DNA of 64,000 nucleotides from Arthrobacter sp. B6. GTDB taxonomy: Bacteria > Actinomycetota > Actinomycetes > Actinomycetales > Micrococcaceae. The notes below the pieces were generated by a model. That model saw only the letters and a list, made by a program, of their open reading frames with translations. It was not told where the DNA came from and did no database searches. How positions within the stretch are numbered: position 1 is the stretch's first letter; every line of letters starts with the position of its first letter. Below, piece after piece: positions 1 through 64,000 of this stretch. Location of the stretch: contig NZ_KV467168.1 in assembly GCF_001663775.1 (NCBI RefSeq), positions 1,524,870-1,588,869 of the forward strand. Reading direction: 5' to 3'. The translations under genes were made by a program, and so were the position numbers.

Positions 1-1009
1 CGAAGCGGACGTCCGGGTTCTGGAACGCGGTCCGGGACGCGGTGGTGAAGTCCTCGTACCTGGTGCCGATGCCGATGACCAGGTCAGCCTCGGCAGCGAT
101 GGCGTTCGCCGCCGTCGTGCCCGTGGAGCCAATCGCGCCGAGGGACTGGGCGTGGTCCCAGGGCAGGACGCCGACCCCTGCCTGGGTGTTCCCCACCGGA
201 ATCCCTGTCAGCTCCGCGAACCTGGCGAGTTCGTCGTTGGCGTAGGCGTAGAGGACACCGCCGCCGGCAATAACCAGCGGCCGCTTCGCCGCCCTGATAG
301 CTGCAGCGGCGCGGGCGATGTCCTCGTCCTCGGCGTCCGGGCGGCGGATCCGCCACTCCCGCTCGGCCAGGAACTCCTCGGGCACGTCGAAGGCCTCGGC
401 CTGGACATCCTGCGGCAGCGAAATGGTCACCGCCCCGGTCTCCGCCGGGTCGGTCAGGACGCGCAGGCCGTGGTGGAACGCCGAAAACAGCTGCTCGGGC
501 CGGTTCACCCGGTCAAAAAACTTCGACAACGGCCGGAACGCGTCATTGACCGTGAGGTCGTACGCGTACGGCTGCTCCAACTGCTGCAGCACCGGGTCCG
601 CGGCACGGGTGGCGAACGTATCCGACGGCAGCAACAGCACCGGAAGCCGGTTGGTGGTCGCCAGCGCCGCACCGGTCAGCAGGTTCGAGGAACCCGGCCC
701 AATGGAGGTGCTGACCGCGAACGTCTGGCGGCGGCGGGTGTGCCGGGCGTAACCCACGGCCTGGTGGACCTGCGCCTGCTCGTTGCGGCCCTGGTAGTAC
801 GGCATGATCGCCGGGTCCAGCTGCTGATACTGCTTCAGAGCCTGGCCCACGCCGGCGACGTTGCCGTGCCCGAAAATCCCGAACGTGCCCGGGATCAGGC
901 GCTCCCGGTACTCCACACCGCCCACCGTGTCCACGGTGTACTGCCTGGAAAGGTATTCAACGACGGCCTGGGCGACCGTCATCCTGCGTGTTCCAGTTGT
1001 GGTTCCCAT
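1..1009 (-). CDS. iolD: 3D-(3,5/4)-trihydroxycyclohexane-1,2-dione hydrolase, N-terminal part
   Basis: Thiamine-diphosphate enzyme that opens the ring of the diketone intermediate in myo-inositol breakdown, in the cytosol. The window cuts the gene, so only about 336 residues are visible: the PYR domain and part of the central domain; the C-terminal ThDP-binding domain lies outside. The segment YYQGRNEQAQVHQAVGYAR carries the expected catalytic Glu (about residue 77), and the SIGPGSSNLLTGAALAT stretch is typical of acetolactate-synthase-like enzymes. Start is ATG at 1009, preceded by GGAG six bases upstream. It begins two bases after the stop of the upstream aldolase-fold gene, so it is the third gene of the iol operon. 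Confident assignment from sequence and context. Confidence 0.93.
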   Translation of the reverse strand, partial: MGTTTGTRRMTVAQAVVEYLSRQYTVDTVGGVEYRERLIPGTFGIFGHGNVAGVGQALKQYQQLDPAIMPYYQGRNEQAQVHQAVGYARHTRRRQTFAVSTSIGPGSSNLLTGAALATTNRLPVLLLPSDTFATRAADPVLQQLEQPYAYDLTVNDAFRPLSKFFDRVNRPEQLFSAFHHGLRVLTDPAETGAVTISLPQDVQAEAFDVPEEFLAEREWRIRRPDAEDEDIARAAAAIRAAKRPLVIAGGGVLYAYANDELARFAELTGIPVGNTQAGVGVLPWDHAQSLGAIGSTGTTAANAIAAEADLVIGIGTRYEDFTTASRTAFQNPDVRF

Positions 1010-1011
1010 TG

Positions 1012-1977
1012 TTACTCCGATGCTTCTGCGGTGTGGGCTGATGCCGTGTGGGCTGATGCGGCGTGTGTCAGGAGGGAAGCTGCGGTGGCGACGGCGCCGG
1101 CAACGTCGCCGTCCGCCGGATACAGGAGCGTCCGGCCCACCGTGAGGCCCTGCACACCCGGCAGCGCCAGCGCGGCTTCCCAGCTGGCAAAAACCTCGTC
1201 CTGGCTCCCGTCCGGGTCCCCGCCCAGCAGAACCGTGGGCATGGTGGTCGCCGCCATCACGCGCTCCATCTCCGCCACCACCGGAAGCTTCATCCACGTG
1301 TACGCGCTGGTGGAACCCAGGCCCTCGGCAATCGCAACGGACTTAATCACGGCGTCCGTGGACAGGTCGTTGCGGACCCTGCCGTTCTCACGGACCGAAA
1401 GGAACGGCTCCACCATAGCGATCAGCCGCCGCTCGGCCAAGGAATCAATGGCCTTCGCCGTCGCTTCCAGCATCGACACCGTGTCCGGGTCGCCCAGGCA
1501 GATCCGGGTCAGCATCTTCCCGCCGTCGGCACCCAGCGCCTGGAGGGCGGCGGCGGTATGGCCGGTAAAACGGTCATCGATTTCGTTGACCAGCCCGGCG
1601 AGCCCGCCGCGGTTCATCGAGCCAAACACCAGCTTCCCGTCGAGTGCGCCGAGCAGGAGCAGGTCATCCATGATGTCCGGCGAGGCCAGCACGCCGTCCA
1701 CATCCGGGTTCGCCAAGGCAATCTGCAACCGGTCCAACAGCTGCCGCCGGTCAGCCATCGCCACAGGATCCGAACCAACTGCGAGGGCGCCCCTGGCCGG
1801 GTGGTCGGCAGCCACAATGAAGTTCTGCCGGCCGTACTTCAGGCCGGGGTGGGGGCGCCGGGCCTTCGCTGCCCGGGCCACGGCGTCCGGATCCTCAAGG
1901 CGAATGGTGCTCAAGTGCGCGTAACGGCGCGGGTCATCATCCAGGCCATTATTCGAGGCCAGAGGCGTCAGGATCAC
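1012..1977 (-). CDS. Cgl0159-family (beta/alpha)8 aldolase-fold protein of the inositol operon
   Basis: 321 residues, GTG start. The family resembles class I (DeoC/LacD-type) aldolases and is found beside iolC and iolD in actinobacteria such as Corynebacterium. By position it is a good candidate for the aldolase that splits 2-deoxy-5-keto-gluconate 6-phosphate, since no IolJ-type class II aldolase gene is visible; this is inference. Visible features are a SDPVAMADRRQLLDRL segment, a central LASPDIMDDLLLLGALDGK strand-loop and a TWMKLPVV strand typical of a barrel lysine position. The GTGA at 1974-1977 overlaps the iolC stop, indicating translational coupling. The C-terminus carries a short repeated ASAHTASAHT tail that is probably not functional. 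Confidence 0.82.
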   Translation of the reverse strand: MILTPLASNNGLDDDPRRYAHLSTIRLEDPDAVARAAKARRPHPGLKYGRQNFIVAADHPARGALAVGSDPVAMADRRQLLDRLQIALANPDVDGVLASPDIMDDLLLLGALDGKLVFGSMNRGGLAGLVNEIDDRFTGHTAAALQALGADGGKMLTRICLGDPDTVSMLEATAKAIDSLAERRLIAMVEPFLSVRENGRVRNDLSTDAVIKSVAIAEGLGSTSAYTWMKLPVVAEMERVMAATTMPTVLLGGDPDGSQDEVFASWEAALALPGVQGLTVGRTLLYPADGDVAGAVATAASLLTHAASAHTASAHTAEASE

Positions 1978-2978
1978 AGCGCTGCTCCTTGAGCGACAGA
2001 GGAACCTGGAACCAGGCGGCCGCGGTCCGCGAGCAGCGAAATGACCTCATCCGGCGTCGGCATCGCATCCGCGCAGGACAAGCGGGAGGCGACAATCGCG
2101 CCCGCAGCGTTGGCGTAATCCAGGACCTCGGCCAGCGGCCAGCCGGACAGCAGCCCGTGGCAGAAAGCACCACCGAACGAATCCCCGGCGCCCAGGCCGT
2201 TGACGGTCTCCACCGGAACCGGGGCCGACACCACCCGCTCGGTGCGGGTCTTCGCCATCACACCCTCCGGGCCGAGCTTGACGACGGCGATCTCCACGCC
2301 GGAGGCCAGGAGCCGGTCCGCCTGCTCATCAGGTGTCCCCTCCCCCACAGCCACGGCACATTCCTTGTCATTGCCAATGGCCACGGTGACATGCGGCAGG
2401 ATCCTGGCCACCTGGGCCCGGGCTTCCTCTTCGGAAGCCCAGAACATGGGCCGGTAATCCAGGTCCAGGATGGTGAACTGGCCATCCTTCAACGCCGTGC
2501 GGGGCCTGGCTTCGTGGGCCGCAAGATGCGCGCCTCGGCTGGGTTCCTGGCACAGGCCGGTCACGGTGGACCAGAAAATCCGGGCATCCCGAATTGCATC
2601 GAAGTCAAGCTCCTCGGCCTGGATCTGCAGGTCCGGGGCAGTGGGGAAACGTCCGTAGAAATACAGCGGGAACTCGTCCGTAGCAGGCTTGATCGCACAA
2701 AACGTGACGGCCGTAGGCCACTCCTTCACTGCAGAGACGAAGCTGTCATCCACGTTGAACTTGCGAAGTTCCCGGTGCAGGTAGTTGCCGAAGGGGTCGT
2801 CCCCGGTGCGGGTGATCACACCGGTCCGGCGGCCATGCCGGGCAGCAGCGACGGCTACGTTCGACGGCGAACCGCCCAAGTATTTGCCGAAGGACGTCAC
2901 ATCCTCCAGGTCCACCCCGATGTCGTTCGGGTAGATATCAACGCTGATGCGCCCGATCGTGAGCAGTTCGTGGGTCAC
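1974..2978 (-). CDS. iolC: 5-dehydro-2-deoxygluconokinase (PfkB family)
   Basis: Phosphorylates 2-deoxy-5-keto-D-gluconate in the myo-inositol pathway. 334 residues from the GTG at 2978, chosen because the protein then starts THELLTIGRISVDIYPND, as in the family, and an AGAAAGG sequence lies about 12 bases upstream; a longer reading frame to 3083 adds a non-conserved leader. PfkB signatures are clear: GKYLGGSPSNVAVAAARHG near residue 35 and the C-terminal NGLGAGDSFGGAF with the GAGD anion hole and catalytic Asp. It is the first gene of the visible iol operon, overlapping the next gene by four bases. Confidence 0.93.
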   Translation of the reverse strand: MTHELLTIGRISVDIYPNDIGVDLEDVTSFGKYLGGSPSNVAVAAARHGRRTGVITRTGDDPFGNYLHRELRKFNVDDSFVSAVKEWPTAVTFCAIKPATDEFPLYFYGRFPTAPDLQIQAEELDFDAIRDARIFWSTVTGLCQEPSRGAHLAAHEARPRTALKDGQFTILDLDYRPMFWASEEEARAQVARILPHVTVAIGNDKECAVAVGEGTPDEQADRLLASGVEIAVVKLGPEGVMAKTRTERVVSAPVPVETVNGLGAGDSFGGAFCHGLLSGWPLAEVLDYANAAGAIVASRLSCADAMPTPDEVISLLADRGRLVPGSSVAQGAAL

Positions 2979-3084
2979 GGTAATCGCAGACCTTTCTGGT
3001 GTTGCCGGGCATCCGGAGCGCTTCTGCAGCGTGCGGCCTGCTAACGGCGGTAGGCGATTCCCAGTGAGCGCGGCCACATCCACT

Positions 3085-3127
3085 ACTCTGCCCTAGAAAT
3101 AACGCCGTGTCAAAGTTTGTCTTGACA
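3085..3127 (-). promoter_or_regulatory. Putative iolC promoter with inverted-repeat operator
   Basis: On the minus strand TTGACA (3113-3108) is followed 17 bases later by CAGAGT (3090-3085), a plausible -35/-10 pair about 100 bases ahead of the iolC start. TGTCAA (3108-3113) and TTGACA (3122-3127) form an inverted repeat with an 8-base centre over the -35 box, which could be the operator of an inositol repressor. The -10 match is weak and no regulator is identified, so this is inference. Confidence 0.35.
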
Positions 3128-3167
3128 TACTGACATCATGCTCGCGAGCCGCCTCAGACCACAGCCC

Positions 3168-3214
3168 TTGACTCCAAATCTGCAGCGGAATAATATTAAA
3201 CAACCAAAAGGTTG
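3168..3214 (+). promoter_or_regulatory. Promoter and operator of the ArsR-AHSA1 pair
   Basis: TTGACT (3168-3173), a 17-base spacer and TAATAT (3191-3196) make a near-consensus promoter for the downstream regulator gene. Just past the -10 box lies CAACC-AAAA-GGTTG (3201-3214), an inverted repeat in an unusually AT-rich stretch, well placed to block transcription if bound by the ArsR protein encoded next. Autoregulation is inferred from position and is common in this family. Confidence 0.6.
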
Positions 3215-3268
3215 ATAAAGCATTTGATTGATTAGGGCGGAAGGCATGCGGAAGGAGGTGGCGGACGA

Positions 3269-3628
3269 ATGGACAGCGACGATGCGCTCCTTGATGCAGC
3301 CTTTATGGCACTGGCTGATCCCGTGCGCCGCCTCATCATCGCCCGGCTCAGCCGGGGTCCGGCCACCGTCAACGAACTTGCGGAACCCTTCGCGATCACC
3401 AAGCAGGCGGTCTCGAAGCACATCCAGGTCCTCGAGCAGGCAGAGCTGGTCACCAGGACCCGCGACGCGCAACGCCGGCCCGTCCACCTGAATCCCGCAC
3501 GGCTGGAGACGCTCACCGCATGGATCGACCAGTACCGGTTGGTCCGCGAGGGGCAGTTCCGCAGCCTCGATGCCGTGCTCCAATCCAGTGCCGCCCCAAG
3601 CGGCACCCAGGCAAAGGACCCATCATGA
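3269..3628 (+). CDS. ArsR-family transcriptional regulator
   Basis: 119-residue winged-helix repressor. The helix-turn-helix spans roughly residues 24-62 (PATVNELAEPFAITKQAVSKHIQVLEQ region), followed by the wing VTRTRDAQRRPVHL. No cysteine metal-site motif is present, which fits the metal-independent subgroup encoded beside AHSA1 proteins. Start ATG at 3269 is preceded by a strong GGAGG. It overlaps the next gene by four bases (ATGA), so the two are co-translated. It probably represses its own operon through the inverted repeat at 3201-3214; the signal is unknown. Confidence 0.93.
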   Translation: MDSDDALLDAAFMALADPVRRLIIARLSRGPATVNELAEPFAITKQAVSKHIQVLEQAELVTRTRDAQRRPVHLNPARLETLTAWIDQYRLVREGQFRSLDAVLQSSAAPSGTQAKDPS

Positions 3629-4107
3629 GCAACGACCTGAAACTCAGCATCCCCGAAGGGCTCCCCTTCATCGACTACGAGCGGGAGTTTGACTTCCCGG
3701 TCGCGGACGTCTTCCGTGCGCACAAGGACCCGGACCTGATCGTCCAGTGGCTCGGCCCGCGGGGACTCAAGATGGTCATCAACCACTACGATTTCCGCAC
3801 TGGCGGCGGCTACAGCTACCTGCACACGGGGCCCGATGGCGTGGCCTACGAATTCAGCGGCGTCTTCCACACCGTCCGCGACAACGAGTTCGCAATCCAG
3901 ACCTTTGAGTTCGGCGGGTACCCGGATGTTGTCAGCATCGAGTTCCTCACGTTCGAGGACCTAGGCAATGGACGGAGCCGCATCCGCGGCCACTCCGTCT
4001 ACCCCACGCAGGACGCACGGGACGGCATGGCACAGTCCGGCATGGAGCGTGGCATGACCGAGGGCTATGAGCGGCTGGATGAGCTGCTCAGCAGCGCCAA
4101 GGTCTAA
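3625..4107 (+). CDS. SRPBCC / AHSA1 domain protein
   Basis: 160 residues, one START/Bet v1-like (AHSA1) domain over its whole length: the REFDFPVADVFRAHKDPDLI start, the QWLGPRG segment and the C-terminal GMTEGYERLDELL helix are family hallmarks. Such proteins bind hydrophobic ligands in a cavity; the ligand here cannot be told from sequence. ATG at 3625 overlaps the TGA of the ArsR gene, an arrangement common in actinobacteria. A longer reading frame from 3520 is rejected because it runs inside the regulator gene. Confidence 0.9.
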   Translation: MSNDLKLSIPEGLPFIDYEREFDFPVADVFRAHKDPDLIVQWLGPRGLKMVINHYDFRTGGGYSYLHTGPDGVAYEFSGVFHTVRDNEFAIQTFEFGGYPDVVSIEFLTFEDLGNGRSRIRGHSVYPTQDARDGMAQSGMERGMTEGYERLDELLSSAKV

Positions 4108-4116
4108 AAGGCACAC

Positions 4117-4176
4117 AAAGTACGACGTCGGACGGTCACCGTCGGCGGAAAAGGCGACCACCCGCCGTCGTACTTT
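4117..4176. repeat. Intergenic inverted repeat (AAAGTACGACG arms)
   Basis: AAAGTACGACG at 4117-4127 and its exact complement at 4166-4176 flank 38 bases. It starts ten bases after the AHSA1 stop and sits directly against the longer hairpin at 4188-4231, so the two may act together at the end of convergent genes. Function is inferred from position only. Confidence 0.6.
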
Positions 4177-4187
4177 AAACCACAAAA

Positions 4188-4231
4188 CGCGGGGTCACCC
4201 GCCGTCCCGAAGGACGGCGGGTGACCCCGCG
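4188..4231. terminator. Bidirectional terminator hairpin between AHSA1 gene and sucD
   Basis: A perfect 20-bp stem (4188-4207 with 4212-4231) closed by a CGAA tetraloop, with outer CACAAA/TTTGTG pairing at 4181-4186 and 4236-4241. It lies in the short gap between two convergent genes, about 20 bases from the sucD stop. No long T-run is present, so it may also act as an RNA-end stabiliser. Confidence 0.8.
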
Positions 4232-4249
4232 CTGCTTTGTGGAGCTGGC

Positions 4250-5152
4250 CTAGAGCGCTGCGTAGACTTCGCGCAGCAGCGTGGCGGTCTCGGACGGCGT
4301 CTTGCCGACCTTCACGCCTGCAGCCTCGAGCGCTTCCTTCTTGGCCTGGGCGGTTCCGGCGGAACCGGAGACGATGGCGCCTGCGTGGCCCATGGTCTTG
4401 CCCTCGGGAGCGGTGAAGCCGGCCACGTAGCCAACAACCGGCTTGGTGACGTTGGCCTTGATGAAGTCAGCAGCACGTTCTTCAGCGTCGCCGCCGATTT
4501 CGCCGATCATGACGATCGCCTTGGTCTCGGGGTCAGCCTCGAACGCCGCCAGGGCGTCGATGTGCGTGGTGCCGATGACGGGGTCCCCGCCAATGCCGAT
4601 GGCAGTGGAGAAGCCGAGGTCCCGCAGTTCGTACATCATCTGGTAGGTCAGGGTGCCTGACTTGGAGACCAGGCCGATGGGGCCCTTGCCCGTGATGTTG
4701 GCCGGGGTGATGCCAACCAGCGCTTCACCGGGGGTGATGATGCCGGGGCAGTTCGGGCCGATGATGCGCGTGACCTGGTTGCCGTCGGCGTCAACCTTGG
4801 ACTGGGCCAGTGCCCAGAACTCGGCGGAATCCTGGACCGGCACGCCCTCAGTGATGACAACTACCAGGCCGATGCCTGCCTCGATGGCTTCAACAACAGC
4901 GTTCTTGGTGAAGGCCGGCGGCACGAAGACGATGGAGACGTCAGCGCCGGTTTCGGCCATGGCTTCCTTGACGGTGCCAAAAACGGTGATTTCGGTTTCG
5001 CCGTGCAGGACGGTGGTTCCGGCCTTGCGGGCGTTGACGCCGCCAACAATGTTGGTGCCGGCCTTCAGCATCAGGGCGGTGTGCTTGGTGCCTTCGCCGC
5101 CGGTGATGCCCTGGACGATGACCTTTGAGTCCTTGTTCAGATAGATAGACAT
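4250..5152 (-). CDS. sucD: Succinyl-CoA synthetase alpha subunit (ADP-forming)
   Basis: 300 residues; with SucC it converts succinyl-CoA to succinate in the TCA cycle with formation of ATP or GTP. The N-terminal CoA-binding Rossmann domain begins [34 protein letters not shown] is the family signature, and the phosphorylated His lies in [11 protein letters not shown] near residue 246. Length is normal. It follows sucC after an 11-base gap, so the two form an operon ending at the strong hairpin at 4188-4231. Confidence 0.98.
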
Positions 5153-5163
5153 GGTGCGTCCCT

Positions 5164-6333
5164 TTACTTAGCTGCGTTGGCGAGCTCGGCGGCCTTGTCG
5201 GCGCCCTCGTCCATGGTGGCGGCCAGGGTAACCAGCGGGTGGTTGGCCTCGGCCAGGATGCGGCGGCCTTCCTCAACGTTGTTGCCGTCGAGGCGGACTA
5301 CCAGCGGCTTGTTCGCGGAGTGGCCCAGCTCGGCCAGCGCACCAACGATGCCCTTGGCAACGGCGTCACACGCGGTGATGCCACCGAAGACGTTCACGAA
5401 CACAGACTTGACCTGCTCGTCACCGAGGATGACGTCAAGGCCCGCAGCCATAACCTCTGCGGAAGCTCCACCGCCGATGTCCAGGAAGTTGGCGGGCTTG
5501 ACGTTGCCGTGGCTTTCACCGGCGTAGGCAACAACGTCAAGGGTGGACATGACCAGGCCTGCACCGTTGCCGATGATGCCCACGGAGCCGTCCAGCTTGA
5601 CGTAGTTCAGATCCTGAGCCTTGGCCTTGGCCTCCAGCGGGTCGGTTTCGTCCTTGTCCTCAAGGAGGGCGTGCTTGGCGTGGCGGAAGCCGGCGTTCTC
5701 GTCCAGCGAGACCTTGCCGTCGAGGGCTACGATCTCGCCTGCGCCGGTCTTGACCAGCGGGTTGACCTCAACCAGGGTGGCGTCTTCCTTCTTGAAGACG
5801 TCCCAGAGCTTGAGGATCACGGCGGCGACTTTGCCACGCAGTTCCTCAGCGAAGCCTGCGGCTGCAACGATTTCGTCAGCTTTGGCCTGGTCGATGCCGA
5901 CTGCGGGGTCAATGGCGATCTTGGCGAGCGCCTCAGGGCGTTCGACGGCGAGCTGTTCGATGTCCATGCCGCCTTCAACCGAGCACATGGCCAGGTAGTT
6001 GCGGTTGGCCCGGTCCAGCAGGACGGAGAAGTAGTACTCCTCGGCGATGTCGGCGCCCTGGGCAATCATCACCTTGTTGACGGTGTGGCCCTTGATGTCC
6101 ATGCCCAGGATGTTGGTGGAGTGCTCAAGTGCCTCATCGGAGGTCTTGGCAACCTTGACGCCGCCGGCCTTACCGCGGCCACCGGCCTTAACCTGGGCCT
6201 TGACGACAGTTACGCCGCCGATCTTCTCGGCAGCTGCCTTTGCTTCTTCTGGGGTGTACGCCACGATGCCGGCAAGCACGGGTACACCGTGCGCCTCGAA
6301 CATATCGCGCGCCTGGTATTCAAACAGGTCCAC
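5164..6333 (-). CDS. sucC: Succinyl-CoA synthetase beta subunit (ADP-forming)
   Basis: 389 residues, usual length. ATP-grasp domain at the N-terminus ([19 protein letters not shown], then [18 protein letters not shown]) and the C-terminal CoA-ligase domain with [13 protein letters not shown] and [13 protein letters not shown]. Provides nucleotide binding and the succinate site for the enzyme formed with SucD. Starts at GTG 6333 with AAGGA about ten bases upstream. First gene of the sucCD operon; the 223 bases upstream show no convincing promoter to me. Confidence 0.98.
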
Positions 6334-6556
6334 GGTTTAGTGTCCTTCTACGTCGAAGTAGTTTCTGTACAGTCGGACACCGTCGAAGACGATGACCGGG
6401 CTGCGGAATTGCACTCACCGCCAGGCCTGTTGGAAACAAGCCACGCGGCGTGATGCTCCATGGGGAACTCTAGTCCTTTGTGGGGACCGGCCCGTCCCAG
6501 ACTACCGCTTATGTGAGTAACGACACTATTCTATGGAACGTAGAAAAAGCCCTAGA

Positions 6557-7255
6557 TTACGGGGTTTTTGGGGCCCCTGGCCGGGCCGGGGAGGAGGCTT
6601 TCGACCCTTCGGAAATAAGTTCGTAGCTTTCCCTGGCAACAAAGAACCCGACGCCGGCCGAGACGTTTCCGCATGCCACGCCACCGTTATAGGCAGAACA
6701 CCGCAGCCCGTTCCGCTCCAGGTTCTGGCCCTTGGCGAGCACTGGCAGTTGGGTGATGGGACCGGTTTTGTTCCCCTTCGGCCCGTAGGCCGCCTCCATT
6801 TGTGTGACGCCGGAACGGCACCCTCCGTAGGTGGCGGACTCGGGTGTCAGCAGGGCAGTCCCGCCGAGATACCCAAGGCCCGTGCCGGCGCAGTCGTCTT
6901 TCACGTCGGCCGCAGCGGGCTTGGGATACTTCGCGAGTTCGCAGTGCGCCACAGGGACCGTAGCCAGTTTGTTGTTCGCGCCGTCGCTGAAGTTGTTCTG
7001 CTCATAGGGGAGGTTGACGTGTTCCCCGCGCGCCGATGTCAGTGAACACACGATGTCGCGGTCCTCCGTAACGAAGGACAGGATGTCTTCGCCAGCCCTG
7101 AATGGGGCAGGGTCAACGAGTGCTGCCTGCTCCAGCTGCTGCAGCGCGGGCAGCGGGGGCGGAGCCACGTAGCCGGGATCCTCTGTGGTGATGGTGCACG
7201 CCGTGGCCGGCAGCAGGAAGAGGGCGGCCAGGATCCCCAATACAGTCCGTCGCAT
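6557..7255 (-). other. Possible separate lipoprotein gene inside the fused frame
   Basis: Alternative reading of the 3' third of the preceding frame: start ATG 7255 (or 7264), 232 residues. It has a positively charged tip, hydrophobic stretch, LLPATAC lipobox-like cleavage site, a Pro-rich spacer and a domain with five further cysteines that could pair as disulfides outside the cell. GGAGG lies only two bases before the 7255 ATG, too close for ideal initiation. Function unknown. The partial inverted repeat AAAAAGCCC/GGGGTTTTT around the stop may be a weak terminator. Confidence 0.5.
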
Positions 7256-8584
7256 GGCCTCCATTATGCCCGTCGGGTGGCGTCCCCCGCCGGACGGCTT
7301 CCCCACACCCTCCACAACGATGGCGGCAGCCTCGGCTGGGTCTGTCGAGACGAACTGCTCACGCATCTTTCGGGCGCGGTCCTTCCAGGCGGGTTCCTTC
7401 AGAACTTTTTCGACGGCCGTGGCAATGTCTCCGGGCGTGGGTGAATCGGATCGGAGATTTATGCCGACACCGGCATGTTCCACCCGGGCATTAACGTCGC
7501 TCTTGCCCTCATTGATGCCCGACACCACCAACGGGACACCCTTGGACAGGCTGAGCTGCACGCCTCCGAACCCGCCGTTGGTGATGAAGACGTCGGTGAA
7601 GTCAAAGACTGTCGCGAAATCCACGTAGTCCCGCACGACCACGTTGGGCTGTTGGTAGCGGGCTTTGAGCGCTTCCGTGCCGCGTCCTCCGGTAGCAACG
7701 ATGACCAGGGCGTCCATGTCCTTCAGTGCCTCGAGCGCGGGGATAATCAGCTTGTTCTGGTCAGCGTTGTCCACCGTCCCCTGGGTCACAACGAGTGTGG
7801 CCGGGTAGGACCGCGGAAACCCGCCGCCGCCCTCGGTTCCTGGAACAACCTGGCCGGGGGTCCGGTGCGGCAGAAGGGCTCCGACGTAGTGGACCCTGGG
7901 GTTAACGCGCCGTCGGGGGAAATCAAGTGACTCCGGGCCGGTCTGGATGATGGCATCCGAACAACGGTAGGGTTCGTCCGTCAATCTCCCGCGGCGGGGC
8001 ACCACCTGGCCATAGGCCTCGTGCTGGCGCCGGTAGCTCTGGTTGGCGGGCCTCATTATGACTTTGTCGGAAAGGAGGCCCGCTGCAGTCTGGATCGTCC
8101 GTTCCACCGGATTCCGGGGTGGCCTGAACCCGAAAAACAGCGGCGGCACCAACGGATCACTTTCCATGTTCGGAACCACCACGAAACTCACCAGGGGCTT
8201 TCCCAACAGATGTGAGATAAGCCGCTGGATGAACATGGAGCTATCCACCACCGCAACGTCGAAAGGAAAGTCCGCGTGCAACTCCCGGATGTCCTCGAAG
8301 AAATTGCTGAGGTTGCTGGCAAAGATCTTCTCCCCGTCGAAGCCGATGGCCAGCGGGCCTTTGAGCTTGGCCCGTTCCGGGTACAGCTCGTTCAGGTTGT
8401 CCGCCCGGTGCTCAATGGCCCGGCGGAAGGGGAAGTGCGGAATGCCGAGGCTCTGGAGCTTCGGCGCGAACACCGGGCCCGTGTACCAGCGGACGTCGTG
8501 GCCGCGGGCCTTCAGACGCATCGCCACGCCTGTCATGGGGTTGAAATGGCCGTCAACGGCCTGGCTGGCGAAAAGGATGTTCAT
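6557..8584 (-). CDS. MGT-type glycosyltransferase fused in frame to a secreted lipoprotein-like domain
   Basis: A single open frame of 675 residues holding two dissimilar proteins. Residues 1 to about 435 are a GT1 (UGT/MGT) glycosyltransferase: NILFASQAVDGHFNPMTG at the N-terminus, VTQGTVDNADQ, and the sugar-nucleotide region ending FITNGGFGGVQLSLSKGVPLV. From about residue 444 a fresh N-terminus appears: MRRTVLGILAALFLLPATAC, a signal peptide with a lipobox-like end, followed by a Cys-containing domain with no family I recognise. A membrane export signal in mid-protein makes no functional sense, so either the C-terminal part is a separate gene starting at 7264 or 7255, or a stop was lost by a recent indel. 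TAATG at 7266-7262 in another frame looks like an old stop/start overlap. ATG at 8584 is chosen because GGAGCGGG precedes it. Confidence 0.75.
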   Translation of the reverse strand: MNILFASQAVDGHFNPMTGVAMRLKARGHDVRWYTGPVFAPKLQSLGIPHFPFRRAIEHRADNLNELYPERAKLKGPLAIGFDGEKIFASNLSNFFEDIRELHADFPFDVAVVDSSMFIQRLISHLLGKPLVSFVVVPNMESDPLVPPLFFGFRPPRNPVERTIQTAAGLLSDKVIMRPANQSYRRQHEAYGQVVPRRGRLTDEPYRCSDAIIQTGPESLDFPRRRVNPRVHYVGALLPHRTPGQVVPGTEGGGGFPRSYPATLVVTQGTVDNADQNKLIIPALEALKDMDALVIVATGGRGTEALKARYQQPNVVVRDYVDFATVFDFTDVFITNGGFGGVQLSLSKGVPLVVSGINEGKSDVNARVEHAGVGINLRSDSPTPGDIATAVEKVLKEPAWKDRARKMREQFVSTDPAEAAAIVVEGVGKPSGGGRHPTGIMEAMRRTVLGILAALFLLPATACTITTEDPGYVAPPPLPALQQLEQAALVDPAPFRAGEDILSFVTEDRDIVCSLTSARGEHVNLPYEQNNFSDGANNKLATVPVAHCELAKYPKPAAADVKDDCAGTGLGYLGGTALLTPESATYGGCRSGVTQMEAAYGPKGNKTGPITQLPVLAKGQNLERNGLRCSAYNGGVACGNVSAGVGFFVARESYELISEGSKASSPARPGAPKTP

Positions 8585-8704
8585 GTGAACCCGCTCCGGT
8601 TGCGCTGATCCCGCGAGGAAAGCTTCCTGAACCCTATTCCTGCGGCAAAAGCTATGCAAGGGTCCCGCCCGTGCGGCGTGACCCTGGCAACTGACGCGTC
8701 GTGC

Positions 8705-11203
8705 CTAGGCGTCGAGCTTGGTCAGCGGCGCGTACCGCAGCAGGAGCCGCTTCTCCCCCACATCGAATTTAACCTTCGCCACGGTCTTGTCTCCAGCCCC
8801 CTCCAAGGCCAGCACCGTGCCATTGCCGAAGCTCGTGTGATTGACCTTGTCCCCCACCCCGACGGCAACGATTTCCTTCTGCGGCTGCACCCGGTTCTTG
8901 GCGATGGCGGCGGGAACGTCAGCGTTGAAGCCGGCTGACGAGTCAGCCGCCGCGCCGCGGGCCGTGCCCGCACCCCAAAAGGATCCGCTGTACCTGTTGG
9001 ACCCGATGGATCCGCCGCCCCAGCCGCCGCTCGACTGACGGCTGGTGCCTTCGCGTTTCCACTCCACCAGTTCGGCGGGGATTTCCTCAAGGAACTGACT
9101 GGCCGGGTTGTACTGACTCTGGCCCCACATGCTGCGGACCTCGGACCGCGTGACGTACAGCCGCTTGCGTGCGCGGGTGAGGCCCACGTAGGCAAGCCGG
9201 CGCTCCTCTGCGAGTTCCTTGGGGTCGGTGGCGGAACGCTGGTGCGGAAACAAGCCGTGCTCCATGCCGGTCAGGAATACGACGGGAAATTCGAGCCCCT
9301 TGGCGGTGTGGAGGGTCATCAGGGTGACAACTCCAAGCCGCTTCGCTTCCGCCACGGCAGCGTCAATGTCAGCACCCGGGGCGTCCGGGATCTGGTCGGC
9401 GTCCGCCACCAGCGACACCTGTTCCAGGAAGGCACCCAGCGATCCTTCGGGGTTCTCCTGTTCGTATTCACGGACGACGGCAACCAGTTCCGCCAGGTTT
9501 TCCACGCGGGACTCGTCCTGCGGATCAGTACTCGAACGCAGGCCGGCCAGGTAGCCGGTCTGCTCCAATACGGCTTCAAGGGCAGCGGCAGCACCGGAAC
9601 CGGCCGCTACTTCCGCGAGGTCGTCGAGGAGTTTCACGAAGCCCAGCACCGCGTTGACGGACCGGGTTGCCATGCCCGGAGCTTCCTCGGCCCGGCGTGC
9701 TGCAGCCATGAAGGACATGCGTTCCCGCTGTGCGAGCGCAGCCACAGCGCCCTCGGCGCGGTCGCCGATTCCGCGCTTCGGTTCGTTCAGCACCCGGCGC
9801 AGGTTGACGTCGTCATCCGGGTTGACCAGTACCCGAAGGTACGCGAGCGCATCCTTGATCTCCTTGCGCTCGTAGAATCGCGTGCCGCCCACCACCTTGT
9901 ACGGCAGCCCCACGCGCACCAGCACGTCCTCGATGGAGCGGGACTGGGCGTTGGTGCGGTAGAAAATTGCGACGTCGCCGGGGCGGAGGTTGTCCTCGTC
10001 CTGCAGCCGATCAATTTCTTTGGCGATGAACTGCGCTTCGTCGTGTTCGTTTTCGCCCACGTAACCGATGATCTTATGGCCCTCGCCCTCGGCGGTCCAC
10101 AGCCGCTTTTCCGGACGGTTGGGGTTGCGTGAAATGACGGAGTTGGCGGCGCTGAGGATGTTCTGCGTGGAGCGGTAGTTCTGCTCCAGTTTGATCGTGC
10201 GCGCCTCCGGGTAGTCGTGTTCGAACTCCACAATGTTGCGGATGTCGGCACCGCGGAAAGCGTAAATGGACTGGTCGGAGTCGCCCACCACCGTCAGCTC
10301 GGACGCGCCGGGCCCTTCGCCGACGATTTCCCGCACCAGCGCGTACTGGGCGTGGTTGGTGTCCTGGTATTCGTCCACGAGGACGTGCCGGAACCGCCGC
10401 CGGTAGGAGTCTGCGAGCGCGGGGAAGGCCCGGAACATGTAGACGGTCTCTGCGATGAGGTCGTCAAAGTCCATGGCGTTGGCCTGCCGCAGCCGTTGGG
10501 TGTAGCCCTTGAAAACGTCTGCCACGGCGGACTCGAAGGGATCGTTGTAATTGGCAGACGAGGCATAGGAATCGGCGTCGATGAGTTCGTTCTTCAGCGC
10601 CGAAATCTTGTGCTGGATGGCCTTGGGCGCGAACTTTTTGGGGTCCAGGTCCAGGCTTTTGGACACCTGCGTGACCAGCCGCAGCGAATCCGCGGAATCG
10701 TAAATGGAGAAGTTGGACTTCAGCCCGATGTTGGCAGCTTCCTGGCGGAGGATCCGCACGCAGGAGGAGTGGAACGTGGAGATCCACATGATTCTTGCAC
10801 GGCCGCCCACCAGCGCTTCGATGCGCTCCCGCATTTCCGCGGCCGCCTTGTTGGTGAACGTGATGGCCAGGATCTCGCCGTGGTGCGCCCGGCGTGTGGC
10901 GATGAGGTAGGCGATCCGGTTGCTGAGCACGCGGGTTTTGCCCGAACCTGCACCGGCCACGATCAGCAGGGCGGTGCCTGCATGCTTGACGGCCTCTTCC
11001 TGCTGCGGGTTGAGTCCTTGCAGCAGCTCCGCGGCGTCCGGCCGGTGGTGGGCCGGCTGGCGGGTTTCCGCGTGCCCGCCACCGCCGCCCCCGCCCATTT
11101 CGGCGGCCTGGGCCACGCCTTCGGGGCGTGACTTGGTGCGGGCGGCGGCCGCCGGGGCGGCCTTGAACGGTCCGTCAGAGTACGGGTCAAACAACATATC
11201 CAT
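8705..11203 (-). CDS. pcrA: ATP-dependent DNA helicase, UvrD/Rep superfamily I
   Basis: 832 residues from ATG 11203. 3'-5' helicase acting in repair and in clearing proteins from DNA. All main motifs are visible: Walker A IVAGAGSGKTR, LVDEYQDTN (Walker B), VVGDSDQSIYAFRGAD, and LMTLHTAKGLEFPVVF. The C-terminus ends in a small Tudor-like module (VNHTSFGNGTVLALEG onward) that in PcrA contacts RNA polymerase. The N-terminal 60 residues are low-complexity with a glycine run and seem disordered. An upstream in-frame start at 11236 is less likely because homologues begin near MDMLFDPYSDGPF. Confidence 0.96.
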   Translation of the reverse strand: MDMLFDPYSDGPFKAAPAAAARTKSRPEGVAQAAEMGGGGGGGHAETRQPAHHRPDAAELLQGLNPQQEEAVKHAGTALLIVAGAGSGKTRVLSNRIAYLIATRRAHHGEILAITFTNKAAAEMRERIEALVGGRARIMWISTFHSSCVRILRQEAANIGLKSNFSIYDSADSLRLVTQVSKSLDLDPKKFAPKAIQHKISALKNELIDADSYASSANYNDPFESAVADVFKGYTQRLRQANAMDFDDLIAETVYMFRAFPALADSYRRRFRHVLVDEYQDTNHAQYALVREIVGEGPGASELTVVGDSDQSIYAFRGADIRNIVEFEHDYPEARTIKLEQNYRSTQNILSAANSVISRNPNRPEKRLWTAEGEGHKIIGYVGENEHDEAQFIAKEIDRLQDEDNLRPGDVAIFYRTNAQSRSIEDVLVRVGLPYKVVGGTRFYERKEIKDALAYLRVLVNPDDDVNLRRVLNEPKRGIGDRAEGAVAALAQRERMSFMAAARRAEEAPGMATRSVNAVLGFVKLLDDLAEVAAGSGAAAALEAVLEQTGYLAGLRSSTDPQDESRVENLAELVAVVREYEQENPEGSLGAFLEQVSLVADADQIPDAPGADIDAAVAEAKRLGVVTLMTLHTAKGLEFPVVFLTGMEHGLFPHQRSATDPKELAEERRLAYVGLTRARKRLYVTRSEVRSMWGQSQYNPASQFLEEIPAELVEWKREGTSRQSSGGWGGGSIGSNRYSGSFWGAGTARGAAADSSAGFNADVPAAIAKNRVQPQKEIVAVGVGDKVNHTSFGNGTVLALEGAGDKTVAKVKFDVGEKRLLLRYAPLTKLDA

Positions 11204-11290
11204 GGTGCCTACAAGTCTAGGCGGTGGGGCCGACACTCTGTTCCGGCCTGTGGATTACTCCATTCCCCTGGCTCATCCCCCAAAGTCATA

Positions 11291-11355
11291 GGAGTTTTTG
11301 TCCACTTACGGCGACTTTCAGCCACTTAAACTCGCCGTAAGTGGACATAAACTCC
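11291..11355. repeat. Long intergenic palindrome, family A copy 1
   Basis: Arms of 24 bases (11291-11314 and 11332-11355) beginning GGAGTTTTTGTCCACTTACG, with one mismatch. It shares its outer half, GAGTTTTTGTCCA, with the palindromes at 42887 and 55682 but has a different inner stem. It sits downstream of the phosphatase gene and upstream of pcrA, so transcription termination is the simplest role. Confidence 0.85.
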
Positions 11356-11367
11356 TCGAACCGCGAC

Positions 11368-12198
11368 TCAGGCCACCGAGCCGGACTCAAGGGCTGCACG
11401 CAGCTCGCGCACCGCCGTCGTGCCTCCGGCCATGAACCATTCCAGGCCGTTGATCCGGACGGTGTCCGTGGCGCCGCCGGCGGCGCGCACGATTGCCTTC
11501 CCGGGGAGCCAGTCCCACTCGGGGCAGCTGTGCTGGAACCAGCATCCCAGCTGGCCGTCGGCCACCCGCCCCAGGTCGCAGGACCCGGAGCCGAGCATCC
11601 GCAGTGCCGCGGCGGAGGTGGCAGCGGCGTGCCAGGGCATGGCGCACATTGGATCCATCAGCCAGGTGGGGTGGATGTACGTTGCCGCGCCGAGTTCCCC
11701 CACGGGCGTGCCGTTGCGGGATCCGTTGTTGTCGCGGAAAACCCCCAGGCTCTCGCCGTTGAGCGTTGCGTGGCGCGTGCTGCCGCCCAGCCAGAGCTTG
11801 TCCTCTTCAGGCTGGAAAATCGCCCCGAGCAGCACGTCCGACGAGTCCTTGAGCGCGATCGCTGAGCACCAGTACGTGGAGCCATGCAGGAAGTTGTACG
11901 TGCCGTCCACAGGGTCGATGACCCAGGTCCGGCCGCTGGTCCCCGGGACCGACGCGCCTTCTTCGCCCAGGATGCCGTCCTCGGGCCGGCAGCGCCGGAG
12001 CTGTTCCAGGACATAGGCCTCCGCCGCATGGTCCGCGGCGGTCACGACATCGGAGACTGAGGTCTTCTGCTGCGACTGCAGGCCGGCCATCCGCATCAGC
12101 AGGGCCAGCTGCCCTGCCTCCCGGACCAGCGCGGACGCCAGCTGGTAGTCGTCCAGTGAGGGGTCAAGTTCAACAGCGCTGTGCCGGCCTGTGGTCAT
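11368..12198 (-). CDS. Inositol monophosphatase family protein (histidinol-phosphatase-like)
   Basis: 276 residues with the complete metal-dependent phosphatase signature set: ILGEEG near residue 77, WVIDPVDGTYNF near residue 92 (metal-binding Asp residues) and the second signature PEWDWLPGKAIVRAAGG near the C-terminus. Members hydrolyse inositol phosphate, fructose bisphosphate, histidinol phosphate or PAP; sequence alone does not decide which. Despite the inositol operon in the window, the distance argues against a shared role. ATG at 12198, divergent from the membrane protein gene at 12231 with only 32 bases between. Confidence 0.9.
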   Translation of the reverse strand: MTTGRHSAVELDPSLDDYQLASALVREAGQLALLMRMAGLQSQQKTSVSDVVTAADHAAEAYVLEQLRRCRPEDGILGEEGASVPGTSGRTWVIDPVDGTYNFLHGSTYWCSAIALKDSSDVLLGAIFQPEEDKLWLGGSTRHATLNGESLGVFRDNNGSRNGTPVGELGAATYIHPTWLMDPMCAMPWHAAATSAAALRMLGSGSCDLGRVADGQLGCWFQHSCPEWDWLPGKAIVRAAGGATDTVRINGLEWFMAGGTTAVRELRAALESGSVA

Positions 12199-12230
12199 GC
12201 CCCCAGTTTATGGGGCGGGATAATGGTGCC

Positions 12231-12878
12231 ATGGCCAAGACACCTGCACAGCGGATCAAGAAGCACGGCTCCAAGGCGGCTGTCCCGCAGCACCATCTCC
12301 CGCCGGTCATCAATCCCACCACTCACCGCTCACCGCAGAAGGCCCGGAACAACGGCAACCTGATCGTCATCGCAGGCGTGGTGGCCAGCCTGTTCCTGTT
12401 CTGGTACGTCCACCTGCTCACCCTTGACCAGCTGCGGCAGCTCTCCGGCGGGCTGGCGATGCCGGATTCCCTGGTGGGCGGCTTTGATGCCGCCTACGTC
12501 GGCGAGCTAAACGCTGCCATGGACGACGACGCCCGCGGCCAGCTCAACTACGTCCACAAGACCGCCGGTACGCTGTTCCCGCTCATTTTCGGCTTCACCT
12601 GGCTGCTGCTGATCGGGACCAACGTGGCCAGGAAGTCCCTCCGCTGGGTCCTCTGGGCCGTGCCGCTGCTGTTCGTGGTGGTCCGGCTGTGGGGCAACGT
12701 CGCCATCGATGCTGCGCTGGCAGCGGGAACGCCCGACGCCGGCCAGGTCGCCTTGGCGTCTGCACTCACCGTTGCGGGGTGGGTCCTGTTAGTCCTCAGC
12801 CTGCTGGCAGGGGCGGCGGCGGTGTTCATGGGGAAGAGGCCCGCTGCCGGATCCGCTAGGCCCGCGCCCCAGCAGTAG
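12231..12878 (+). CDS. Four-helix integral membrane protein, unknown function
   Basis: 215 residues: a cytosolic basic N-terminus (MAKTPAQRIKKHGSKAAVPQ), then four hydrophobic segments at roughly residues 45-63, 112-130, 136-155 and 168-192, and a charged tail. I do not recognise a family. ATG at 12231 is chosen over upstream in-frame codons that would enter the divergent phosphatase gene; GGGGCGGGA lies upstream. Its end overlaps the end of the convergent DUF998 gene by 23 bases, so no terminator separates them. Confidence 0.8.
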   Translation: MAKTPAQRIKKHGSKAAVPQHHLPPVINPTTHRSPQKARNNGNLIVIAGVVASLFLFWYVHLLTLDQLRQLSGGLAMPDSLVGGFDAAYVGELNAAMDDDARGQLNYVHKTAGTLFPLIFGFTWLLLIGTNVARKSLRWVLWAVPLLFVVVRLWGNVAIDAALAAGTPDAGQVALASALTVAGWVLLVLSLLAGAAAVFMGKRPAAGSARPAPQQ

Positions 12879-13626
12879 CAAGGCCGCGCCGCTCCTGGCG
12901 GTGCCGGTGGACCCGCTGCGCGATCACCAGACCGGCGGTGGCTATTCCCACGGTAACGGGATATCCCATCAGCCTTTCGAGCGTGCCCGGCTCCGGAACG
13001 TCCATCCTTGTCAGTCCGCCAGTAACCAGCGCGGCGGCCGACACCACGCCGCACACCAGGATGAACCATCCCAGCGGCGTCTGGTCCAGCCACAGGATGC
13101 CCAGCACCAGCAACGCCACGGCCCCGGCGATGAAGTACATGAGTGCGCCGGCAAAATGCCAGGCGGACCCGACATCCTCCGGAACCAGCCCGACGATGAC
13201 AGTGCCTGTACCAGCCGTTCCGGTAAGCACCCGCATCCCTATGGCCGCCAGCCGTGGTTTCCTGCGGCCGCCCACAGGGACCCTGACACCAGCCCGGGCT
13301 GCAACGCACAACAGGCCTGAACTCAGCAGCAGCGCCCCGAGGAACATGCCCAGCCCCTGGACCACGAACGAGGTATTCATCAGCCAATACAGCGGCGAAC
13401 ACACGTCCCGGCCGTCGTAGATCCCGCAGTTAACCGCGCCCAGGTCGCTGATGTAGCCGGTCCGACGGTCGTAGGGCTGCGGTCCGGCCCACGCGCCAAT
13501 CACCGCAGCTTCCGCGGCAAAATACTGCAACACGCTCAGGACAGACCAGGCGCCGATGTACTGCCGGGTGGAGGCCGTGTCCGGAATGTAGGCGGCCGCT
13601 GGAGCGGACGTCGGGCCTGATCTCAT
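12856..13626 (-). CDS. DUF998-family membrane protein
   Basis: 256 residues with six predicted hydrophobic segments. The extracellular-looking loop YISDLGAVNCGIYDGRDVCSPLYWLMNTSF is characteristic of DUF998 proteins, whose function is unknown. ATG at 13626; the reading frame continues upstream through the antisense strand of the tRNA gene, which gives the familiar meaningless NRTNDTGFRRAVLYPLSYEG translation and is rejected. A TATGCTTATAT stretch about 30 bases upstream could contain a -10 box. Confidence 0.87.
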   Translation of the reverse strand: MRSGPTSAPAAAYIPDTASTRQYIGAWSVLSVLQYFAAEAAVIGAWAGPQPYDRRTGYISDLGAVNCGIYDGRDVCSPLYWLMNTSFVVQGLGMFLGALLLSSGLLCVAARAGVRVPVGGRRKPRLAAIGMRVLTGTAGTGTVIVGLVPEDVGSAWHFAGALMYFIAGAVALLVLGILWLDQTPLGWFILVCGVVSAAALVTGGLTRMDVPEPGTLERLMGYPVTVGIATAGLVIAQRVHRHRQERRGLATAGARA

Positions 13627-13710
13627 GCCAAGAGCGTAGTACGGCCTCCCACCTTGTATGCTTATATCCGTGTCCGGACGGACCGGCCCTGCCGGAACAA
13701 ACGGATACGC

Positions 13711-13783
13711 GCCCTCGTAGCTCAGTGGATAGAGCACGGCTCTCCTAAAGCCGGTGTCGTTGGTTCGATTCCAATCGAGGGCA
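13711..13783 (+). tRNA. tRNA-Arg (anticodon CCT)
   Basis: 73-base cloverleaf: acceptor stem GCCCTCG/CGAGGGC, D-arm TAGCTCAGTGGATAGAGCA, anticodon stem CGGCT/AGCCG with the seven-base loop CTCCTAA giving anticodon CCT (reads AGG), and T-arm GGTTCGATTCC. The discriminator is A and CCA is not encoded. No integrase or duplicated 3' end is present nearby. Confidence 0.97.
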
Positions 13784-13784
13784 C

Positions 13785-14276
13785 TTGAACCTTCCTGAAC
13801 CCCAGGCTGCCGCGCAGGCCGGGCCGGCATTCGAACTCGGCGCCTATCTGCTCGGCCCGTCGCAGGCCGGGCACTGGGCCGTAGAACGGCAGCTCCTGGA
13901 CCGGGCGGCAGGCGCCCACGGAACCTTTTCCGGCGTCGTCCATTTTTCTCCCACGGACGACGGCGGCCTGGCCTTCCACGAGGAAGGAACCATGAACTGG
14001 CCCACCTTCACAGGCCCCGCCTCCCGCGAATACCTCCTCAAATGCGCCAGCCGGCCCGATGTGCTGGACGTGTTTTTTGCCGATGGGCGGCCCTTCCACC
14101 GGATGAGCTTCAGCCCGGAGGCCAACCTGGACAGACACTGGTGCGATCCCGACACCTACCGGGTGAAGTACATCTATGAGGGGTCTGACCGCTTCAGCTA
14201 CACCTGGGACGTCAGCGGGCCAAGCAAGGACCTGCTGCTGACCTCGGCCCTGAGGCGGCTAGGCTCGAAGCCGTGA
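13785..14276 (+). CDS. DUF6314 family protein
   Basis: 163 residues from a TTG at 13785, one base after the tRNA. The start is uncertain because no clear ribosome site exists between tRNA and gene; the family core begins near AYLLGPSQAGHWAVERQLLDR, about residue 20. Remaining landmarks are GTFSGVVHF, HEEGTMNWP and HWCDPDTYRVKY, consistent with a small lipocalin-like beta-barrel. Function unknown. GTGA at 14273-14276 overlaps the Nudix start, so the pair is co-translated. Confidence 0.78.
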   Translation: MNLPEPQAAAQAGPAFELGAYLLGPSQAGHWAVERQLLDRAAGAHGTFSGVVHFSPTDDGGLAFHEEGTMNWPTFTGPASREYLLKCASRPDVLDVFFADGRPFHRMSFSPEANLDRHWCDPDTYRVKYIYEGSDRFSYTWDVSGPSKDLLLTSALRRLGSKP

Positions 14277-14701
14277 AAGCCCGCATTGTTGTCTCCGCCG
14301 TCTGTGTCTTCGACGCGGCAGGGCGGCTCCTGACCGTCCGCAAACGCGGCACCAGCATGTTTATGCACCCCGGAGGCAAGCCCAAAGCGGGCGAAAGCGC
14401 CGTCCACGCCGCGGCGCGGGAGCTCCAGGAGGAAGTGGGGATCGTCGTGGATCCGGAGGACCTGCAGCTGATGGGCGTGTGGATCGCGGATGCCGCCAAC
14501 GAGGCCGCCACGGACATCGAGGCGACGGTGTTTACGGCGCCGGGGACCTGGACGGCCCACCCTTCGGCTGAGATCGCCGAGATCCGCTGGCTGGACCTGG
14601 CTGCGCTGGCTCGGGGCGCGGCACTTCCCGCGGACCTCGCGCCGCTGCTGACGGACCACATCCTGCCGGAACTCGCCGCGCTCCGCCCCGGCCCCAAGTA
14701 G
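14273..14701 (+). CDS. Nudix hydrolase
   Basis: 142 residues with an intact Nudix box (G35, E41, REL, QEEVG at 49-57), the Mg-binding helix that hydrolyses nucleoside diphosphates linked to another group. Short family members of this kind often clean oxidised nucleotides or NDP-sugars, but the substrate cannot be assigned. GTG start at 14273 overlaps the stop of the DUF6314 gene. The stop codon lies inside the left flank of the palindrome at 14696-14750. Confidence 0.92.
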   Translation: MKARIVVSAVCVFDAAGRLLTVRKRGTSMFMHPGGKPKAGESAVHAAARELQEEVGIVVDPEDLQLMGVWIADAANEAATDIEATVFTAPGTWTAHPSAEIAEIRWLDLAALARGAALPADLAPLLTDHILPELAALRPGPK

Positions 14702-14750
14702 GTCGCAGCAGGTGTCGTTTTGACGGCTAAAACGACACCTGCTGCTACTT
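14696..14750. repeat. Long intergenic palindrome, family B copy 1
   Basis: A perfect 17-bp stem, GCAGCAGGTGTCGTTTT (14705-14721) with its complement at 14729-14745, extended by AAGTAG/CTACTT at the ends. The same arm recurs at 49428-49477. It lies between the convergent Nudix and ABC transporter genes and probably terminates both transcripts. Confidence 0.85.
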
Positions 14751-14771
14751 AGTTGGGGAATGGTTGAGCCG

Positions 14772-16685
14772 CTAGAACTCCGGAACGGCTTCCACAGCCA
14801 CGGCGGTGGCCTCGGCGAACTGCGTGCGGTACAGCTCCGCATAGCGGCCCTCGGCCGCAAGCAGCTCCGTATGCGTCCCGCGTTCCACGATCTGCCCGTC
14901 CTCCACCACCAGGATGACGTCCGCGGCCCGGATGGTGGACAGCCGGTGGGCAATCACGACGGCGGTACGCCCCTCGAGTGCAGCGCCCAAAGCCGCCTGG
15001 ACTGCGGCTTCGTTGGTGGAGTCGAGCGCGGCGGTCGCCTCATCCAGGATCACCACCCTGGGTTGCGAGATCAGCAGCCGGGCAATGGTGAGCCGTTGGC
15101 GTTCTCCACCGGAGAGCCGGTAGCCCCGCTCCCCCACCACGGTGTCCAGGCCGTCGGGCAGGGACCGGATCATGGTCTCCAAGCGGGCCTGCCTGATGGC
15201 GTCCCACATGTCCGCCTCGGTGGCGTCCGGCCTGGCGAGCCGGAGGTTGGAGGCAATGCTCTCGTGGAAAAGGTGACCGTCCTGGGTGACCATGCCCAGC
15301 GTGTCGCGCAGCGAGTCGAACGTCGCGTCCCGGACGTCCAGCCCCGAGCCCGGCCTGGTGCCGCCCAGCCGCACGGCGCCGGAGTCGACGTCGTACAACC
15401 GCGAAAGCAGCTGCGCAATGGTGGACTTTCCCGCGCCGGAGGACCCCACCAGCGCTACCGTTTGCCCGGGTTCGACGCGGAAACTGATGCCGTGCAGCAC
15501 CTCTTCACCGCCGCGGGTGTCCAGGGTGGATACCTCCTCCAGCGAGGCCAGTGACACCTTGTCCGCCGAGGGGTACGCGAACCTGACGTCGTCGAACTCC
15601 ACGGACACGGGGCCGGGCGGCACCTCGACAGCGTCGGGTTTCTGCTGGATCAGCGGCTTCAGGTCCAGGATCTCGAAGACCCGTTCGAAGCTGACGAGGG
15701 CACTCATGATTTCCACGCGCGCGTTGGAGAGGGCGGTGAGGGGGGCGTAAAGGCGGGTCAGCAGGAGCGCCAGCACCACGACGTCGCCCGCAGCAAGTTG
15801 CCCGGTGATGGCATACCAGCCGCCCAGGCCGTAGACCAGGGCCAAGGCAAGGGCGGACACCAGCGTTAGCGCCGTGACGAACGTGAACTGCAGCATGGCC
15901 GTGCGGACGCCGATGTCGCGGACCCGTCCGGCCCGGACCGCGAACTCCCGGGATTCCTCATCCGGCCGGCCGAACAGTTTGACCAGTGTGGCGCCTGGAG
16001 CTGAGAAGCGTTCGGTCATTTGGGTGCCCATGGCAGCGTTATGTTCGGCGGCCTCGCGGCGCAGGTCCGCGAGCCGGGAACCCATCCGGCGCGCGGGGAT
16101 CAGGAAAATCGGCAACAGGACCATCGCAAGCAGGGTGACTTGCCAGGACGTGCCCAGCATCACGATCAGCGTCAGGACCAGGGCCACTACGTTGCTGACC
16201 ACGCCGGAGAGGGTCCCGGCGAAGGCGGACTGGGCTCCGATGACGTCGTTGTTCAGGCGGCTGACCAGGGCCCCGGTACGGGTGCGGGTAAAGAAGGCGA
16301 TGGGCATCTTCTGGACGTGGTCAAAGACCCTGGTTCGGAGGTCCACAATCACGCCTTCGCCGATCGTGGACGAAAGCCAGCGGCTCACAAGTCCCAGGCC
16401 GGCTTCGGCCACAGCCACCAAGGCGATCAGCACGGCAAGCCTGATGACCTCCCCGGCGCCGGCCTTGGCCACGATGGCGTCCACTACCTGGCCTGCGAGG
16501 ACGGGGGTTGCCACGGCGAGGAACGCCATCACGATGGAGAGCGCCACGAAGGCGATCAGTTTGCCACGGTGCGGGCGGGCGAAGCCCAGTACCCGTTTTA
16601 GAGTGGCTTTGGAGAACGGTTTGGAGCCGCTCTTGGCCCTGGTGATCTTGTGCAGGGAGTTCCAGGCCACCCCCTCCATGCTCAT
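14772..16685 (-). CDS. ABC exporter-type half transporter (permease-ATPase fusion)
   Basis: 637 residues. An N-terminal six-helix membrane domain (about residues 40-320, starting near LIAFVALSIVMAFLAVATPV) is fused to an ATPase domain with Walker A VGSSGAGKST, signature LSGGERQRL, Walker B VVILDEATAALDS and H-loop VIAHRLST. It would work as a homodimer exporting lipid, peptide or drug; the substrate is not evident. Its ATGA start overlaps the stop of the ABC-F gene, placing both in one transcript. Confidence 0.95.
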   Translation of the reverse strand: MSMEGVAWNSLHKITRAKSGSKPFSKATLKRVLGFARPHRGKLIAFVALSIVMAFLAVATPVLAGQVVDAIVAKAGAGEVIRLAVLIALVAVAEAGLGLVSRWLSSTIGEGVIVDLRTRVFDHVQKMPIAFFTRTRTGALVSRLNNDVIGAQSAFAGTLSGVVSNVVALVLTLIVMLGTSWQVTLLAMVLLPIFLIPARRMGSRLADLRREAAEHNAAMGTQMTERFSAPGATLVKLFGRPDEESREFAVRAGRVRDIGVRTAMLQFTFVTALTLVSALALALVYGLGGWYAITGQLAAGDVVVLALLLTRLYAPLTALSNARVEIMSALVSFERVFEILDLKPLIQQKPDAVEVPPGPVSVEFDDVRFAYPSADKVSLASLEEVSTLDTRGGEEVLHGISFRVEPGQTVALVGSSGAGKSTIAQLLSRLYDVDSGAVRLGGTRPGSGLDVRDATFDSLRDTLGMVTQDGHLFHESIASNLRLARPDATEADMWDAIRQARLETMIRSLPDGLDTVVGERGYRLSGGERQRLTIARLLISQPRVVILDEATAALDSTNEAAVQAALGAALEGRTAVVIAHRLSTIRAADVILVVEDGQIVERGTHTELLAAEGRYAELYRTQFAEATAVAVEAVPEF

Positions 16686-18346
16686 GGGTGTTGCTCCGTT
16701 GCGCCGGTCATCACTTCAGTCACCATTCCGTTGTCCACATTCCACCGGACGTCCAGCTGAACGTTCTCGAGCAGCCTCCGGTCATGGGTTACTAACAGCA
16801 AAGCGCCCTCATAACTTCCCAGCGCCTCTTCCAGCTGCTCGATGGCGGGCAGGTCCAGGTGGTTGGTCGGCTCATCGAGGACCAGCAGGTTCACCCCGCG
16901 GGCCTGGAGCAGCGCCAGGGCCGCCCTAGTGCGCTCTCCGGGTGAAAGGGAGTCCACCGGGCGGGCCGTGTGGTCCGCCTTGAGCCCGAATTTGGCCAGC
17001 AGGGTTCGGACCTCCGCCGCCGTCAGTTCCGGAAGGACGGCCTCGACGGCGTCAGCCAGCAGGAGGTGCCCGGCCAGCAGTCCGCGGGCCTGGTCGATTT
17101 CCCCGACGGCCACCGATGCGCCCATGGCAGCGTGGCCGGAGTCCGGGGCCTGCACGCCCAGGAGCAGCCGAAGCAGCGTTGACTTGCCCGCACCGTTGGG
17201 ACCGGTGATGCCGATCCGCTCCCCCGCATTGAGCTGGAGGTTGACCGGGCCCAGCGTAAAGCTTCCCTGGTTCACCACAGCGCCCCGCAGTGTTGCCACT
17301 ACGGCGCTGGAGCGGGGCGCCTGGCCAATGGTGAACTGCAGCTGCCATTCCTTCCGCGGTTCCTCCACCACATCAAGCCGGGCAATCCGGGACTCCATCT
17401 GCCGGACCTTCTGCGCCTGCTTCTCCGAGGACTCTGTGCTCGCGGCGCGGCGGATCTTGTCATTGTCCGGGCTTTTCTTCATGGCGTTCCGCACGCCCTG
17501 GGAGCTCCATTCACGCTGCGTCCGGGCGCGGGAGACAAGGTCCGCTTTAGTGGAGGCAAACTCCTCGAACCGTTCCCGGGCGTGCCGCCGTGCCACGGCG
17601 CGTTCCTCCAGGAAAGCCTCGTAGCCGCCGTCGTAGACAGCAACCGAATTCTGGGCCAGGTCCAGCTCCACGATGGTGGTGACACAGCGGGCCAGGAACT
17701 CACGGTCGTGGGACACCAGCACCACACCGCCGCGGAGGCCCTGCACAAACGCCTCGAGTTTGGCCAGGCCGGCGAGGTCAAGGTCGTTGGTGGGCTCGTC
17801 CAGCAGCACAATGTCGAAACGGCTGAGCAGCAGGGCGGCAAGAGCCACCCGGGCGGCCTGGCCGCCGGAGAGACCCGTCATGAGAGCGTCAGTGCCGGTT
17901 TCCAGCCCAAGGTCTGCCAGAACGGGCGGGATGCGCTCATCGAGGTCCGCTGCCCCGGAGGCCATCCACCGGTCAAAGGCGAAGGAATAGGCATCGTCCG
18001 CCCCCGGGGCGCCGGAGCCCAGGGCTTCGGCAGTGGATTCCATCTCCGCCGTGGCCTGGGCACAGCCGGTACGGCGTGCGATGTAGGCGGCAACGGTCTC
18101 ACCCGGCACCCGTTCGTGCTCCTGCGGAAGCCATCCCACGAAGGCGTCTGCCGGGGCGAGGCTGACGGACCCACCCTGTGGCTGGTCCACCCCTGCCAGC
18201 AGTCGCAGCAGCGTGGATTTGCCGGCACCATTGGCTCCCACCACTCCTACAACGTCGCCAGGAGCCACCGTAAGCGAAAGCTTGGAGAAGAGCGTCCGGT
18301 GGTCGTGGCCTCCGGAAAGGTCTTTGGCAACCAGGGTTGCAGTCAT
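16682..18346 (-). CDS. ABC-F family ATPase (ribosome-associated)
   Basis: 554 residues: two ABC ATPase cassettes without membrane segments. First cassette: Walker A GANGAGKSTLL, signature LSGGQAARVALAALLL, Walker B DIVLLDEPTNDLDL. Second: GPNGAGKSTLLRLLLG, LSPGERTRAALALLQ, NLLVLDEPTNHLDL. The inter-domain linker carries a charged, possibly coiled-coil stretch. ABC-F proteins bind the ribosomal E-site; some protect against antibiotics. The linker length and the long structured leader make a resistance or stress role possible, but this is inference. ATG at 18346 has AGAGGA eight bases upstream. Confidence 0.93.
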   Translation of the reverse strand: MTATLVAKDLSGGHDHRTLFSKLSLTVAPGDVVGVVGANGAGKSTLLRLLAGVDQPQGGSVSLAPADAFVGWLPQEHERVPGETVAAYIARRTGCAQATAEMESTAEALGSGAPGADDAYSFAFDRWMASGAADLDERIPPVLADLGLETGTDALMTGLSGGQAARVALAALLLSRFDIVLLDEPTNDLDLAGLAKLEAFVQGLRGGVVLVSHDREFLARCVTTIVELDLAQNSVAVYDGGYEAFLEERAVARRHARERFEEFASTKADLVSRARTQREWSSQGVRNAMKKSPDNDKIRRAASTESSEKQAQKVRQMESRIARLDVVEEPRKEWQLQFTIGQAPRSSAVVATLRGAVVNQGSFTLGPVNLQLNAGERIGITGPNGAGKSTLLRLLLGVQAPDSGHAAMGASVAVGEIDQARGLLAGHLLLADAVEAVLPELTAAEVRTLLAKFGLKADHTARPVDSLSPGERTRAALALLQARGVNLLVLDEPTNHLDLPAIEQLEEALGSYEGALLLVTHDRRLLENVQLDVRWNVDNGMVTEVMTGATEQHP

Positions 18347-18571
18347 GGGTCGATCCTCTCGATGCTGCCGGACCGCGAAACCCCGTCTTAGGGGCGGTGG
18401 CCCGGGATGAGGCTCCGGGACTCCGCAGAAAACCGCGGAAAGTCGCGGGAAACCGGGTGATTCCGCCCCGCACGCGGAAGGGCATAAAAGACCCCGCCGG
18501 TCCGGACTTGGGGGGTGTACGGACCAACGGGCTCGACCATCAAGCATAGTCGAATCCGTACTCCGCGTAAA
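18347..18571 (-). promoter_or_regulatory. Promoter and long leader of the ABC-F gene, with possible leader peptide
   Basis: TTTACG (18571-18566), a 17-base spacer and TATGCT (18548-18543) form a plausible promoter, giving a leader of about 190 bases. The leader holds a 50-codon frame from ATG at 18540 to a TAA near 18388 (starts MVEPVGPYTPQVRTGG). It also contains hairpin-plus-T motifs GACC-GGCGG-GGTC-TTTT and CCCC-TAAGAC-GGGG-TTT. The layout recalls attenuation leaders of ABC-F resistance genes, but the predicted transcription start lies close to the leader ATG, so translation of the peptide is doubtful. Confidence 0.4.
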
Positions 18572-18630
18572 ATTCCATTGGGTGCGGCGCGGTAAAATCG
18601 AGCCACCATCCGTTCTGCAGAGAGCCCTTC

Positions 18631-19365
18631 ATGACCCTCCCCGCCAAGGCGTTCCAGCGCTGGCTGCAAGGCATCGCGCCCAACGCCAGCACGGCAGACG
18701 TCTGCCGGATCTCCGGGATCAAGCGGACCACCCTGGCCCAGCAGCTGGTCCGCGGGAAAGTTGCTGTTGCCACGGTGGTGAGTATCAGCCGCGCCTACGG
18801 CGTCAACCCGGTGTCGGCACTCGCCAGCTTCGATGCCTACCGCGAACTGGCGGCTCCTGTCCCGCCCACCCGATGTGAACTGGTCAGCCAGATCTCCACG
18901 CCGGACCTCCTGCGGGCCGTGCTGGCGCGCTCCACTGTTGATCCGGCCGGCCGCTCTTCAGCCGAACCGCCGGCGCTGAGCCCGGCACCGCACGCCACCT
19001 CCGTCAAGAACTGGGTTGAGGCGATCGACGACGGCGAGCTGCGGCACCGCGTTTCGGCCGCCACCGGAGTCGCACCGCAAAACTATTCGGCACAGCTGAC
19101 GGCGAACCGCCTGTCCCCGGAACTGGCCGTTGCCACGTCGCTTGCCGCGGGAGTCGGTGCTGCCGGCGGGCTGGTCGCCACGGGATTGATCACCGAGGCG
19201 GAGGCTGGCTGGCCGCCCGATGCCCGCCAGGCTGCCTTGGACAGCTTGCACGACGGCGAGCTGACCGCCTTGGCGGGCGACCGGCTGCAGGCGCTGGGCA
19301 AAACCCTGAAACGCCAGGAACACGACCAAGAACAAACCGACAAGATCTGGGAGAACCTGGGATGA
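18631..19365 (+). CDS. HTH-domain protein of unknown role, paired with a membrane protein
   Basis: 244 residues. Residues 1 to about 62 resemble a Cro/C1-like helix-turn-helix (STADVCRISGIKRTTLAQQL, then VSISRAYGVNPV). A Pro/Ala-rich linker follows, then a domain containing NYSAQLTANRLSPELAVATSLA, an Ala/Gly-rich hydrophobic stretch, and a charged C-terminal helix (KTLKRQEHDQEQTDKIWENL). I do not recognise the rest. It overlaps the next gene by four bases (ATGA at 19362), so the DNA-binding protein and membrane protein form one unit. Two TAAAAT sequences upstream may serve as -10 boxes. Confidence 0.75.
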   Translation: MTLPAKAFQRWLQGIAPNASTADVCRISGIKRTTLAQQLVRGKVAVATVVSISRAYGVNPVSALASFDAYRELAAPVPPTRCELVSQISTPDLLRAVLARSTVDPAGRSSAEPPALSPAPHATSVKNWVEAIDDGELRHRVSAATGVAPQNYSAQLTANRLSPELAVATSLAAGVGAAGGLVATGLITEAEAGWPPDARQAALDSLHDGELTALAGDRLQALGKTLKRQEHDQEQTDKIWENLG

Positions 19366-20099
19366 TCGAAATCCTTCAGTGGTCCACCCTGGCCGTGTGC
19401 GGCCTCGTTGCCGGGGCCCGGATTCCCAGCGCCCTGCGTGGCGAGAACCTGACTCTGTTCTGGATCTTTGCGCTGATGACCCTCGCCATCCTCCTCAGCA
19501 TCGAAGCTCCCTATGTAGCCATTGACCAGGCGCTGGGCGGATTCAACTTCGCGAACCTCATCCTGCGCTTTGTCATCTTCGCCGCCATCCTCTGCGTGGG
19601 CATCCGTGTCACACGTGGTTTCGGTGCCACCGGTGGCTACCGGCTGCTGACGGGCCGGATCGGGATGACAGTCCTCGCCGTGATCTCGCTGTCCCTCATT
19701 GCACTGTTCCTCATGATTGACTCAGAAGGCTCGTCCGCGGGGATGGCTCGAGTCTCGGCCCGGGGCGGCACGGATGCCTTGCTGGTGGAGTACTACGGTG
19801 CCGCCGGGAGGGCGTATCCCGCCTATGTGTCCCTCGTGCTGTTGCCGGCCATGGTGCGTGCGGTGCGAAGTTCGCTGCCCTTGCCGATCCGTACCGCGGC
19901 ATGCCTGCTGGCGGTTGGTGCGGTAGCCATCGCTGTGACGCTGTTCTTCCCCGTGATTCCCCCCAGCTGGGGACCCGCCGAGTTCATCATCAATTACACG
20001 GCGGTGCTGTGCTTCATTGTGGGCCTGGCGCTCATCTGGGCGGCCAGGGTCCGCTACGGCGGCAGTGCATCGACTTCAAGGCCTTCTACTGAAAAGTAA
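19362..20099 (+). CDS. Multi-pass membrane protein of unknown role
   Basis: 245 residues with about seven hydrophobic segments (starting near residues 5, 30, 60, 98, 148, 180 and 212) and a short polar tail. It lacks recognisable transporter or enzyme motifs. Translational coupling to the upstream HTH protein suggests the membrane protein controls, or is controlled by, that regulator. The unusually AT-rich stretch just after the stop (20096-20150) contrasts with the rest of the window. Confidence 0.75.
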   Translation: MIEILQWSTLAVCGLVAGARIPSALRGENLTLFWIFALMTLAILLSIEAPYVAIDQALGGFNFANLILRFVIFAAILCVGIRVTRGFGATGGYRLLTGRIGMTVLAVISLSLIALFLMIDSEGSSAGMARVSARGGTDALLVEYYGAAGRAYPAYVSLVLLPAMVRAVRSSLPLPIRTAACLLAVGAVAIAVTLFFPVIPPSWGPAEFIINYTAVLCFIVGLALIWAARVRYGGSASTSRPSTEK

Positions 20100-20230
20100 C
20101 AAAGATGGATTCACAATTTCATTAGAATATGAAACAATCATGAATGTGTGAAGGCGAGGCGCCGGGCGTTTACGAACGGGGAAATTCTTAGACGTTTCGC
20201 CTCAGGGTCCTTCACTCGCATTGGGGGGAT

Positions 20231-20264
20231 GAGTGGTGGCGGTCGTTGGGGACCGCCCCCACTC
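20231..20264. terminator. Hairpin between membrane protein gene and alpha-mannosidase gene
   Basis: GAGTGGTGGCGGTC (20231-20244) pairs with GACCGCCCCCACTC (20251-20264) with one mismatch and a six-base loop, between two convergent genes. It is 24 bases past the mannosidase stop on the minus strand. There is no long T-run. Confidence 0.65.
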
Positions 20265-20287
20265 AGCCTATTTAAAGGCCTTTCCGC

Positions 20288-23200
20288 TCAGCGTGCGAAC
20301 CTCAGCGTCACCAATTGGAAGGGGCGCAGGGCCAGCGTGACCCTGCCGTGCCCTGACGGCGTTACACCGGGCGCTTCCGCGGGCCGTTCCAGCAGGTCCG
20401 TGGCGTACACATCCCTGACCGCGAAGTTTGCACTCAGCAGCCCGGTTGAACGCTGGCCGAGGGACTCGTAGAGCCGGACGACGACGTCTCCGGAGCCGTC
20501 CTCTGCAAGCTTCACTGCCTCGATGACCAGCGCGGGGTTGGGCACAGTAAACAGCGGCTCCACCGGATTGGCGCCCCGCACGACCCTCGGCGCAAGGTTG
20601 GTCCGGTACCCCTCCTCCACGGCCTCAGCGATGCCGGCACCGGGACGGATGGTCACCGTCAGTTCATGGTGTCCGCGGTCCGCGGCAGGGTCCGGGAACT
20701 TGGGGGCACGGAGGAGCGAGAGCCGGACAATTGTGGTGGTTCCGCCGTCGCCCTCACGGATGTTCCTGGTGACGTCATGCCCATAGGTGGATGAATTGGA
20801 CAAGGCCACGCCATAGCCGGGTTCGGCCACATGGATCCACCGGTGGGCGCAGATCTCGAACTTGGCGGCTTCCCACGAGGTGTTGACGTGTGTCGGGCGG
20901 AAAACGTGGCCGAACTGCGTCTCGGAGGCCGAACGGTCCGCCCGGACGTCCAGCGCAAACCCCAGTTTGAGGAGCTTCTCACTCTCCTGCCAGGCGACGG
21001 CCGTGGTGATCGCCAGCGAATCGCTCCCCGGGGCCAGCGTGATCCGCTGCGTCACGGGGGAAGACCCAGCGACGCGTTCCACCACCACGACGGCGGATTG
21101 GCCCTCCGATTCCAGCCGCAGCGCGTGCGCCTCATCCGAGGCAGTGACGTTGCGGCGGTAGAACTCGTCGATGTCCCACGCGTCCCATTCATTGGGTGTG
21201 TCCCGGTGGAGCTCCAGCAGGTTGCCGCGCTGACCGGGCGCGATCGCTTCCCGTCCACTGGCGTAATCCGTAAGGGACGCAATGAGCCCGTTGGAATCCA
21301 GGACAGCACGGATGACGCCGTTGTCCAGCACGTATCCGCCGTCGTCCGCCGCTGCTGTCCTTACGGGCTCGCCGGCAGCCACGCGTTCCGCGGCACCGAG
21401 TGCCGGGACGCCGTCGCGGGCGTGGGGCGCAGCGTTGAGCAGGAACTCGCGCTGGCCCTCGCCGAGCAAGGCAGCCGCTGCCTGGGCGATGAGCGCTTCG
21501 AGGCCTGCGCTGATGGCGGAGTAGTTCCGCTCGGCGTCCTGGTGGACCCAGGCGATGGAACTGCCGGGCAGGATGTCGTGGAACTGCTGGAGCAGCACCA
21601 GGCGCCACAGCCGCTTGAGCTCCGCTGCGGGGTACACGAAGGATCCACCCGTGCGGACGGTTGCGGAAGCACACCAGAGTTCCGCCTCGCGGAGGAGGTG
21701 TTCACTGCGGCGGTTGCCACGCTTGGTCTGGGCCTGGCTGGTATAGGTGCCGCGGTGGAGTTCCAGGTACATCTCACCCACCCATACGGGCAGAGCCGTG
21801 TACTCCTCCTCGGCCTGGGTAAAGAAACTTTCGGCGGAGCCAACCCGGACCTTGGGCGACCCTTCCAGGTCGCTGGCGCGGTGCGCCGCAGCCAGCATCT
21901 CGCGGGTGGGTCCGCCGCCGCCGTCGCCGTAGCCGAACGGGACCAGCGAGGTGCTGCCGCGCCCATGGTCGCGGTAATTGCGTTCCGCGTGCGCCAGTTC
22001 CCGCCCGCTGAGCTCGGAGTTATAGGTATCCACGGGCGGGAAATGCGTGAAGAGCCGCGTGCCGTCGATCCCCTCCCAGTTGAAGGTGTGGTGCGGCATC
22101 CGGTTGATCTGGTTCCAGGAGATCTTTTGCGTGAGGAACCAGCGGCTGCCTGCCGCCTTGACGATCTGCGGCAGGGCGGCAGAGTAGCCGAAGGAATCCG
22201 GCAGCCACGCCTCGCGGCATTCGATGCCGAACTCATCAAGGATGAAGCTCTTGCCTTCGATGAACTGCCGGGCCATGGCTTCTCCGCCGGGCATGTTGGT
22301 ATCCGATTCCACCCACATGCCGCCCACCGGCACGAACTGGCCCGCTTTGACCTTCTCCCGGATGCGTCCGAACAGTTCGGGGTAGAACTCCTTCATCCAG
22401 GCCAGCTGCTGGGCCGAGGAGCAGGAAAACACAAAGCCGGGGTCCTCATCCATCAGGGCCACAACGTTCGAGAATGTCCTGGCGCACTTGCGGATGGTTT
22501 CGCGCACCGGCCACAGCCACGCGGAGTCGATGTGGGCGTGGCCGGTGGCCACCAGCTGGTGCGCGGAGGCGTAGGCAGGCCTGGACAGCACCTCTGCCAG
22601 CACCTGGCGCCCGGCGGAGGCAGTGCCTGCGACGTTGTCCGGCTCCATGGCGTCCATCATCCGCTCAAGCGCGCGGAGGATTTCGTGGCGCCGCCGCTGC
22701 TCCGTGGGAAGCTCATGCATCAGCCCGGCAAGGGTCCAGATATCCTGTTGGAGCTCCCACACCGTCTGGTTGAGTTCGGCGATGGAGATGTTTCCCAGCC
22801 GGTACTGGGGCGCCGTGCCGGCAGTGGCCTTGTCTCCGTACGGGGTGGCGGCGAACGTCCAGCCCTGTGCGACGTCGGGGTTGGCTGCCGCCTCCACATA
22901 AAAGTCCACGGCCATGCCGCTACCTAGCAGCTTCAGCGGGATGTACTGGTTACGCGGCGAAATGGCCTTGATGATGGTGCCGTCCGGGCGCCACGCGATC
23001 CCCTCACACTGGAAGCCGGGGATTTCGGTGGTGAAGCCAAGATCCACCACGATTTCCACCGTGGTGTCCGGGTCCGTCCCCCACGACTCCGGGACGTCGC
23101 CCTGCAGCCGCAGCCATTTGGTCCCCCAGGGCTTGCCCCACGCGGCACCGGGCTCCTGCGGCACAAAGTCGTGGCGGAGCGCTTCCATCACGGTCACAGG

Positions 23201-23323
23201 TTCGTCCGGGACATCCCAGCTGCTGAGTGTCAGGGGAACGCTGCGTGTATAGACAGCGGGGATGATCCGTTCACGTACGAAACGGTCCAGGCGGACTTCC
23301 GTGATCCGGCGGTCGTCATGCAA
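20288..23323 (-). CDS. Alpha-mannosidase, glycoside hydrolase family 38
   Basis: 1011 residues, normal for bacterial GH38. Retaining, Zn-dependent enzyme. The catalytic domain begins near residue 260 with VATGHAHIDSAWLWPVRET (zinc His and Asp), and EAWLPDSFGYSAALPQIVKA holds the nucleophile Asp; a middle helical bundle and beta-sandwich C-terminal domains follow. No signal peptide, so it acts in the cytosol, probably on imported mannosides or N-glycan fragments. TTG start at 23323 is favoured by AGAGGG six bases upstream. Upstream lie small inverted repeats (TCCATTCGATGGA at 23362-23374) that could be an operator; no regulator gene adjoins it. Confidence 0.95.
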   Translation of the reverse strand: MHDDRRITEVRLDRFVRERIIPAVYTRSVPLTLSSWDVPDEPVTVMEALRHDFVPQEPGAAWGKPWGTKWLRLQGDVPESWGTDPDTTVEIVVDLGFTTEIPGFQCEGIAWRPDGTIIKAISPRNQYIPLKLLGSGMAVDFYVEAAANPDVAQGWTFAATPYGDKATAGTAPQYRLGNISIAELNQTVWELQQDIWTLAGLMHELPTEQRRRHEILRALERMMDAMEPDNVAGTASAGRQVLAEVLSRPAYASAHQLVATGHAHIDSAWLWPVRETIRKCARTFSNVVALMDEDPGFVFSCSSAQQLAWMKEFYPELFGRIREKVKAGQFVPVGGMWVESDTNMPGGEAMARQFIEGKSFILDEFGIECREAWLPDSFGYSAALPQIVKAAGSRWFLTQKISWNQINRMPHHTFNWEGIDGTRLFTHFPPVDTYNSELSGRELAHAERNYRDHGRGSTSLVPFGYGDGGGGPTREMLAAAHRASDLEGSPKVRVGSAESFFTQAEEEYTALPVWVGEMYLELHRGTYTSQAQTKRGNRRSEHLLREAELWCASATVRTGGSFVYPAAELKRLWRLVLLQQFHDILPGSSIAWVHQDAERNYSAISAGLEALIAQAAAALLGEGQREFLLNAAPHARDGVPALGAAERVAAGEPVRTAAADDGGYVLDNGVIRAVLDSNGLIASLTDYASGREAIAPGQRGNLLELHRDTPNEWDAWDIDEFYRRNVTASDEAHALRLESEGQSAVVVVERVAGSSPVTQRITLAPGSDSLAITTAVAWQESEKLLKLGFALDVRADRSASETQFGHVFRPTHVNTSWEAAKFEICAHRWIHVAEPGYGVALSNSSTYGHDVTRNIREGDGGTTTIVRLSLLRAPKFPDPAADRGHHELTVTIRPGAGIAEAVEEGYRTNLAPRVVRGANPVEPLFTVPNPALVIEAVKLAEDGSGDVVVRLYESLGQRSTGLLSANFAVRDVYATDLLERPAEAPGVTPSGHGRVTLALRPFQLVTLRFAR

Positions 23324-23435
23324 TGTAAGCCCTCTTTAACGCTTGAAACTGGATCAAAGTGTCCATTCGATGGATAAAATCTACTGCTTAGTAGCGTAAT
23401 AACCAAGCCTCTGCGGGCTCGGTTCCCTGCCAGTT

Positions 23436-24326
23436 TTATCCTCGAAGCTCCACCGGATCCTCAGCCGGGGCAGGGACCGTGATCCTGTGCTGGCCGGCAT
23501 AAACGTTCAGGCTTGTTCCCCGGCTGAATCCCGCCAGCGTCACTCCACTCGCCTCGGCAAGCTCCACCGCCAGGCTGGACGGAGCGCTTACCGCAGCCAG
23601 CACAGGGATCCCGGCTAACGCCGCCTTCTGCACCAGCTCAAAGGACGCACGGCCGGAGACCTGCAGCACCAGCCCGGACAAGGGAAGCATGCGCTCCCTC
23701 AGTGCCCAGCCCACTACCTTGTCCACGGCGTTGTGCCGGCCCACGTCCTCGCGGAGGCACAGAAGCTGCACCCCGCCGTCGTCCTCTATCCTGAACAGTC
23801 CGGCGGCGTGGACTCCCCCGGTCACGTCGAAGACGGCCTGCGCCTCCCGAAGGCGGCCCGGCAGCGATGCGAGAATGGCCGCAGGTACCGAGACCGGGTC
23901 CGCAGCAGGACTGTAGTGCGATGACTTCCGGACAGCGTCAATCGAATCCGTGCCGCAGATCCCGCACGAGCTGGAGGTGAAGACGTTCCGGCCGAGAGTC
24001 GGAACGTCGACGTCGGGGCGCAGTTGGGCCTCCACGACGTTGAAGGTCTGCACCCCGTTTTCGTCCTCCCCGGCACAGAACCGCAGCGACACCAGCTGTT
24101 CGGGAGTCCAGATAATCCCCTCCGACACCAGGAACCCGGCCACGAGGTCGAAGTCGTCGCCGGGAGTGCGCATTGTCACCGAAAAGGAGAGCGGGCCCAG
24201 CCGGATTTCAAGGGGTTCCTCCACTGCGAGGGTGTCCTCCCGGTGCCGCACGGGGAACTCAAGGGCCTGCGGCGACCCGTCCAGCACGTACCGGTGGACC
24301 TTGCGGCGTTGCGTAACGCGCCCCAT
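23436..24326 (-). CDS. fdhD: Sulfur carrier FdhD (formate dehydrogenase accessory)
   Basis: 296 residues. Transfers sulfur from a cysteine desulfurase to the molybdenum cofactor before insertion into formate dehydrogenase. The TSSSCGICG segment contains the conserved CxxC, and EEPLEIRLG, TMRTPGDDFDLVAGFL and LCLREDVGRHNAVDKVVGWA are family blocks. ATG at 24326. It lies at the end of a molybdenum-cofactor gene group on the minus strand, 126 bases after moeA; the formate dehydrogenase itself is not in the window. Confidence 0.96.
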   Translation of the reverse strand: MGRVTQRRKVHRYVLDGSPQALEFPVRHREDTLAVEEPLEIRLGPLSFSVTMRTPGDDFDLVAGFLVSEGIIWTPEQLVSLRFCAGEDENGVQTFNVVEAQLRPDVDVPTLGRNVFTSSSCGICGTDSIDAVRKSSHYSPAADPVSVPAAILASLPGRLREAQAVFDVTGGVHAAGLFRIEDDGGVQLLCLREDVGRHNAVDKVVGWALRERMLPLSGLVLQVSGRASFELVQKAALAGIPVLAAVSAPSSLAVELAEASGVTLAGFSRGTSLNVYAGQHRITVPAPAEDPVELRG

Positions 24327-24452
24327 GTCCTACTCCCCGTCCTGCCGGCGGAAGCCCCGCATTGTTTCCCGTAGCTGCCGGTCCCGGCCAGGATGCCTTT
24401 TCATGACTCCATCATTGCAAGCGCACGGTCGCTAAGCCAGCCGTTCCCGCAG

Positions 24453-25835
24453 TCAGCCCAGGAGCGCGCTCCAGTCCACGGGGCCTGCCGGTTCCGCAGA
24501 CCTGGAACCGGCCTTACGGGTTGGGCGTGCCGGTGTCTTGGGCTTGGTTCCCGGGGCTTCGGGAACGGCGAGCGGCGGCCCCCAGGGCAGGGGGAACGCG
24601 GGTACCGCTTCACCGAGCTGGACTCCGTGGGGAGGCACCACCATCACCCCGTGGGCCGATGCCAGCCCCCGCATCATGCCTGGGCCGGTGTGCTGTGCAG
24701 GCGAGGCCATGCCATAAAGCAGCCGGAACGGCACCAGCCGCGTCCGGCCGGGATCAGGCTCGATGGTGGTTCCGCACGGGACCTCCTGCACAGCCGGCAT
24801 GGAGCCGTGCCCCAGTGCGGCGAGCAACGGCGCACCCACGGTAGACAGTGCCATCATGGCGGCCAGCGGATTTCCCGGCAATCCAAGGACAAACCGTCCG
24901 TCCGGCAACTCCGCGAGGACAGCGGGATGGCCAGGACGCATGGCGATCCCGTCAATGACCAGCCGCCCACCCAGCTCAGCGACGGCCTGGCGAAGGTGGT
25001 CGGTGCCGGAGCGGCCTGTACCGCCGGTGGTGATGACGACGTCGGCAGGCAGGACGGCCGGGACCGCACCTCCGGGCTCGGCAACGTCCTCCAGGGCGGA
25101 GAGCCATTCCTCGTAGGAGTCGCCGATCCTTTCCTGCCCCGCCGGAATTCCGCCCAGCATTTCCACGACGGCGGCGAGCTGCGGTCCGAACGTGTCACGT
25201 ACCTGTCCGGGAGCCGGCACACCCTGAGTCACTACTTCGGATCCGGTCAGCAGCAGTTTGACCACCGGCTTGCCCTGCACCAGCAGATCATCGTGGCCGG
25301 CAAGGGCGGCCACGGCGATGTGGGCCGGGTTGAGGGTGGCGCCTGACTTGACCAGGACGTCCCCCGCGGCCGCTTCCTCGCCTGCTTTCCTGATGTGCTG
25401 GCCGTTCTTCGGTTCCCCGGGCCGGGCGCCGCCTCCGACCATCAGGACCGGAAGCCCGTCCTCGTCAGTGCCCAGCACCGCACTTTCGCTGCGGAGCACG
25501 GCTTTCGCGCCGGCCGGAATCAGGCCACCGGTCACTATGGGGCTGGCCTGGTGCGGCGCCAGACGCTGGCCCGCCTCGGCCAGAATCCAGGGACCGCTGC
25601 CGTTGACAGCCCAGCCGTCCATCGCAGACGACGCGTAGTGGGGCATGTCCTGGAGTGCGGTGATGTCCTCGGCAAGCGTCCGGCCCAGGGCCTGCTGTAA
25701 GGGGACGCGCCCCGCCGGTATCGGCGCAGCACAGTCGAACGCAGCCTGGCGGGCCTCCTCCCACGTGTGGGCCAGATGCCTGGTGGGTTCGTCCTGCGCG
25801 TCCTGGTTTGATGTCCCGCCGGGGGCGGCGGTCAT
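24453..25835 (-). CDS. moeA: Molybdopterin molybdenumtransferase
   Basis: 460 residues. Inserts molybdate into adenylated molybdopterin. N-terminal MoeA domain with HYASSAMDGWAV, central MoCF-biosynthesis domain with ITTGGTGRSGTDHLRQA and RFVLGLPGNPLAAM, and a C-terminal MoeA-C barrel. An extra tail of about 45 residues rich in Pro, Lys and Ala ends in VDWSALLG; it is absent from many homologues. The start overlaps the DUF6457 stop by four bases. Confidence 0.95.
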   Translation of the reverse strand: MTAAPGGTSNQDAQDEPTRHLAHTWEEARQAAFDCAAPIPAGRVPLQQALGRTLAEDITALQDMPHYASSAMDGWAVNGSGPWILAEAGQRLAPHQASPIVTGGLIPAGAKAVLRSESAVLGTDEDGLPVLMVGGGARPGEPKNGQHIRKAGEEAAAGDVLVKSGATLNPAHIAVAALAGHDDLLVQGKPVVKLLLTGSEVVTQGVPAPGQVRDTFGPQLAAVVEMLGGIPAGQERIGDSYEEWLSALEDVAEPGGAVPAVLPADVVITTGGTGRSGTDHLRQAVAELGGRLVIDGIAMRPGHPAVLAELPDGRFVLGLPGNPLAAMMALSTVGAPLLAALGHGSMPAVQEVPCGTTIEPDPGRTRLVPFRLLYGMASPAQHTGPGMMRGLASAHGVMVVPPHGVQLGEAVPAFPLPWGPPLAVPEAPGTKPKTPARPTRKAGSRSAEPAGPVDWSALLG

Positions 25836-26125
25836 TCGGCAGGAGTCCCGGCGGATGCAGAATCGTAGTCCACGGCCAGGGATCGCGCCACGTCCATGGC
25901 CGCTGACATGGAAGCGGTGTCCGTTGCCTGCCCCGAGCCTGAGGCCAGCCCCGCAGCGAATCCTGCGATAAAGGTGGTCAGTGGCGCGGCCGGCCGGACT
26001 ACAGAATGCGCCGCCACCCCCGCGAGCGAGAGGATGGCGTTAACGTCCACCTGAACGTCCTCAAGTTCGTAGGCCTGAAGGAGCGCCCTGCACCATTCCT
26101 CCAGCGTCTCATCCTGGCTTTTCAC
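25832..26125 (-). CDS. DUF6457 protein of the molybdenum cofactor cluster
   Basis: 97 residues, mostly helical: LEEWCRALLQAYELEDVQVDVNAILSLAG, then a hydrophobic middle LTTFIAGFAAGLASG and an acidic tail. Function unknown. The family typically sits between or beside mobA and moeA in actinobacteria, as here: 46 bases after mobA and overlapping moeA by an ATGA. This supports a helper role in cofactor maturation, which is inference. Confidence 0.88.
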   Translation of the reverse strand: MKSQDETLEEWCRALLQAYELEDVQVDVNAILSLAGVAAHSVVRPAAPLTTFIAGFAAGLASGSGQATDTASMSAAMDVARSLAVDYDSASAGTPAE

Positions 26126-26171
26126 TGTATGCCTCCCAAATCAACTGCGGCCACGCAGGTCCGGAACCTGG

Positions 26172-26777
26172 TCATGGTTCCTGGCCGGCCACTCCAAGCG
26201 CGGCGGCATCATCCCAGGTATCCACGTCATCCGTGGAACCCGCCGGGACGGTGACAAGCTGCACATCCAGCCTAGCAAGGAGAGCGGACACGGAGCCGTT
26301 CATTAAGGCACCGCGAGAGATGAGGTTCTGAACTGAACGCTGCAGCGCCGGAGTGCTGTAAAAGCCCGCCAGGGGTTGGCGGTGTCCGTCCGCCGAGACA
26401 GCCATGACGCCGTCGCCCTGACCGAGAGCCCGCCGAAGGGCATCAATCGCCGGGCCTACCCTGGGCATGTCACAGGCCAGCAACAGGGTGAAGGGCGGAC
26501 GCAGCCCCGCAGGGCCGAGCGCCGCCAGCCCCGCGCCGATGGCCGACGCCGGACCGGAAAAAGGCGGATCCTCCCGGCAGGTGATGACCCCCGCAGGCAG
26601 GGGTCCCGGATCCGGGCCCACCACTACCACCGATCGTGCGCCCGCCACTGCTTCAAGGGACCGCTGCAGGAGGGAGGCGCCGTCGTAGATCAGCGCCTGC
26701 TTAGGCACCCCGCCCAGCCGCGACGAGCGGCCGCCCGCCAGGATGACCGCGTCATATTCGAAGGCAACAGAATCCAC
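26172..26777 (-). CDS. mobA: MobA-type molybdenum cofactor nucleotidyltransferase
   Basis: 201 residues with the NTP-transferase fold: AVILAGGRSSRLGGVPKQAL (nucleotide-binding loop and Lys), LLLACDMPRVGPAID (metal-binding Asp) and TWDDAAALG near the C-terminus. Adds GMP (or CMP) to Mo-molybdopterin. ATG at 26777. First gene of the cluster mobA, DUF6457, moeA, fdhD on the minus strand. Confidence 0.9.
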   Translation of the reverse strand: MDSVAFEYDAVILAGGRSSRLGGVPKQALIYDGASLLQRSLEAVAGARSVVVVGPDPGPLPAGVITCREDPPFSGPASAIGAGLAALGPAGLRPPFTLLLACDMPRVGPAIDALRRALGQGDGVMAVSADGHRQPLAGFYSTPALQRSVQNLISRGALMNGSVSALLARLDVQLVTVPAGSTDDVDTWDDAAALGVAGQEP

Positions 26778-26824
26778 AGTCCCAGCCTAGCCGGGCTGGG
26801 ACCGTGTTCCTTCATGCGCTCGGC

Positions 26825-27325
26825 TTAGGCAGCCCGTTCAGGCAGCAGGAACGGGTCCCAGGCAGGGGTGGGTTTCTCCAGCTCCTTGATCTGCCAGATC
26901 GTGCCATGGGGTGGTTCGGGTGTGAACCGAAGTTTCCAGCCCATCTCGCCCGGCGTGTGGTCGCCTTTGACGTTGTTGCAGCGCAGGCATGCGGCGACCA
27001 GATTCTCCCAGGAATCTGCGCCGCCACGGGACTTGGGCTGGACGTGGTCAATGGTGTGCGCAGCTTTTCCGCAGTATGCGCACCTGTGTCCGTCCCGGCG
27101 CAGCACTCCCCTGCGGCTCACGGCAGTGGTCTGGTTGTATCGGGGACGGATGTAGCGGTTCAGGAGGATGACGGACGGGCGGCCCAGAATCTCCTGCGGC
27201 CCCACTACAGGGTCCTCGCCTTCCGCGACAACGCTTGCCTTCCCTGTGAGCACAAGGACCAGCGCCCGGCGGAAGGTGATTACCGCCAGCGGTTCATATC
27301 CAGCATTCAGAACGAGAGTGCGCAT
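26825..27325 (-). CDS. HNH endonuclease-domain protein
   Basis: 166 residues. An N-terminal region RTLVLNAGYEPLAVITFRRAL precedes an HNH domain with two zinc CxxC pairs: RCAYCGKAAHTIDHVQPKSRGG and ENLVAACLRCNNVKGDHTP. This small, widespread actinobacterial HNH family has no settled function and is not tied to phage here. Ends 47 bases ahead of mobA; probably a separate transcript. AT-rich bases upstream of 27325 show no clear promoter. Confidence 0.93.
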   Translation of the reverse strand: MRTLVLNAGYEPLAVITFRRALVLVLTGKASVVAEGEDPVVGPQEILGRPSVILLNRYIRPRYNQTTAVSRRGVLRRDGHRCAYCGKAAHTIDHVQPKSRGGADSWENLVAACLRCNNVKGDHTPGEMGWKLRFTPEPPHGTIWQIKELEKPTPAWDPFLLPERAA

Positions 27326-27514
27326 GCACGTACCTCTTCACGGCCGCACCCGTCAGGGGCGCGAGGGCCGGCTGCCCTCGGCATGTCCGGGCTATGGATC
27401 GACACCACAAGAGTAAACAAAGAAACCCGGGATCAACTAATCCGTTGTTCTGGAATATGCACGTGTCCATGGCCTGCTGCACGGTATAACGTCCGGCAAT
27501 GCCGTTAACGCGAA

Positions 27515-27540
27515 GGACCCCCGCCAAAGGGCGGGGGTCC
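27515..27540. terminator. Terminator of the NlpC/P60 gene
   Basis: An 11-bp GC-rich stem, GGACCCCCGCC (27515-27525) with GGCGGGGGTCC (27530-27540), 20 bases after the stop of the minus-strand hydrolase gene at 27561. On the minus strand it is followed by TTCGCG rather than a full T-run. Confidence 0.7.
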
Positions 27541-27560
27541 TCCAAAGCGCTGCTGGGAAA

Positions 27561-28316
27561 TCAGTTGACGCGGATGAAAACCGGGCCGGAGCCAACGTTG
27601 GCGCTGAAAACTACGGTCTGGTTCCCGTTGTAGCCACCGTGTACAGCCTGGCCGTTGCCGGCGTAGACAGCTACGTGGGCGACGCCCGCGCCGCCATCGG
27701 CGTAGTAGATCAAGTCGCCGGGCTGAGCCTCTGCGGCGCTCACGGTCTGTCCCAGGGACAGGTAGCCTGCGGGCCAGTCGTGGAAGTTGATGCCCACGGC
27801 GGCCAGGGAGTTCGTAACCAGCATGGTGCAGTCCTGCATCACACCAAGCTGGGCGTAGGCAGCGGACAGGATGGCCTGCCCCTTGCTGCTGGCAGCAACG
27901 GGCGCCTTCGGGGCTGCGGGGGCTGCCGCAGCTACCTTGACGGTTGCAACAGGCTGGGCGGCCGGCGCTGCCGGAGCCTCAACCTCGGGCTCGGGTGCAA
28001 CAACCACGGGAGCCGGCGTGGTGGTCACAGCAGGCTTCTCGTAGGAGATGGCAATGGTGGAAGCAGCCGAAATGATGGCCGGAGCGGACGCCTCAACCTC
28101 AAGGTTCGAAGCGGAGGCGGATTCACGCTGGACGTTGGTGTCTGCAGCGTTCGCCGCGATACCACTGGTCAGGACCAGGCCGGACGCAGCGGCGATAACC
28201 GCGGCCTGGCGGCCCACGCCACCGGCGTTGTCGCCGACGGCCTTGGCAATGACAGCCAGCGAGTTGGTCTTGGTGACCTCCGCGCGGTGCCGTGCAACAG
28301 TTGCACGAGTAGTCAT
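27561..28316 (-). CDS. Secreted NlpC/P60 peptidoglycan hydrolase
   Basis: 251 residues. A long basic N-terminus followed by hydrophobic AAVIAAASGLVLTSGIAANA gives a signal peptide cleaved near residue 57; a Pro/Ala-rich spacer leads to the NlpC/P60 domain. The catalytic Cys is in VMQDCTMLVTNSL and the His in GVAHVAVYAGN. Cuts D-gamma-glutamyl-diaminopimelate or lysine stem bonds in the cell wall. Paralogue of the upstream gene, 133 bases away, with shared export signal design. It has its own ribosome site (AAAGAGAGAAAT) but no clear c-di-AMP riboswitch. Confidence 0.92.
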   Translation of the reverse strand: MTTRATVARHRAEVTKTNSLAVIAKAVGDNAGGVGRQAAVIAAASGLVLTSGIAANAADTNVQRESASASNLEVEASAPAIISAASTIAISYEKPAVTTTPAPVVVAPEPEVEAPAAPAAQPVATVKVAAAAPAAPKAPVAASSKGQAILSAAYAQLGVMQDCTMLVTNSLAAVGINFHDWPAGYLSLGQTVSAAEAQPGDLIYYADGGAGVAHVAVYAGNGQAVHGGYNGNQTVVFSANVGSGPVFIRVN

Positions 28317-28371
28317 TATTTCTCTCTTTCGTATTCCTCAGGACCGCACAGGCAGGCCAAAGACTTTGGGC

Positions 28372-28413
28372 GTGCCGGCATCTTGGGGGTACGCCGGCAC
28401 ACCCCGAACGGGG
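28372..28413. other. Hairpins between the two NlpC/P60 genes
   Basis: GTGCCGGC (28372-28379) pairs exactly with GCCGGCAC (28393-28400) around a 13-base loop, next to CCCC-GAAC-GGGG (28402-28413). They lie in the leader of the downstream hydrolase gene. The spot matches a riboswitch in the sister gene, but the GAATCCGACAGCT core is missing, so I call it only a structured region. Confidence 0.5.
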
Positions 28414-28449
28414 ATTTAGCGAAAAGTGTTCTGGAGAAGAACGGTTCTT

Positions 28450-29178
28450 CTACTTCATGGTGAAGAACGAGGAGGTGCCGGTGGAGGCCACCGAGTGCAG
28501 CAGGGTTCCCTGTGAGGGGTTCAGGGCGCTGATCATCATGCCGTTGCCAACGTAAATGCCTACGTGGGCTCCGCCATTCTGCATAACAAGGTCACCGGGA
28601 GACGGTGTTGAGGTGGGCGTCATTGCCGTCCAGGCATTGACACGCGGAATGCTGATGCCGGCCTGGGCATAGACCCACTGGGTGAATCCAGAGCAGTCCC
28701 AGCCGCTGGGAGTGGTGCCACCCCAGACGTAGGGGTTGCCAATGCCGGTGTAGGCGATAGCTGCCAGGCCGGATGCTGCTGCCGACGATGCTGCGTCCGT
28801 CAGCTTGCTGGCTACTGTGGCCGTCGCGTCTGAGTCGCTCTCCGTGTCAGTGGACTGAGCCCGGACCGTTTCGACCCTCGGCGCCGGCGTGGTTTTGACC
28901 ACGGGGCGCTCGAAGGAGACAGTGGCGGTGGGGGCAGCCGTGACGGCAAGGGCAGTCTGCGCTGAACCGGACTCGGTGGAGGCGGATACGCCAGCGGTGG
29001 TGTCCGCAGCGTTGGCCGGAAGCCCCATGCTCAGGATCATGCCCGTTGCGGCTGCAATGACAGCAGCCTGGCGACCTACGGTCCCGGCATTCGCACTGAC
29101 AGCTTTGGACACGGGGCCCAGCGGGTTGGTGCGGACCGTTTGCGCGCGGTGGCGCGCAGAATTATGGCGTGAAGACAC
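28450..29178 (-). CDS. Secreted NlpC/P60 peptidoglycan hydrolase behind a c-di-AMP riboswitch
   Basis: 242 residues from GTG 29178, chosen over an upstream TTG because GGGAGAGG lies seven bases before it and the protein then aligns with its paralogue. Signal peptide AAVIAAATGMILSMGLPANA, a Ser/Thr/Asp-rich linker, then the NlpC/P60 domain: WDCSGFTQWVYAQAGI with the nucleophile Cys, GDLVMQNGGAHVGIYVGN with the catalytic His. Directly downstream of the riboswitch at 29198-29340, so wall hydrolysis here is expected to follow cellular c-di-AMP. Confidence 0.93.
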   Translation of the reverse strand: MSSRHNSARHRAQTVRTNPLGPVSKAVSANAGTVGRQAAVIAAATGMILSMGLPANAADTTAGVSASTESGSAQTALAVTAAPTATVSFERPVVKTTPAPRVETVRAQSTDTESDSDATATVASKLTDAASSAAASGLAAIAYTGIGNPYVWGGTTPSGWDCSGFTQWVYAQAGISIPRVNAWTAMTPTSTPSPGDLVMQNGGAHVGIYVGNGMMISALNPSQGTLLHSVASTGTSSFFTMK

Positions 29179-29197
29179 GAAGGTAGCCTCTCCCAAT

Positions 29198-29340
29198 GCC
29201 TACGAGGTGAGCTGTCGGATTCGGATGGGAGTGCACCCGGCCACATCGCTTCCTGGGAAGCTTTGTGACTTAACCCCAAGGCCTCCAAACTTCGAAGGCC
29301 AAAATTGGTTCCCCCGCCCCTGCCAGACGATGTGATGCGA
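29198..29340 (-). promoter_or_regulatory. c-di-AMP riboswitch (ydaO/yuaA type)
   Basis: Reading the minus strand, the conserved blocks occur in order: GGCAGGGGCGGGGGAACCAA, GGCCTTGGGGTTAAGTC, and CCGAATCCGACAGCTCACC, ending ten bases or so before the hydrolase ribosome site. This block order is the ydaO signature. Known members are OFF switches for wall hydrolase, rpf and potassium genes. The near-identical element at 30338-30522 supports the call. Confidence 0.9.
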
Positions 29341-29383
29341 ACGGACCTTGAGCGGTGGCAGAGCTAGGCAATCCACTCAAGAA

Positions 29384-29406
29384 CGTCAACTTCGGAAAAG
29401 TTGACG
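29384..29406. terminator. Short hairpin in the M23-NlpC intergenic region
   Basis: CGTCAACTT (29384-29392) and AAGTTGACG (29398-29406) form a 9-bp stem with a five-base loop, about 90 bases past the M23 peptidase stop. It could end that transcript, but it also falls within the likely 5' part of the next riboswitch transcript, so its role is unclear. Confidence 0.45.
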
Positions 29407-29414
29407 CAAGTTAG

Positions 29415-29464
29415 ACGGTACAGCAGTTCGGATTGAATGTCACATTCAGGTCACGGCATGTCAC
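29415..29464 (-). promoter_or_regulatory. Riboswitch promoter with GTGAC direct repeats
   Basis: GTGACA (29443-29438), 17 bases and TACCGT (29420-29415) form a candidate promoter ahead of the riboswitch. Three GTGAC pentamers on the minus strand (29464-29460, 29454-29450, 29443-29439) with 5- and 6-base spacing run into the -35 box. This is the spacing used by OmpR/PhoB-type regulators such as MtrA. TGAATGT-C-ACATTCA (29434-29448) is an overlapping palindrome. The regulator is inferred, not shown. Confidence 0.5.
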
Positions 29465-29492
29465 GAGAATGTGAGAGTTTTCCATCGTTTGA

Positions 29493-30317
29493 CTAGAGCC
29501 AGCCGGTAGGGTCAACGACTTCACCGTTGACCTGGACCTCGAAGTGGAGGTGGCAGCCGGTGGAGGCGCCTGTGGTGCCGCTGAGCGCCACCACTTCGCC
29601 GCGGCTGACCGTCTGGCCTTCTTTGACGTTGAAGGACGACAGGTGGTTGTACGTGGTTTCAAGGCCATTGCCGTGATCAACCACCACGCGGTTGCCTCCA
29701 CCGTACTGGTGCCATCCGGCGAACGTGACGGTGCCGCTGGCGGCCGCCAGGACAGAAGTGCCGCACTGGGCCACGTAGTCCTGGCCGCGGTGAAAGTCTC
29801 CGGAGCCGCCCGTGATTGGGCTCACGCGGTAGCCGAACGGGGACGCGGTAGCGAGGCTTGCAAGTGGGGCCCCGAGGCTCCCGGCGGACGCAGCCCTGGT
29901 GATCGAGCCGGCCGACTGGGCACTCAGGAGCTGCTTGAGCTTGCCGTCGGGATCGCCCTGGGTGACAACGGAGGACCGGCTGAAATCGATTCTTGCGGCC
30001 GCTTCGGCGGAAATTTCGGGCTGCGCTGCTGCGGAAACGGCCGCCGACTCCTGGCCGACATCAGGCGTAGCCAAGACGGGGCTGGTGGCCGGCACCGTGA
30101 CAGTGAGTACCAGGCCCGTGGCTGCGAGGGCAATGCCGGCCTTCTGGCCAACACCACTGGCGGCTGCAAATTCGGTGATTTGCCGGAAGGGTCCCCGCCG
30201 GCGGCGCGCATCACGCTGTGGATCCCGGGGCCTGTCCGCGGCCACGGCTGCAGCGACGCGAGGCGCCGCTGCGGGGCCGGCCGCACGGCGGCGGCCCCTG
30301 GAATTCTGCATGGTCAA
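29493..30317 (-). CDS. Secreted M23 family metallopeptidase (LytM-like)
   Basis: 274 residues. Long Arg/Ala-rich N-terminus, then signal peptide GIALAATGLVLTVTVPATSP; mature linker; M23 domain from SPFGYRVSPITGG with the zinc ligands in DFHRGQDYV (HxxxD) and GCHLHFEVQVNG. Cleaves peptidoglycan cross-bridges outside the membrane. TTG at 30317 has GAGAGGA seven bases upstream; an ATG at 30311 is the alternative. Third hydrolase of the cluster and the second under a c-di-AMP riboswitch. Confidence 0.93.
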   Translation of the reverse strand: MTMQNSRGRRRAAGPAAAPRVAAAVAADRPRDPQRDARRRRGPFRQITEFAAASGVGQKAGIALAATGLVLTVTVPATSPVLATPDVGQESAAVSAAAQPEISAEAAARIDFSRSSVVTQGDPDGKLKQLLSAQSAGSITRAASAGSLGAPLASLATASPFGYRVSPITGGSGDFHRGQDYVAQCGTSVLAAASGTVTFAGWHQYGGGNRVVVDHGNGLETTYNHLSSFNVKEGQTVSRGEVVALSGTTGASTGCHLHFEVQVNGEVVDPTGWL

Positions 30318-30337
30318 GAACGGTTCCTCTCTGGAAA

Positions 30338-30522
30338 GCCTGCGAAGTTAGCTGTCGGATTCGGGTCAGAGAGTTCAAAGACCCGGTCCGCCGTAAGCAA
30401 GCTTCGGCGCAGAGATATCCCGTGAGGATCCTTCGCTGGAAGAGGCTTGCTGCTGACGGACTTCACCCCAAGGCAGCCTTGCGACTGCCGGTTGTGGTTC
30501 CCCCGCCTCTGCCAGTTGGTGA
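30338..30522 (-). promoter_or_regulatory. c-di-AMP riboswitch (ydaO/yuaA type)
   Basis: Minus-strand blocks: GGCAGAGGCGGGGGAACCAC, TGCCTTGGGGTGAAGTCC, a variable stem region of about 90 bases, and CCGAATCCGACAGCTAAC just ahead of the M23 ribosome site. Same core as the element at 29198-29340 but with a longer variable region. Expected to switch the downstream peptidase off when c-di-AMP is high. Confidence 0.92.
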
Positions 30523-30594
30523 CTCGCATACCCAATCTGCTGGCAGAGCTCGGCTCCAGATCAGGTAACGCTTTTGTATCGACGCTTGGGGTTA

Positions 30595-30633
30595 ACTATA
30601 GGCGATTAAGCCGGACAGTAACAATTCCGTTAT
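30595..30633 (-). promoter_or_regulatory. Promoter of the M23 riboswitch transcript
   Basis: TTGTTA (30624-30619), 18 bases, TATAGT (30600-30595): a good match to the housekeeping consensus, placing transcription start about 60 bases ahead of the riboswitch. Over the -35 box sits a direct repeat with six-base spacing, GTAAC (30618-30622) and GTTAT (30629-30633) on the plus strand, similar in geometry to the GTGAC repeats of the NlpC promoter. The remaining bases to 30695 show nothing further. Confidence 0.6.
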
Positions 30634-30695
30634 CTTTGCTTAAAGCCCAATCAATGGGGTAACCCCGCCCCGGCTAAAGGACCTCCAGGCCTGCC

Positions 30696-31391
30696 TCAGC
30701 TGACGGAAACAAATACGTGCGCGGCGACTTCCGGGGGGAGCTCCAACGCTCCCTCGATCCCCGGCACACGCACTGATATGTAGTCCCCGACGCGCTCCAG
30801 CGAGATCGCGGCACCCGGCCGGATCCCGCCCTCGTCCAACTGGGTCAGCAGCTCCGGCTCCACCTGGATAGGCTCTGCCAGCCTGCTGACAACCACCTTC
30901 GATCCCTCGCCGTAGCCTTTCATGGCTTCCAGGAGATTAATCACATCATCGGTGAACGACGACGATGCCTGGCCACCCAGGGCCGCCAGGCCGGGAATGG
31001 GATTCCCGTAGGGGGATTCGGTGGGGTGGTTCAGCATCTCAAAGATGCGCCGCTCGACGCGTTCACTCATCACGTGCTCCCAGCGGCACGCTTCGTCATG
31101 GACGTAGGCCCAATCCAGGCCGATGACATCGGCAAGAAGACGCTCAGCGAGGCGGTGCTTGCGCATGACCTCCGTGGCCCGTTTCCGGCCGATCTCCGTC
31201 AGCTCCAAGTGACGGTCTCCGGAAACCACCACCAGGCCGTCACGTTCCATCCGGCCGATGGTTTGGGACACCGTGGGCCCGGAGTGCCGAAGCCGTTCAG
31301 CAATGCGTGCGCGAAGAGCAACAATGTTCTCTTCCTCAAGCTCCAAAATGGTCCGAAGATACATCTCCGTAGTATCGATCAGATCCGTCAT
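30696..31391 (-). CDS. Iron-dependent repressor, DtxR/IdeR family
   Basis: 231 residues. N-terminal winged helix, dimerisation domain and C-terminal SH3-like domain. Numbering matches DtxR: primary metal ligands M10, C102, E105 and H106, ancillary ligands H79, E83 and H98 are all present; Cys at 102 points to iron rather than manganese sensing. With Fe(II) it would bind 19-bp iron boxes and shut off uptake genes; a matching box precedes the siderophore-interacting gene at 48517. ATG at 31391 with GAGGAG upstream. Transcribed alone. Confidence 0.95.
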   Translation of the reverse strand: MTDLIDTTEMYLRTILELEEENIVALRARIAERLRHSGPTVSQTIGRMERDGLVVVSGDRHLELTEIGRKRATEVMRKHRLAERLLADVIGLDWAYVHDEACRWEHVMSERVERRIFEMLNHPTESPYGNPIPGLAALGGQASSSFTDDVINLLEAMKGYGEGSKVVVSRLAEPIQVEPELLTQLDEGGIRPGAAISLERVGDYISVRVPGIEGALELPPEVAAHVFVSVS

Positions 31392-31530
31392 CCAGCTCAG
31401 CTCCTCGAGCGCAGTACCTTGCGTTGTCCCACCGTATCGCGCCCCAACAGCGACGTAGTCCGTGGAAAAGCTTAGCCTATTTTGAGTTTGTCCGGATAAT
31501 TACCAGCCTGCCGCACGCCCGTCTCAATGA

Positions 31531-32799
<1,269 letters not shown>

Positions 32800-32802
32800 G
32801 GC

Positions 32803-32884
32803 CCCACCACTCATCGATTGCTCCGTAGGCGCCCTTTTGCTGCCCCTAAAGGGCGTTGTTGGAGCAATCGATGGGGGTAGTGGG
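32803..32884. repeat. Nested intergenic palindrome between serC and DUF3027 gene
   Basis: Outer arms near 32803-32824 and 32861-32884 share ATCGATTGCTCC/GGAGCAATCGAT perfectly, with imperfect ends CCCACCAC/GTAGTGGG; an inner stem CGCCCTTT/AAAGGGCG (32830-32837, 32848-32855) sits inside. It starts four bases after the serC stop and lies between convergent genes, so it is probably a two-way terminator. Confidence 0.75.
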
Positions 32885-32951
32885 TACTTAACGCTCGACG
32901 GCGGCGTCGGGGCCGAGGCCCGGACGCCGCCGTCTGCTGTTACTCGCCGGA

Positions 32952-33548
32952 TTATTCGGCGTCAGGCTCTTCAGTGTCAGGCTCTTCAGCGTCAGGGTCG
33001 TCAAGGTCCAATTCCTCGGCTGCCTGCGCATCGGTGGCGGGCTCTTCGGTATCCGGATCGTCCTGGACGTAAGGTGCCTTGACTCCGGCGTCCTCCGCAT
33101 CCTGGGCATCCTCGGGGCGCACGCGTTCTGCCCACGGCACCCATTCGGGGGCCAGGATCGAATCCTCGGAGGGCAGCAGGCCAAGTTCGCTGACCGTTAC
33201 GGTCTTGGATCGTGAGTTGCGCGTCAGGACGGCAAACCACTGCCACCCCTGGTAACCGGGCAGGCGCGACTCGAAAAGGTGCGTCACCAGCCGGTCGCCT
33301 TCACTCTTTGCAGCGACGTGGGGGCCAATGGTGGACGGCGCGGTAATGCCTTCAACGGCGGTGCGTGCCACGTCAATGGCAGCGGCAAGGAACGCGTCCG
33401 GTTTGCCGGTGCGCCAGGCGGGCACACCCGCGCGCCGCTTGGTTTCGGTCGTCGCGGGGGCGCCGGTCACCGCGGCAGCAGACTGCTCAATCACGTCACC
33501 TGTCTGCTCCACTTCCGTTTGCTCCGGCTGTTCAGCTTCCGGGTTCAT
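32952..33548 (-). CDS. DUF3027 family protein
   Basis: 198 residues. The conserved core runs from about residue 38 to 138 (AWRTGKPDAFLAAAIDVARTAVEG, then VTHLFESRLPGYQGWQWFAVLTR and LGLLPSEDSILAPEWVPWAER). The C-terminal 60 residues are strongly acidic and partly repeated (DAEEPDTEEPDAE). Found across actinobacteria next to a cold-shock gene, as here (8-base gap); function unknown. Confidence 0.92.
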   Translation of the reverse strand: MNPEAEQPEQTEVEQTGDVIEQSAAAVTGAPATTETKRRAGVPAWRTGKPDAFLAAAIDVARTAVEGITAPSTIGPHVAAKSEGDRLVTHLFESRLPGYQGWQWFAVLTRNSRSKTVTVSELGLLPSEDSILAPEWVPWAERVRPEDAQDAEDAGVKAPYVQDDPDTEEPATDAQAAEELDLDDPDAEEPDTEEPDAE

Positions 33549-33556
33549 CAGCAGGC

Positions 33557-33940
33557 CTAAACATCCAGCTCGTCGGCAACCTTACGCAGGGCTGCCGCGA
33601 TGGCCTTGCCCTTGTTGCCTTCCGGGTACTTGCCGGCGGACAGCGTTCCGGAGAGGTTGTCCAGAACGCTGACCAGGTCCTGCACCAGGGGCGCCAGGTC
33701 CCTGGCGCTGGGCCGCTTGGCTTTGGCGATGGACGGTGTCTTGTCCAGGACCCGCAGGCCCAGGGCCTGTGCGCCCTTGCGGCCGTCGGCAACGCCGAAC
33801 TCCACACGCGTGCCTGCCTTCAGCTCGGTAACGCCCTCAGGCAGCGATGATTTGGGCAGGAACACTTCCTGGCCGTCCTCGCCCGCGAGGAATCCGAAAC
33901 CTTTTTCCTTGTCATACCACTTGACCTTGCCGGTGGGCAC
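33557..33940 (-). CDS. Cold-shock domain protein with C-terminal extension
   Basis: 127 residues from GTG 33940, chosen because the protein then begins PTGKVKWYDKEKGFGFLAG like other cold-shock proteins and AAGG lies eight bases upstream; an upstream ATG at 33976 adds 12 residues. RNP1-like KGFGFL and RNP2-like EVFLPKSSL are visible, though VFVH is replaced by VFLP. After the 65-residue domain comes a helical extension (APLVQDLVSVLDNLSGTL, then KGKAIAAALRKVADEL) not present in CspA. Binds RNA or single-stranded DNA; co-transcribed with the DUF3027 gene. Confidence 0.9.
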   Translation of the reverse strand: MPTGKVKWYDKEKGFGFLAGEDGQEVFLPKSSLPEGVTELKAGTRVEFGVADGRKGAQALGLRVLDKTPSIAKAKRPSARDLAPLVQDLVSVLDNLSGTLSAGKYPEGNKGKAIAAALRKVADELDV

Positions 33941-34135
33941 GTAATCAACCTTCTTCGTTCTGACGTCTTGAGACACGGCCGGCAGTCACCGCATCCGCAT
34001 TGATATGCGGGTTCAGGGTATGACTGCCCGGGCCGAGTGGGCCTTTTGCTTCAAGGTTATCCTGCCGGGCGCCCGATTCCTGCTTTCCCGGGCTTCACAC
34101 TGCCGCCTGCCGAGAGGACTGTTAGCGTTACGTCC

Positions 34136-34369
34136 ATGACACCCTCGCATTACCGGCGTCCACTGATGATCTGCGCGGCAGCGGTCGCCCTGCTCTCGCT
34201 CATGGCGGTGGGCGCTGTGATGGCGCTGGCCTTTGCCGGCTCGGCTGCCCCCGTGTGGGTCACCTCCACCGCCCTGTACGGCCTGCCGCTGGCATTCCTG
34301 CTGATGCTCTTCCTGATCCTGGACAGTGTGGCGGGACGGCGCCGGGCAGGAAAGTCCGGCGGGCGGTAA
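34136..34369 (+). CDS. Small two-helix membrane protein
   Basis: 77 residues, ATG at 34136. Two hydrophobic segments (about residues 10-33 and 41-64) with a basic C-terminus RRRAGKSGGR. No family recognised. Ends ten bases before the Helicase_C_3 gene, so it is probably the first gene of that operon. Confidence 0.72.
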   Translation: MTPSHYRRPLMICAAAVALLSLMAVGAVMALAFAGSAAPVWVTSTALYGLPLAFLLMLFLILDSVAGRRRAGKSGGR

Positions 34370-34379
34370 CGTTGGACTG

Positions 34380-36938
34380 ATGTCCCTTATCCGCGCGCTG
34401 AGCAAAGAACTGGAGGCACGCAGCGACCAGTCGTTGCGTGTGCTGTTCGCCGCGCGGCCGGACCTCATTTCGCCCGCCGTTCCGGACTTTTCCGCCCTCG
34501 CGGCGCGTGCCAGCGCCAGGGTGAGCGTCCAGCGCGCATTGGAGCGTCTGAACAAGCCGCAGATGCAGGTCCTGGAAACCCTTCATCTGTGCACCAATAC
34601 CGATACTGCCCACAGCGCCTGCGCGGCCAGCCTGCGAAAGTTCATTCCCGGCGCGTCGGTGGCTGCCGTAGACCGGATTCTGGCGTCCCTGCAGGACCTC
34701 GCGCTCGTGCACCGGTCGGATCCCCCGCACGGAACAGCCCCCACGGGGCACCGTCAGCGCTTCTACCTTCCGGTCGGATCCCTGCGGGACGTGGTGGGCA
34801 TCTATCCCGCAGGGCTGGGACGCAGCTACACCGAACTGGTGCGCCTGCAGCCGGCGTTCGCACAGCGGGTGGTCCAAATCGTGGGCGAGCTGCACCGCAG
34901 CGGCGTGCCCGTCCAGGACGCGACCACACCCATGGAGGCAGCGCTGGCGCTGCAGCACTGGACGTCCTCGCCGGAAGCGCTGCAGCAGATCCTGGCCGAC
35001 GCTCCGGAACGTACGACGGCGTTGCTCGCCCGGTTCGGGAACTGGGCCATGGGTGCCGTCCCCCAGGCGCAACGGAAAGCCTCCGTGGCCAACGAAGCCG
35101 CCGACGTCGGGCCCGTTGACTGGCTGCTGGCCCGCGGCCTGCTGGTCCCTTTGGACGCAGCCCATGTCGAGCTGCCGCACAGCGTGGGTGTCTCCCTCCG
35201 GGGCGGCGCGATTATCAATGACTTCACTCTTTCCCCGCCCGTTCCCGAGCTCGGCCACACCACCGCCGCGCTCCGCAGGAACGCCGCTTTGGGGGCCATT
35301 GCGGAGACCCTTCGGCTTGTGGGTGAGCTCCTCCACGTGGTCAGGGAACAGCCGCTGGCCACGTTGCGCACCGGCGGCGTGGGCGTGCGGGAGATGAGGC
35401 GGCTGGCGGAAGCGCTGCGGATTGAGCAGCATCGCGCAGGCCTGCTGGTGGAACTGTGTGCCCTCTCCGGCCTGATCCGCCTCGATGTCGATTCCTCAGC
35501 CTGGGTCCAGCCTCCGGAGCTGGAATGGCTGCTCCTGCCCAGGCAGGAGCAATGGCTGTGGCTGGTCAATGCGTGGCTGGCGAGCGAACGCGTCCCGTCG
35601 CTGGTGGGCCAGCCCATCAGTGGGCAGCCGGGCATGCCCGCGGCTGTCCATCGCGGCGCAGCCGGGACCACCGTTAATGCGCTCTCGGCCGAGGCCCAAC
35701 GGCCCGACGCACCCGTTGTCAGGAAGCGGATCCTGGAAATCCTGAACCAACTGACCAACGAGGCCACGGCGCCCGACGCCCACGCCCCGGTCCTGGACGC
35801 CGCCGCCGTGCTGCAACGGGCTGAGTGGGAGCAGCCCCGGATGGCGCGCAGGTTCAGTTCGCTGATCCGGGGTGTCCTGGCGGAGGCGGACCTGCTCGGC
35901 CTGACCGGCTCAGGGGCGCTCAGCCAGCTGGGAAGCGCGATCGCCGAGGACAACCCCGATGAAGCGCTGGGCATCCTCGGTGAGCATCTCCCGGCAGCGT
36001 TGAACCACGTCCTGCTCCAGGCCGACCTCACAGCCGTGGCCCCTGGCTACCTCAGTCCCGAACTCAGTGAAAAACTGCTGCTCATGGCTGACGCCGAAGG
36101 GCAGGGCCCGGCAACGATCTACCGGTTCTCCCCCGCGTCGGTGCGGCGCGCGCTGGAGGCAGGCCAGGACGCTGCGAGCCTGCTGGGCTTCCTGCGGGAG
36201 CACTCCGCCACCGCTGTGCCGCAGCCGCTGGAATACCTCGTGGAGGACACCGCCTCGCGCCACGGCCGGCTGCGGGTTGGCATGGCAGCGAGCTTCGTCC
36301 AGTGCGACGATGAGACCGCCGTACTGGAGCTCGCTTCCGAATCAAAGGCCTCCGGGCTTGGCCTCGTGAGGATCGCGCCGACGGTCCTGATTTCCACGGC
36401 GCCGCCGCGTGAAACGGCACAGGTCCTGCGCAGCCTGGGCCTCTCCCCGTCCGTGGAGGAATCCGAGCCGTCCCTGGTCCGGTTGCGCCGCAGCACACCG
36501 GTTCCGGTCAGCACCCGGCCGGTGTACACGGCGCCGCGGACCGCGCCCGCCGAAGCCGAAATGGATGCCCAGCTGGCTGTCCTGCGCCACCTTAAACCCT
36601 CTTCCCCCGTCGGCCAGGATGGCCACGGGGCCCCGCCCGGATCGGAGGCCGGCCCGGGATCGGGGGCCGGGACCCCGCCGTCGTCCGCGTCCGGGTCCGG
36701 ATCGGGGGAAACCGCAACCCAGCTGGGGCTTGAGACCCTGCAGCGGGCCATCCGGCTCAAGCAGACCGTCAGCATGAACGTGGTGGACGGTGGCGGGAAT
36801 GCCAACCTGGAGACAGTTGTTCCCTTATCGGTAAGTGGCGGACGGGTCAGGGTCTTCGATCCGGCACGGGAGACCGAACGCGTAGTTTCCATCCACCGGA
36901 TCATTGATATAGAGGCCGCAGAAGAACTGCGGCAGTGA
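34380..36938 (+). CDS. Helicase-associated domain protein (Helicase_C_3), XPB partner
   Basis: 852 residues, ATG at 34380. A mostly helical N-terminal half (SLIRALSKELEARSDQSLRVLFAARPDLI start) and, from roughly residue 480, the XPB/Ssl2-like helicase-family DNA-binding domain (PF13625 type). A Gly/Ser/Pro-rich linker near residue 745-785 leads to a C-terminal WYL-like beta segment (IRLKQTVSMNVVDGGGNANLE). No helicase motifs of its own. Thirteen bases before the XPB gene; this two-gene arrangement is conserved in actinobacteria, suggesting a helicase cofactor. Confidence 0.88.
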   Translation: MSLIRALSKELEARSDQSLRVLFAARPDLISPAVPDFSALAARASARVSVQRALERLNKPQMQVLETLHLCTNTDTAHSACAASLRKFIPGASVAAVDRILASLQDLALVHRSDPPHGTAPTGHRQRFYLPVGSLRDVVGIYPAGLGRSYTELVRLQPAFAQRVVQIVGELHRSGVPVQDATTPMEAALALQHWTSSPEALQQILADAPERTTALLARFGNWAMGAVPQAQRKASVANEAADVGPVDWLLARGLLVPLDAAHVELPHSVGVSLRGGAIINDFTLSPPVPELGHTTAALRRNAALGAIAETLRLVGELLHVVREQPLATLRTGGVGVREMRRLAEALRIEQHRAGLLVELCALSGLIRLDVDSSAWVQPPELEWLLLPRQEQWLWLVNAWLASERVPSLVGQPISGQPGMPAAVHRGAAGTTVNALSAEAQRPDAPVVRKRILEILNQLTNEATAPDAHAPVLDAAAVLQRAEWEQPRMARRFSSLIRGVLAEADLLGLTGSGALSQLGSAIAEDNPDEALGILGEHLPAALNHVLLQADLTAVAPGYLSPELSEKLLLMADAEGQGPATIYRFSPASVRRALEAGQDAASLLGFLREHSATAVPQPLEYLVEDTASRHGRLRVGMAASFVQCDDETAVLELASESKASGLGLVRIAPTVLISTAPPRETAQVLRSLGLSPSVEESEPSLVRLRRSTPVPVSTRPVYTAPRTAPAEAEMDAQLAVLRHLKPSSPVGQDGHGAPPGSEAGPGSGAGTPPSSASGSGSGETATQLGLETLQRAIRLKQTVSMNVVDGGGNANLETVVPLSVSGGRVRVFDPARETERVVSIHRIIDIEAAEELRQ

Positions 36939-36951
36939 AGGACGCCACCTC

Positions 36952-38598
36952 GTGAATGACGGACCGCTGATCGTCCAGAGCGACAAGACCATACTGCTCG
37001 AGGTGGACCATGAACTGGCCACCGAGGCCCGCCATGCCATCGCCCCCTTCGCCGAGCTGGAACGCGCCCCGGAGCACATGCACAGCTACCGGCTGACCCC
37101 GCTGGGCCTGTGGAACGCGCGCGCCGCGGGGCTGGACGCGGAAAAGGTCCTGGACACGCTGCTGAAGTACTCGCGCTTCCCGGTGCCGCATTCCCTCCTG
37201 ATCGATGTCGAAGAGACCATGTCCCGGTACGGGCGGCTGCGGCTGGAGAAGGACCCGCAGCACGGCCTGGTTATGCGCACCGACGATTACCCCGTGCTGG
37301 AAGAAGTCATCCGGGCGAAGAAAATCCAGCCCTTGCTTGGCCCCCGGATCGACGGCGAAACCATCGTGGTCCACTCCTCACAGCGGGGCCAGCTCAAGCA
37401 GCTGCTCCTGAAAATCGGCTGGCCGGCGGAGGACCTCGCCGGCTATGTGGACGGGACGCCGCACCTGATCGCGCTGAACGAGGACGGCTGGAAGCTCCGT
37501 CCCTACCAGCAGCTCGCCACGGAAAACTTCTGGGCCGGCGGCAGCGGCGTAGTGGTGCTCCCCTGCGGCGCGGGCAAGACGCTGGTGGGCGCGGCGGCCA
37601 TGGCCGTCAGTTCCACCACAACGCTAATTCTGGTGACCAACACAGTGGCAGCCCGGCAGTGGAAGGACGAGCTGCTCAAGCGCACGTCCCTGACCGAGGA
37701 CGAAATCGGCGAGTACTCCGGCGCCGTCAAGGAGGTCCGGCCGGTGACCATCGCCACCTACCAGGTCCTCACCACGAAACGCGGCGGCCTCTACCCTCAC
37801 TTGGAACTTGTGGACGGAAACGACTGGGGCCTGATCATCTACGACGAAGTGCACCTGCTGCCCGCCCCGATCTTCCGGATGACGGCAGACCTGCAGGCAC
37901 GCCGCCGGCTCGGGCTTACCGCCACCCTCGTCCGGGAGGACGGCCGCGAAGGGGAAGTCTTCAGCCTGATCGGGCCCAAACGGTATGACGCTCCGTGGAA
38001 GGACATCGAATCGCAGGGCTACATCGCCCCTGCGGACTGCGTGGAAGTCCGGGTTGATCTCCCCCGTGACGAACGAGTCGCCTATGCGATGGCCGAGGAT
38101 GCTGACAAATACCGGCTGTGTTCCACGTCAGAGACCAAAACGCGGATCGTGGAACAGCTCGTGGCCCAGCACCTCGGCGAGCAGTTGCTGGTAATCGGGC
38201 AGTACATCGACCAGCTGGACGAAATCGGCGAGCGCCTCGACGCGCCCGTCATCAAGGGCGAAACGTCCGTGAAGGAACGGCAGAAGCTTTTCGATGCCTT
38301 CAGGGCCGGCGAAGTGCAGACACTCGTGGTGTCCAAGGTTGCCAACTTCTCCATCGACCTGCCGGAAGCCTCCGTGGCCATCCAGGTCTCCGGGTCCTTC
38401 GGCTCACGCCAGGAGGAGGCCCAGCGACTCGGCCGTCTGCTGCGCCCCAAAAAAGACGGACGGGCTGCCCGCTTCTACTCGCTGGTGGCACGGGACACCC
38501 TGGACCAGGATTTCGCGGCCAAACGGCAGCGCTTCCTGGCCGAACAGGGCTACGCCTACCGGATTTTGGACGCCAAAGACGTTGAGCAGGCGGGCTAG
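36952..38598 (+). CDS. DNA repair helicase, XPB/ERCC3 family
   Basis: 548 residues, GTG start. Superfamily 2 3'-5' helicase. An N-terminal damage-recognition-like domain (to about residue 175) precedes motif I VLPCGAGKTLV, motif II IIYDEVHLLPAP, motif III LGLTATLVRED with the XPB-specific RED element, and C-terminal motifs VVSKVANFSIDLPEA and EAQRLGRLLRPK. Likely acts in DNA repair together with the upstream partner protein. Stop at 38596-38598, followed by a divergent-free gap to the response regulator. Confidence 0.95.
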   Translation: MNDGPLIVQSDKTILLEVDHELATEARHAIAPFAELERAPEHMHSYRLTPLGLWNARAAGLDAEKVLDTLLKYSRFPVPHSLLIDVEETMSRYGRLRLEKDPQHGLVMRTDDYPVLEEVIRAKKIQPLLGPRIDGETIVVHSSQRGQLKQLLLKIGWPAEDLAGYVDGTPHLIALNEDGWKLRPYQQLATENFWAGGSGVVVLPCGAGKTLVGAAAMAVSSTTTLILVTNTVAARQWKDELLKRTSLTEDEIGEYSGAVKEVRPVTIATYQVLTTKRGGLYPHLELVDGNDWGLIIYDEVHLLPAPIFRMTADLQARRRLGLTATLVREDGREGEVFSLIGPKRYDAPWKDIESQGYIAPADCVEVRVDLPRDERVAYAMAEDADKYRLCSTSETKTRIVEQLVAQHLGEQLLVIGQYIDQLDEIGERLDAPVIKGETSVKERQKLFDAFRAGEVQTLVVSKVANFSIDLPEASVAIQVSGSFGSRQEEAQRLGRLLRPKKDGRAARFYSLVARDTLDQDFAAKRQRFLAEQGYAYRILDAKDVEQAG

Positions 38599-38655
38599 CA
38601 GCCCTGTTGGGCGCGTGGGAATACCTCACGGAACACCCACCATCCATCCAGAAAA

Positions 38656-38684
38656 CTCCCAGACTCTGGGAGCATCATGGGAGT
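38656..38684 (+). promoter_or_regulatory. Operator-like palindrome ahead of the response regulator
   Basis: CTCCCAGA-C-TCTGGGAG (38656-38672) is a perfect 8-bp inverted repeat, and ACTCCCA/TGGGAGT (38655-38661, 38678-38684) pair over a wider span, ending one base before the start codon. It may be an autoregulatory site or a hairpin hiding the ribosome site GGGAG. Inference from position. Confidence 0.4.
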
Positions 38685-39395
38685 ATGAATAAGAACGGCC
38701 CAGAGGCGAAGCTACTTGTTGTTGATGACGAACCCAACATCCGCGAACTGCTGTCCACGTCCCTGCGGTTCGCAGGCTTCGAGGTCGTTTCGGCAGGCAA
38801 CGGGCGCGATGCCCTGGCGGCGGCCGAGCTCCACTCGCCGGACCTCGCCGTGCTGGACGTGATGCTTCCGGACATGGACGGCTTCACCGTCACCCGGCGT
38901 CTTCGCGCCTCAGGCAAACACTTCCCGGTGCTGTTCCTGACCGCCAAGGACGACACCGAAGACAAGGTCACCGGCCTCACCGTGGGCGGCGACGACTACG
39001 TTACCAAGCCCTTCAGCCTGGACGAGGTGGTGGCCCGGATCCGTGCCGTCCTCCGCCGCACACAGCCCCTGCTCGACGACGACGCCGTCATCCGGGTGGA
39101 TGACCTGGAGCTCGACGACGACGCCCACGAAGTCCGCCGCGGCGGCACCGTGGTCGAGCTCTCCCCCACGGAATTCAAGCTCCTCCGGTACCTGATGCTC
39201 AACCCTAACCGGGTGCTCTCGAAGTCCCAGATCCTGGACCACGTGTGGGAGTACGACTTCAATGGTGACGCCTCCATTGTCGAGTCCTACATCTCCTACC
39301 TCCGCCGCAAGGTGGACATCGATCCCGAGGCACCTGCCCTGATCCAGACGAAACGCGGTGTGGGCTACGTGCTCCGGACGGCAGAGAAGCGCTGA
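38685..39395 (+). CDS. OmpR/PhoB-family response regulator (MprA-like)
   Basis: 236 residues, ATG at 38685. Receiver domain (residues about 8-122) with the acidic pocket DDE at 14-16, phosphoacceptor D58 in AVLDVMLPDMDG and Lys in DYVTKPF; C-terminal winged helix (about 135-232) with SPTEFKLLRYLMLNPNRVLSK and SYISYLRRK. Longer upstream frames are rejected because they cross the operator palindrome. The gene is followed two bases after its stop by a histidine kinase. Confidence 0.94.
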   Translation: MNKNGPEAKLLVVDDEPNIRELLSTSLRFAGFEVVSAGNGRDALAAAELHSPDLAVLDVMLPDMDGFTVTRRLRASGKHFPVLFLTAKDDTEDKVTGLTVGGDDYVTKPFSLDEVVARIRAVLRRTQPLLDDDAVIRVDDLELDDDAHEVRRGGTVVELSPTEFKLLRYLMLNPNRVLSKSQILDHVWEYDFNGDASIVESYISYLRRKVDIDPEAPALIQTKRGVGYVLRTAEKR

Positions 39396-39397
39396 CC

Positions 39398-40948
39398 TTG
39401 CTGGAGCGGTGGAAGTCGGCCTCGCTGAGGTCCCAGCTCGTCGCCATCATCATGGCGCTGCTGATTGTTGCGCTGACGGTGACAGGCGCGGGCACGCTGA
39501 CGCTGCTCCACAGTTATCTCCAGGGCCAGGTGGATGACAAACTCAATGCGGCCGTCGAACTCGCCAGCAAGCAGCGCTCCTTCACCCAACTGCAGGCACC
39601 CACGGTCCCCACCGACTATTCCCTCATCCTCTTCACTCCAGGCCAGGAGCCCATTCCCTTCGGCGGCGACGCCGATAACAGGCCGGATATCAGCTCCATT
39701 TCTGTCGAGGAAGCGCTGGCCCAGGGCGGCCGCCCCTATCAGGTAAGGGGCACCGACGGTGAAAACTGGCGGGTGGTGGCAGTGACCGTCCTGAATAACG
39801 GCCGCAGTGCGGTGGTGGTGGTCGGCCTGCCGCTGCAGGACGTGGATGACGTCCTCAAGCACGCCACCTTGGTGGTTTCCGGAGTGGGCCTGCTGACCCT
39901 CCTGTTGGCGTCGCTGATTGCCAGCTGGACGGTTTCACGGTCCTTCCGGCCGCTCGCCCGGGTGGAGAAGACCGCTGCCGCGATCGCCGCCGGCGACCTG
40001 TCCCGGCGCGTGGAAGTGGAGAACCCCGGCACCGAGGTCGGCCGGCTTGCCAGTTCCCTGAACGCCATGCTGGCTCACATCGAAACGGCGTTTGCGGCCA
40101 GGACAGCCTCCGAGGGCAGGATGCGCCGCTTCGCTGCCGACGCCTCCCACGAACTCCGTACGCCGCTGGTTACCATCAGGGGCTTCTCCGAGCTCTACCG
40201 CCACGGCGCCCTCGCCACCGATGAGGATGTGGCTACGGCGATGGGCCGGATCGAAAGCGAAGCCAAACGGATGGGCTCCATGGTGGAGGACCTGCTGCTC
40301 CTGGCGCGGCTTGACGAACAAAGGCCCCTCCAGCAGAAGCCCGTTGACCTCCAGCTGATCGCCCATGATGCCGTGGTGGATACGCAGGCCAGCGACCGCA
40401 CCCGCACCATCTCTCTGACCGGCCTCGACGGCGGCAGCGCGGCTCCCGCCCCCGTCCTCGGCGACGAAGCAAAGCTCCGCCAGGTGGTGGGCAACCTGGT
40501 GGGCAACGCCCTGCGTTACACGCCGGAGGGCAGCCCGATCGAACTGGCCGTGGGCGTCAGAACGTCCGACGGCGGGTCCGCCTCCGTGATCGAAGTCCGG
40601 GACCACGGTCCCGGCATTTCCGACGACGACGCCTCCAAGGTCTTCGAGCGCTTCTACCGCGCGGATACTTCGCGGACCCGCGAAACGGGCGGCAGCGGTC
40701 TTGGCCTGGCCATCGTGGCGGCCATCGTGGGATCACACGGCGGCAGCGTCAGGGTCCAGGCCACCGACGGCGGCGGGGCAACCCTCGTGGTCAGCCTGCC
40801 CGTGCGGGACGAGGAAGCCGAAGGACAGAATGGTGGGCAGCGCGGTAGCCATACTGGCGGAGGCAGGATCCGCGAAATGCCAGCAGACGACGTACAGGAC
40901 CGACGAGACGGCGGAAGCGCCAACGACGGCCGCGTTATCCACATATAG
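39398..40948 (+). CDS. Sensor histidine kinase (MprB/HK1-like)
   Basis: 516 residues. Two membrane segments (about residues 14-35 and 155-178) enclose an extracellular sensor domain of about 120 residues with no known ligand. HAMP domain follows (SRSFRPLARVEKTAAAIAAGD), then the H-box FAADASHELRTPL, N-box NLVGNALRYTPEG, G1 RDHGPGIS and G2 GGSGLGLAIV. A polar tail of some 45 residues closes the protein. TTG start at 39398, partner of the preceding regulator. Confidence 0.93.
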   Translation: MLERWKSASLRSQLVAIIMALLIVALTVTGAGTLTLLHSYLQGQVDDKLNAAVELASKQRSFTQLQAPTVPTDYSLILFTPGQEPIPFGGDADNRPDISSISVEEALAQGGRPYQVRGTDGENWRVVAVTVLNNGRSAVVVVGLPLQDVDDVLKHATLVVSGVGLLTLLLASLIASWTVSRSFRPLARVEKTAAAIAAGDLSRRVEVENPGTEVGRLASSLNAMLAHIETAFAARTASEGRMRRFAADASHELRTPLVTIRGFSELYRHGALATDEDVATAMGRIESEAKRMGSMVEDLLLLARLDEQRPLQQKPVDLQLIAHDAVVDTQASDRTRTISLTGLDGGSAAPAPVLGDEAKLRQVVGNLVGNALRYTPEGSPIELAVGVRTSDGGSASVIEVRDHGPGISDDDASKVFERFYRADTSRTRETGGSGLGLAIVAAIVGSHGGSVRVQATDGGGATLVVSLPVRDEEAEGQNGGQRGSHTGGGRIREMPADDVQDRRDGGSANDGRVIHI

Positions 40949-41055
40949 CAACTCACCGTGGCCCTTCCGACGCCCCGCTCCGTAGGCTCAAAGCAGTGGT
41001 CCGGAGCCACCGGACCGGACAGCCCGGCTGTCCACCACCCCGAGAGGCAGCAGCC

Positions 41056-41343
41056 ATGAGCATCATTTCCGTCGACACCGAACTCCTCCAGCTTAAGTCA
41101 GCCAACGTCAAGGCGACCGTGGACCGAATCAGCGCCGATGTCCAGACCATGAAGCGCGGCCTGGACGAACTCCAGTCCACGTGGCGGGGTTCGGCGGCCA
41201 CCAACTTCCAGGCGCTGATAACCGAATGGACCCTCACCCAGGGCAAGGTGGAAGCCTCTCTCGCATCAATCAACCTTGCCCTGGCGTCGGCCGCGGCCAC
41301 CTACGCCCAGGCCGAACAGGGCAACACCCAGCGTTTCAGCTGA
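41056..41343 (+). CDS. WXG100-family protein (EsxA-like)
   Basis: 95 residues, helical hairpin with the WxG turn at STWRGSAATNF (W43-G45). Such proteins are substrates of ESX/type VII secretion and usually occur in pairs beside EccC-type ATPase genes; here it is alone and no ESX component is in the window. No clear C-terminal YxxxD/E export signal beyond YAQAEQG. ATG with GAGAGG nine bases upstream. Follows the two-component system by about 107 bases, so could be its target; inference. Confidence 0.9.
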   Translation: MSIISVDTELLQLKSANVKATVDRISADVQTMKRGLDELQSTWRGSAATNFQALITEWTLTQGKVEASLASINLALASAAATYAQAEQGNTQRFS

Positions 41344-41427
41344 CGATGCCGCTCACAGGCGGAGGCCACAACTCCTGCACCGTGTGGTGCGCACAGATTC
41401 CGCTTCGGGCCGGCTTGATGCCTGCTT

Positions 41428-42444
41428 TCAGGCTTCGGGGGTGCCCTGGTGGAACCGGAGCCGCCACCGGCCGTTATCGAGGACCCACAACGAGCTGCGC
41501 AGAATCGTGCCAGAGCGCGCGTAGCTCCGGTACGTCAGCAGGACCGCACTGGTGCCGATGCGGTCCGCGCCAAGGATTTCCAGTTCGGTCCGCTCACCGG
41601 GATCCTCCTCCAACGCCATCATCATGGCGTCGCGGGTCCAGACCCTCCCCGAGCTCCCGATCTCCATAAAGTCGGGGTGCAGCAGGACTCCGGTGCGGCC
41701 GATGTCGCCACGAACCTCCGGGCCCACGAGTTCACGTTCGAGGGCCTCCACGATCTCCTCCGGCGACTTTTCCGCAGCACCGGGCCCGGCAAGGGGGTTC
41801 TCCTCCAGCACGCTGAACAGATCCGGGCCGCTGAAAAGGTCAGGTCCGCCGAAGCCTTCAGCTGCACCATAGATCCGGGACCCAGGAGCCGCGTCAGCGG
41901 CTCTTGCTGCGCTGGAGGGTTGGGCAGCCACGGGCGCAGGGGCAGAAGCCGGCGCAGCGGCTCCAGGATGGCCCGGGGCGCCGGGGAACCCCGGACCTGA
42001 GCGGGCAGCAACGCCCTGCTGGTAAGCAGTAGCGGCGGCCCTGGCGCGTTCATCGGCGGCCTCGTTGAGGTCATGGCCTGCGTGCCCCTTGACCCATTCG
42101 AACGTGTATTTCCGGCCGGAGAGTTCCCTGTCCAGTTCCTTCAGCAGTTCCACATTCAGGACAGGCTTGCCATCCGCCTTCCGCCATCCCTTGCGCTTCC
42201 AGCCGGGCATCCATTTGGTGATCGAGTTGATCACGTACTGGCTGTCGCACAGGACCCTCAGGTCTTCACCGGGAACATGCGCTGTGGCACGGAACAGGTC
42301 CAGCACGGCCATCAGCTCGCCCTGGTTATTGGTGCCATGAGGCCACCCCCCGGCCCGCCAGCAGTCATCGTTCACGTACCAGGCCCAGCCGGCCGGGCCG
42401 GGATTTCCTAAGGCCGAACCGTCGGCCGCTGCAGTAATCGTCAC
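41428..42444 (-). CDS. rnhA: Ribonuclease HI with C-terminal DUF4440-like domain
   Basis: 338 residues from GTG 42444, chosen for its CAGGATGG ribosome site and the typical TITAAADGSALGNPGPAGW start; a TTG at 42474 would add ten residues. RNase HI core, residues 1-140, has all catalytic residues: D8, E43, D67, D131, plus H121. It cuts RNA in RNA-DNA hybrids. After an Ala/Pro-rich linker, residues about 225-335 form an NTF2-like DUF4440 domain (ELVGPEVRGDIGRTGVLLHP, WVLDNGRWRLRFHQG). The second domain is unusual for RNase HI. Confidence 0.9.
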   Translation of the reverse strand: MTITAAADGSALGNPGPAGWAWYVNDDCWRAGGWPHGTNNQGELMAVLDLFRATAHVPGEDLRVLCDSQYVINSITKWMPGWKRKGWRKADGKPVLNVELLKELDRELSGRKYTFEWVKGHAGHDLNEAADERARAAATAYQQGVAARSGPGFPGAPGHPGAAAPASAPAPVAAQPSSAARAADAAPGSRIYGAAEGFGGPDLFSGPDLFSVLEENPLAGPGAAEKSPEEIVEALERELVGPEVRGDIGRTGVLLHPDFMEIGSSGRVWTRDAMMMALEEDPGERTELEILGADRIGTSAVLLTYRSYARSGTILRSSLWVLDNGRWRLRFHQGTPEA

Positions 42445-42499
42445 GGAACCATCCTGCCAGACGGGCGCCGACAACTAATCCGGCCCGTCTCCGGGAAAC

Positions 42500-42876
42500 C
42501 GCCTACCAAAAACCTGGTCCGCGTCCTCGCGGTCCAAGCATCCGGAGGCGGCCGCAACCTTTATCAACTACTTGGCCAACAGCCCGGCGGCGGGCGCCAT
42601 CCTTATGACAGACCGCGGAGTGCCCGGCAACTCTGAGATCGTCGAGAGCATCGCGTCCAGCCTTAAGCCCGCGGACATTACCGTAGTGGCCTTCCTGAAG
42701 GACATCGCGCCTGCCATCAAGATGCCCCTCCCGTTCCGCCCGTGGGTGCAGGCAGCGTCCAGAGCGTCATCAAGCGATTCACCGACGAGGTCTTGGACGA
42801 CCGGTTGACTCCCCAGGCAGCCGCCGAGGCCTTCAAGAAGGAAGTCGAAGGAATGCTGGCAACGGCCCGCAAATAG
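42500..42876 (+). pseudogene. Decayed 3' fragment of an ABC sugar-binding protein gene
   Basis: Frame 2 from 42515 reads WSASSRSKHPEAAATFINYL and onward to LKDIAPAIK, the C-terminal lobe of a family 1 extracellular solute-binding protein. At about 42721 the frame breaks; shifting by one base restores DAPPVPPVGAGSVQSVIKRF to a stop at 42874-42876 (GMLATARK). The context suggests loss of one G in AAGGATGCC. There is no N-terminal part: RNase HI occupies the upstream DNA. No permease genes nearby, so this is a remnant of a deleted transporter operon. Confidence 0.85.
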
Positions 42877-42886
42877 GCCCCCCTTT

Positions 42887-42949
42887 GAGTTTTTGTCCAG
42901 ATAAGGTGACTTCCCACCCGGGAAAGTCCCCTTATCTGGACAAAAACTC
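42887..42949. repeat. Long intergenic palindrome, family A copy 2
   Basis: Perfect 20-bp arms: GAGTTTTTGTCCAGATAAGG (42887-42906) and its complement (42930-42949), with further pairing inside (GACTT/AAGTC). Shares arms with the copies at 11291 and 55682. Lies between the pseudogene and the convergent groEL. Confidence 0.9.
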
Positions 42950-42971
42950 GCCCGAAAAGCCAGCGCACAAA

Positions 42972-43004
42972 AATGCGGCCCCCTCCAGTGAAGGGGGCCG
43001 CATT
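42972..43004 (-). terminator. Rho-independent terminator of groEL
   Basis: 13-bp perfect stem AATGCGGCCCCCT/AGGGGGCCGCATT with a seven-base loop, followed on the minus strand by a T-run (ATTTTTG). It starts 33 bases after the groEL stop. Confidence 0.92.
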
Positions 43005-43036
43005 ATGGTTTGCGGAACAGGTTCCGGCAGGTGGGG

Positions 43037-44734
<1,698 letters not shown>

Positions 44735-44862
44735 TCACCCTCGGCCTCTGTACGCCTAAGGTTCCGGATCTCACTCCAGCAAGTATTTCTTTCGCTCCTC
44801 GACCGGCGCCTGGGCCACGGGACCGGCCTGGGCCGGGCGTCGCTTTAGCAGTCGGTACGTAA

Positions 44863-44906
44863 GAGTGCTAAGTCAATAATTAGCACTCCATGGGTGAGAG
44901 TGCAAG
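44863..44906 (-). promoter_or_regulatory. CIRCE (HrcA operator) with an extra half-site, groEL promoter region
   Basis: TTAGCACTC (44880-44888), nine bases, GAGTGCAAG (44898-44906) is a CIRCE element with two mismatches in one arm. A third half-site GAGTGCTAA (44863-44871) lies eight bases on the promoter-distal side, facing outward. A TTGACT sequence between half-sites on the minus strand could be the -35 box; the -10 is unclear. HrcA binding here would block groEL transcription. The rest of the 290-base gap to 44955 holds nothing else I can name. Confidence 0.9.
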
Positions 44907-44955
44907 CGAATAGTCCCGGAATACGCCGCTGCGGGCCTGAGTTCGCTCCCGGCGA

Positions 44956-46224
44956 TCAGCCCGCGGCCCGCCCCGAGGATTCACGCCCGCTGAGCTTGGC
45001 CATGTTGTCTTCTCCGTAGGTGAACACCATGAAGTTCGCAGAGGTGACGTCACCGTTTGCGTCGAAGTTGATCGGACCGGACTGCCCGTCGTAATTAGCG
45101 GTGGATCCGGTCCTGAGGGATGACACACAATCCTTATAAGTGCTGCAGGGGACGGCAGCCCGCTTAGCCTCCGAGCCTGGGGCCGTGCCGCCCGAGACGG
45201 CAATCAGGTTTGCAGCTATTGACCGTCCGCCGTCGTCGTCCGCTGCCGCGGCCGCCAGGACAGCAAGCGTCACGGCGTCGAACGTCTCGGCAGCGAAGGA
45301 GAGGTCCTTCAGCTGCGAATCGACCGCAAGCAGGCGGGCCTGGAAGTCCGCGGAAGGGAAGACGCCGGGCACCACTGCCCGTGCGCCGTCGAGGGCCTTG
45401 GACCCCAGTCCGGAACCAAACTGGCCAAACGCGCCGTCACTGAGGATGATTTTGCCGCCGGACAGTCCAGCGTTATTCAGCTCGGCTATGGCCCCTTGGG
45501 CGCCTTCCCTGGCAATAAGCACCACGGCGTCCGGCGCTCCCTTCGAGGCCGAAGTGGCGGCTTGTTGCGCTTCGCCGGGCTCGAAAGCTGACGTACTGGT
45601 GGTGTCGAGGCCGGCGCCGGCGGCCGCAGTAGCCACGGCCGCGGAGACATCCTTGCCGTAGCTGCTGTCCTGGTGAACGATCGCCAGGTTCTTCGCGCCC
45701 TTGTCTTTGGCGAGTTTCACGAGCACAGAAGCCTGTGCGACGTCGGCCGCTGCGGTCCGGAAGTAATAGCCACCGCTTTTGTAGTTGCTCAGCCCGGCCG
45801 CAGAATTCGCCGGCGAGATGAGCGGAATCCTTGCGGCGGAGAGGACGTCGATGGCTGAGGCAGCGTGGCTCGAATCCGTGGGTCCGATCACAACGTCCGC
45901 CTTGGCCGCGACCAACGCCGTGGCCTGCGCTTCGGAATCGCCGGCAGACCGGGGCAGCAGCTCAACGGCCTTGCCCTTGTGGCCGCCGGTCGTGTTGATT
46001 TCCCGCACGGCAAGTTGGGCCGCGGCAAGTTGTGAGTCGCTGAGGAATTCCTGCGCTCCGGTGCTGTCCAGGATCAGGCCCACGCGGAGTGTTCCGTCGC
46101 CGGAGGCTTCAACCGAGTCCAGCCGGGCATTTCCCGCTGCCCCGCCGCAGCCGGCGAGCGCAAGCAGGAGAGCCGCCGTTGCGGGTACGCGGACAAATGC
46201 AGGGCGGAAACTCACGGACTTCAC
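44956..46224 (-). CDS. Receptor-type periplasmic-binding lipoprotein (Peripla_BP_6 family)
   Basis: 422 residues from GTG 46224. Signal peptide with a clear lipobox: [11 protein letters not shown], so it is lipid-anchored on the outer face of the membrane. The rest is a type I binding fold as in branched-chain amino acid receptors ([50 protein letters not shown]). No ABC permease or ATPase genes adjoin it, so the ligand and partner are unknown. The start overlaps the cold-shock gene stop as GTGA, implying coupled translation. Confidence 0.88.
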
Positions 46225-46427
46225 TCGGCCGGCCGGACGCTTTCTGCCTGCGGGCCCTTCTCGCCTTCGCCGATTTCCAGCTCCACCCGCTGTCCCTCGT
46301 CGAGTGCGCGGTAACCCTCGCCGAGAATGGCGGACCAATGAACAAAGACGTCGTCACCCGAGCCGTCCACGGTAATGAACCCGTAGCCCTTTTCAGCGTT
46401 GAACCACTTAACGGTTCCCAGTGCCAT
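46221..46427 (-). CDS. Cold-shock protein, CspA family
   Basis: 68 residues, ATG at 46427: [21 protein letters not shown] (RNP1 KGYGFI), [10 protein letters not shown] (RNP2 VFVHW). Full-length single cold-shock domain that binds single-stranded RNA/DNA and melts mRNA structure. The track upstream adds [12 protein letters not shown], which is not conserved. Its stop overlaps the start of the receptor lipoprotein gene. Confidence 0.94.
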
Positions 46428-46584
46428 GATGCCCACTCTTTCAGTAGCGTCCGTAAGGCCCACGCCACTGTGTGCCGCTTGTTACGAACCGAAGCCTGAA
46501 ATCACTCTAGCCAATGGTCCCCGGGCGAGCCGAGGCGCAGGGCCGCATCCGCCTTCAATAGTTATTCAGGTGTAACCCGGATGC

Positions 46585-47226
46585 TTATTGGAAACCTGGC
46601 CCCAGCACCACAACCAGCGGCACCTGGAATTCGGCGCTGTTGACCATCGTCGGAATGTTCAGGAGTTCAGAGAGGGCCTCGGCGTTGGCCTGCTGGGCCA
46701 CGCCTGCGTAGAAGATCACTGACGTCTGCTGGGGTGCGCCGCCCCAGTTTCCGACCTGTCCCAGCGTCCAGCCGTCCGCCTGGACTATTGAACTGACCCT
46801 GCCCGCCAGGCCAGGTGTCCCTGCCGCGTTGTAGACCGCCAGGCCCTGGGATTTGTTCACCGCGGCAGTGGCGGGTGATTCGCTCGGTTCAGCTTCAAGG
46901 TCCTGGGAGGGTTCGGCACTGGCGGAGGGCTCCACACTCACGGAAGGCTCCGCGCTGGCGGACGGTTCAGCGCTGGGGGAAGGATCCGCGGCCGCGTTCG
47001 ACTGGGCTGGCGACTCAAGGCTGGCGGAGGCCTGGCTGCCGGCCTGGGTGAATCCCAGCTGCGGAAGGATCAGGAAGGAAACCAGGCCGACGGCGAGGGC
47101 AACAGCACCCACGGCCAGGAGGGGCCACAGGCGGGGCCTGGACGGCGCCGACGCTGCACGGTGGACACCCTGGCGGGAAACGGTCTCCGGAACCCTGTCG
47201 AATTCATCCCGAGCATATTTGGTCAT
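46585..47226 (-). CDS. LytR_C domain membrane protein
   Basis: 213 residues. Short cytosolic N-terminus (MTKYARDEFDRVPETV), one membrane helix near residues 35-55 (WPLLAVGAVALAVGLVSFLI), a repetitive Ser/Ala/Glu/Pro linker (SAEPSASAEPS units), and an extracellular LytR C-terminal domain from about residue 122 (LAVYNAAGTPGLAGRVSSIV onward). The domain accompanies wall-polymer ligases; its own activity is unknown. Adjacent gene on the same strand is the DUF3263 protein. Confidence 0.88.
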   Translation of the reverse strand: MTKYARDEFDRVPETVSRQGVHRAASAPSRPRLWPLLAVGAVALAVGLVSFLILPQLGFTQAGSQASASLESPAQSNAAADPSPSAEPSASAEPSVSVEPSASAEPSQDLEAEPSESPATAAVNKSQGLAVYNAAGTPGLAGRVSSIVQADGWTLGQVGNWGGAPQQTSVIFYAGVAQQANAEALSELLNIPTMVNSAEFQVPLVVVLGPGFQ

Positions 47227-47277
47227 GATGGAGAGACATCCTTGTTGATTGCTGCTGATGGCTCAGCACGAGCGTGG

Positions 47278-47607
47278 TTACGCGTCCGAACCCAGACGGC
47301 GTGCAGTACGGGCCCGCTGTCGCGACGTACGTAGTCTACGCAATCGCTTAACGAGCATCGGGTCGTGCGCGAGCGCATCCTCGGTGTCGATCAGCGCATT
47401 GAGAAGCTGGTAGTAGTGGGTAGCGGACAGCTCGAAGAGCTCCCTGATGGCCTGTTCCTTGGCCCCGGCATACTTCCACCACTGCCGCTCCAGGGCGAGC
47501 ATCTGCTGCTCACGCTCGCTCAGCGGCGAGTCGCGGGGCGAAAAGTCAGCCAGCAGCGAGCCACGCTCTTCGGGCTCCGGCAAGTGTTCCCGAGCTGGTT
47601 CCGCCAC
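47278..47607 (-). CDS. DUF3263 family protein
   Basis: 109 residues; the core SEREQQMLALERQWWKYAGA, KEQAIRELFELSATHYYQLL and NALIDTEDALAHDPMLVKRL is the actinobacterial DUF3263, probably a small helical DNA-binding-like protein related to sigma-factor helices. Function not known. Precedes the LytR_C gene by 51 bases, an arrangement seen commonly in actinobacteria. Confidence 0.92.
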   Translation of the reverse strand: MAEPAREHLPEPEERGSLLADFSPRDSPLSEREQQMLALERQWWKYAGAKEQAIRELFELSATHYYQLLNALIDTEDALAHDPMLVKRLRRLRTSRQRARTARRLGSDA

Positions 47608-47731
47608 GGCACACTCCTTCGCTGGATAAGGGTAAAAGTCTCACCCCCATGCTACGGACGAATAACAGTGTTGTCATTTACGCCGCGTTACGCGGGCAAA
47701 GGATCAACGCGAGTGCTGGGACAATGGGTGC

Positions 47732-48502
47732 GTGTTTGATTCGGAGCCCCTGTTTGAGCTGGAGCCGGAAGAGGCGGAGGCTGTCGGCTTTGCCGACATG
47801 GCCAACCTGCCGCTCGGCCAGCTGATGGCCGCTGACTGGGCTGCCGCACTGGCCCGGGTGGAAGAGGATCTGCGGGCCGTCCTGCGGTTCCTGGCCGACG
47901 AGGTCGCGGCCGGGCACCAGGTGCTGCCGTCGCCGTCGAACGTCCTCCGCGCGTTCCGCCGGCCGCTGGCGGACGTCAAAGTACTGATTGTCGGGCAGGA
48001 CCCGTATCCAACGCCGGGGCACGCCGTCGGCCTGTCCTTCGCGGTGGCTCCGCGGACCCGGCCCATCCCACGCAGCCTTGCCAACATCTACAAGGAACTC
48101 GAAGCCGACCTGGGAGTCCCCGCACGCGTGCACGGGGACCTGACCGCCTGGGCTGAACAGGGGGTGCTGCTCCTGAACCGCGTTATGAGCGTGCGGGCGG
48201 GCGCCGCGGGTTCCCACCGTGGGAAGGGCTGGGAGAAAATTACGACGGCGGCAGTCACCGCCGTGGCCGGGCGGCGGAAGCCGGACGGCAGCAGGTTTCC
48301 GCTGGTGGCCGTGTTGTGGGGCAAGGACGCAGAAGCCGTCCGCCCCCTCTTGCCGGGCGCCGCGGTGGTGTCCAGCGCGCACCCAAGCCCGCTGTCGGCG
48401 TCGCGCGGTTTCTTTGGCTCCCGGCCTTTCAGTCAGGCCAACGCGCTTCTCGAGGAGCAGGGAAGCCCTGGCGTAACCTGGGAACTTCCCCCAACGCCTT
48501 AG
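47732..48502 (+). CDS. ung: Uracil-DNA glycosylase, family 1
   Basis: 256 residues, GTG start. Removes uracil from DNA in base-excision repair. Active-site water-activating loop [16 protein letters not shown] (Asp near residue 90; the PYPTPGHA form is that of mycobacterial Ung) and the DNA-intercalation loop [18 protein letters not shown]. An N-terminal extension of about 25 acidic residues may not be real; [10 protein letters not shown] could be an alternative start. Its stop is overlapped by the iron box of the next gene. Confidence 0.95.
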
Positions 48503-48517
48503 CTTAGGCTTGCCTTA
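48499..48517 (+). promoter_or_regulatory. Iron box (DtxR/IdeR operator) at a leaderless start
   Basis: TTAGCTTAGGCTTGCCTTA matches the palindromic consensus TTAGGTTAGGCTAACCTAA at 15 of 19 positions. It overlaps the ung stop and ends on the A of the next start codon; TAGGCT inside it is a likely -10 box, giving a leaderless transcript. Iron-loaded DtxR/IdeR would block it. Confidence 0.8.
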
Positions 48518-49359
48518 TGAGCACAGTTCCCGCCGCCACCAGCGCCACCAAGAAGACCCGCCCACAGGTCAATCTCGCCGTGATCCGCCGCGAACAGCTG
48601 TCGCCGCACATGGTCAGGATCGTTGCCGGCGGCGACGGCTTCGCCGATTACGTCAACAATGACTTTGTTGACCGCTACGTGAAGATCGTGTTTCCCCAGT
48701 CCGGTGTCGATTACGCCCGGCCGCTGGACCTGTGGACCATCCGGGAGACAATGCCCCGGGAGCAGTGGCCCTTCACACGGACCTACACCGTCCGGTGGGT
48801 GGACCCCGTGGCACGGGAACTGGCCATCGATTTCGTGATCCACGGAGATGAGGGACTGGCCGGCCCGTGGGCTGCATCGGCCCAGCCCGGCGACCCGCTG
48901 ACCTTCACCGGTCCAGGCGGCGCCTACAACCCCGCGCCCGACGCCGACTGGTACCTTTTTGCCGGCGATGAGGCAGCCCTGCCAGCCATCGCCGCCTCGC
49001 TGGAGTCGCTGCCGCCGGAGGCGAAGGGCGTCGCCTTCCTCGAGGTGGACAGCGACGCCGACATCCAGCCTGTCGCAGCCCCGGCCGGCGTGGAGCTCAC
49101 CTGGCTCCGGCGCAACGGCGTTCCCGCGGGCACCGGCGATCTGCTGGTGTCGGCCGTCGCGAACGCCGACTGGCCTGCCGCCGGCAAGATCGACGTCTTT
49201 GCCCACGGCGAGCGCGGCTACATGAAGGGCCTGCGCGACGTGTTTTTTGTCCAGAAGGGCCTCGACCGCAAGAACGTGTCGCTGTCCGGTTATTGGGCCG
49301 CGGGGAGGGTCGAGGACGACTTCCAAGCCGAGAAGAAGCTGCCCGTAGGGCAAATCTGA
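48517..49359 (+). CDS. Siderophore-interacting protein (flavin reductase)
   Basis: 280 residues. FAD-binding SIP family: RTYTVRWVDP (FAD loop), FVIHGDEGLAGPWAASAQPGD, LFAGDEAALPAIA and the C-terminal GYWAAGRVEDDF. Releases iron from ferric siderophores by reduction using NAD(P)H in the cytosol. ATG at 48517 sits on the iron box, so expression should rise under iron starvation. The 3' end of the coding sequence forms the first unit of the tandem repeat at 49348. Confidence 0.95.
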   Translation: MSTVPAATSATKKTRPQVNLAVIRREQLSPHMVRIVAGGDGFADYVNNDFVDRYVKIVFPQSGVDYARPLDLWTIRETMPREQWPFTRTYTVRWVDPVARELAIDFVIHGDEGLAGPWAASAQPGDPLTFTGPGGAYNPAPDADWYLFAGDEAALPAIAASLESLPPEAKGVAFLEVDSDADIQPVAAPAGVELTWLRRNGVPAGTGDLLVSAVANADWPAAGKIDVFAHGERGYMKGLRDVFFVQKGLDRKNVSLSGYWAAGRVEDDFQAEKKLPVGQI

Positions 49360-49429
49360 CCGGCAAATCTGGCCGGGCAAATCTGACCGGGCAAATCCGA
49401 CCGGGCAAATCCGACCGGGCAAATCCAGG
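49348..49429 (+). repeat. 14-nt tandem repeat at the 3' end of the siderophore gene
   Basis: About six units of GGGCAAATCTGACC, with changes CTG to CCG and one 13-base unit, run from the last codons (Gly-Gln-Ile-stop) of the siderophore-interacting gene to the next palindrome. The first unit carries the stop codon. It looks like slipped-strand expansion of the gene end. Confidence 0.85.
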
Positions 49430-49477
49430 TAGCAGCAGGTGTCGTTCTGGGCGATCATAACGACACTTACTGCTACC
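49428..49477. repeat. Long intergenic palindrome, family B copy 2
   Basis: Arms GGTAGCAGCAGGTGTCGTT (49428-49446) and its near complement (49459-49477), two differences that keep G-U pairing possible. Matches the copy at 14696-14750. Between convergent siderophore-interacting and ThrE-type genes. Confidence 0.85.
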
Positions 49478-49489
49478 CACTTGGGAGGG

Positions 49490-50977
49490 TTACCGCCTCC
49501 GGGCGCGCCTGCGCTCGTTGCTTGCCAGGCTGCGGGTCAGCGGCCTCGCGATGGTATCGCCCAGGACGATCCCGCCGGCGGCGCCCAGGACGATCGCACC
49601 CGCGTTGAGCATGCCCCCAGCGCCCAGGAGGATCTCCGACTCCTCGATGGTCAGCACATACATCGAGCGGAAGATGGTCAGGCCCGGCAGCAGGATCAGC
49701 GTTGCCGGAACGGCGACCACCAGCTGCGGTGCACCCATCTTCAGGGCCACTACCCGCGCCAGCAGGCCGATCACGACGGCAGACAGCGCCGGGGAGAACC
49801 TGTCGCCGATACCCAGCGAGCTGGATCCCAGCAGCACCAGGTACCCGGCCACCCCCACGGCGGCAGTGGGGAGGAGCAACTTCCACGTGGTTTGTTCCGT
49901 TACGGCGATGGCCATCACGGCGACGGCTATGAAGATCACCAGCACCCATAGGTCGTAGGCGGGGCTGAAAGTTTCCGTAACGTCGATCTCGGGCATTCCC
50001 GTCCGGGAACCCACCACGAACGCGACGGCGATGCCGGCCACGAGGGCACCGAAGGTCAGCAGGGTGGACAGGAACCGACCGGCGGCTGTCACCGGGAAGC
50101 CGTTGATCGCATCCTGCACGGAGGAGACCAGGCGACCGGTGGGCAGGAGCAGCAGGATGCCTCCCACCACCACAATGGCCGGCGCCGAGGTGAGGTTGAA
50201 CTGCCACAGGAGCAGTGCCACAAAGGTCACCACAAACGAACATGTCGCCGTGGCAAAGAAGTCGGGCACGCGCCAGCGGCCCAGCTGGCGCGCCAGCAGG
50301 CTCACGCCGATGTTGACCACAAAGGCGATGGCTGAGGAGACGGGACCGCCACCCAGGACGCCAACAAAGGCTGCTGCAAAAATGCCGAAGGCCACGGTCA
50401 CCATCCAACGCGGGAAGGGCTTGGGGCTGGTGATGGCCTCATCGAGGCGGCGGATGGCCTCATCCCGGCCCACTCCCCCGGCCACGATGTCCGTGACCAG
50501 CTGGTGGACCTTGGCCAGCCCGGCGTAGTTGTTGGTCCAGGACCGCACCACCCGCAGCAGGGCAATGGGGGTCTGGTCCTTGGGTGCGTAGTTGATACCC
50601 ACCGACTGGTTGGTGATGTCCACTTCGATGTTCTTGAGCCCCAGTGCGGCCGTCACCGCGATGATGCTGGTCTCCACTTCGAGCGCACCGGCGCCGTACC
50701 GGAACATGGTCTCCGCGAGGTGCAGGGCGAAGTCCAGGGTTTTGCGTGCGGACGTGTCGACGCCGCCCACCTGGATCATCGGGTTGGCGTAGGGGCTCCC
50801 GGCCAGCCGGTCCACGATGCTCAGCGGCGCCGTCGGCGGGGTTTCGCTTTGGACCAGGCGCCGCAGCATCCTTTTGGCGGCGACGTTCTGGCGGATCTGG
50901 GAAGGCGAGAGCGGCTCGGTCCTGGGCAGACCGTCCGTGTGCGGCCTCTTCCGGGGATCCTCGGGTCGATCAGTCAC
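49490..50977 (-). CDS. ThrE-type threonine/serine exporter
   Basis: 495 residues, GTG start. A cytosolic N-terminal domain of about 190 residues (SARKTLDFALHLAETMFRYG, VVRSWTNNYAGLAKVHQL) precedes about ten membrane helices, the DUF1212/DUF3815 pair fused as in Corynebacterium ThrE. Exports threonine and serine by proton motive force. A low-complexity Arg tail ends it. In this window it may serve the serine/glycine block, but it is transcribed on its own. Confidence 0.92.
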   Translation of the reverse strand: MTDRPEDPRKRPHTDGLPRTEPLSPSQIRQNVAAKRMLRRLVQSETPPTAPLSIVDRLAGSPYANPMIQVGGVDTSARKTLDFALHLAETMFRYGAGALEVETSIIAVTAALGLKNIEVDITNQSVGINYAPKDQTPIALLRVVRSWTNNYAGLAKVHQLVTDIVAGGVGRDEAIRRLDEAITSPKPFPRWMVTVAFGIFAAAFVGVLGGGPVSSAIAFVVNIGVSLLARQLGRWRVPDFFATATCSFVVTFVALLLWQFNLTSAPAIVVVGGILLLLPTGRLVSSVQDAINGFPVTAAGRFLSTLLTFGALVAGIAVAFVVGSRTGMPEIDVTETFSPAYDLWVLVIFIAVAVMAIAVTEQTTWKLLLPTAAVGVAGYLVLLGSSSLGIGDRFSPALSAVVIGLLARVVALKMGAPQLVVAVPATLILLPGLTIFRSMYVLTIEESEILLGAGGMLNAGAIVLGAAGGIVLGDTIARPLTRSLASNERRRARRR

Positions 50978-51010
50978 GCTGGTCCTCCTCCCGGGGGTGA
51001 ATCATGGTGT

Positions 51011-52354
51011 TCAGGCAGTGTTATCGGTTGCTCCAGCAGAAGCCTGGCGTTTCAGCGGCAGCCTGCCCAGCAGGGTGCGGGCGGCTGCGACCGCTGCGCG
51101 GGCCACACGGTTGGTCTGGAACACCACTGGCCGCACGGGCATGACGAAGTCTCCCAGCAGCTGGACCACCTCACCGCCGAACCCCTTCTTGAAGGCATAA
51201 CCGCCGTGGCCTTCCTCGTCCTGCCCCTCGATCCCGAAGGTGCCGTAGAAGTTATAGCGTTTGTAGCCCTTTTCCAGCGCGTGGAGCATCATGCCCCAAT
51301 ACAGGGAGGTGGCACCGTTGAAGTAGATGTAGTCCTGCTTGGTGCCGCCGATGACGCAGACCAACTCGTCTCCGAAGCAGACAAAATGGATGGCAGCAAC
51401 GGTTGCCACCCCCACGGAATCGGGGAACCGTTCTATGTCCTTGAGGCTGCGCTCGTAGCTGTCCACGAGGTCCTGAACCACCTTGAGGCGGTTGGCTTTC
51501 TTTTTGCTGCCCGTCTCTTCCACCTCGCGGCGCAGTTCGGCCGCTGTCGCGGACTCGGACTCAAGGCGTTCAGTGATGGATTTGCGGTATGCGGGGATGT
51601 CGATCTTGGCCATCATGAGCTTGGTGAACTCGGACGAGGTGGTCCGCAGCAGTTGCTCGTAGTATTCGCGTTCGCGGTAGATGAAGCCCTTTTCATCGCC
51701 TGCCGTGCTCAGGGCGCCATAGAACTCGTCCAGGGTTTCCAGCGTGGCCTGTTCCAGGAAGACGCCGTTCTTCTCAGCCTTCCGGATGGCTTTCCGCGTC
51801 CGGTAGCTGGTGCCCATGATGAGCTCTTCGGAGTCGTTGATGCCCTCAAGGGTCTTGATGAACATCCAGTTCACGTTGGCGAAATTCATGTCCGAGCCCT
51901 GGTGTGCGAATCCGAGCCCGGCGAGCCTGGCCACCAGCGGGCGGTTGTCCGTGATCTCAGGGTGTTCAGCGCCGTCCTCGTCGCGGGCAATAAAGGGAAG
52001 GTTAGGGGAAATCCGCAGCTCAGCCGCCTTGCGGTCCGTTGCCCTTGCCTTGAGGAGTTCGACGACGTCGCGCACCAGGGGGGCGTCCGTGTAGTCCATG
52101 AGCGGCCCCTTGGCACACTCGCACACCGTGTAGCCCCAGCGGTTCGTGGTGTAGTTCAGTTTGCCGGCGGCCACGAGTTCGCCGTTGCGCCGGACGCCGA
52201 ACAGCTCCACTGCCTGCCCCCGGGCGCGCTGGAAGCGCGCGAAGTCGGCGGACTGGATGAAGTTGTTCTGCGGATGGGTGACGGAGAAGGCCTCGAAGTC
52301 GGCGTCGCTGAGGACAGCGAACTCGAGCTCGGTCGCGGCCTTGGTTGAATTCAC
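51011..52354 (-). CDS. FemAB-family aminoacyltransferase with coiled-coil insert
   Basis: 447 residues. FemA/FemX ligases add amino acids from tRNA to the peptidoglycan side chain. Two GNAT-like domains: FIQSADFARFQRARGQAVEL, and C-terminal IYFNGATSLYWGMMLHALEKG with YNFYGTFGIEG. Between them lies a helical arm of about 60 residues (YRKSITERLESESATAAELR on to KKANRLKVVQDLVDSYERSL) as in Staphylococcus FemA. Neighbour of a second FemAB gene, 80 bases upstream, so the two could build the interpeptide bridge together. Confidence 0.92.
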   Translation of the reverse strand: MNSTKAATELEFAVLSDADFEAFSVTHPQNNFIQSADFARFQRARGQAVELFGVRRNGELVAAGKLNYTTNRWGYTVCECAKGPLMDYTDAPLVRDVVELLKARATDRKAAELRISPNLPFIARDEDGAEHPEITDNRPLVARLAGLGFAHQGSDMNFANVNWMFIKTLEGINDSEELIMGTSYRTRKAIRKAEKNGVFLEQATLETLDEFYGALSTAGDEKGFIYREREYYEQLLRTTSSEFTKLMMAKIDIPAYRKSITERLESESATAAELRREVEETGSKKKANRLKVVQDLVDSYERSLKDIERFPDSVGVATVAAIHFVCFGDELVCVIGGTKQDYIYFNGATSLYWGMMLHALEKGYKRYNFYGTFGIEGQDEEGHGGYAFKKGFGGEVVQLLGDFVMPVRPVVFQTNRVARAAVAAARTLLGRLPLKRQASAGATDNTA

Positions 52355-52434
52355 GAAAAAAGTTCCTCACCTGTGGATGTGCTGCCGGATGGTGGCAGCG
52401 CTGACCTGTTGTGGACGGGGTGTGTGGTGGCGGC

Positions 52435-53571
52435 TCAGTAGAACTGGTTGCCGGTGCGCATGGTTTCGAGGCGCCGGAAGACACGTTCTGCGCCCCTGAC
52501 CCAGAGCCGGTGCCGGACCGGGGCCAGCACGAAGTCGTAGCAGCCCACAAAGTCCGTGACCGTCTTGCTGAAGCTGGTTTTGAACATGCCCATTCCGTGA
52601 AGGTTGTGGGACTTGTCCTTGATCCTGGCCGCAGGCGGCGTGCCGCAGAAGTCATACTCCGTGCAGCCGAGCTCCTTCATCCTGCGGATCGCGGCCCACT
52701 GGACCAGGTGCGAATCGCCGTACTGCTTCCGGTTCTGTATGGAACCGCCGTCCTTGTAGGTGGCTTTGGAACCGTAATTGATCACAAAGGCCCCCACGCT
52801 GGGTTTGCCGTCCTCGTGGACAAAAAAGAAGCTGCCCTGCCCGCGGTTACAGAACTCGTCCCAGAACCGGACGTAGTACTCGTAGCTGCGAAGCGGCATG
52901 GAACCTTTGGCCTTGACGGTGTCCGCCATCAGGTCGTAGAGGGCGCGGTACGTCTCAGGGCCCGGCTCCCCCTGCACCACTTGACAGCCTTCGCGCTCAG
53001 CACGCCGGATGGCGTTGCGGGCGCGTGAGGAAATGGCGCGGAACACCTCGTTCTCCGTTGGGGAGATATCCAGCAGGGCCGTGGAATCGTTGGACTGGAT
53101 GTTGGGGGCCTTCACCAGGCCGGCGGCCGTGAGTTGAACCTGTGCCTCCGCGGAGTTGACGATATCCGGCTCCACTTTGATTGCGAAGACGTTCAGCTTC
53201 CGTGCCTTCACAAATTCGGCGCAGGCTCCCAGCGCCGGCCTGAGGTCCGCGGCAGCGCTGATGTCGGGTCCTTTGATGAGGTACCAGAGGCGGCCCAGCA
53301 CCGGGAACTTCTTCTCCAGGACCAGGTTGTAACTGGCAGCCCCGCCGGACTCCAGGACCAGGAAGCGGACGTCCCAGCCGTTGCCGTTCTTTACCGAGGC
53401 GTAGGCCGCAGACTGCAGCATGTTGCCGCCGTTCGGGTTGGCAGTGACGTGCTTGTCCCAGTTCTCAATTTCCTCGCCTGTGGCAAAGCGGGCGGTGAAT
53501 TTTCCCAAGGGGGCCGTGTCCTGTCTGTTGGTCTTGTGCGCGGTTTTGTAGGTGTGGCTGCGGGCAGACAT
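52435..53571 (-). CDS. FemAB-family aminoacyltransferase without coiled-coil
   Basis: 378 residues, ATG at 53571. GNAT-type FemX fold: NMLQSAAYASVKNGNGWDVR, AISSRARNAIRRAEREGCQV, INYGSKATYKDGGSIQNRKQ and EYDFCGTPPAARIKDKSHNL. No helical insert, so more like FemX/VanK-type ligases. In Arthrobacter, bridges such as Lys-Ser-Thr-Ala or Ala chains require several ligases; assigning the order is not possible from sequence. Confidence 0.92.
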   Translation of the reverse strand: MSARSHTYKTAHKTNRQDTAPLGKFTARFATGEEIENWDKHVTANPNGGNMLQSAAYASVKNGNGWDVRFLVLESGGAASYNLVLEKKFPVLGRLWYLIKGPDISAAADLRPALGACAEFVKARKLNVFAIKVEPDIVNSAEAQVQLTAAGLVKAPNIQSNDSTALLDISPTENEVFRAISSRARNAIRRAEREGCQVVQGEPGPETYRALYDLMADTVKAKGSMPLRSYEYYVRFWDEFCNRGQGSFFFVHEDGKPSVGAFVINYGSKATYKDGGSIQNRKQYGDSHLVQWAAIRRMKELGCTEYDFCGTPPAARIKDKSHNLHGMGMFKTSFSKTVTDFVGCYDFVLAPVRHRLWVRGAERVFRRLETMRTGNQFY

Positions 53572-53667
53572 GTAGCCACAAGTCTAAAGCCTGAACCGGT
53601 CCGGGCTTTCCCGCGTGATCCCCCGGGCCGCCTTGACTCAGGGTCCGCGCTTCGCAAGGGTTGTCGC

Positions 53668-54213
53668 ATGGAGCCGCACCCTGAAGAGTCCAGCAACCGG
53701 TCCGGGATTGCCGCAGCGGCCTACGGGACCGGCGCGCAGATTGTTGCATTTGCCGTTTTCCTGGGAGCCTCCGCCCTGGTGGCGTGGCTGGGGGCGTTTG
53801 CCACGGCGAACAACGTCAACGGCTGGTATGTCAGTGCTGACAAGGCGCCATGGACACCGTCCAATGAGGTGTTTGGCCCGGTCTGGACGGCGCTGTACAT
53901 CAGTATGGCCGTCGCCGCCTGGCTCGTCTGGCGACGCCGCGTCCCGGAGTCACGGCCGGCGCTGGTCACCTACGGCATCCAGCTGGCCCTCAACCTGCTG
54001 TGGACACCGGTGTTCTTTGGCCTCTACCCGGTGCTTGGCACACTTGCGCTGTGGCTTGCCTTCGCGATTATCCTCGCCCTGATCGTGGCGGTGACGTTTA
54101 CGGTGCTCCGTTTTGGACCCATCAGCCAGGCAGCGGGACTGCTCCTGCTGCCCTACGTCACCTGGATTGTGTTCGCTTCATCCCTGAACCTCTGGGCGGC
54201 GCTGAACAACTAA
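53668..54213 (+). CDS. TspO/MBR family protein
   Basis: 181 residues, ATG at 53668. Five membrane helices with the family pattern WYVSADKAPWTPSNEVFGPVW, ALYISMAVAAWLVW and LNLLWTPVFFGLYPV. TspO proteins bind porphyrins or sterols and modulate stress or photosynthetic genes. Start is downstream of a longer frame that would overlap the divergent FemAB gene. Convergent with sdaA after only 21 bases and no terminator hairpin is visible. Confidence 0.93.
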   Translation: MEPHPEESSNRSGIAAAAYGTGAQIVAFAVFLGASALVAWLGAFATANNVNGWYVSADKAPWTPSNEVFGPVWTALYISMAVAAWLVWRRRVPESRPALVTYGIQLALNLLWTPVFFGLYPVLGTLALWLAFAIILALIVAVTFTVLRFGPISQAAGLLLLPYVTWIVFASSLNLWAALNN

Positions 54214-54234
54214 CGTCCGCCGTTCACCCAGGAA

Positions 54235-55632
54235 TCAGCATTCGACGACGTTGACAGCGAGGCCGCCCATCGCCGTCTCCTTGTATTTCGAGCTCATGTC
54301 GCGGCCGGTTTCACGCATGGTGACGATCACCTCGTCCAGGGACACCCGGTGCGAGCCGTCACCCCACAGCGCCATCTTCGCGGCGTTGATGGCCTTCGCC
54401 GCCGCGATGGCGTTGCGTTCGATGCAGGGCACCTGGACAAGCCCGCCGATAGGATCACACGTCAGGCCCAAGTTGTGCTCCATCGCGATCTCCGCGGCAT
54501 TCTCCACCTGTGCCGGCGTCCCGCCCATCACCTCGGCCAGGCCCGCCGCCGCCATGGACGACGCCGAGCCCACCTCACCCTGGCAGCCCACCTCAGCACC
54601 GGAGATGGACGCCTGCTCCTTGTACAGCACCCCGATGGCACCGGCCGTGAGCAGGAACTTCACCACGACGTCGTCGCGGTCCTGCTGCGTGGCGTTCTCC
54701 ATCCCGGGGGCGAAATGCAGTGCGTAGTACAACACCGCGGGGATGATGCCGGCCGCACCGTTGGTGGGCGCAGTGACCACCCTGCCGCCGGACGCGTTCT
54801 CCTCGTTCACGGCCAGGGCGATCAGGTTCACCCATTCCTGCCAGTACTTGGGGTCCCGGTCTTTGTCCTCCTTCAGGAGCCGGTCATGCCAGTCCGGCGC
54901 ACGACGGCGGACCTTCAGCCCGCCGGGCAGCAGGCCAACACGTTTGAGGCTGACCTGCACGCAGCTCTCCATCACCGAGTAGATATGCAGCAGGCCTTCG
55001 CGAATCTCCTCCTCCGGCCGGGATGCGCGTTCGTTGACCAGCATGATCTCTCCGATGGACAGGCCCTTGGACTGGCAGCGCCCCAGCAGTTCCGCCGCGG
55101 TCCGGAAGGGCAGCGGCAGTTCCTTCTTGGATTCGTCCAGTTCCTTGAGTGCCGCCTCTTCCTCCCCCTCACGGACAATGAAGCCGCCGCCTACGGAAAA
55201 GAATGTGGCCTCGTGAAGGACTTCGCCGCCGGCATCGGTGACGGCGAACTTCAGGCCGTTGGTGTGCCGCGGGAGGATGGTCAGCGGCCTCAGGATAATG
55301 TCCGTCACCCCATAGGGCAGGGGTATCGAACCTGCCAGCTGCAGCGTTCCCGTCTCTGCGATCCCGGCGAGCCGCTCCTCCACCTCGTCAGGCAGGATCA
55401 GCTCGGGGTGGAACCCCTCCAATCCCAGCAGGATCGCGGTCATGGTCCCATGGCCGTGCCCGGTGGCCGCGAGCGAGCCATACAGGTCCACCCGAAGGCC
55501 AGCCACTTTCTCCAGCGCACCGGAGGCCTTCAGCTCCTCAGCGAACACCGCGGCAGCCCGCATCGGCCCCACGGTATGTGAGCTCGACGGTCCAATTCCG
55601 ATGGAAAAAAGATCAAAGACTCCAACGGCCAT
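54235..55632 (-). CDS. sdaA: L-serine ammonia-lyase (iron-sulfur, single chain)
   Basis: 465 residues, ATG at 55632. Deaminates serine to pyruvate and ammonia. Beta domain at the N-terminus ([20 protein letters not shown]) and alpha domain with the cluster cysteines in [18 protein letters not shown] plus a C-terminal Cys (AVNVVEC). Last step in turning glycine, via glyA, into pyruvate. Separated from glyA by the family A palindrome at 55682, which may reduce but not stop read-through. Confidence 0.97.
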
Positions 55633-55681
55633 TTAAGGTTCCTAACTAGGTGATTTTGCTTCGGCAGAGACGCCCCGCCCA

Positions 55682-55746
55682 GGAGTTTTTGTCCAGATAC
55701 AGGGACTTAAAGGTCCTCCAACCCCCATTATCTGGACAAAAACTCC
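55682..55746. repeat. Long intergenic palindrome, family A copy 3
   Basis: Perfect 18-bp arms GGAGTTTTTGTCCAGATA (55682-55699) and complement (55729-55746). Lies downstream of glyA and upstream of sdaA on the same strand, so it may be a partial terminator that lowers sdaA expression relative to the gcv genes. Confidence 0.88.
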
Positions 55747-55751
55747 GGAGG

Positions 55752-57076
<1,325 letters not shown>

Positions 57077-57080
<4 letters not shown>

Positions 57081-57460
57081 AGCTCGCCGCCATTCTTGGA
57101 CGCGTAGTCCTGGGCGGAGAGCAGCGGTCCATCGGAGTCGGCGGCCACCTTAAACAGCCAGCCGGCGCCGTAGGGATCGCTGTTGATCAGTGCTGGGTCC
57201 TCGACCACGGCCGGGTTGGTCTCGGTGACTTCACCCGTCACCGGGGAGTAGAGGTCGGAGACGGACTTGGTGGACTCCACCTCGCCGCAGGTCTCACCGG
57301 CCGTCACGGTCGAGCCGACCTCGGGCAGGTCCACGTACACAATGTCGCCAAGGGCGTCCGTGGCCACGGCGGAAATGCCGATGGACACAAGGTTCCCATC
57401 CTCACGGGCCACCCACTCGTGCTCGTCGGAGTACTGCAGTTCAGGGGCAACTTTTGCCAT
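57077..57460 (-). CDS. gcvH: Glycine cleavage system H protein
   Basis: 127 residues. Carries the lipoyl arm on K65 in [15 protein letters not shown], moving the aminomethyl group between P, T and L proteins. Normal length. ATG at 57460 preceded by AAGGAAAA. It is separated from gcvT by a 346-base gap full of repeats, yet overlaps glyA by four bases, so its expression may be set partly by that gap. Confidence 0.98.
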
Positions 57461-57489
57461 GTGCTTTTCCTTAATTTTGTTTGCGAAAA

Positions 57490-57728
57490 GTGAGAGAGCG
57501 TTGGCTCAATCACTGCAGGAAGTGAGAGAGCGTTGGCTCAATCACTGCAGGAAGTGAGAGAGCGTTGGCTCAATCACTGCAGGAAGTGAGAGAGCGTTGG
57601 CTCAATCACTGCAGGAAGTGAGAGAGCGTTGGCTCAATCACTGCAGGAAGTGAGAGAGCGTTGGCTCAATCACTGCAGGAAGTGAGAGAGCGTTGGCTCA
57701 ATCACTGCAGGAAGTGAGAGAGCGTTGG
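57490..57728 (-). repeat. 32-nt tandem repeat array between gcvT and gcvH
   Basis: Seven identical copies of a 32-base unit beginning GTGAGAGAGCGTTGG on the plus strand, at 57490, 57522, 57554, 57586, 57618, 57650 and 57682, then a 15-base partial copy at 57714. In the operon RNA each unit can fold as AGUGA-UU-GAG, loop CCAACGCU, CUC-UCACU. No spacers, so not CRISPR. The gap has no coding potential on the operon strand; 32 is not a multiple of three. Its end merges with the palindrome at 57722-57796. Confidence 0.97.
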
Positions 57729-57796
57729 GGCTGGGATCCGGCAGCGTGCGTCAGAGCGACGAAGGGGCAGCACGCAGAGGATCTCAGGCCCAACGC
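57722..57796 (-). repeat. 75-nt imperfect palindrome joined to the tandem repeats
   Basis: GCGTTGGGGCTGGGATCC (57722-57739) pairs with GGATCTCAGGCCCAACGC (57779-57796) at 16 of 18 positions, with inner GCGTGC/GCACGC pairing. It starts 11 bases past the gcvT stop and its outer arm contains the GCGTTGG of the last repeat unit. It may be the original element from which the tandem repeats grew, or a processing or termination structure. Confidence 0.75.
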
Positions 57797-57806
57797 AACC
57801 CGAAAA

Positions 57807-58955
57807 CTATTTTTGGCGCTTGTAGAACGGGAGTGCCACGACTTCGAATGGCTCCGTCTTTCCGCGGAGGTCGATGTCCAGGGCGGTGCCGGCTTCGGTG
57901 TACGCGACGTCGACGTAGGCCAGTGCCACCGGGTAGCCGAGGCTGGGCGAGGGCTGGCCGGAGGTGACTTCACCGACGACGGCGCCGTCCTTGAGGACCG
58001 GGTAGTGGCCCCGGCCGGCACGGCGTCCGAGGCCTTTGAGGCCTACGAGCCTGCGGCCGGAGGTGTCGCCGGCGCCCGCTTCCTTTTTGGCGGCGAGCGC
58101 CGCCTTGCCCACGAAGTCGCCTTCCTTGGAGAGCGCGACGACGGGTCCCAGGCCGGCGGCGAACGGGTCGCCTTCCAGGGAGAGTTCGTTGCCGTACAGC
58201 GGCATGCCGGCTTCGAGGCGGAGGGAGTCGCGGCAGGCAAGGCCGGCAGGTACCAGTTCCCCTTCATCCGCGATAGCCACGATGGCCTGCCAGAGTGCCG
58301 GGGCGTCTTCGTTGGCCACAAAGATTTCGAAGCCGTCCTCGCCGGTGTAACCCGTGCGGGCCAGCAGAAGCTCCTGGCCGGCTCCGGCCACGAGGAAGGG
58401 AACCTCGACGGCGGCGTAGTACTTGAGCCCGGTGACCAGGCTGTGCTGGGCGGCGGGGACCAGGCGGAGAAGGATTTCCTCCGCTTTGGGGCCCTGGACG
58501 GCGATGAGTGACGTCTCGGCGGAGGCATCGTCCACCACGACGTCAAAGCCGGCCGCACGCCGGACAAGTTCAGCTGCGACCGTCTTGGCGTTGCCGGCGT
58601 TGGGGACCACCAGGAAGCGGTCCGTGCCATCTTCAGCAACTGGACGGCGGTACATGATGAGGTCGTCGATGATGCCGCCGTCCTCGTTGCAGATCAGCGA
58701 GTACTTGGCCTTGCCCACGGGCATCGCGGAAATCCTGCCCACCAGCGCGTAGTCCAGGAACGCGCCGGCGTCCGGGCCGGTCACCCATACTTCGCCCATG
58801 TGGGACAGATCGAAGATGCCTGCGGCCTTGCGGACGGCGTGGTGCTCGGCCAGCTCCGAGCTGTACTTGAGCGGCATCTGCCAGCCACCGAAATCGGTGA
58901 ACGAGGCGCCGAGTTTCTTGTGCTCTTCGTAAAGGGCTGTGTAGTTCTCAGTCAT
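57807..58955 (-). CDS. gcvT: Glycine cleavage system T protein (aminomethyltransferase)
   Basis: 382 residues from ATG 58955, with AAGGA seven bases upstream; an in-frame start ten bases into gcvP is rejected. Transfers the methylene of glycine to tetrahydrofolate. FTDFGGWQMPLKYSSELAEH, GIFDLSHMGEVWVTGPDA and GYTGEDGFEIFV are hallmark segments. Begins ten bases after gcvP stops. Confidence 0.98.
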   Translation of the reverse strand: MTENYTALYEEHKKLGASFTDFGGWQMPLKYSSELAEHHAVRKAAGIFDLSHMGEVWVTGPDAGAFLDYALVGRISAMPVGKAKYSLICNEDGGIIDDLIMYRRPVAEDGTDRFLVVPNAGNAKTVAAELVRRAAGFDVVVDDASAETSLIAVQGPKAEEILLRLVPAAQHSLVTGLKYYAAVEVPFLVAGAGQELLLARTGYTGEDGFEIFVANEDAPALWQAIVAIADEGELVPAGLACRDSLRLEAGMPLYGNELSLEGDPFAAGLGPVVALSKEGDFVGKAALAAKKEAGAGDTSGRRLVGLKGLGRRAGRGHYPVLKDGAVVGEVTSGQPSPSLGYPVALAYVDVAYTEAGTALDIDLRGKTEPFEVVALPFYKRQK

Positions 58956-58965
58956 CGAAAAATCC

Positions 58966-61854
<2,889 letters not shown>

Positions 61855-61904
61855 AAGGAACTCCATAACTCAGGCGGCGCAGGGTGCGCCACATCGATTC
61901 GGGT

Positions 61905-62140
61905 TCCTCCCCGCTCTGTATTGGACCTGAGAGTTTCCACGTGGGCCGCTGCTGCGGAACCGCGCTTGCACCTTCGGTGAGCGGGCAGTCCTGGCGTTCC
62001 GGAGTGCGGGACACCCCAGGCGGACAGCCTGCTACTTTCCAGAGTTGCCTCGCCGCGGCGGTACGTGGGCCTGAGAGATTCCTGGGGAGGGTTTGCTCCT
62101 ACGGCGCCTGCTGTACCTACTAGCAGAACTCTCCCGCCGC
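61905..62140 (-). promoter_or_regulatory. Tandem glycine riboswitch
   Basis: Two aptamers in series on the minus strand. First: GCGGGAGAG (from about 62137), GCGCCGTAGGAGCAAAC, AATCTCTCAGG, ending in TAC. Second: AACTCTGGAAAG, CACCGAAGGTGCAAGCG, AAACTCTCAGGTCC. These are the class signature. Glycine binding is known to switch such gcv operons on. Ends about 50 bases before the gcvP start. The 130 bases upstream, to the TetR stop, give no clear promoter to my eye. Confidence 0.95.
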
Positions 62141-62269
62141 AGATCAAAGGCTTATTCAATTGGGATACACATTTTGGGTGGCCGGTGACAGCCATCACCA
62201 ATTGTCCTATGCCGCAGGCTTTCGGGCAAATGGGACGGCACGCATGGGCAGGATCAGCTACGTGGCCGC

Positions 62270-62809
62270 TTAGCCTCTCAGCCGCTCCACCGCCGAAAGG
62301 AGTTCCTCCACGTCGCCCTGCCTTCCGTCCGCATTACCGGAGGGCCCGCTTTCCCACATGGCGTTGAAATACAGCCCGTCCCCCATATACAGCACGGCTT
62401 TCGCCATGGTTTTGCCGACATCGGCGGCGATCAGGTCCAGCCATTGCTGCTGGATGGCCGCAAAGCGGCGGCGGGCATCCTCATGGGCCACCTCAGCCAG
62501 GCGCGTCGCAGCAACAAACGAGCGGTCCATGGGCGTGTCGGACCAGAGCGATGACCGGATGAAATACGCGGCCGCCCCCTCGGGTGCGGCCGCCATAACG
62601 GCAAGATCCTCCCCTGCCAGGCGATCCAGGCGCTCAAGAGTGGCGGTGATCAGCGATTCCTTGTTGGGGAAGTGGTACAGCAGGCCACCCTTGGACACAC
62701 CTGCCCGTTTGGCCACCGCATCCAGCGTGGCAGCCCGCTCCCCGACGTCAATCAGGAGTTCTTCAAAGGCGTCGAGGACGGCATCACGCGCGACGGGTTT
62801 TCTGGCCAT
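62270..62809 (-). CDS. TetR-family transcriptional repressor
   Basis: 179 residues from ATG 62809; an upstream TTG at 62839 is less likely. HTH at about residues 24-46 (ATLDAVAKRAGVSKGGLLYHF) with the typical YHFPNKESL end; ligand domain shows no known match. Divergent from the efflux gene, and the intergenic region holds a 28-bp palindrome at 62845-62872 suitable as its operator, overlapping -10 boxes of both genes. Confidence 0.93.
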   Translation of the reverse strand: MARKPVARDAVLDAFEELLIDVGERAATLDAVAKRAGVSKGGLLYHFPNKESLITATLERLDRLAGEDLAVMAAAPEGAAAYFIRSSLWSDTPMDRSFVAATRLAEVAHEDARRRFAAIQQQWLDLIAADVGKTMAKAVLYMGDGLYFNAMWESGPSGNADGRQGDVEELLSAVERLRG

Positions 62810-62844
62810 GGTTCCAATCATCCATCCTGCGGACCTCAATTTAT

Positions 62845-62872
62845 TAACTATACCGTCCGGACGGTATAGTTA
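62845..62872. promoter_or_regulatory. 28-bp perfect palindrome, operator between tetR and efflux gene
   Basis: TAACTATACCGTCC (62845-62858) and GGACGGTATAGTTA (62859-62872) are exact complements with no spacer. TATAGT on each strand gives mirror -10 boxes: one six bases before the efflux ATG (leaderless start), one 38 bases before the TetR ATG. A TetR dimer or dimer pair bound here would close both promoters. Confidence 0.88.
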
Positions 62873-62876
62873 TTGC

Positions 62877-64000
62877 ATGACGATGTCCGCTACCTTCCGG
62901 CACAACACACACAGCACACCCGCCACGCCGTCCACTGACAGGTCAACACCGGCTCCCGCCAAGGGCCGGTGGCGCGACTGGCTCGCCCTGGGACTGCTGA
63001 TGTTCCCGGTCCTCCTCGTGGCCGTGGACAACACAGCGCTGACATTCGCACTGCCGGCCATCGCCCGCAGCCTGGAGACATCAGGCGTCCAGCTGCTGTG
63101 GATCGTGGACGCCTATCCCCTGGTTCTTGCCGGGCTGCTGGTGGCCATGGGCAGCTTGGGCGACCGGATCGGGCGCCGAAGGCTGCTCCTGATCGGCAGC
63201 GTCGGTTTCGCGGCAGTCTCCGCTGCCACAGCCTTCGCCCCGAGCGCCGAGTGGCTCATCGCGGGCAGGGCGGCGCTGGGGTTCTTCGGCGCCATGTTGA
63301 TGCCGTCCACGCTGTCATTGATCCGGAACATCTTTCCGGACCCCAATCGGCGCCGGCTGGCTGTGGCCATCTGGGCGGCGGGCTTCTCCGGCGGGGCCGC
63401 ACTTGGCCCGATTTTCGGGGGCTGGCTCGTGGAACAGTTCTGGTGGGGCGCCATCCTCCTGGTCGCAGTGCCCATCATGCTGCCCCTCCTGGCATTTGGA
63501 CCGGCGTTCATCCCGGAGTCCAGGGATCCCCGCCCCGGGCGGGTGGACTTCCCCAGCATCCTGCTGTCCCTGCTGGTGATGGTGCCGGTGGTTTATGGCA
63601 TCAAGGAACTGGCCACGGAGGGCTTCGGAACCCTCCCTGTATTCCTCACCGGGTTTGGCCTGGCCATGGGATTCGTTTTTGTCCGCCGCCAGCTACGGCT
63701 GGCCAGCCCCCTGCTGGACATGTCATTGTTCCGCAACAGGGTGTTCAGCACAGCCATCCTGGCAAACATCCTGGCCCTGTTTTCCTTCAACGGCTTCATT
63801 CTGTTCCTCGCCCAGCACCTTCAGCTCCTGGAGGGGATGACGCCGTCCGCGTCCGGTGTGGCCATGATCCCGGCCCTGCTGGCAACAGTGGTGGCCGGAC
63901 TGGTGGCTGTGCCCCTGGTACGAAAGGTCCGTCCGGGTTTTGTTGTGGCCGGCGGACTTGCCCTGAGCGCAACCGGCCACGGCCTGGTCGCCTTCGGCAA
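62877..64000 (+). CDS. MFS multidrug efflux transporter, DHA2 (14-helix) family, 5' part
   Basis: Cut by the window end; about 374 residues seen. A polar N-terminus of some 37 residues, then VDNTALTFALPAIA (motif of DHA2), QLLWIVDAYPLVLAGLLVAM (motif with Asp in helix 2) and GDRIGRRRLLL (loop 2-3 motif). Around nine helices are visible; the QacA/SmvA group is closest. Likely drug/proton antiporter repressed by the divergent TetR. ATG at 62877 or 62883; leaderless. Confidence 0.93.
   Translation, partial: MTMSATFRHNTHSTPATPSTDRSTPAPAKGRWRDWLALGLLMFPVLLVAVDNTALTFALPAIARSLETSGVQLLWIVDAYPLVLAGLLVAMGSLGDRIGRRRLLLIGSVGFAAVSAATAFAPSAEWLIAGRAALGFFGAMLMPSTLSLIRNIFPDPNRRRLAVAIWAAGFSGGAALGPIFGGWLVEQFWWGAILLVAVPIMLPLLAFGPAFIPESRDPRPGRVDFPSILLSLLVMVPVVYGIKELATEGFGTLPVFLTGFGLAMGFVFVRRQLRLASPLLDMSLFRNRVFSTAILANILALFSFNGFILFLAQHLQLLEGMTPSASGVAMIPALLATVVAGLVAVPLVRKVRPGFVVAGGLALSATGHGLVAFG

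What the first reader, a model, noticed from the sequence alone, without database searches (positions are those of the whole stretch)
57490..57728. Tandem 32-nt repeats inside the glycine-cleavage operon
Seven identical 32-base units and a partial eighth fill most of the 346-base gap between gcvT and gcvH, while the neighbouring operon joints are a 10-base gap and a 4-base overlap. Each unit can form a stem-loop in the operon RNA, so the message would carry about eight hairpins. Possible roles: differential control of gcvH-glyA relative to gcvPT, RNA stability or processing, or a protein-binding platform. Perfect identity suggests recent expansion and strain-to-strain variation in copy number. 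I know of no such element described for gcv operons.
Basis: partly seen in the sequence, partly recalled or inferred. Interest (0 to 1): 0.8.

Follow-up and report, generated by a model that had tools for sequence, protein, structure and literature searches.

The report
Nuclease-paired dispersed DNA repeat arrays
The eight tandem repeats inside this glycine-cleavage operon are one copy of a repeat family scattered between genes across the whole genome, and the family appears to be paired with a single gene for a DNA-binding, DNA-cutting protein that is itself bounded by the same repeats.

Summary
The array is real: 7.5 identical 32-bp units at 57488-57728. It is not gcv-specific. Its core, searched as GTGAGAGAGSG, has 79 copies in this genome, and core pairs 32 bp apart occur in 116 of 198 genus genomes. 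Same-strand steps are 32 bp in 179 of 193, and opposed copies are helically phased. A gene for an AbiEi-like protein fused to a Vsr/EDxHD-type nuclease domain (DUF559) is bounded by such arrays: its flanks share an inverted core in 44 of 49 loci, against 0 of 192 control genes. In nine genomes with almost none of this core the DUF559 flanks carry other cores; in four of them the listed dispersed arrays match, one is mixed, the rest were not resolved. Flanking repeats also pointed to dispersed families for a homologue in another family and for a second paralogue here. Best reading: a REP/RAYT-like repeat system with an unrelated cognate nuclease. Binding, cutting and effects on gcv are untested.

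The parts
57488..57728 (-). 7.5 identical 32-bp units (8 cores). On the operon's mRNA strand the core reads CGCTCTCTCAC; on the + strand GTGAGAGAGCG
57734..57785 (.). Second repeat-like element in the same gap: GC-rich imperfect palindrome between gcvT and the array; similar sequences stand in the gcvT-gcvH gaps of several relatives
   Evidence: sequence; relatives. An 18-base stretch taken from relatives matches here with 1 mismatch and in held own-genome stretches twice (0 and 3 mismatches), reversed control 1, so its status as a family in this genome is weak
57077..57460 (-). gcvH, downstream of the array
   Evidence: query
57807..58955 (-). gcvT, upstream of the array
58966..61866 (-). gcvP
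62049..62146 (-). Glycine riboswitch (RF00504) upstream of gcvP, a known kind of control element of gcv operons
55682..55746 (.). Inverted pair of a different repeat (GGAGTTTTTGTCCAG, arms 50 bp apart) between glyA and sdaA; its family flanks another DUF559 paralogue of this genome

Best explanation
The gcv array is a locally expanded copy of a dispersed repeat family that works as a phased array of DNA-binding sites for a cognate protein encoded elsewhere in the genome (G000 C2:868414-869373): an N-terminal AbiEi-like region (residues about 1-200) fused to a C-terminal Vsr/EDxHD-type nuclease domain (Pfam DUF559). Shown: the arrays, their period and phasing, their preference for gene 3' ends, the arrays bounding the DUF559 gene, and the agreement between the type of core at DUF559 flanks and the type dispersed in the genome for most genomes examined. 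Inferred: the protein binds the core cooperatively along one face of the helix; it nicks or cuts array DNA; repair from other arrays copies, homogenises and expands the units, as RAYTs are proposed to do for REPINs. At gcv the likely consequence is incidental: a recent 8-unit expansion in a tolerated site behind gcvT, which may mildly alter read-through into gcvH-glyA. My odds: cognate pairing 0.8, protein binds the core 0.72, nuclease-driven copying 0.4. The first two, and the overall figure, were lowered slightly after rechecking.
For: Flanks of DUF559 genes carry repeats at 31-33 or 63-65 bp on both sides in 45 of 49 loci and share an inverted 8-mer core in 44 of 49; among 192 control genes 2 and 0. 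Of 49 genomes with a DUF559 locus read, the 40 whose flanks carry GTGAGAGAGCG-type cores have 14-84 genome-wide pairs of that core, and the 9 with other flank cores have 0 (eight) or 2 (one). In G071, G184, G050 and G012 the listed alternative-core pairs (26, 32, 12; 137 counted, part listed) are nearly all of the flank's type, against 0, 0, 1 and 1 pairs in four GTGAGAGAGCG genomes, reversed controls 0. A homologue of 35% identity in another family is flanked by 51-bp arrays; that core has 66 places in its genome and 4, 1, 0 and 1 in four others. The four other DUF559 genes here found at E 1e-10 or better are each flanked by their own distinct repeat; one of these has 123 places, reversed control 0. 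Opposed cores: R 0.79 at 10.67 bp for 48 distances; 22 unique values R 0.56, p 0.00065. Model pLDDT 91: residues 204-307 match I-Bth0305I Z 11.6 and Vsr Z 9.4; residues 3-199 match AbiEi antitoxin Z 11.3. E207, D239, H256, D265 are invariant in 52 aligned sequences.
Against: No binding, cutting or mobility was observed. DUF559 homologues occur in 197 of 198 genomes searched, usually in several copies, so presence alone does not discriminate. In G001 only 3 of 13 alternative-core pairs have the flank's core (one of them at the gene itself); the other 10 are of the GTGATGGSGCG type. For G035 (48 pairs) and G073 (3) no places were listed; the pattern could not match the flank cores of G018 (0 pairs), G073 and G192 (5 pairs, of another core), so these are untested. 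The counts include pairs at the DUF559 gene itself (for example 3 of 12 in G050, 4 of 32 in G184, 6 of 26 in G071). Five of 49 loci failed the flank test, and I chose part of the loci by their array counts. Beyond the genus only some homologues show clear flanking repeats. Core and protein could covary by common descent alone. Shared positions of many arrays suggest vertical retention more than active movement.
Confidence: 0.69

Rival explanations
1. Host-serving chromosome elements: the arrays are phased sites for a structural or boundary protein at gene 3' ends (roadblock termination, supercoil control, nucleoid organisation, like BIMEs), and the DUF559 protein is a domesticated binder rather than a mover.
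For: Of 102 array ends within 60 nt of a called gene, 86 face its 3' end; cores next to a gene 3' end point toward it in 106 of 129 cases. Single-arm arrays point at a gene 3' end in 39 of 51, p 0.0002. At least six loci are shared by three divergent genomes, several with cores kept and spacers replaced. Helical phasing.
Against: The catalytic-type residues are invariant in 52 sequences, which a pure binder would not need. Arrays also sit inside the gcv operon, and 7 clusters lie between divergent genes. The simple scan found no promoter or terminator signal on the operon strand of the gcv gap.
Confidence: 0.3
2. One reading: an element of the gcv operon that sets gcvH-glyA expression apart from gcvPT through RNA hairpins or processing.
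For: The unit folds well (z -2.9); the gap interrupts an otherwise tight operon; arrays recur at the gcvT-gcvH joint in 15 of 80 gcvH loci.
Against: Other units of the family show no folding signal; the core is at many unrelated sites; the 39 loci whose gcvH is closest to this one (L038-L076, 87-95%) have no core in the gap.
Confidence: 0.08
3. The arrays are remains of a transposon's ends (MITE-like) and DUF559 is cargo.
For: Left and right arms are inverted around the gene; a DDE insertion sequence of about 1515 bp lies between array parts at three places.
Against: The insertion sequence is a separate element that interrupts arrays; arm number and central spacing vary in helical steps instead of showing fixed ends; the association is with DUF559 across genomes with different cores.
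Confidence: 0.1
4. The arrays are part of a defence or toxin-antitoxin system, the AbiEi-like protein regulating or cutting at the repeats when foreign DNA enters.
For: PADLOC AbiEi match E 8.5e-12 on residues 16-141; AbiEi structural match Z 11.3.
Against: Dispersed arrays at dozens of chromosomal sites are not expected of an autoregulated toxin-antitoxin operon (inference); a partner toxin was not looked for.
Confidence: 0.07

Closest known systems
REP/REPIN repeats with REP-associated tyrosine transposases (RAYTs); PMC3116915, abstract and outline seen
   Same: Many short intergenic repeats, inverted doublets, a cognate DNA-processing gene near or bounded by the same repeats
   Different: RAYT-type family PF01797 found in 2 of 198 genomes and not in this one. 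The unit is not palindromic and comes in 32-bp phased tandem arrays. The partner is a Vsr/EDxHD-like nuclease with an AbiEi-like domain
EDxHD homing endonucleases (I-Bth0305I; PMC3943268, passages seen) and Vsr repair endonuclease
   Same: Fold of the C-terminal domain (Z 11.6 and 9.4), invariant E, D, H, D in that order; I-Bth0305I is described there as dimerising on a target of nearly 60 bp
   Different: Not seen in an intron; paired with dispersed repeat arrays; different DNA-binding part
AbiEi antitoxin of AbiE type IV systems (PMC7319586, start of abstract seen in a search listing)
   Same: Fold of residues 3-199; AbiEi of S. agalactiae binds inverted repeats cooperatively according to that abstract
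   Different: Here fused to a nuclease domain; dozens of candidate sites across the genome
Glycine riboswitch of gcv operons (RF00504)
   Same: Present upstream of the same operon at 62049-62146
   Different: Unrelated in sequence and position to the array

Membership tests
REP/REPIN-RAYT | Cognate Y1 (HUH) tyrosine transposase gene | tested here: not met
   PF01797 in 2 of 198 genus genomes (1 over the cut-off), none in G000; the control search rings in 5 of 14 known genomes
REP/REPIN-RAYT | Palindromic (hairpin-forming) repeat unit | tested here: not met
   Mean z -0.21, 0.09, -0.06 for single units with RNA energy parameters; inverted doublets of units do exist
REP/REPIN-RAYT | Dispersed intergenic repeats in many copies | tested here: met
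   79 copies in G000; pairs in 116 of 198 genomes, this one included; 93 of 101 clusters with no core inside a called gene
REP/REPIN-RAYT | Cognate gene bounded by the same repeats | tested here: met
   Inverted shared core in 44 of 49 DUF559 loci, 0 of 192 control genes; met for an unrelated gene, not for a RAYT
EDxHD/Vsr-like nuclease | Fold of the catalytic domain | tested here: met
   3r3p Z 11.6 rmsd 2.4 over 95 residues; 1cw0 Z 9.4 rmsd 2.8 over 100; Pfam DUF559 matches 35 of 52 members at E 0.01. Foldseek alone gave no E under 0.001
EDxHD/Vsr-like nuclease | Catalytic E, D, H, D residues | tested here: inconclusive
   E207, D239, H256, D265 invariant in 52 sequences; their equation with the namesake motif rests on order only, not on a superposed active site
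EDxHD/Vsr-like nuclease | Sequence-specific DNA cleavage and homing | not testable with these tools
   needs biochemistry
AbiE type IV toxin-antitoxin | AbiEi-type fold | tested here: met
   6y8q Z 11.3 rmsd 5.5 over 177 residues; PADLOC AbiEi E 8.5e-12; Pfam AbiEi_4 matches only 2 of 52 members
AbiE type IV toxin-antitoxin | Adjacent AbiEii nucleotidyltransferase toxin gene | not tested
   neighbours were not searched for it
CRISPR array | cas genes nearby and unique long spacers | not tested
   no cas search was made; spacers are 21 bp and share an A/T tract
MITE | Fixed terminal inverted repeats and target duplications | not tested
   filled and empty sites were not compared systematically

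The most novel reading that the evidence does not exclude
A large class of repeat-nuclease pairs in Actinobacteria: each DUF559 protein of this AbiEi-Vsr type owns a genome-specific family of helically phased or inverted repeats dispersed at gene 3' ends, cuts or nicks them, and thereby copies and homogenises them. One genome carries several such pairs side by side (five DUF559 genes found here, five different flanking repeats), and protein and repeat sequence co-evolve. The gcv array is one fresh expansion of one family.
Probability: 0.43. Interest if true: 0.93.

Novelty: categorically new. Interest (0 to 1): 0.85.

Why it matters
It would give a common orphan protein family of unknown function (DUF559 with an AbiEi-like front part) a testable role, and give a widespread class of intergenic repeats a cognate protein. 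It would show a second, unrelated enzyme solution to what REPs and RAYTs do, with co-varying pairs ready for recognition-code studies, and make the old question of why bacteria keep extragenic repeats directly testable in harmless soil bacteria. It also warns against reading such arrays in operons as local regulators.

Tried and rejected
Gcv-specific hairpin regulator: rejected as the main reading, because the hairpin is absent from the family and the core is genome-wide.

REP/RAYT membership: rejected, PF01797 in 2 of 198 genomes and not in this one.

Rho utilisation site (C-rich mRNA strand): considered from the sequence only; the 32-bp spacing and helical phasing of opposed copies argue for double-stranded DNA; not tested.

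Own promoter for gcvH: the sigma-70-type scan of 57300-57900 found none, and one terminator-like site only on the strand opposite to the operon.

Literature: the core strings gave 12 papers, none on this repeat going by the listing; DUF559 gave 14, none on repeats going by the listing and by the passages seen of PMC12907096; Arthrobacter with extragenic repeats, AbiEi/Vsr/DUF559/Arthrobacter, RAYT with Actinobacteria, EDxHD or I-Bth0305I, Vsr-like with tandem repeats, and AbiEi with inverted repeats gave no report of this pairing in the rows listed (some lists were cut). One passage of RepRanger (PMC12306157) has Arthrobacter livingstonensis in a table; the word DUF559 does not occur in it. 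Only open PMC papers are held, so a prior description elsewhere cannot be excluded.

Plasmid collection: two records of Arthrobacter sp. StoSoilB13 matched at 68-74%; not pursued.

First AlphaFold model (alignment A1) was poor, pLDDT 61; its Foldseek list was superseded. In one search mitoribosomal chains (Z up to 9.9) and nucleotidyltransferases (Z up to 8.0) also appear below the top rows I cite.

Beyond the genus the flank signal is mixed: among L260-L284 I see flanking inverted repeats in L260, L262, L264, L268, L275, L278 and L279, by eye and by shared 10-mers; many of the others are no better than mismatched-pair controls (only L256, L258, L260, L262, L264, L268, L275, L278 and L279 were printed in full).

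bears this out for four genomes, shows a mixed result for G001, and leaves G035, G073, G192 and G018 unresolved; the odds were lowered a little.

Full report
What was checked. The array lies in the gap: TRF 57488-57728, 7.5 copies, 100% matches.

A genome-wide family. The full 32-bp unit (up to 3 mismatches) is found only at this site (7 matches), but its first half is not: AGTGAGAGAGCGTTGG with up to 2 mismatches has 56 places in the genome, reversed control 1, and GTGAGAGAGSG has 79, reversed control 1, which I count as 27 clusters when sites within 250 bp are joined. Of 198 genus genomes, this one included, 116 have at least one pair of cores 32 bp apart (up to 1 mismatch), at most 84, and the reversed pattern gives 0 in every genome.

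Anatomy. In 80 stretches around sites of three genomes (20 own, without the gcv array itself; 38 of G058, whose site list was cut at 100 of 130; 22 of G076, with five places left out) I find 101 clusters; in 93 no core lies inside a called gene (genes called by my own codon-usage script, trained on this window). Same-strand steps under 140 bp are 32 bp in 179 of 193. Opposed copies are almost always back to back (minus left, plus right; one convergent junction). The 48 such distances under 260 bp cluster at 14/15, 24 (22 of 48), 34-36, 45/46, 56, 65/67, 78/79 and 99: R 0.79 at 10.67 bp; with the 22 unique values R 0.56, p 0.00065 against uniform draws; 39 and some distances over 130 are off phase. 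Unit positions 20-21 (the core being 1-11) are A or T in 94-100% of distinct units, as part of an A tract or a T tract. These are properties of a double-stranded DNA site more than of an RNA hairpin. Folding of single units on the mRNA strand gives mean z -0.21, 0.09 and -0.06; the gcv unit stands out (z -2.9).

Location. Of 195 array ends with a called neighbour, 102 lie within 60 nt of it, and 86 of these face its 3' end. Cores next to a 3' end point toward it in 106 of 129 cases. Mixed arrays force part of this orientation, but single-arm arrays also point at a 3' end in 39 of 51, p 0.0002, while their other side faces 3' and 5' ends 21 to 26. At least six loci are shared by the three genomes (for example behind formate-tetrahydrofolate ligase, PEP carboxylase and a PNPOx-family gene; families), several with cores kept and spacers replaced, the arrays not always of the same make-up.

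The gcv joint in relatives. Of 80 gcvH loci, 15 have one to four detected cores between gcvT and gcvH, all in the same orientation and, where there are several, at 32-base steps; 8 of the 15 are labelled Pseudarthrobacter and 7 Arthrobacter sp., and two are from one strain. But the 39 loci with the closest gcvH (87-95%; L038-L076) have no core there, and the 15 with cores have gcvH of 76-80% (gcvT 75-91%). So the joint, not a demonstrably orthologous array, is shared. This is unexplained.

The cognate gene. RAYTs are nearly absent (2 of 198). Looking at genes between neighbouring arrays, a DUF559 protein appeared in two genomes at different loci (family). A search gave homologues in 197 of 198 genomes at E 1e-10. 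Each of the 30 best loci has array cores on one or both sides within the stretch held. Twenty more loci of lower identity (64-74%), chosen to include genomes without GTGAGAGAGCG, also have arrays; in nine of them the cores are others on a similar frame, mostly at 32 bp (31 in one flank of L238): GTGATGGSGCG, GTGAGCGRGCG, GTGAGGGAGCG, GTGAGGGAGGG, CTGAGGGAGCG, GTGGGGAAGSG. De novo test without any core given: repeats at 31-33 or 63-65 bp on both sides in 45 of 49 loci and an inverted shared 8-mer in 44 of 49 (one locus dropped for a short flank; misses L209, L212, L215, L218, L241); 192 control genes give 2 and 0, though 35 and 27 have a repeat on one side. The 50 loci come from 49 genomes: 40 with GTGAGAGAGCG-type flanks all have 14 or more genome-wide pairs of that core, nine with other flanks have 0 or, once, 2. 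The gene stands at three or more different places (behind formate-tetrahydrofolate ligase, between a PucR-type gene and a purU-like gene, and at a third locus), read from flanks; purU is recalled.

Do dispersed cores follow the flank core? With the pattern GTGAKSGVGCG, N21, GTGAKSGVGCG: G071 26, G184 32, G050 12 and G012 137 pairs, those listed being nearly all of the flank's type, including some at the gene itself; G001 13, of which 3 have the flank's core and 10 another; G035 48 and G073 3, places not listed; G192 5, of another core; G018 0. The flank cores of G018, G073 and G192 do not fit the pattern, so they are untested. Four GTGAGAGAGCG genomes give 0, 0, 1 and 1; reversed controls 0.

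Predictions tested. (1) Another family of the order: G330's homologue (35% identity) has 51-bp arrays on both sides; its 16-bp core (up to 2 mismatches) has 66 genome-wide places, against 4, 1, 0 and 1 in the other four genomes, one of which had a reversed control of 2. In 15 stretches, steps of 51-52 bp prevail and 13 clusters lie within 60 nt of a called gene 3' end. (2) The four other DUF559 genes of this genome found at E 1e-10 (33-38% identity) have none of the gcv-type cores within the stretch held, but each has its own repeat on both sides, in inverted or palindromic form. I tested one for dispersal: 123 places (up to 1 mismatch), reversed control 0, most of those listed as inverted pairs about 50 bp apart. 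Three such pairs lie in the window, one between glyA and sdaA of this same operon. The other three repeats were only checked in 220 kb of held sequence: 4, 1 and 5 copies away from the gene.

The protein. AlphaFold with 52 homologues: pLDDT 91.2, pTM 0.87. VIA-align: residues 204-307 match I-Bth0305I (Z 11.6, rmsd 2.4, 95 aligned) and Vsr (Z 9.4, rmsd 2.8, 100 aligned); residues 3-199 match AbiEi antitoxin 6y8q (Z 11.3, rmsd 5.5, 177 aligned). Foldseek alone gave no match under E 0.001. E207, D239, H256 and D265 are among 11 invariant columns. The stop codon of this strain's gene overlaps the first downstream core.

Reading. The arrays behave as REPINs do with RAYTs, but repeat and enzyme are unrelated to those. 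I therefore call the system new in kind while stating that binding and catalysis are inferences and that prior description outside open PMC papers cannot be excluded. At gcv, I expect at most a mild effect on read-through.

Noticed in passing
L121 2829-4343, L128 3145-4659, L136: A DDE (rve) insertion sequence of about 1515 bp, 99.8% identical between L121 and L128, lies between parts of 32-bp arrays at three places (in L121 and L128 within spacers); rve genes also adjoin arrays in G058 (L152, L161, L165). The arrays may be preferred landing sites, but copies elsewhere were not searched.
   Followed up: partly
window 11291-11355, 42886-42950, 55682-55746: Three inverted pairs of GGAGTTTTTGTCCAS-type arms 50 bp apart; 123 places in the genome; flanking repeat of the DUF559 paralogue at C1:3211k.
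   Followed up: yes
window 14702-14748 and 49429-49443: Copies of the GTAGCAGCAGATGTC-like repeat that flanks the DUF559 paralogue at C1:1243k (1-2 mismatches).
   Followed up: partly
upstream of DUF559 genes, e.g. L228, L236-L255: TGTGGATAA (a DnaA-box-like word, recalled) stands 110-115 nt before the end of the upstream stretch examined, near the start of the homology, in 56 of 58 same-genus loci, a few of which are the same gene seen twice; meaning unknown.
   Followed up: partly
L136 296-454 and L287 1270-1380: Repeat CGAACGTACA runs at 42-bp steps in L136 and 32-bp steps upstream of the DUF559 paralogue in L287: again about whole helical turns.
   Followed up: no
window 29183-29356 and 30322-30538: Two c-di-AMP riboswitches (RF00379) on the minus strand about 1 kb apart.
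   Followed up: no
window 49348-49425: Tandem repeat of 14 bp, 5.6 copies, 92% matches, next to a GTAGCAGCAG-type repeat at 49429.
   Followed up: no
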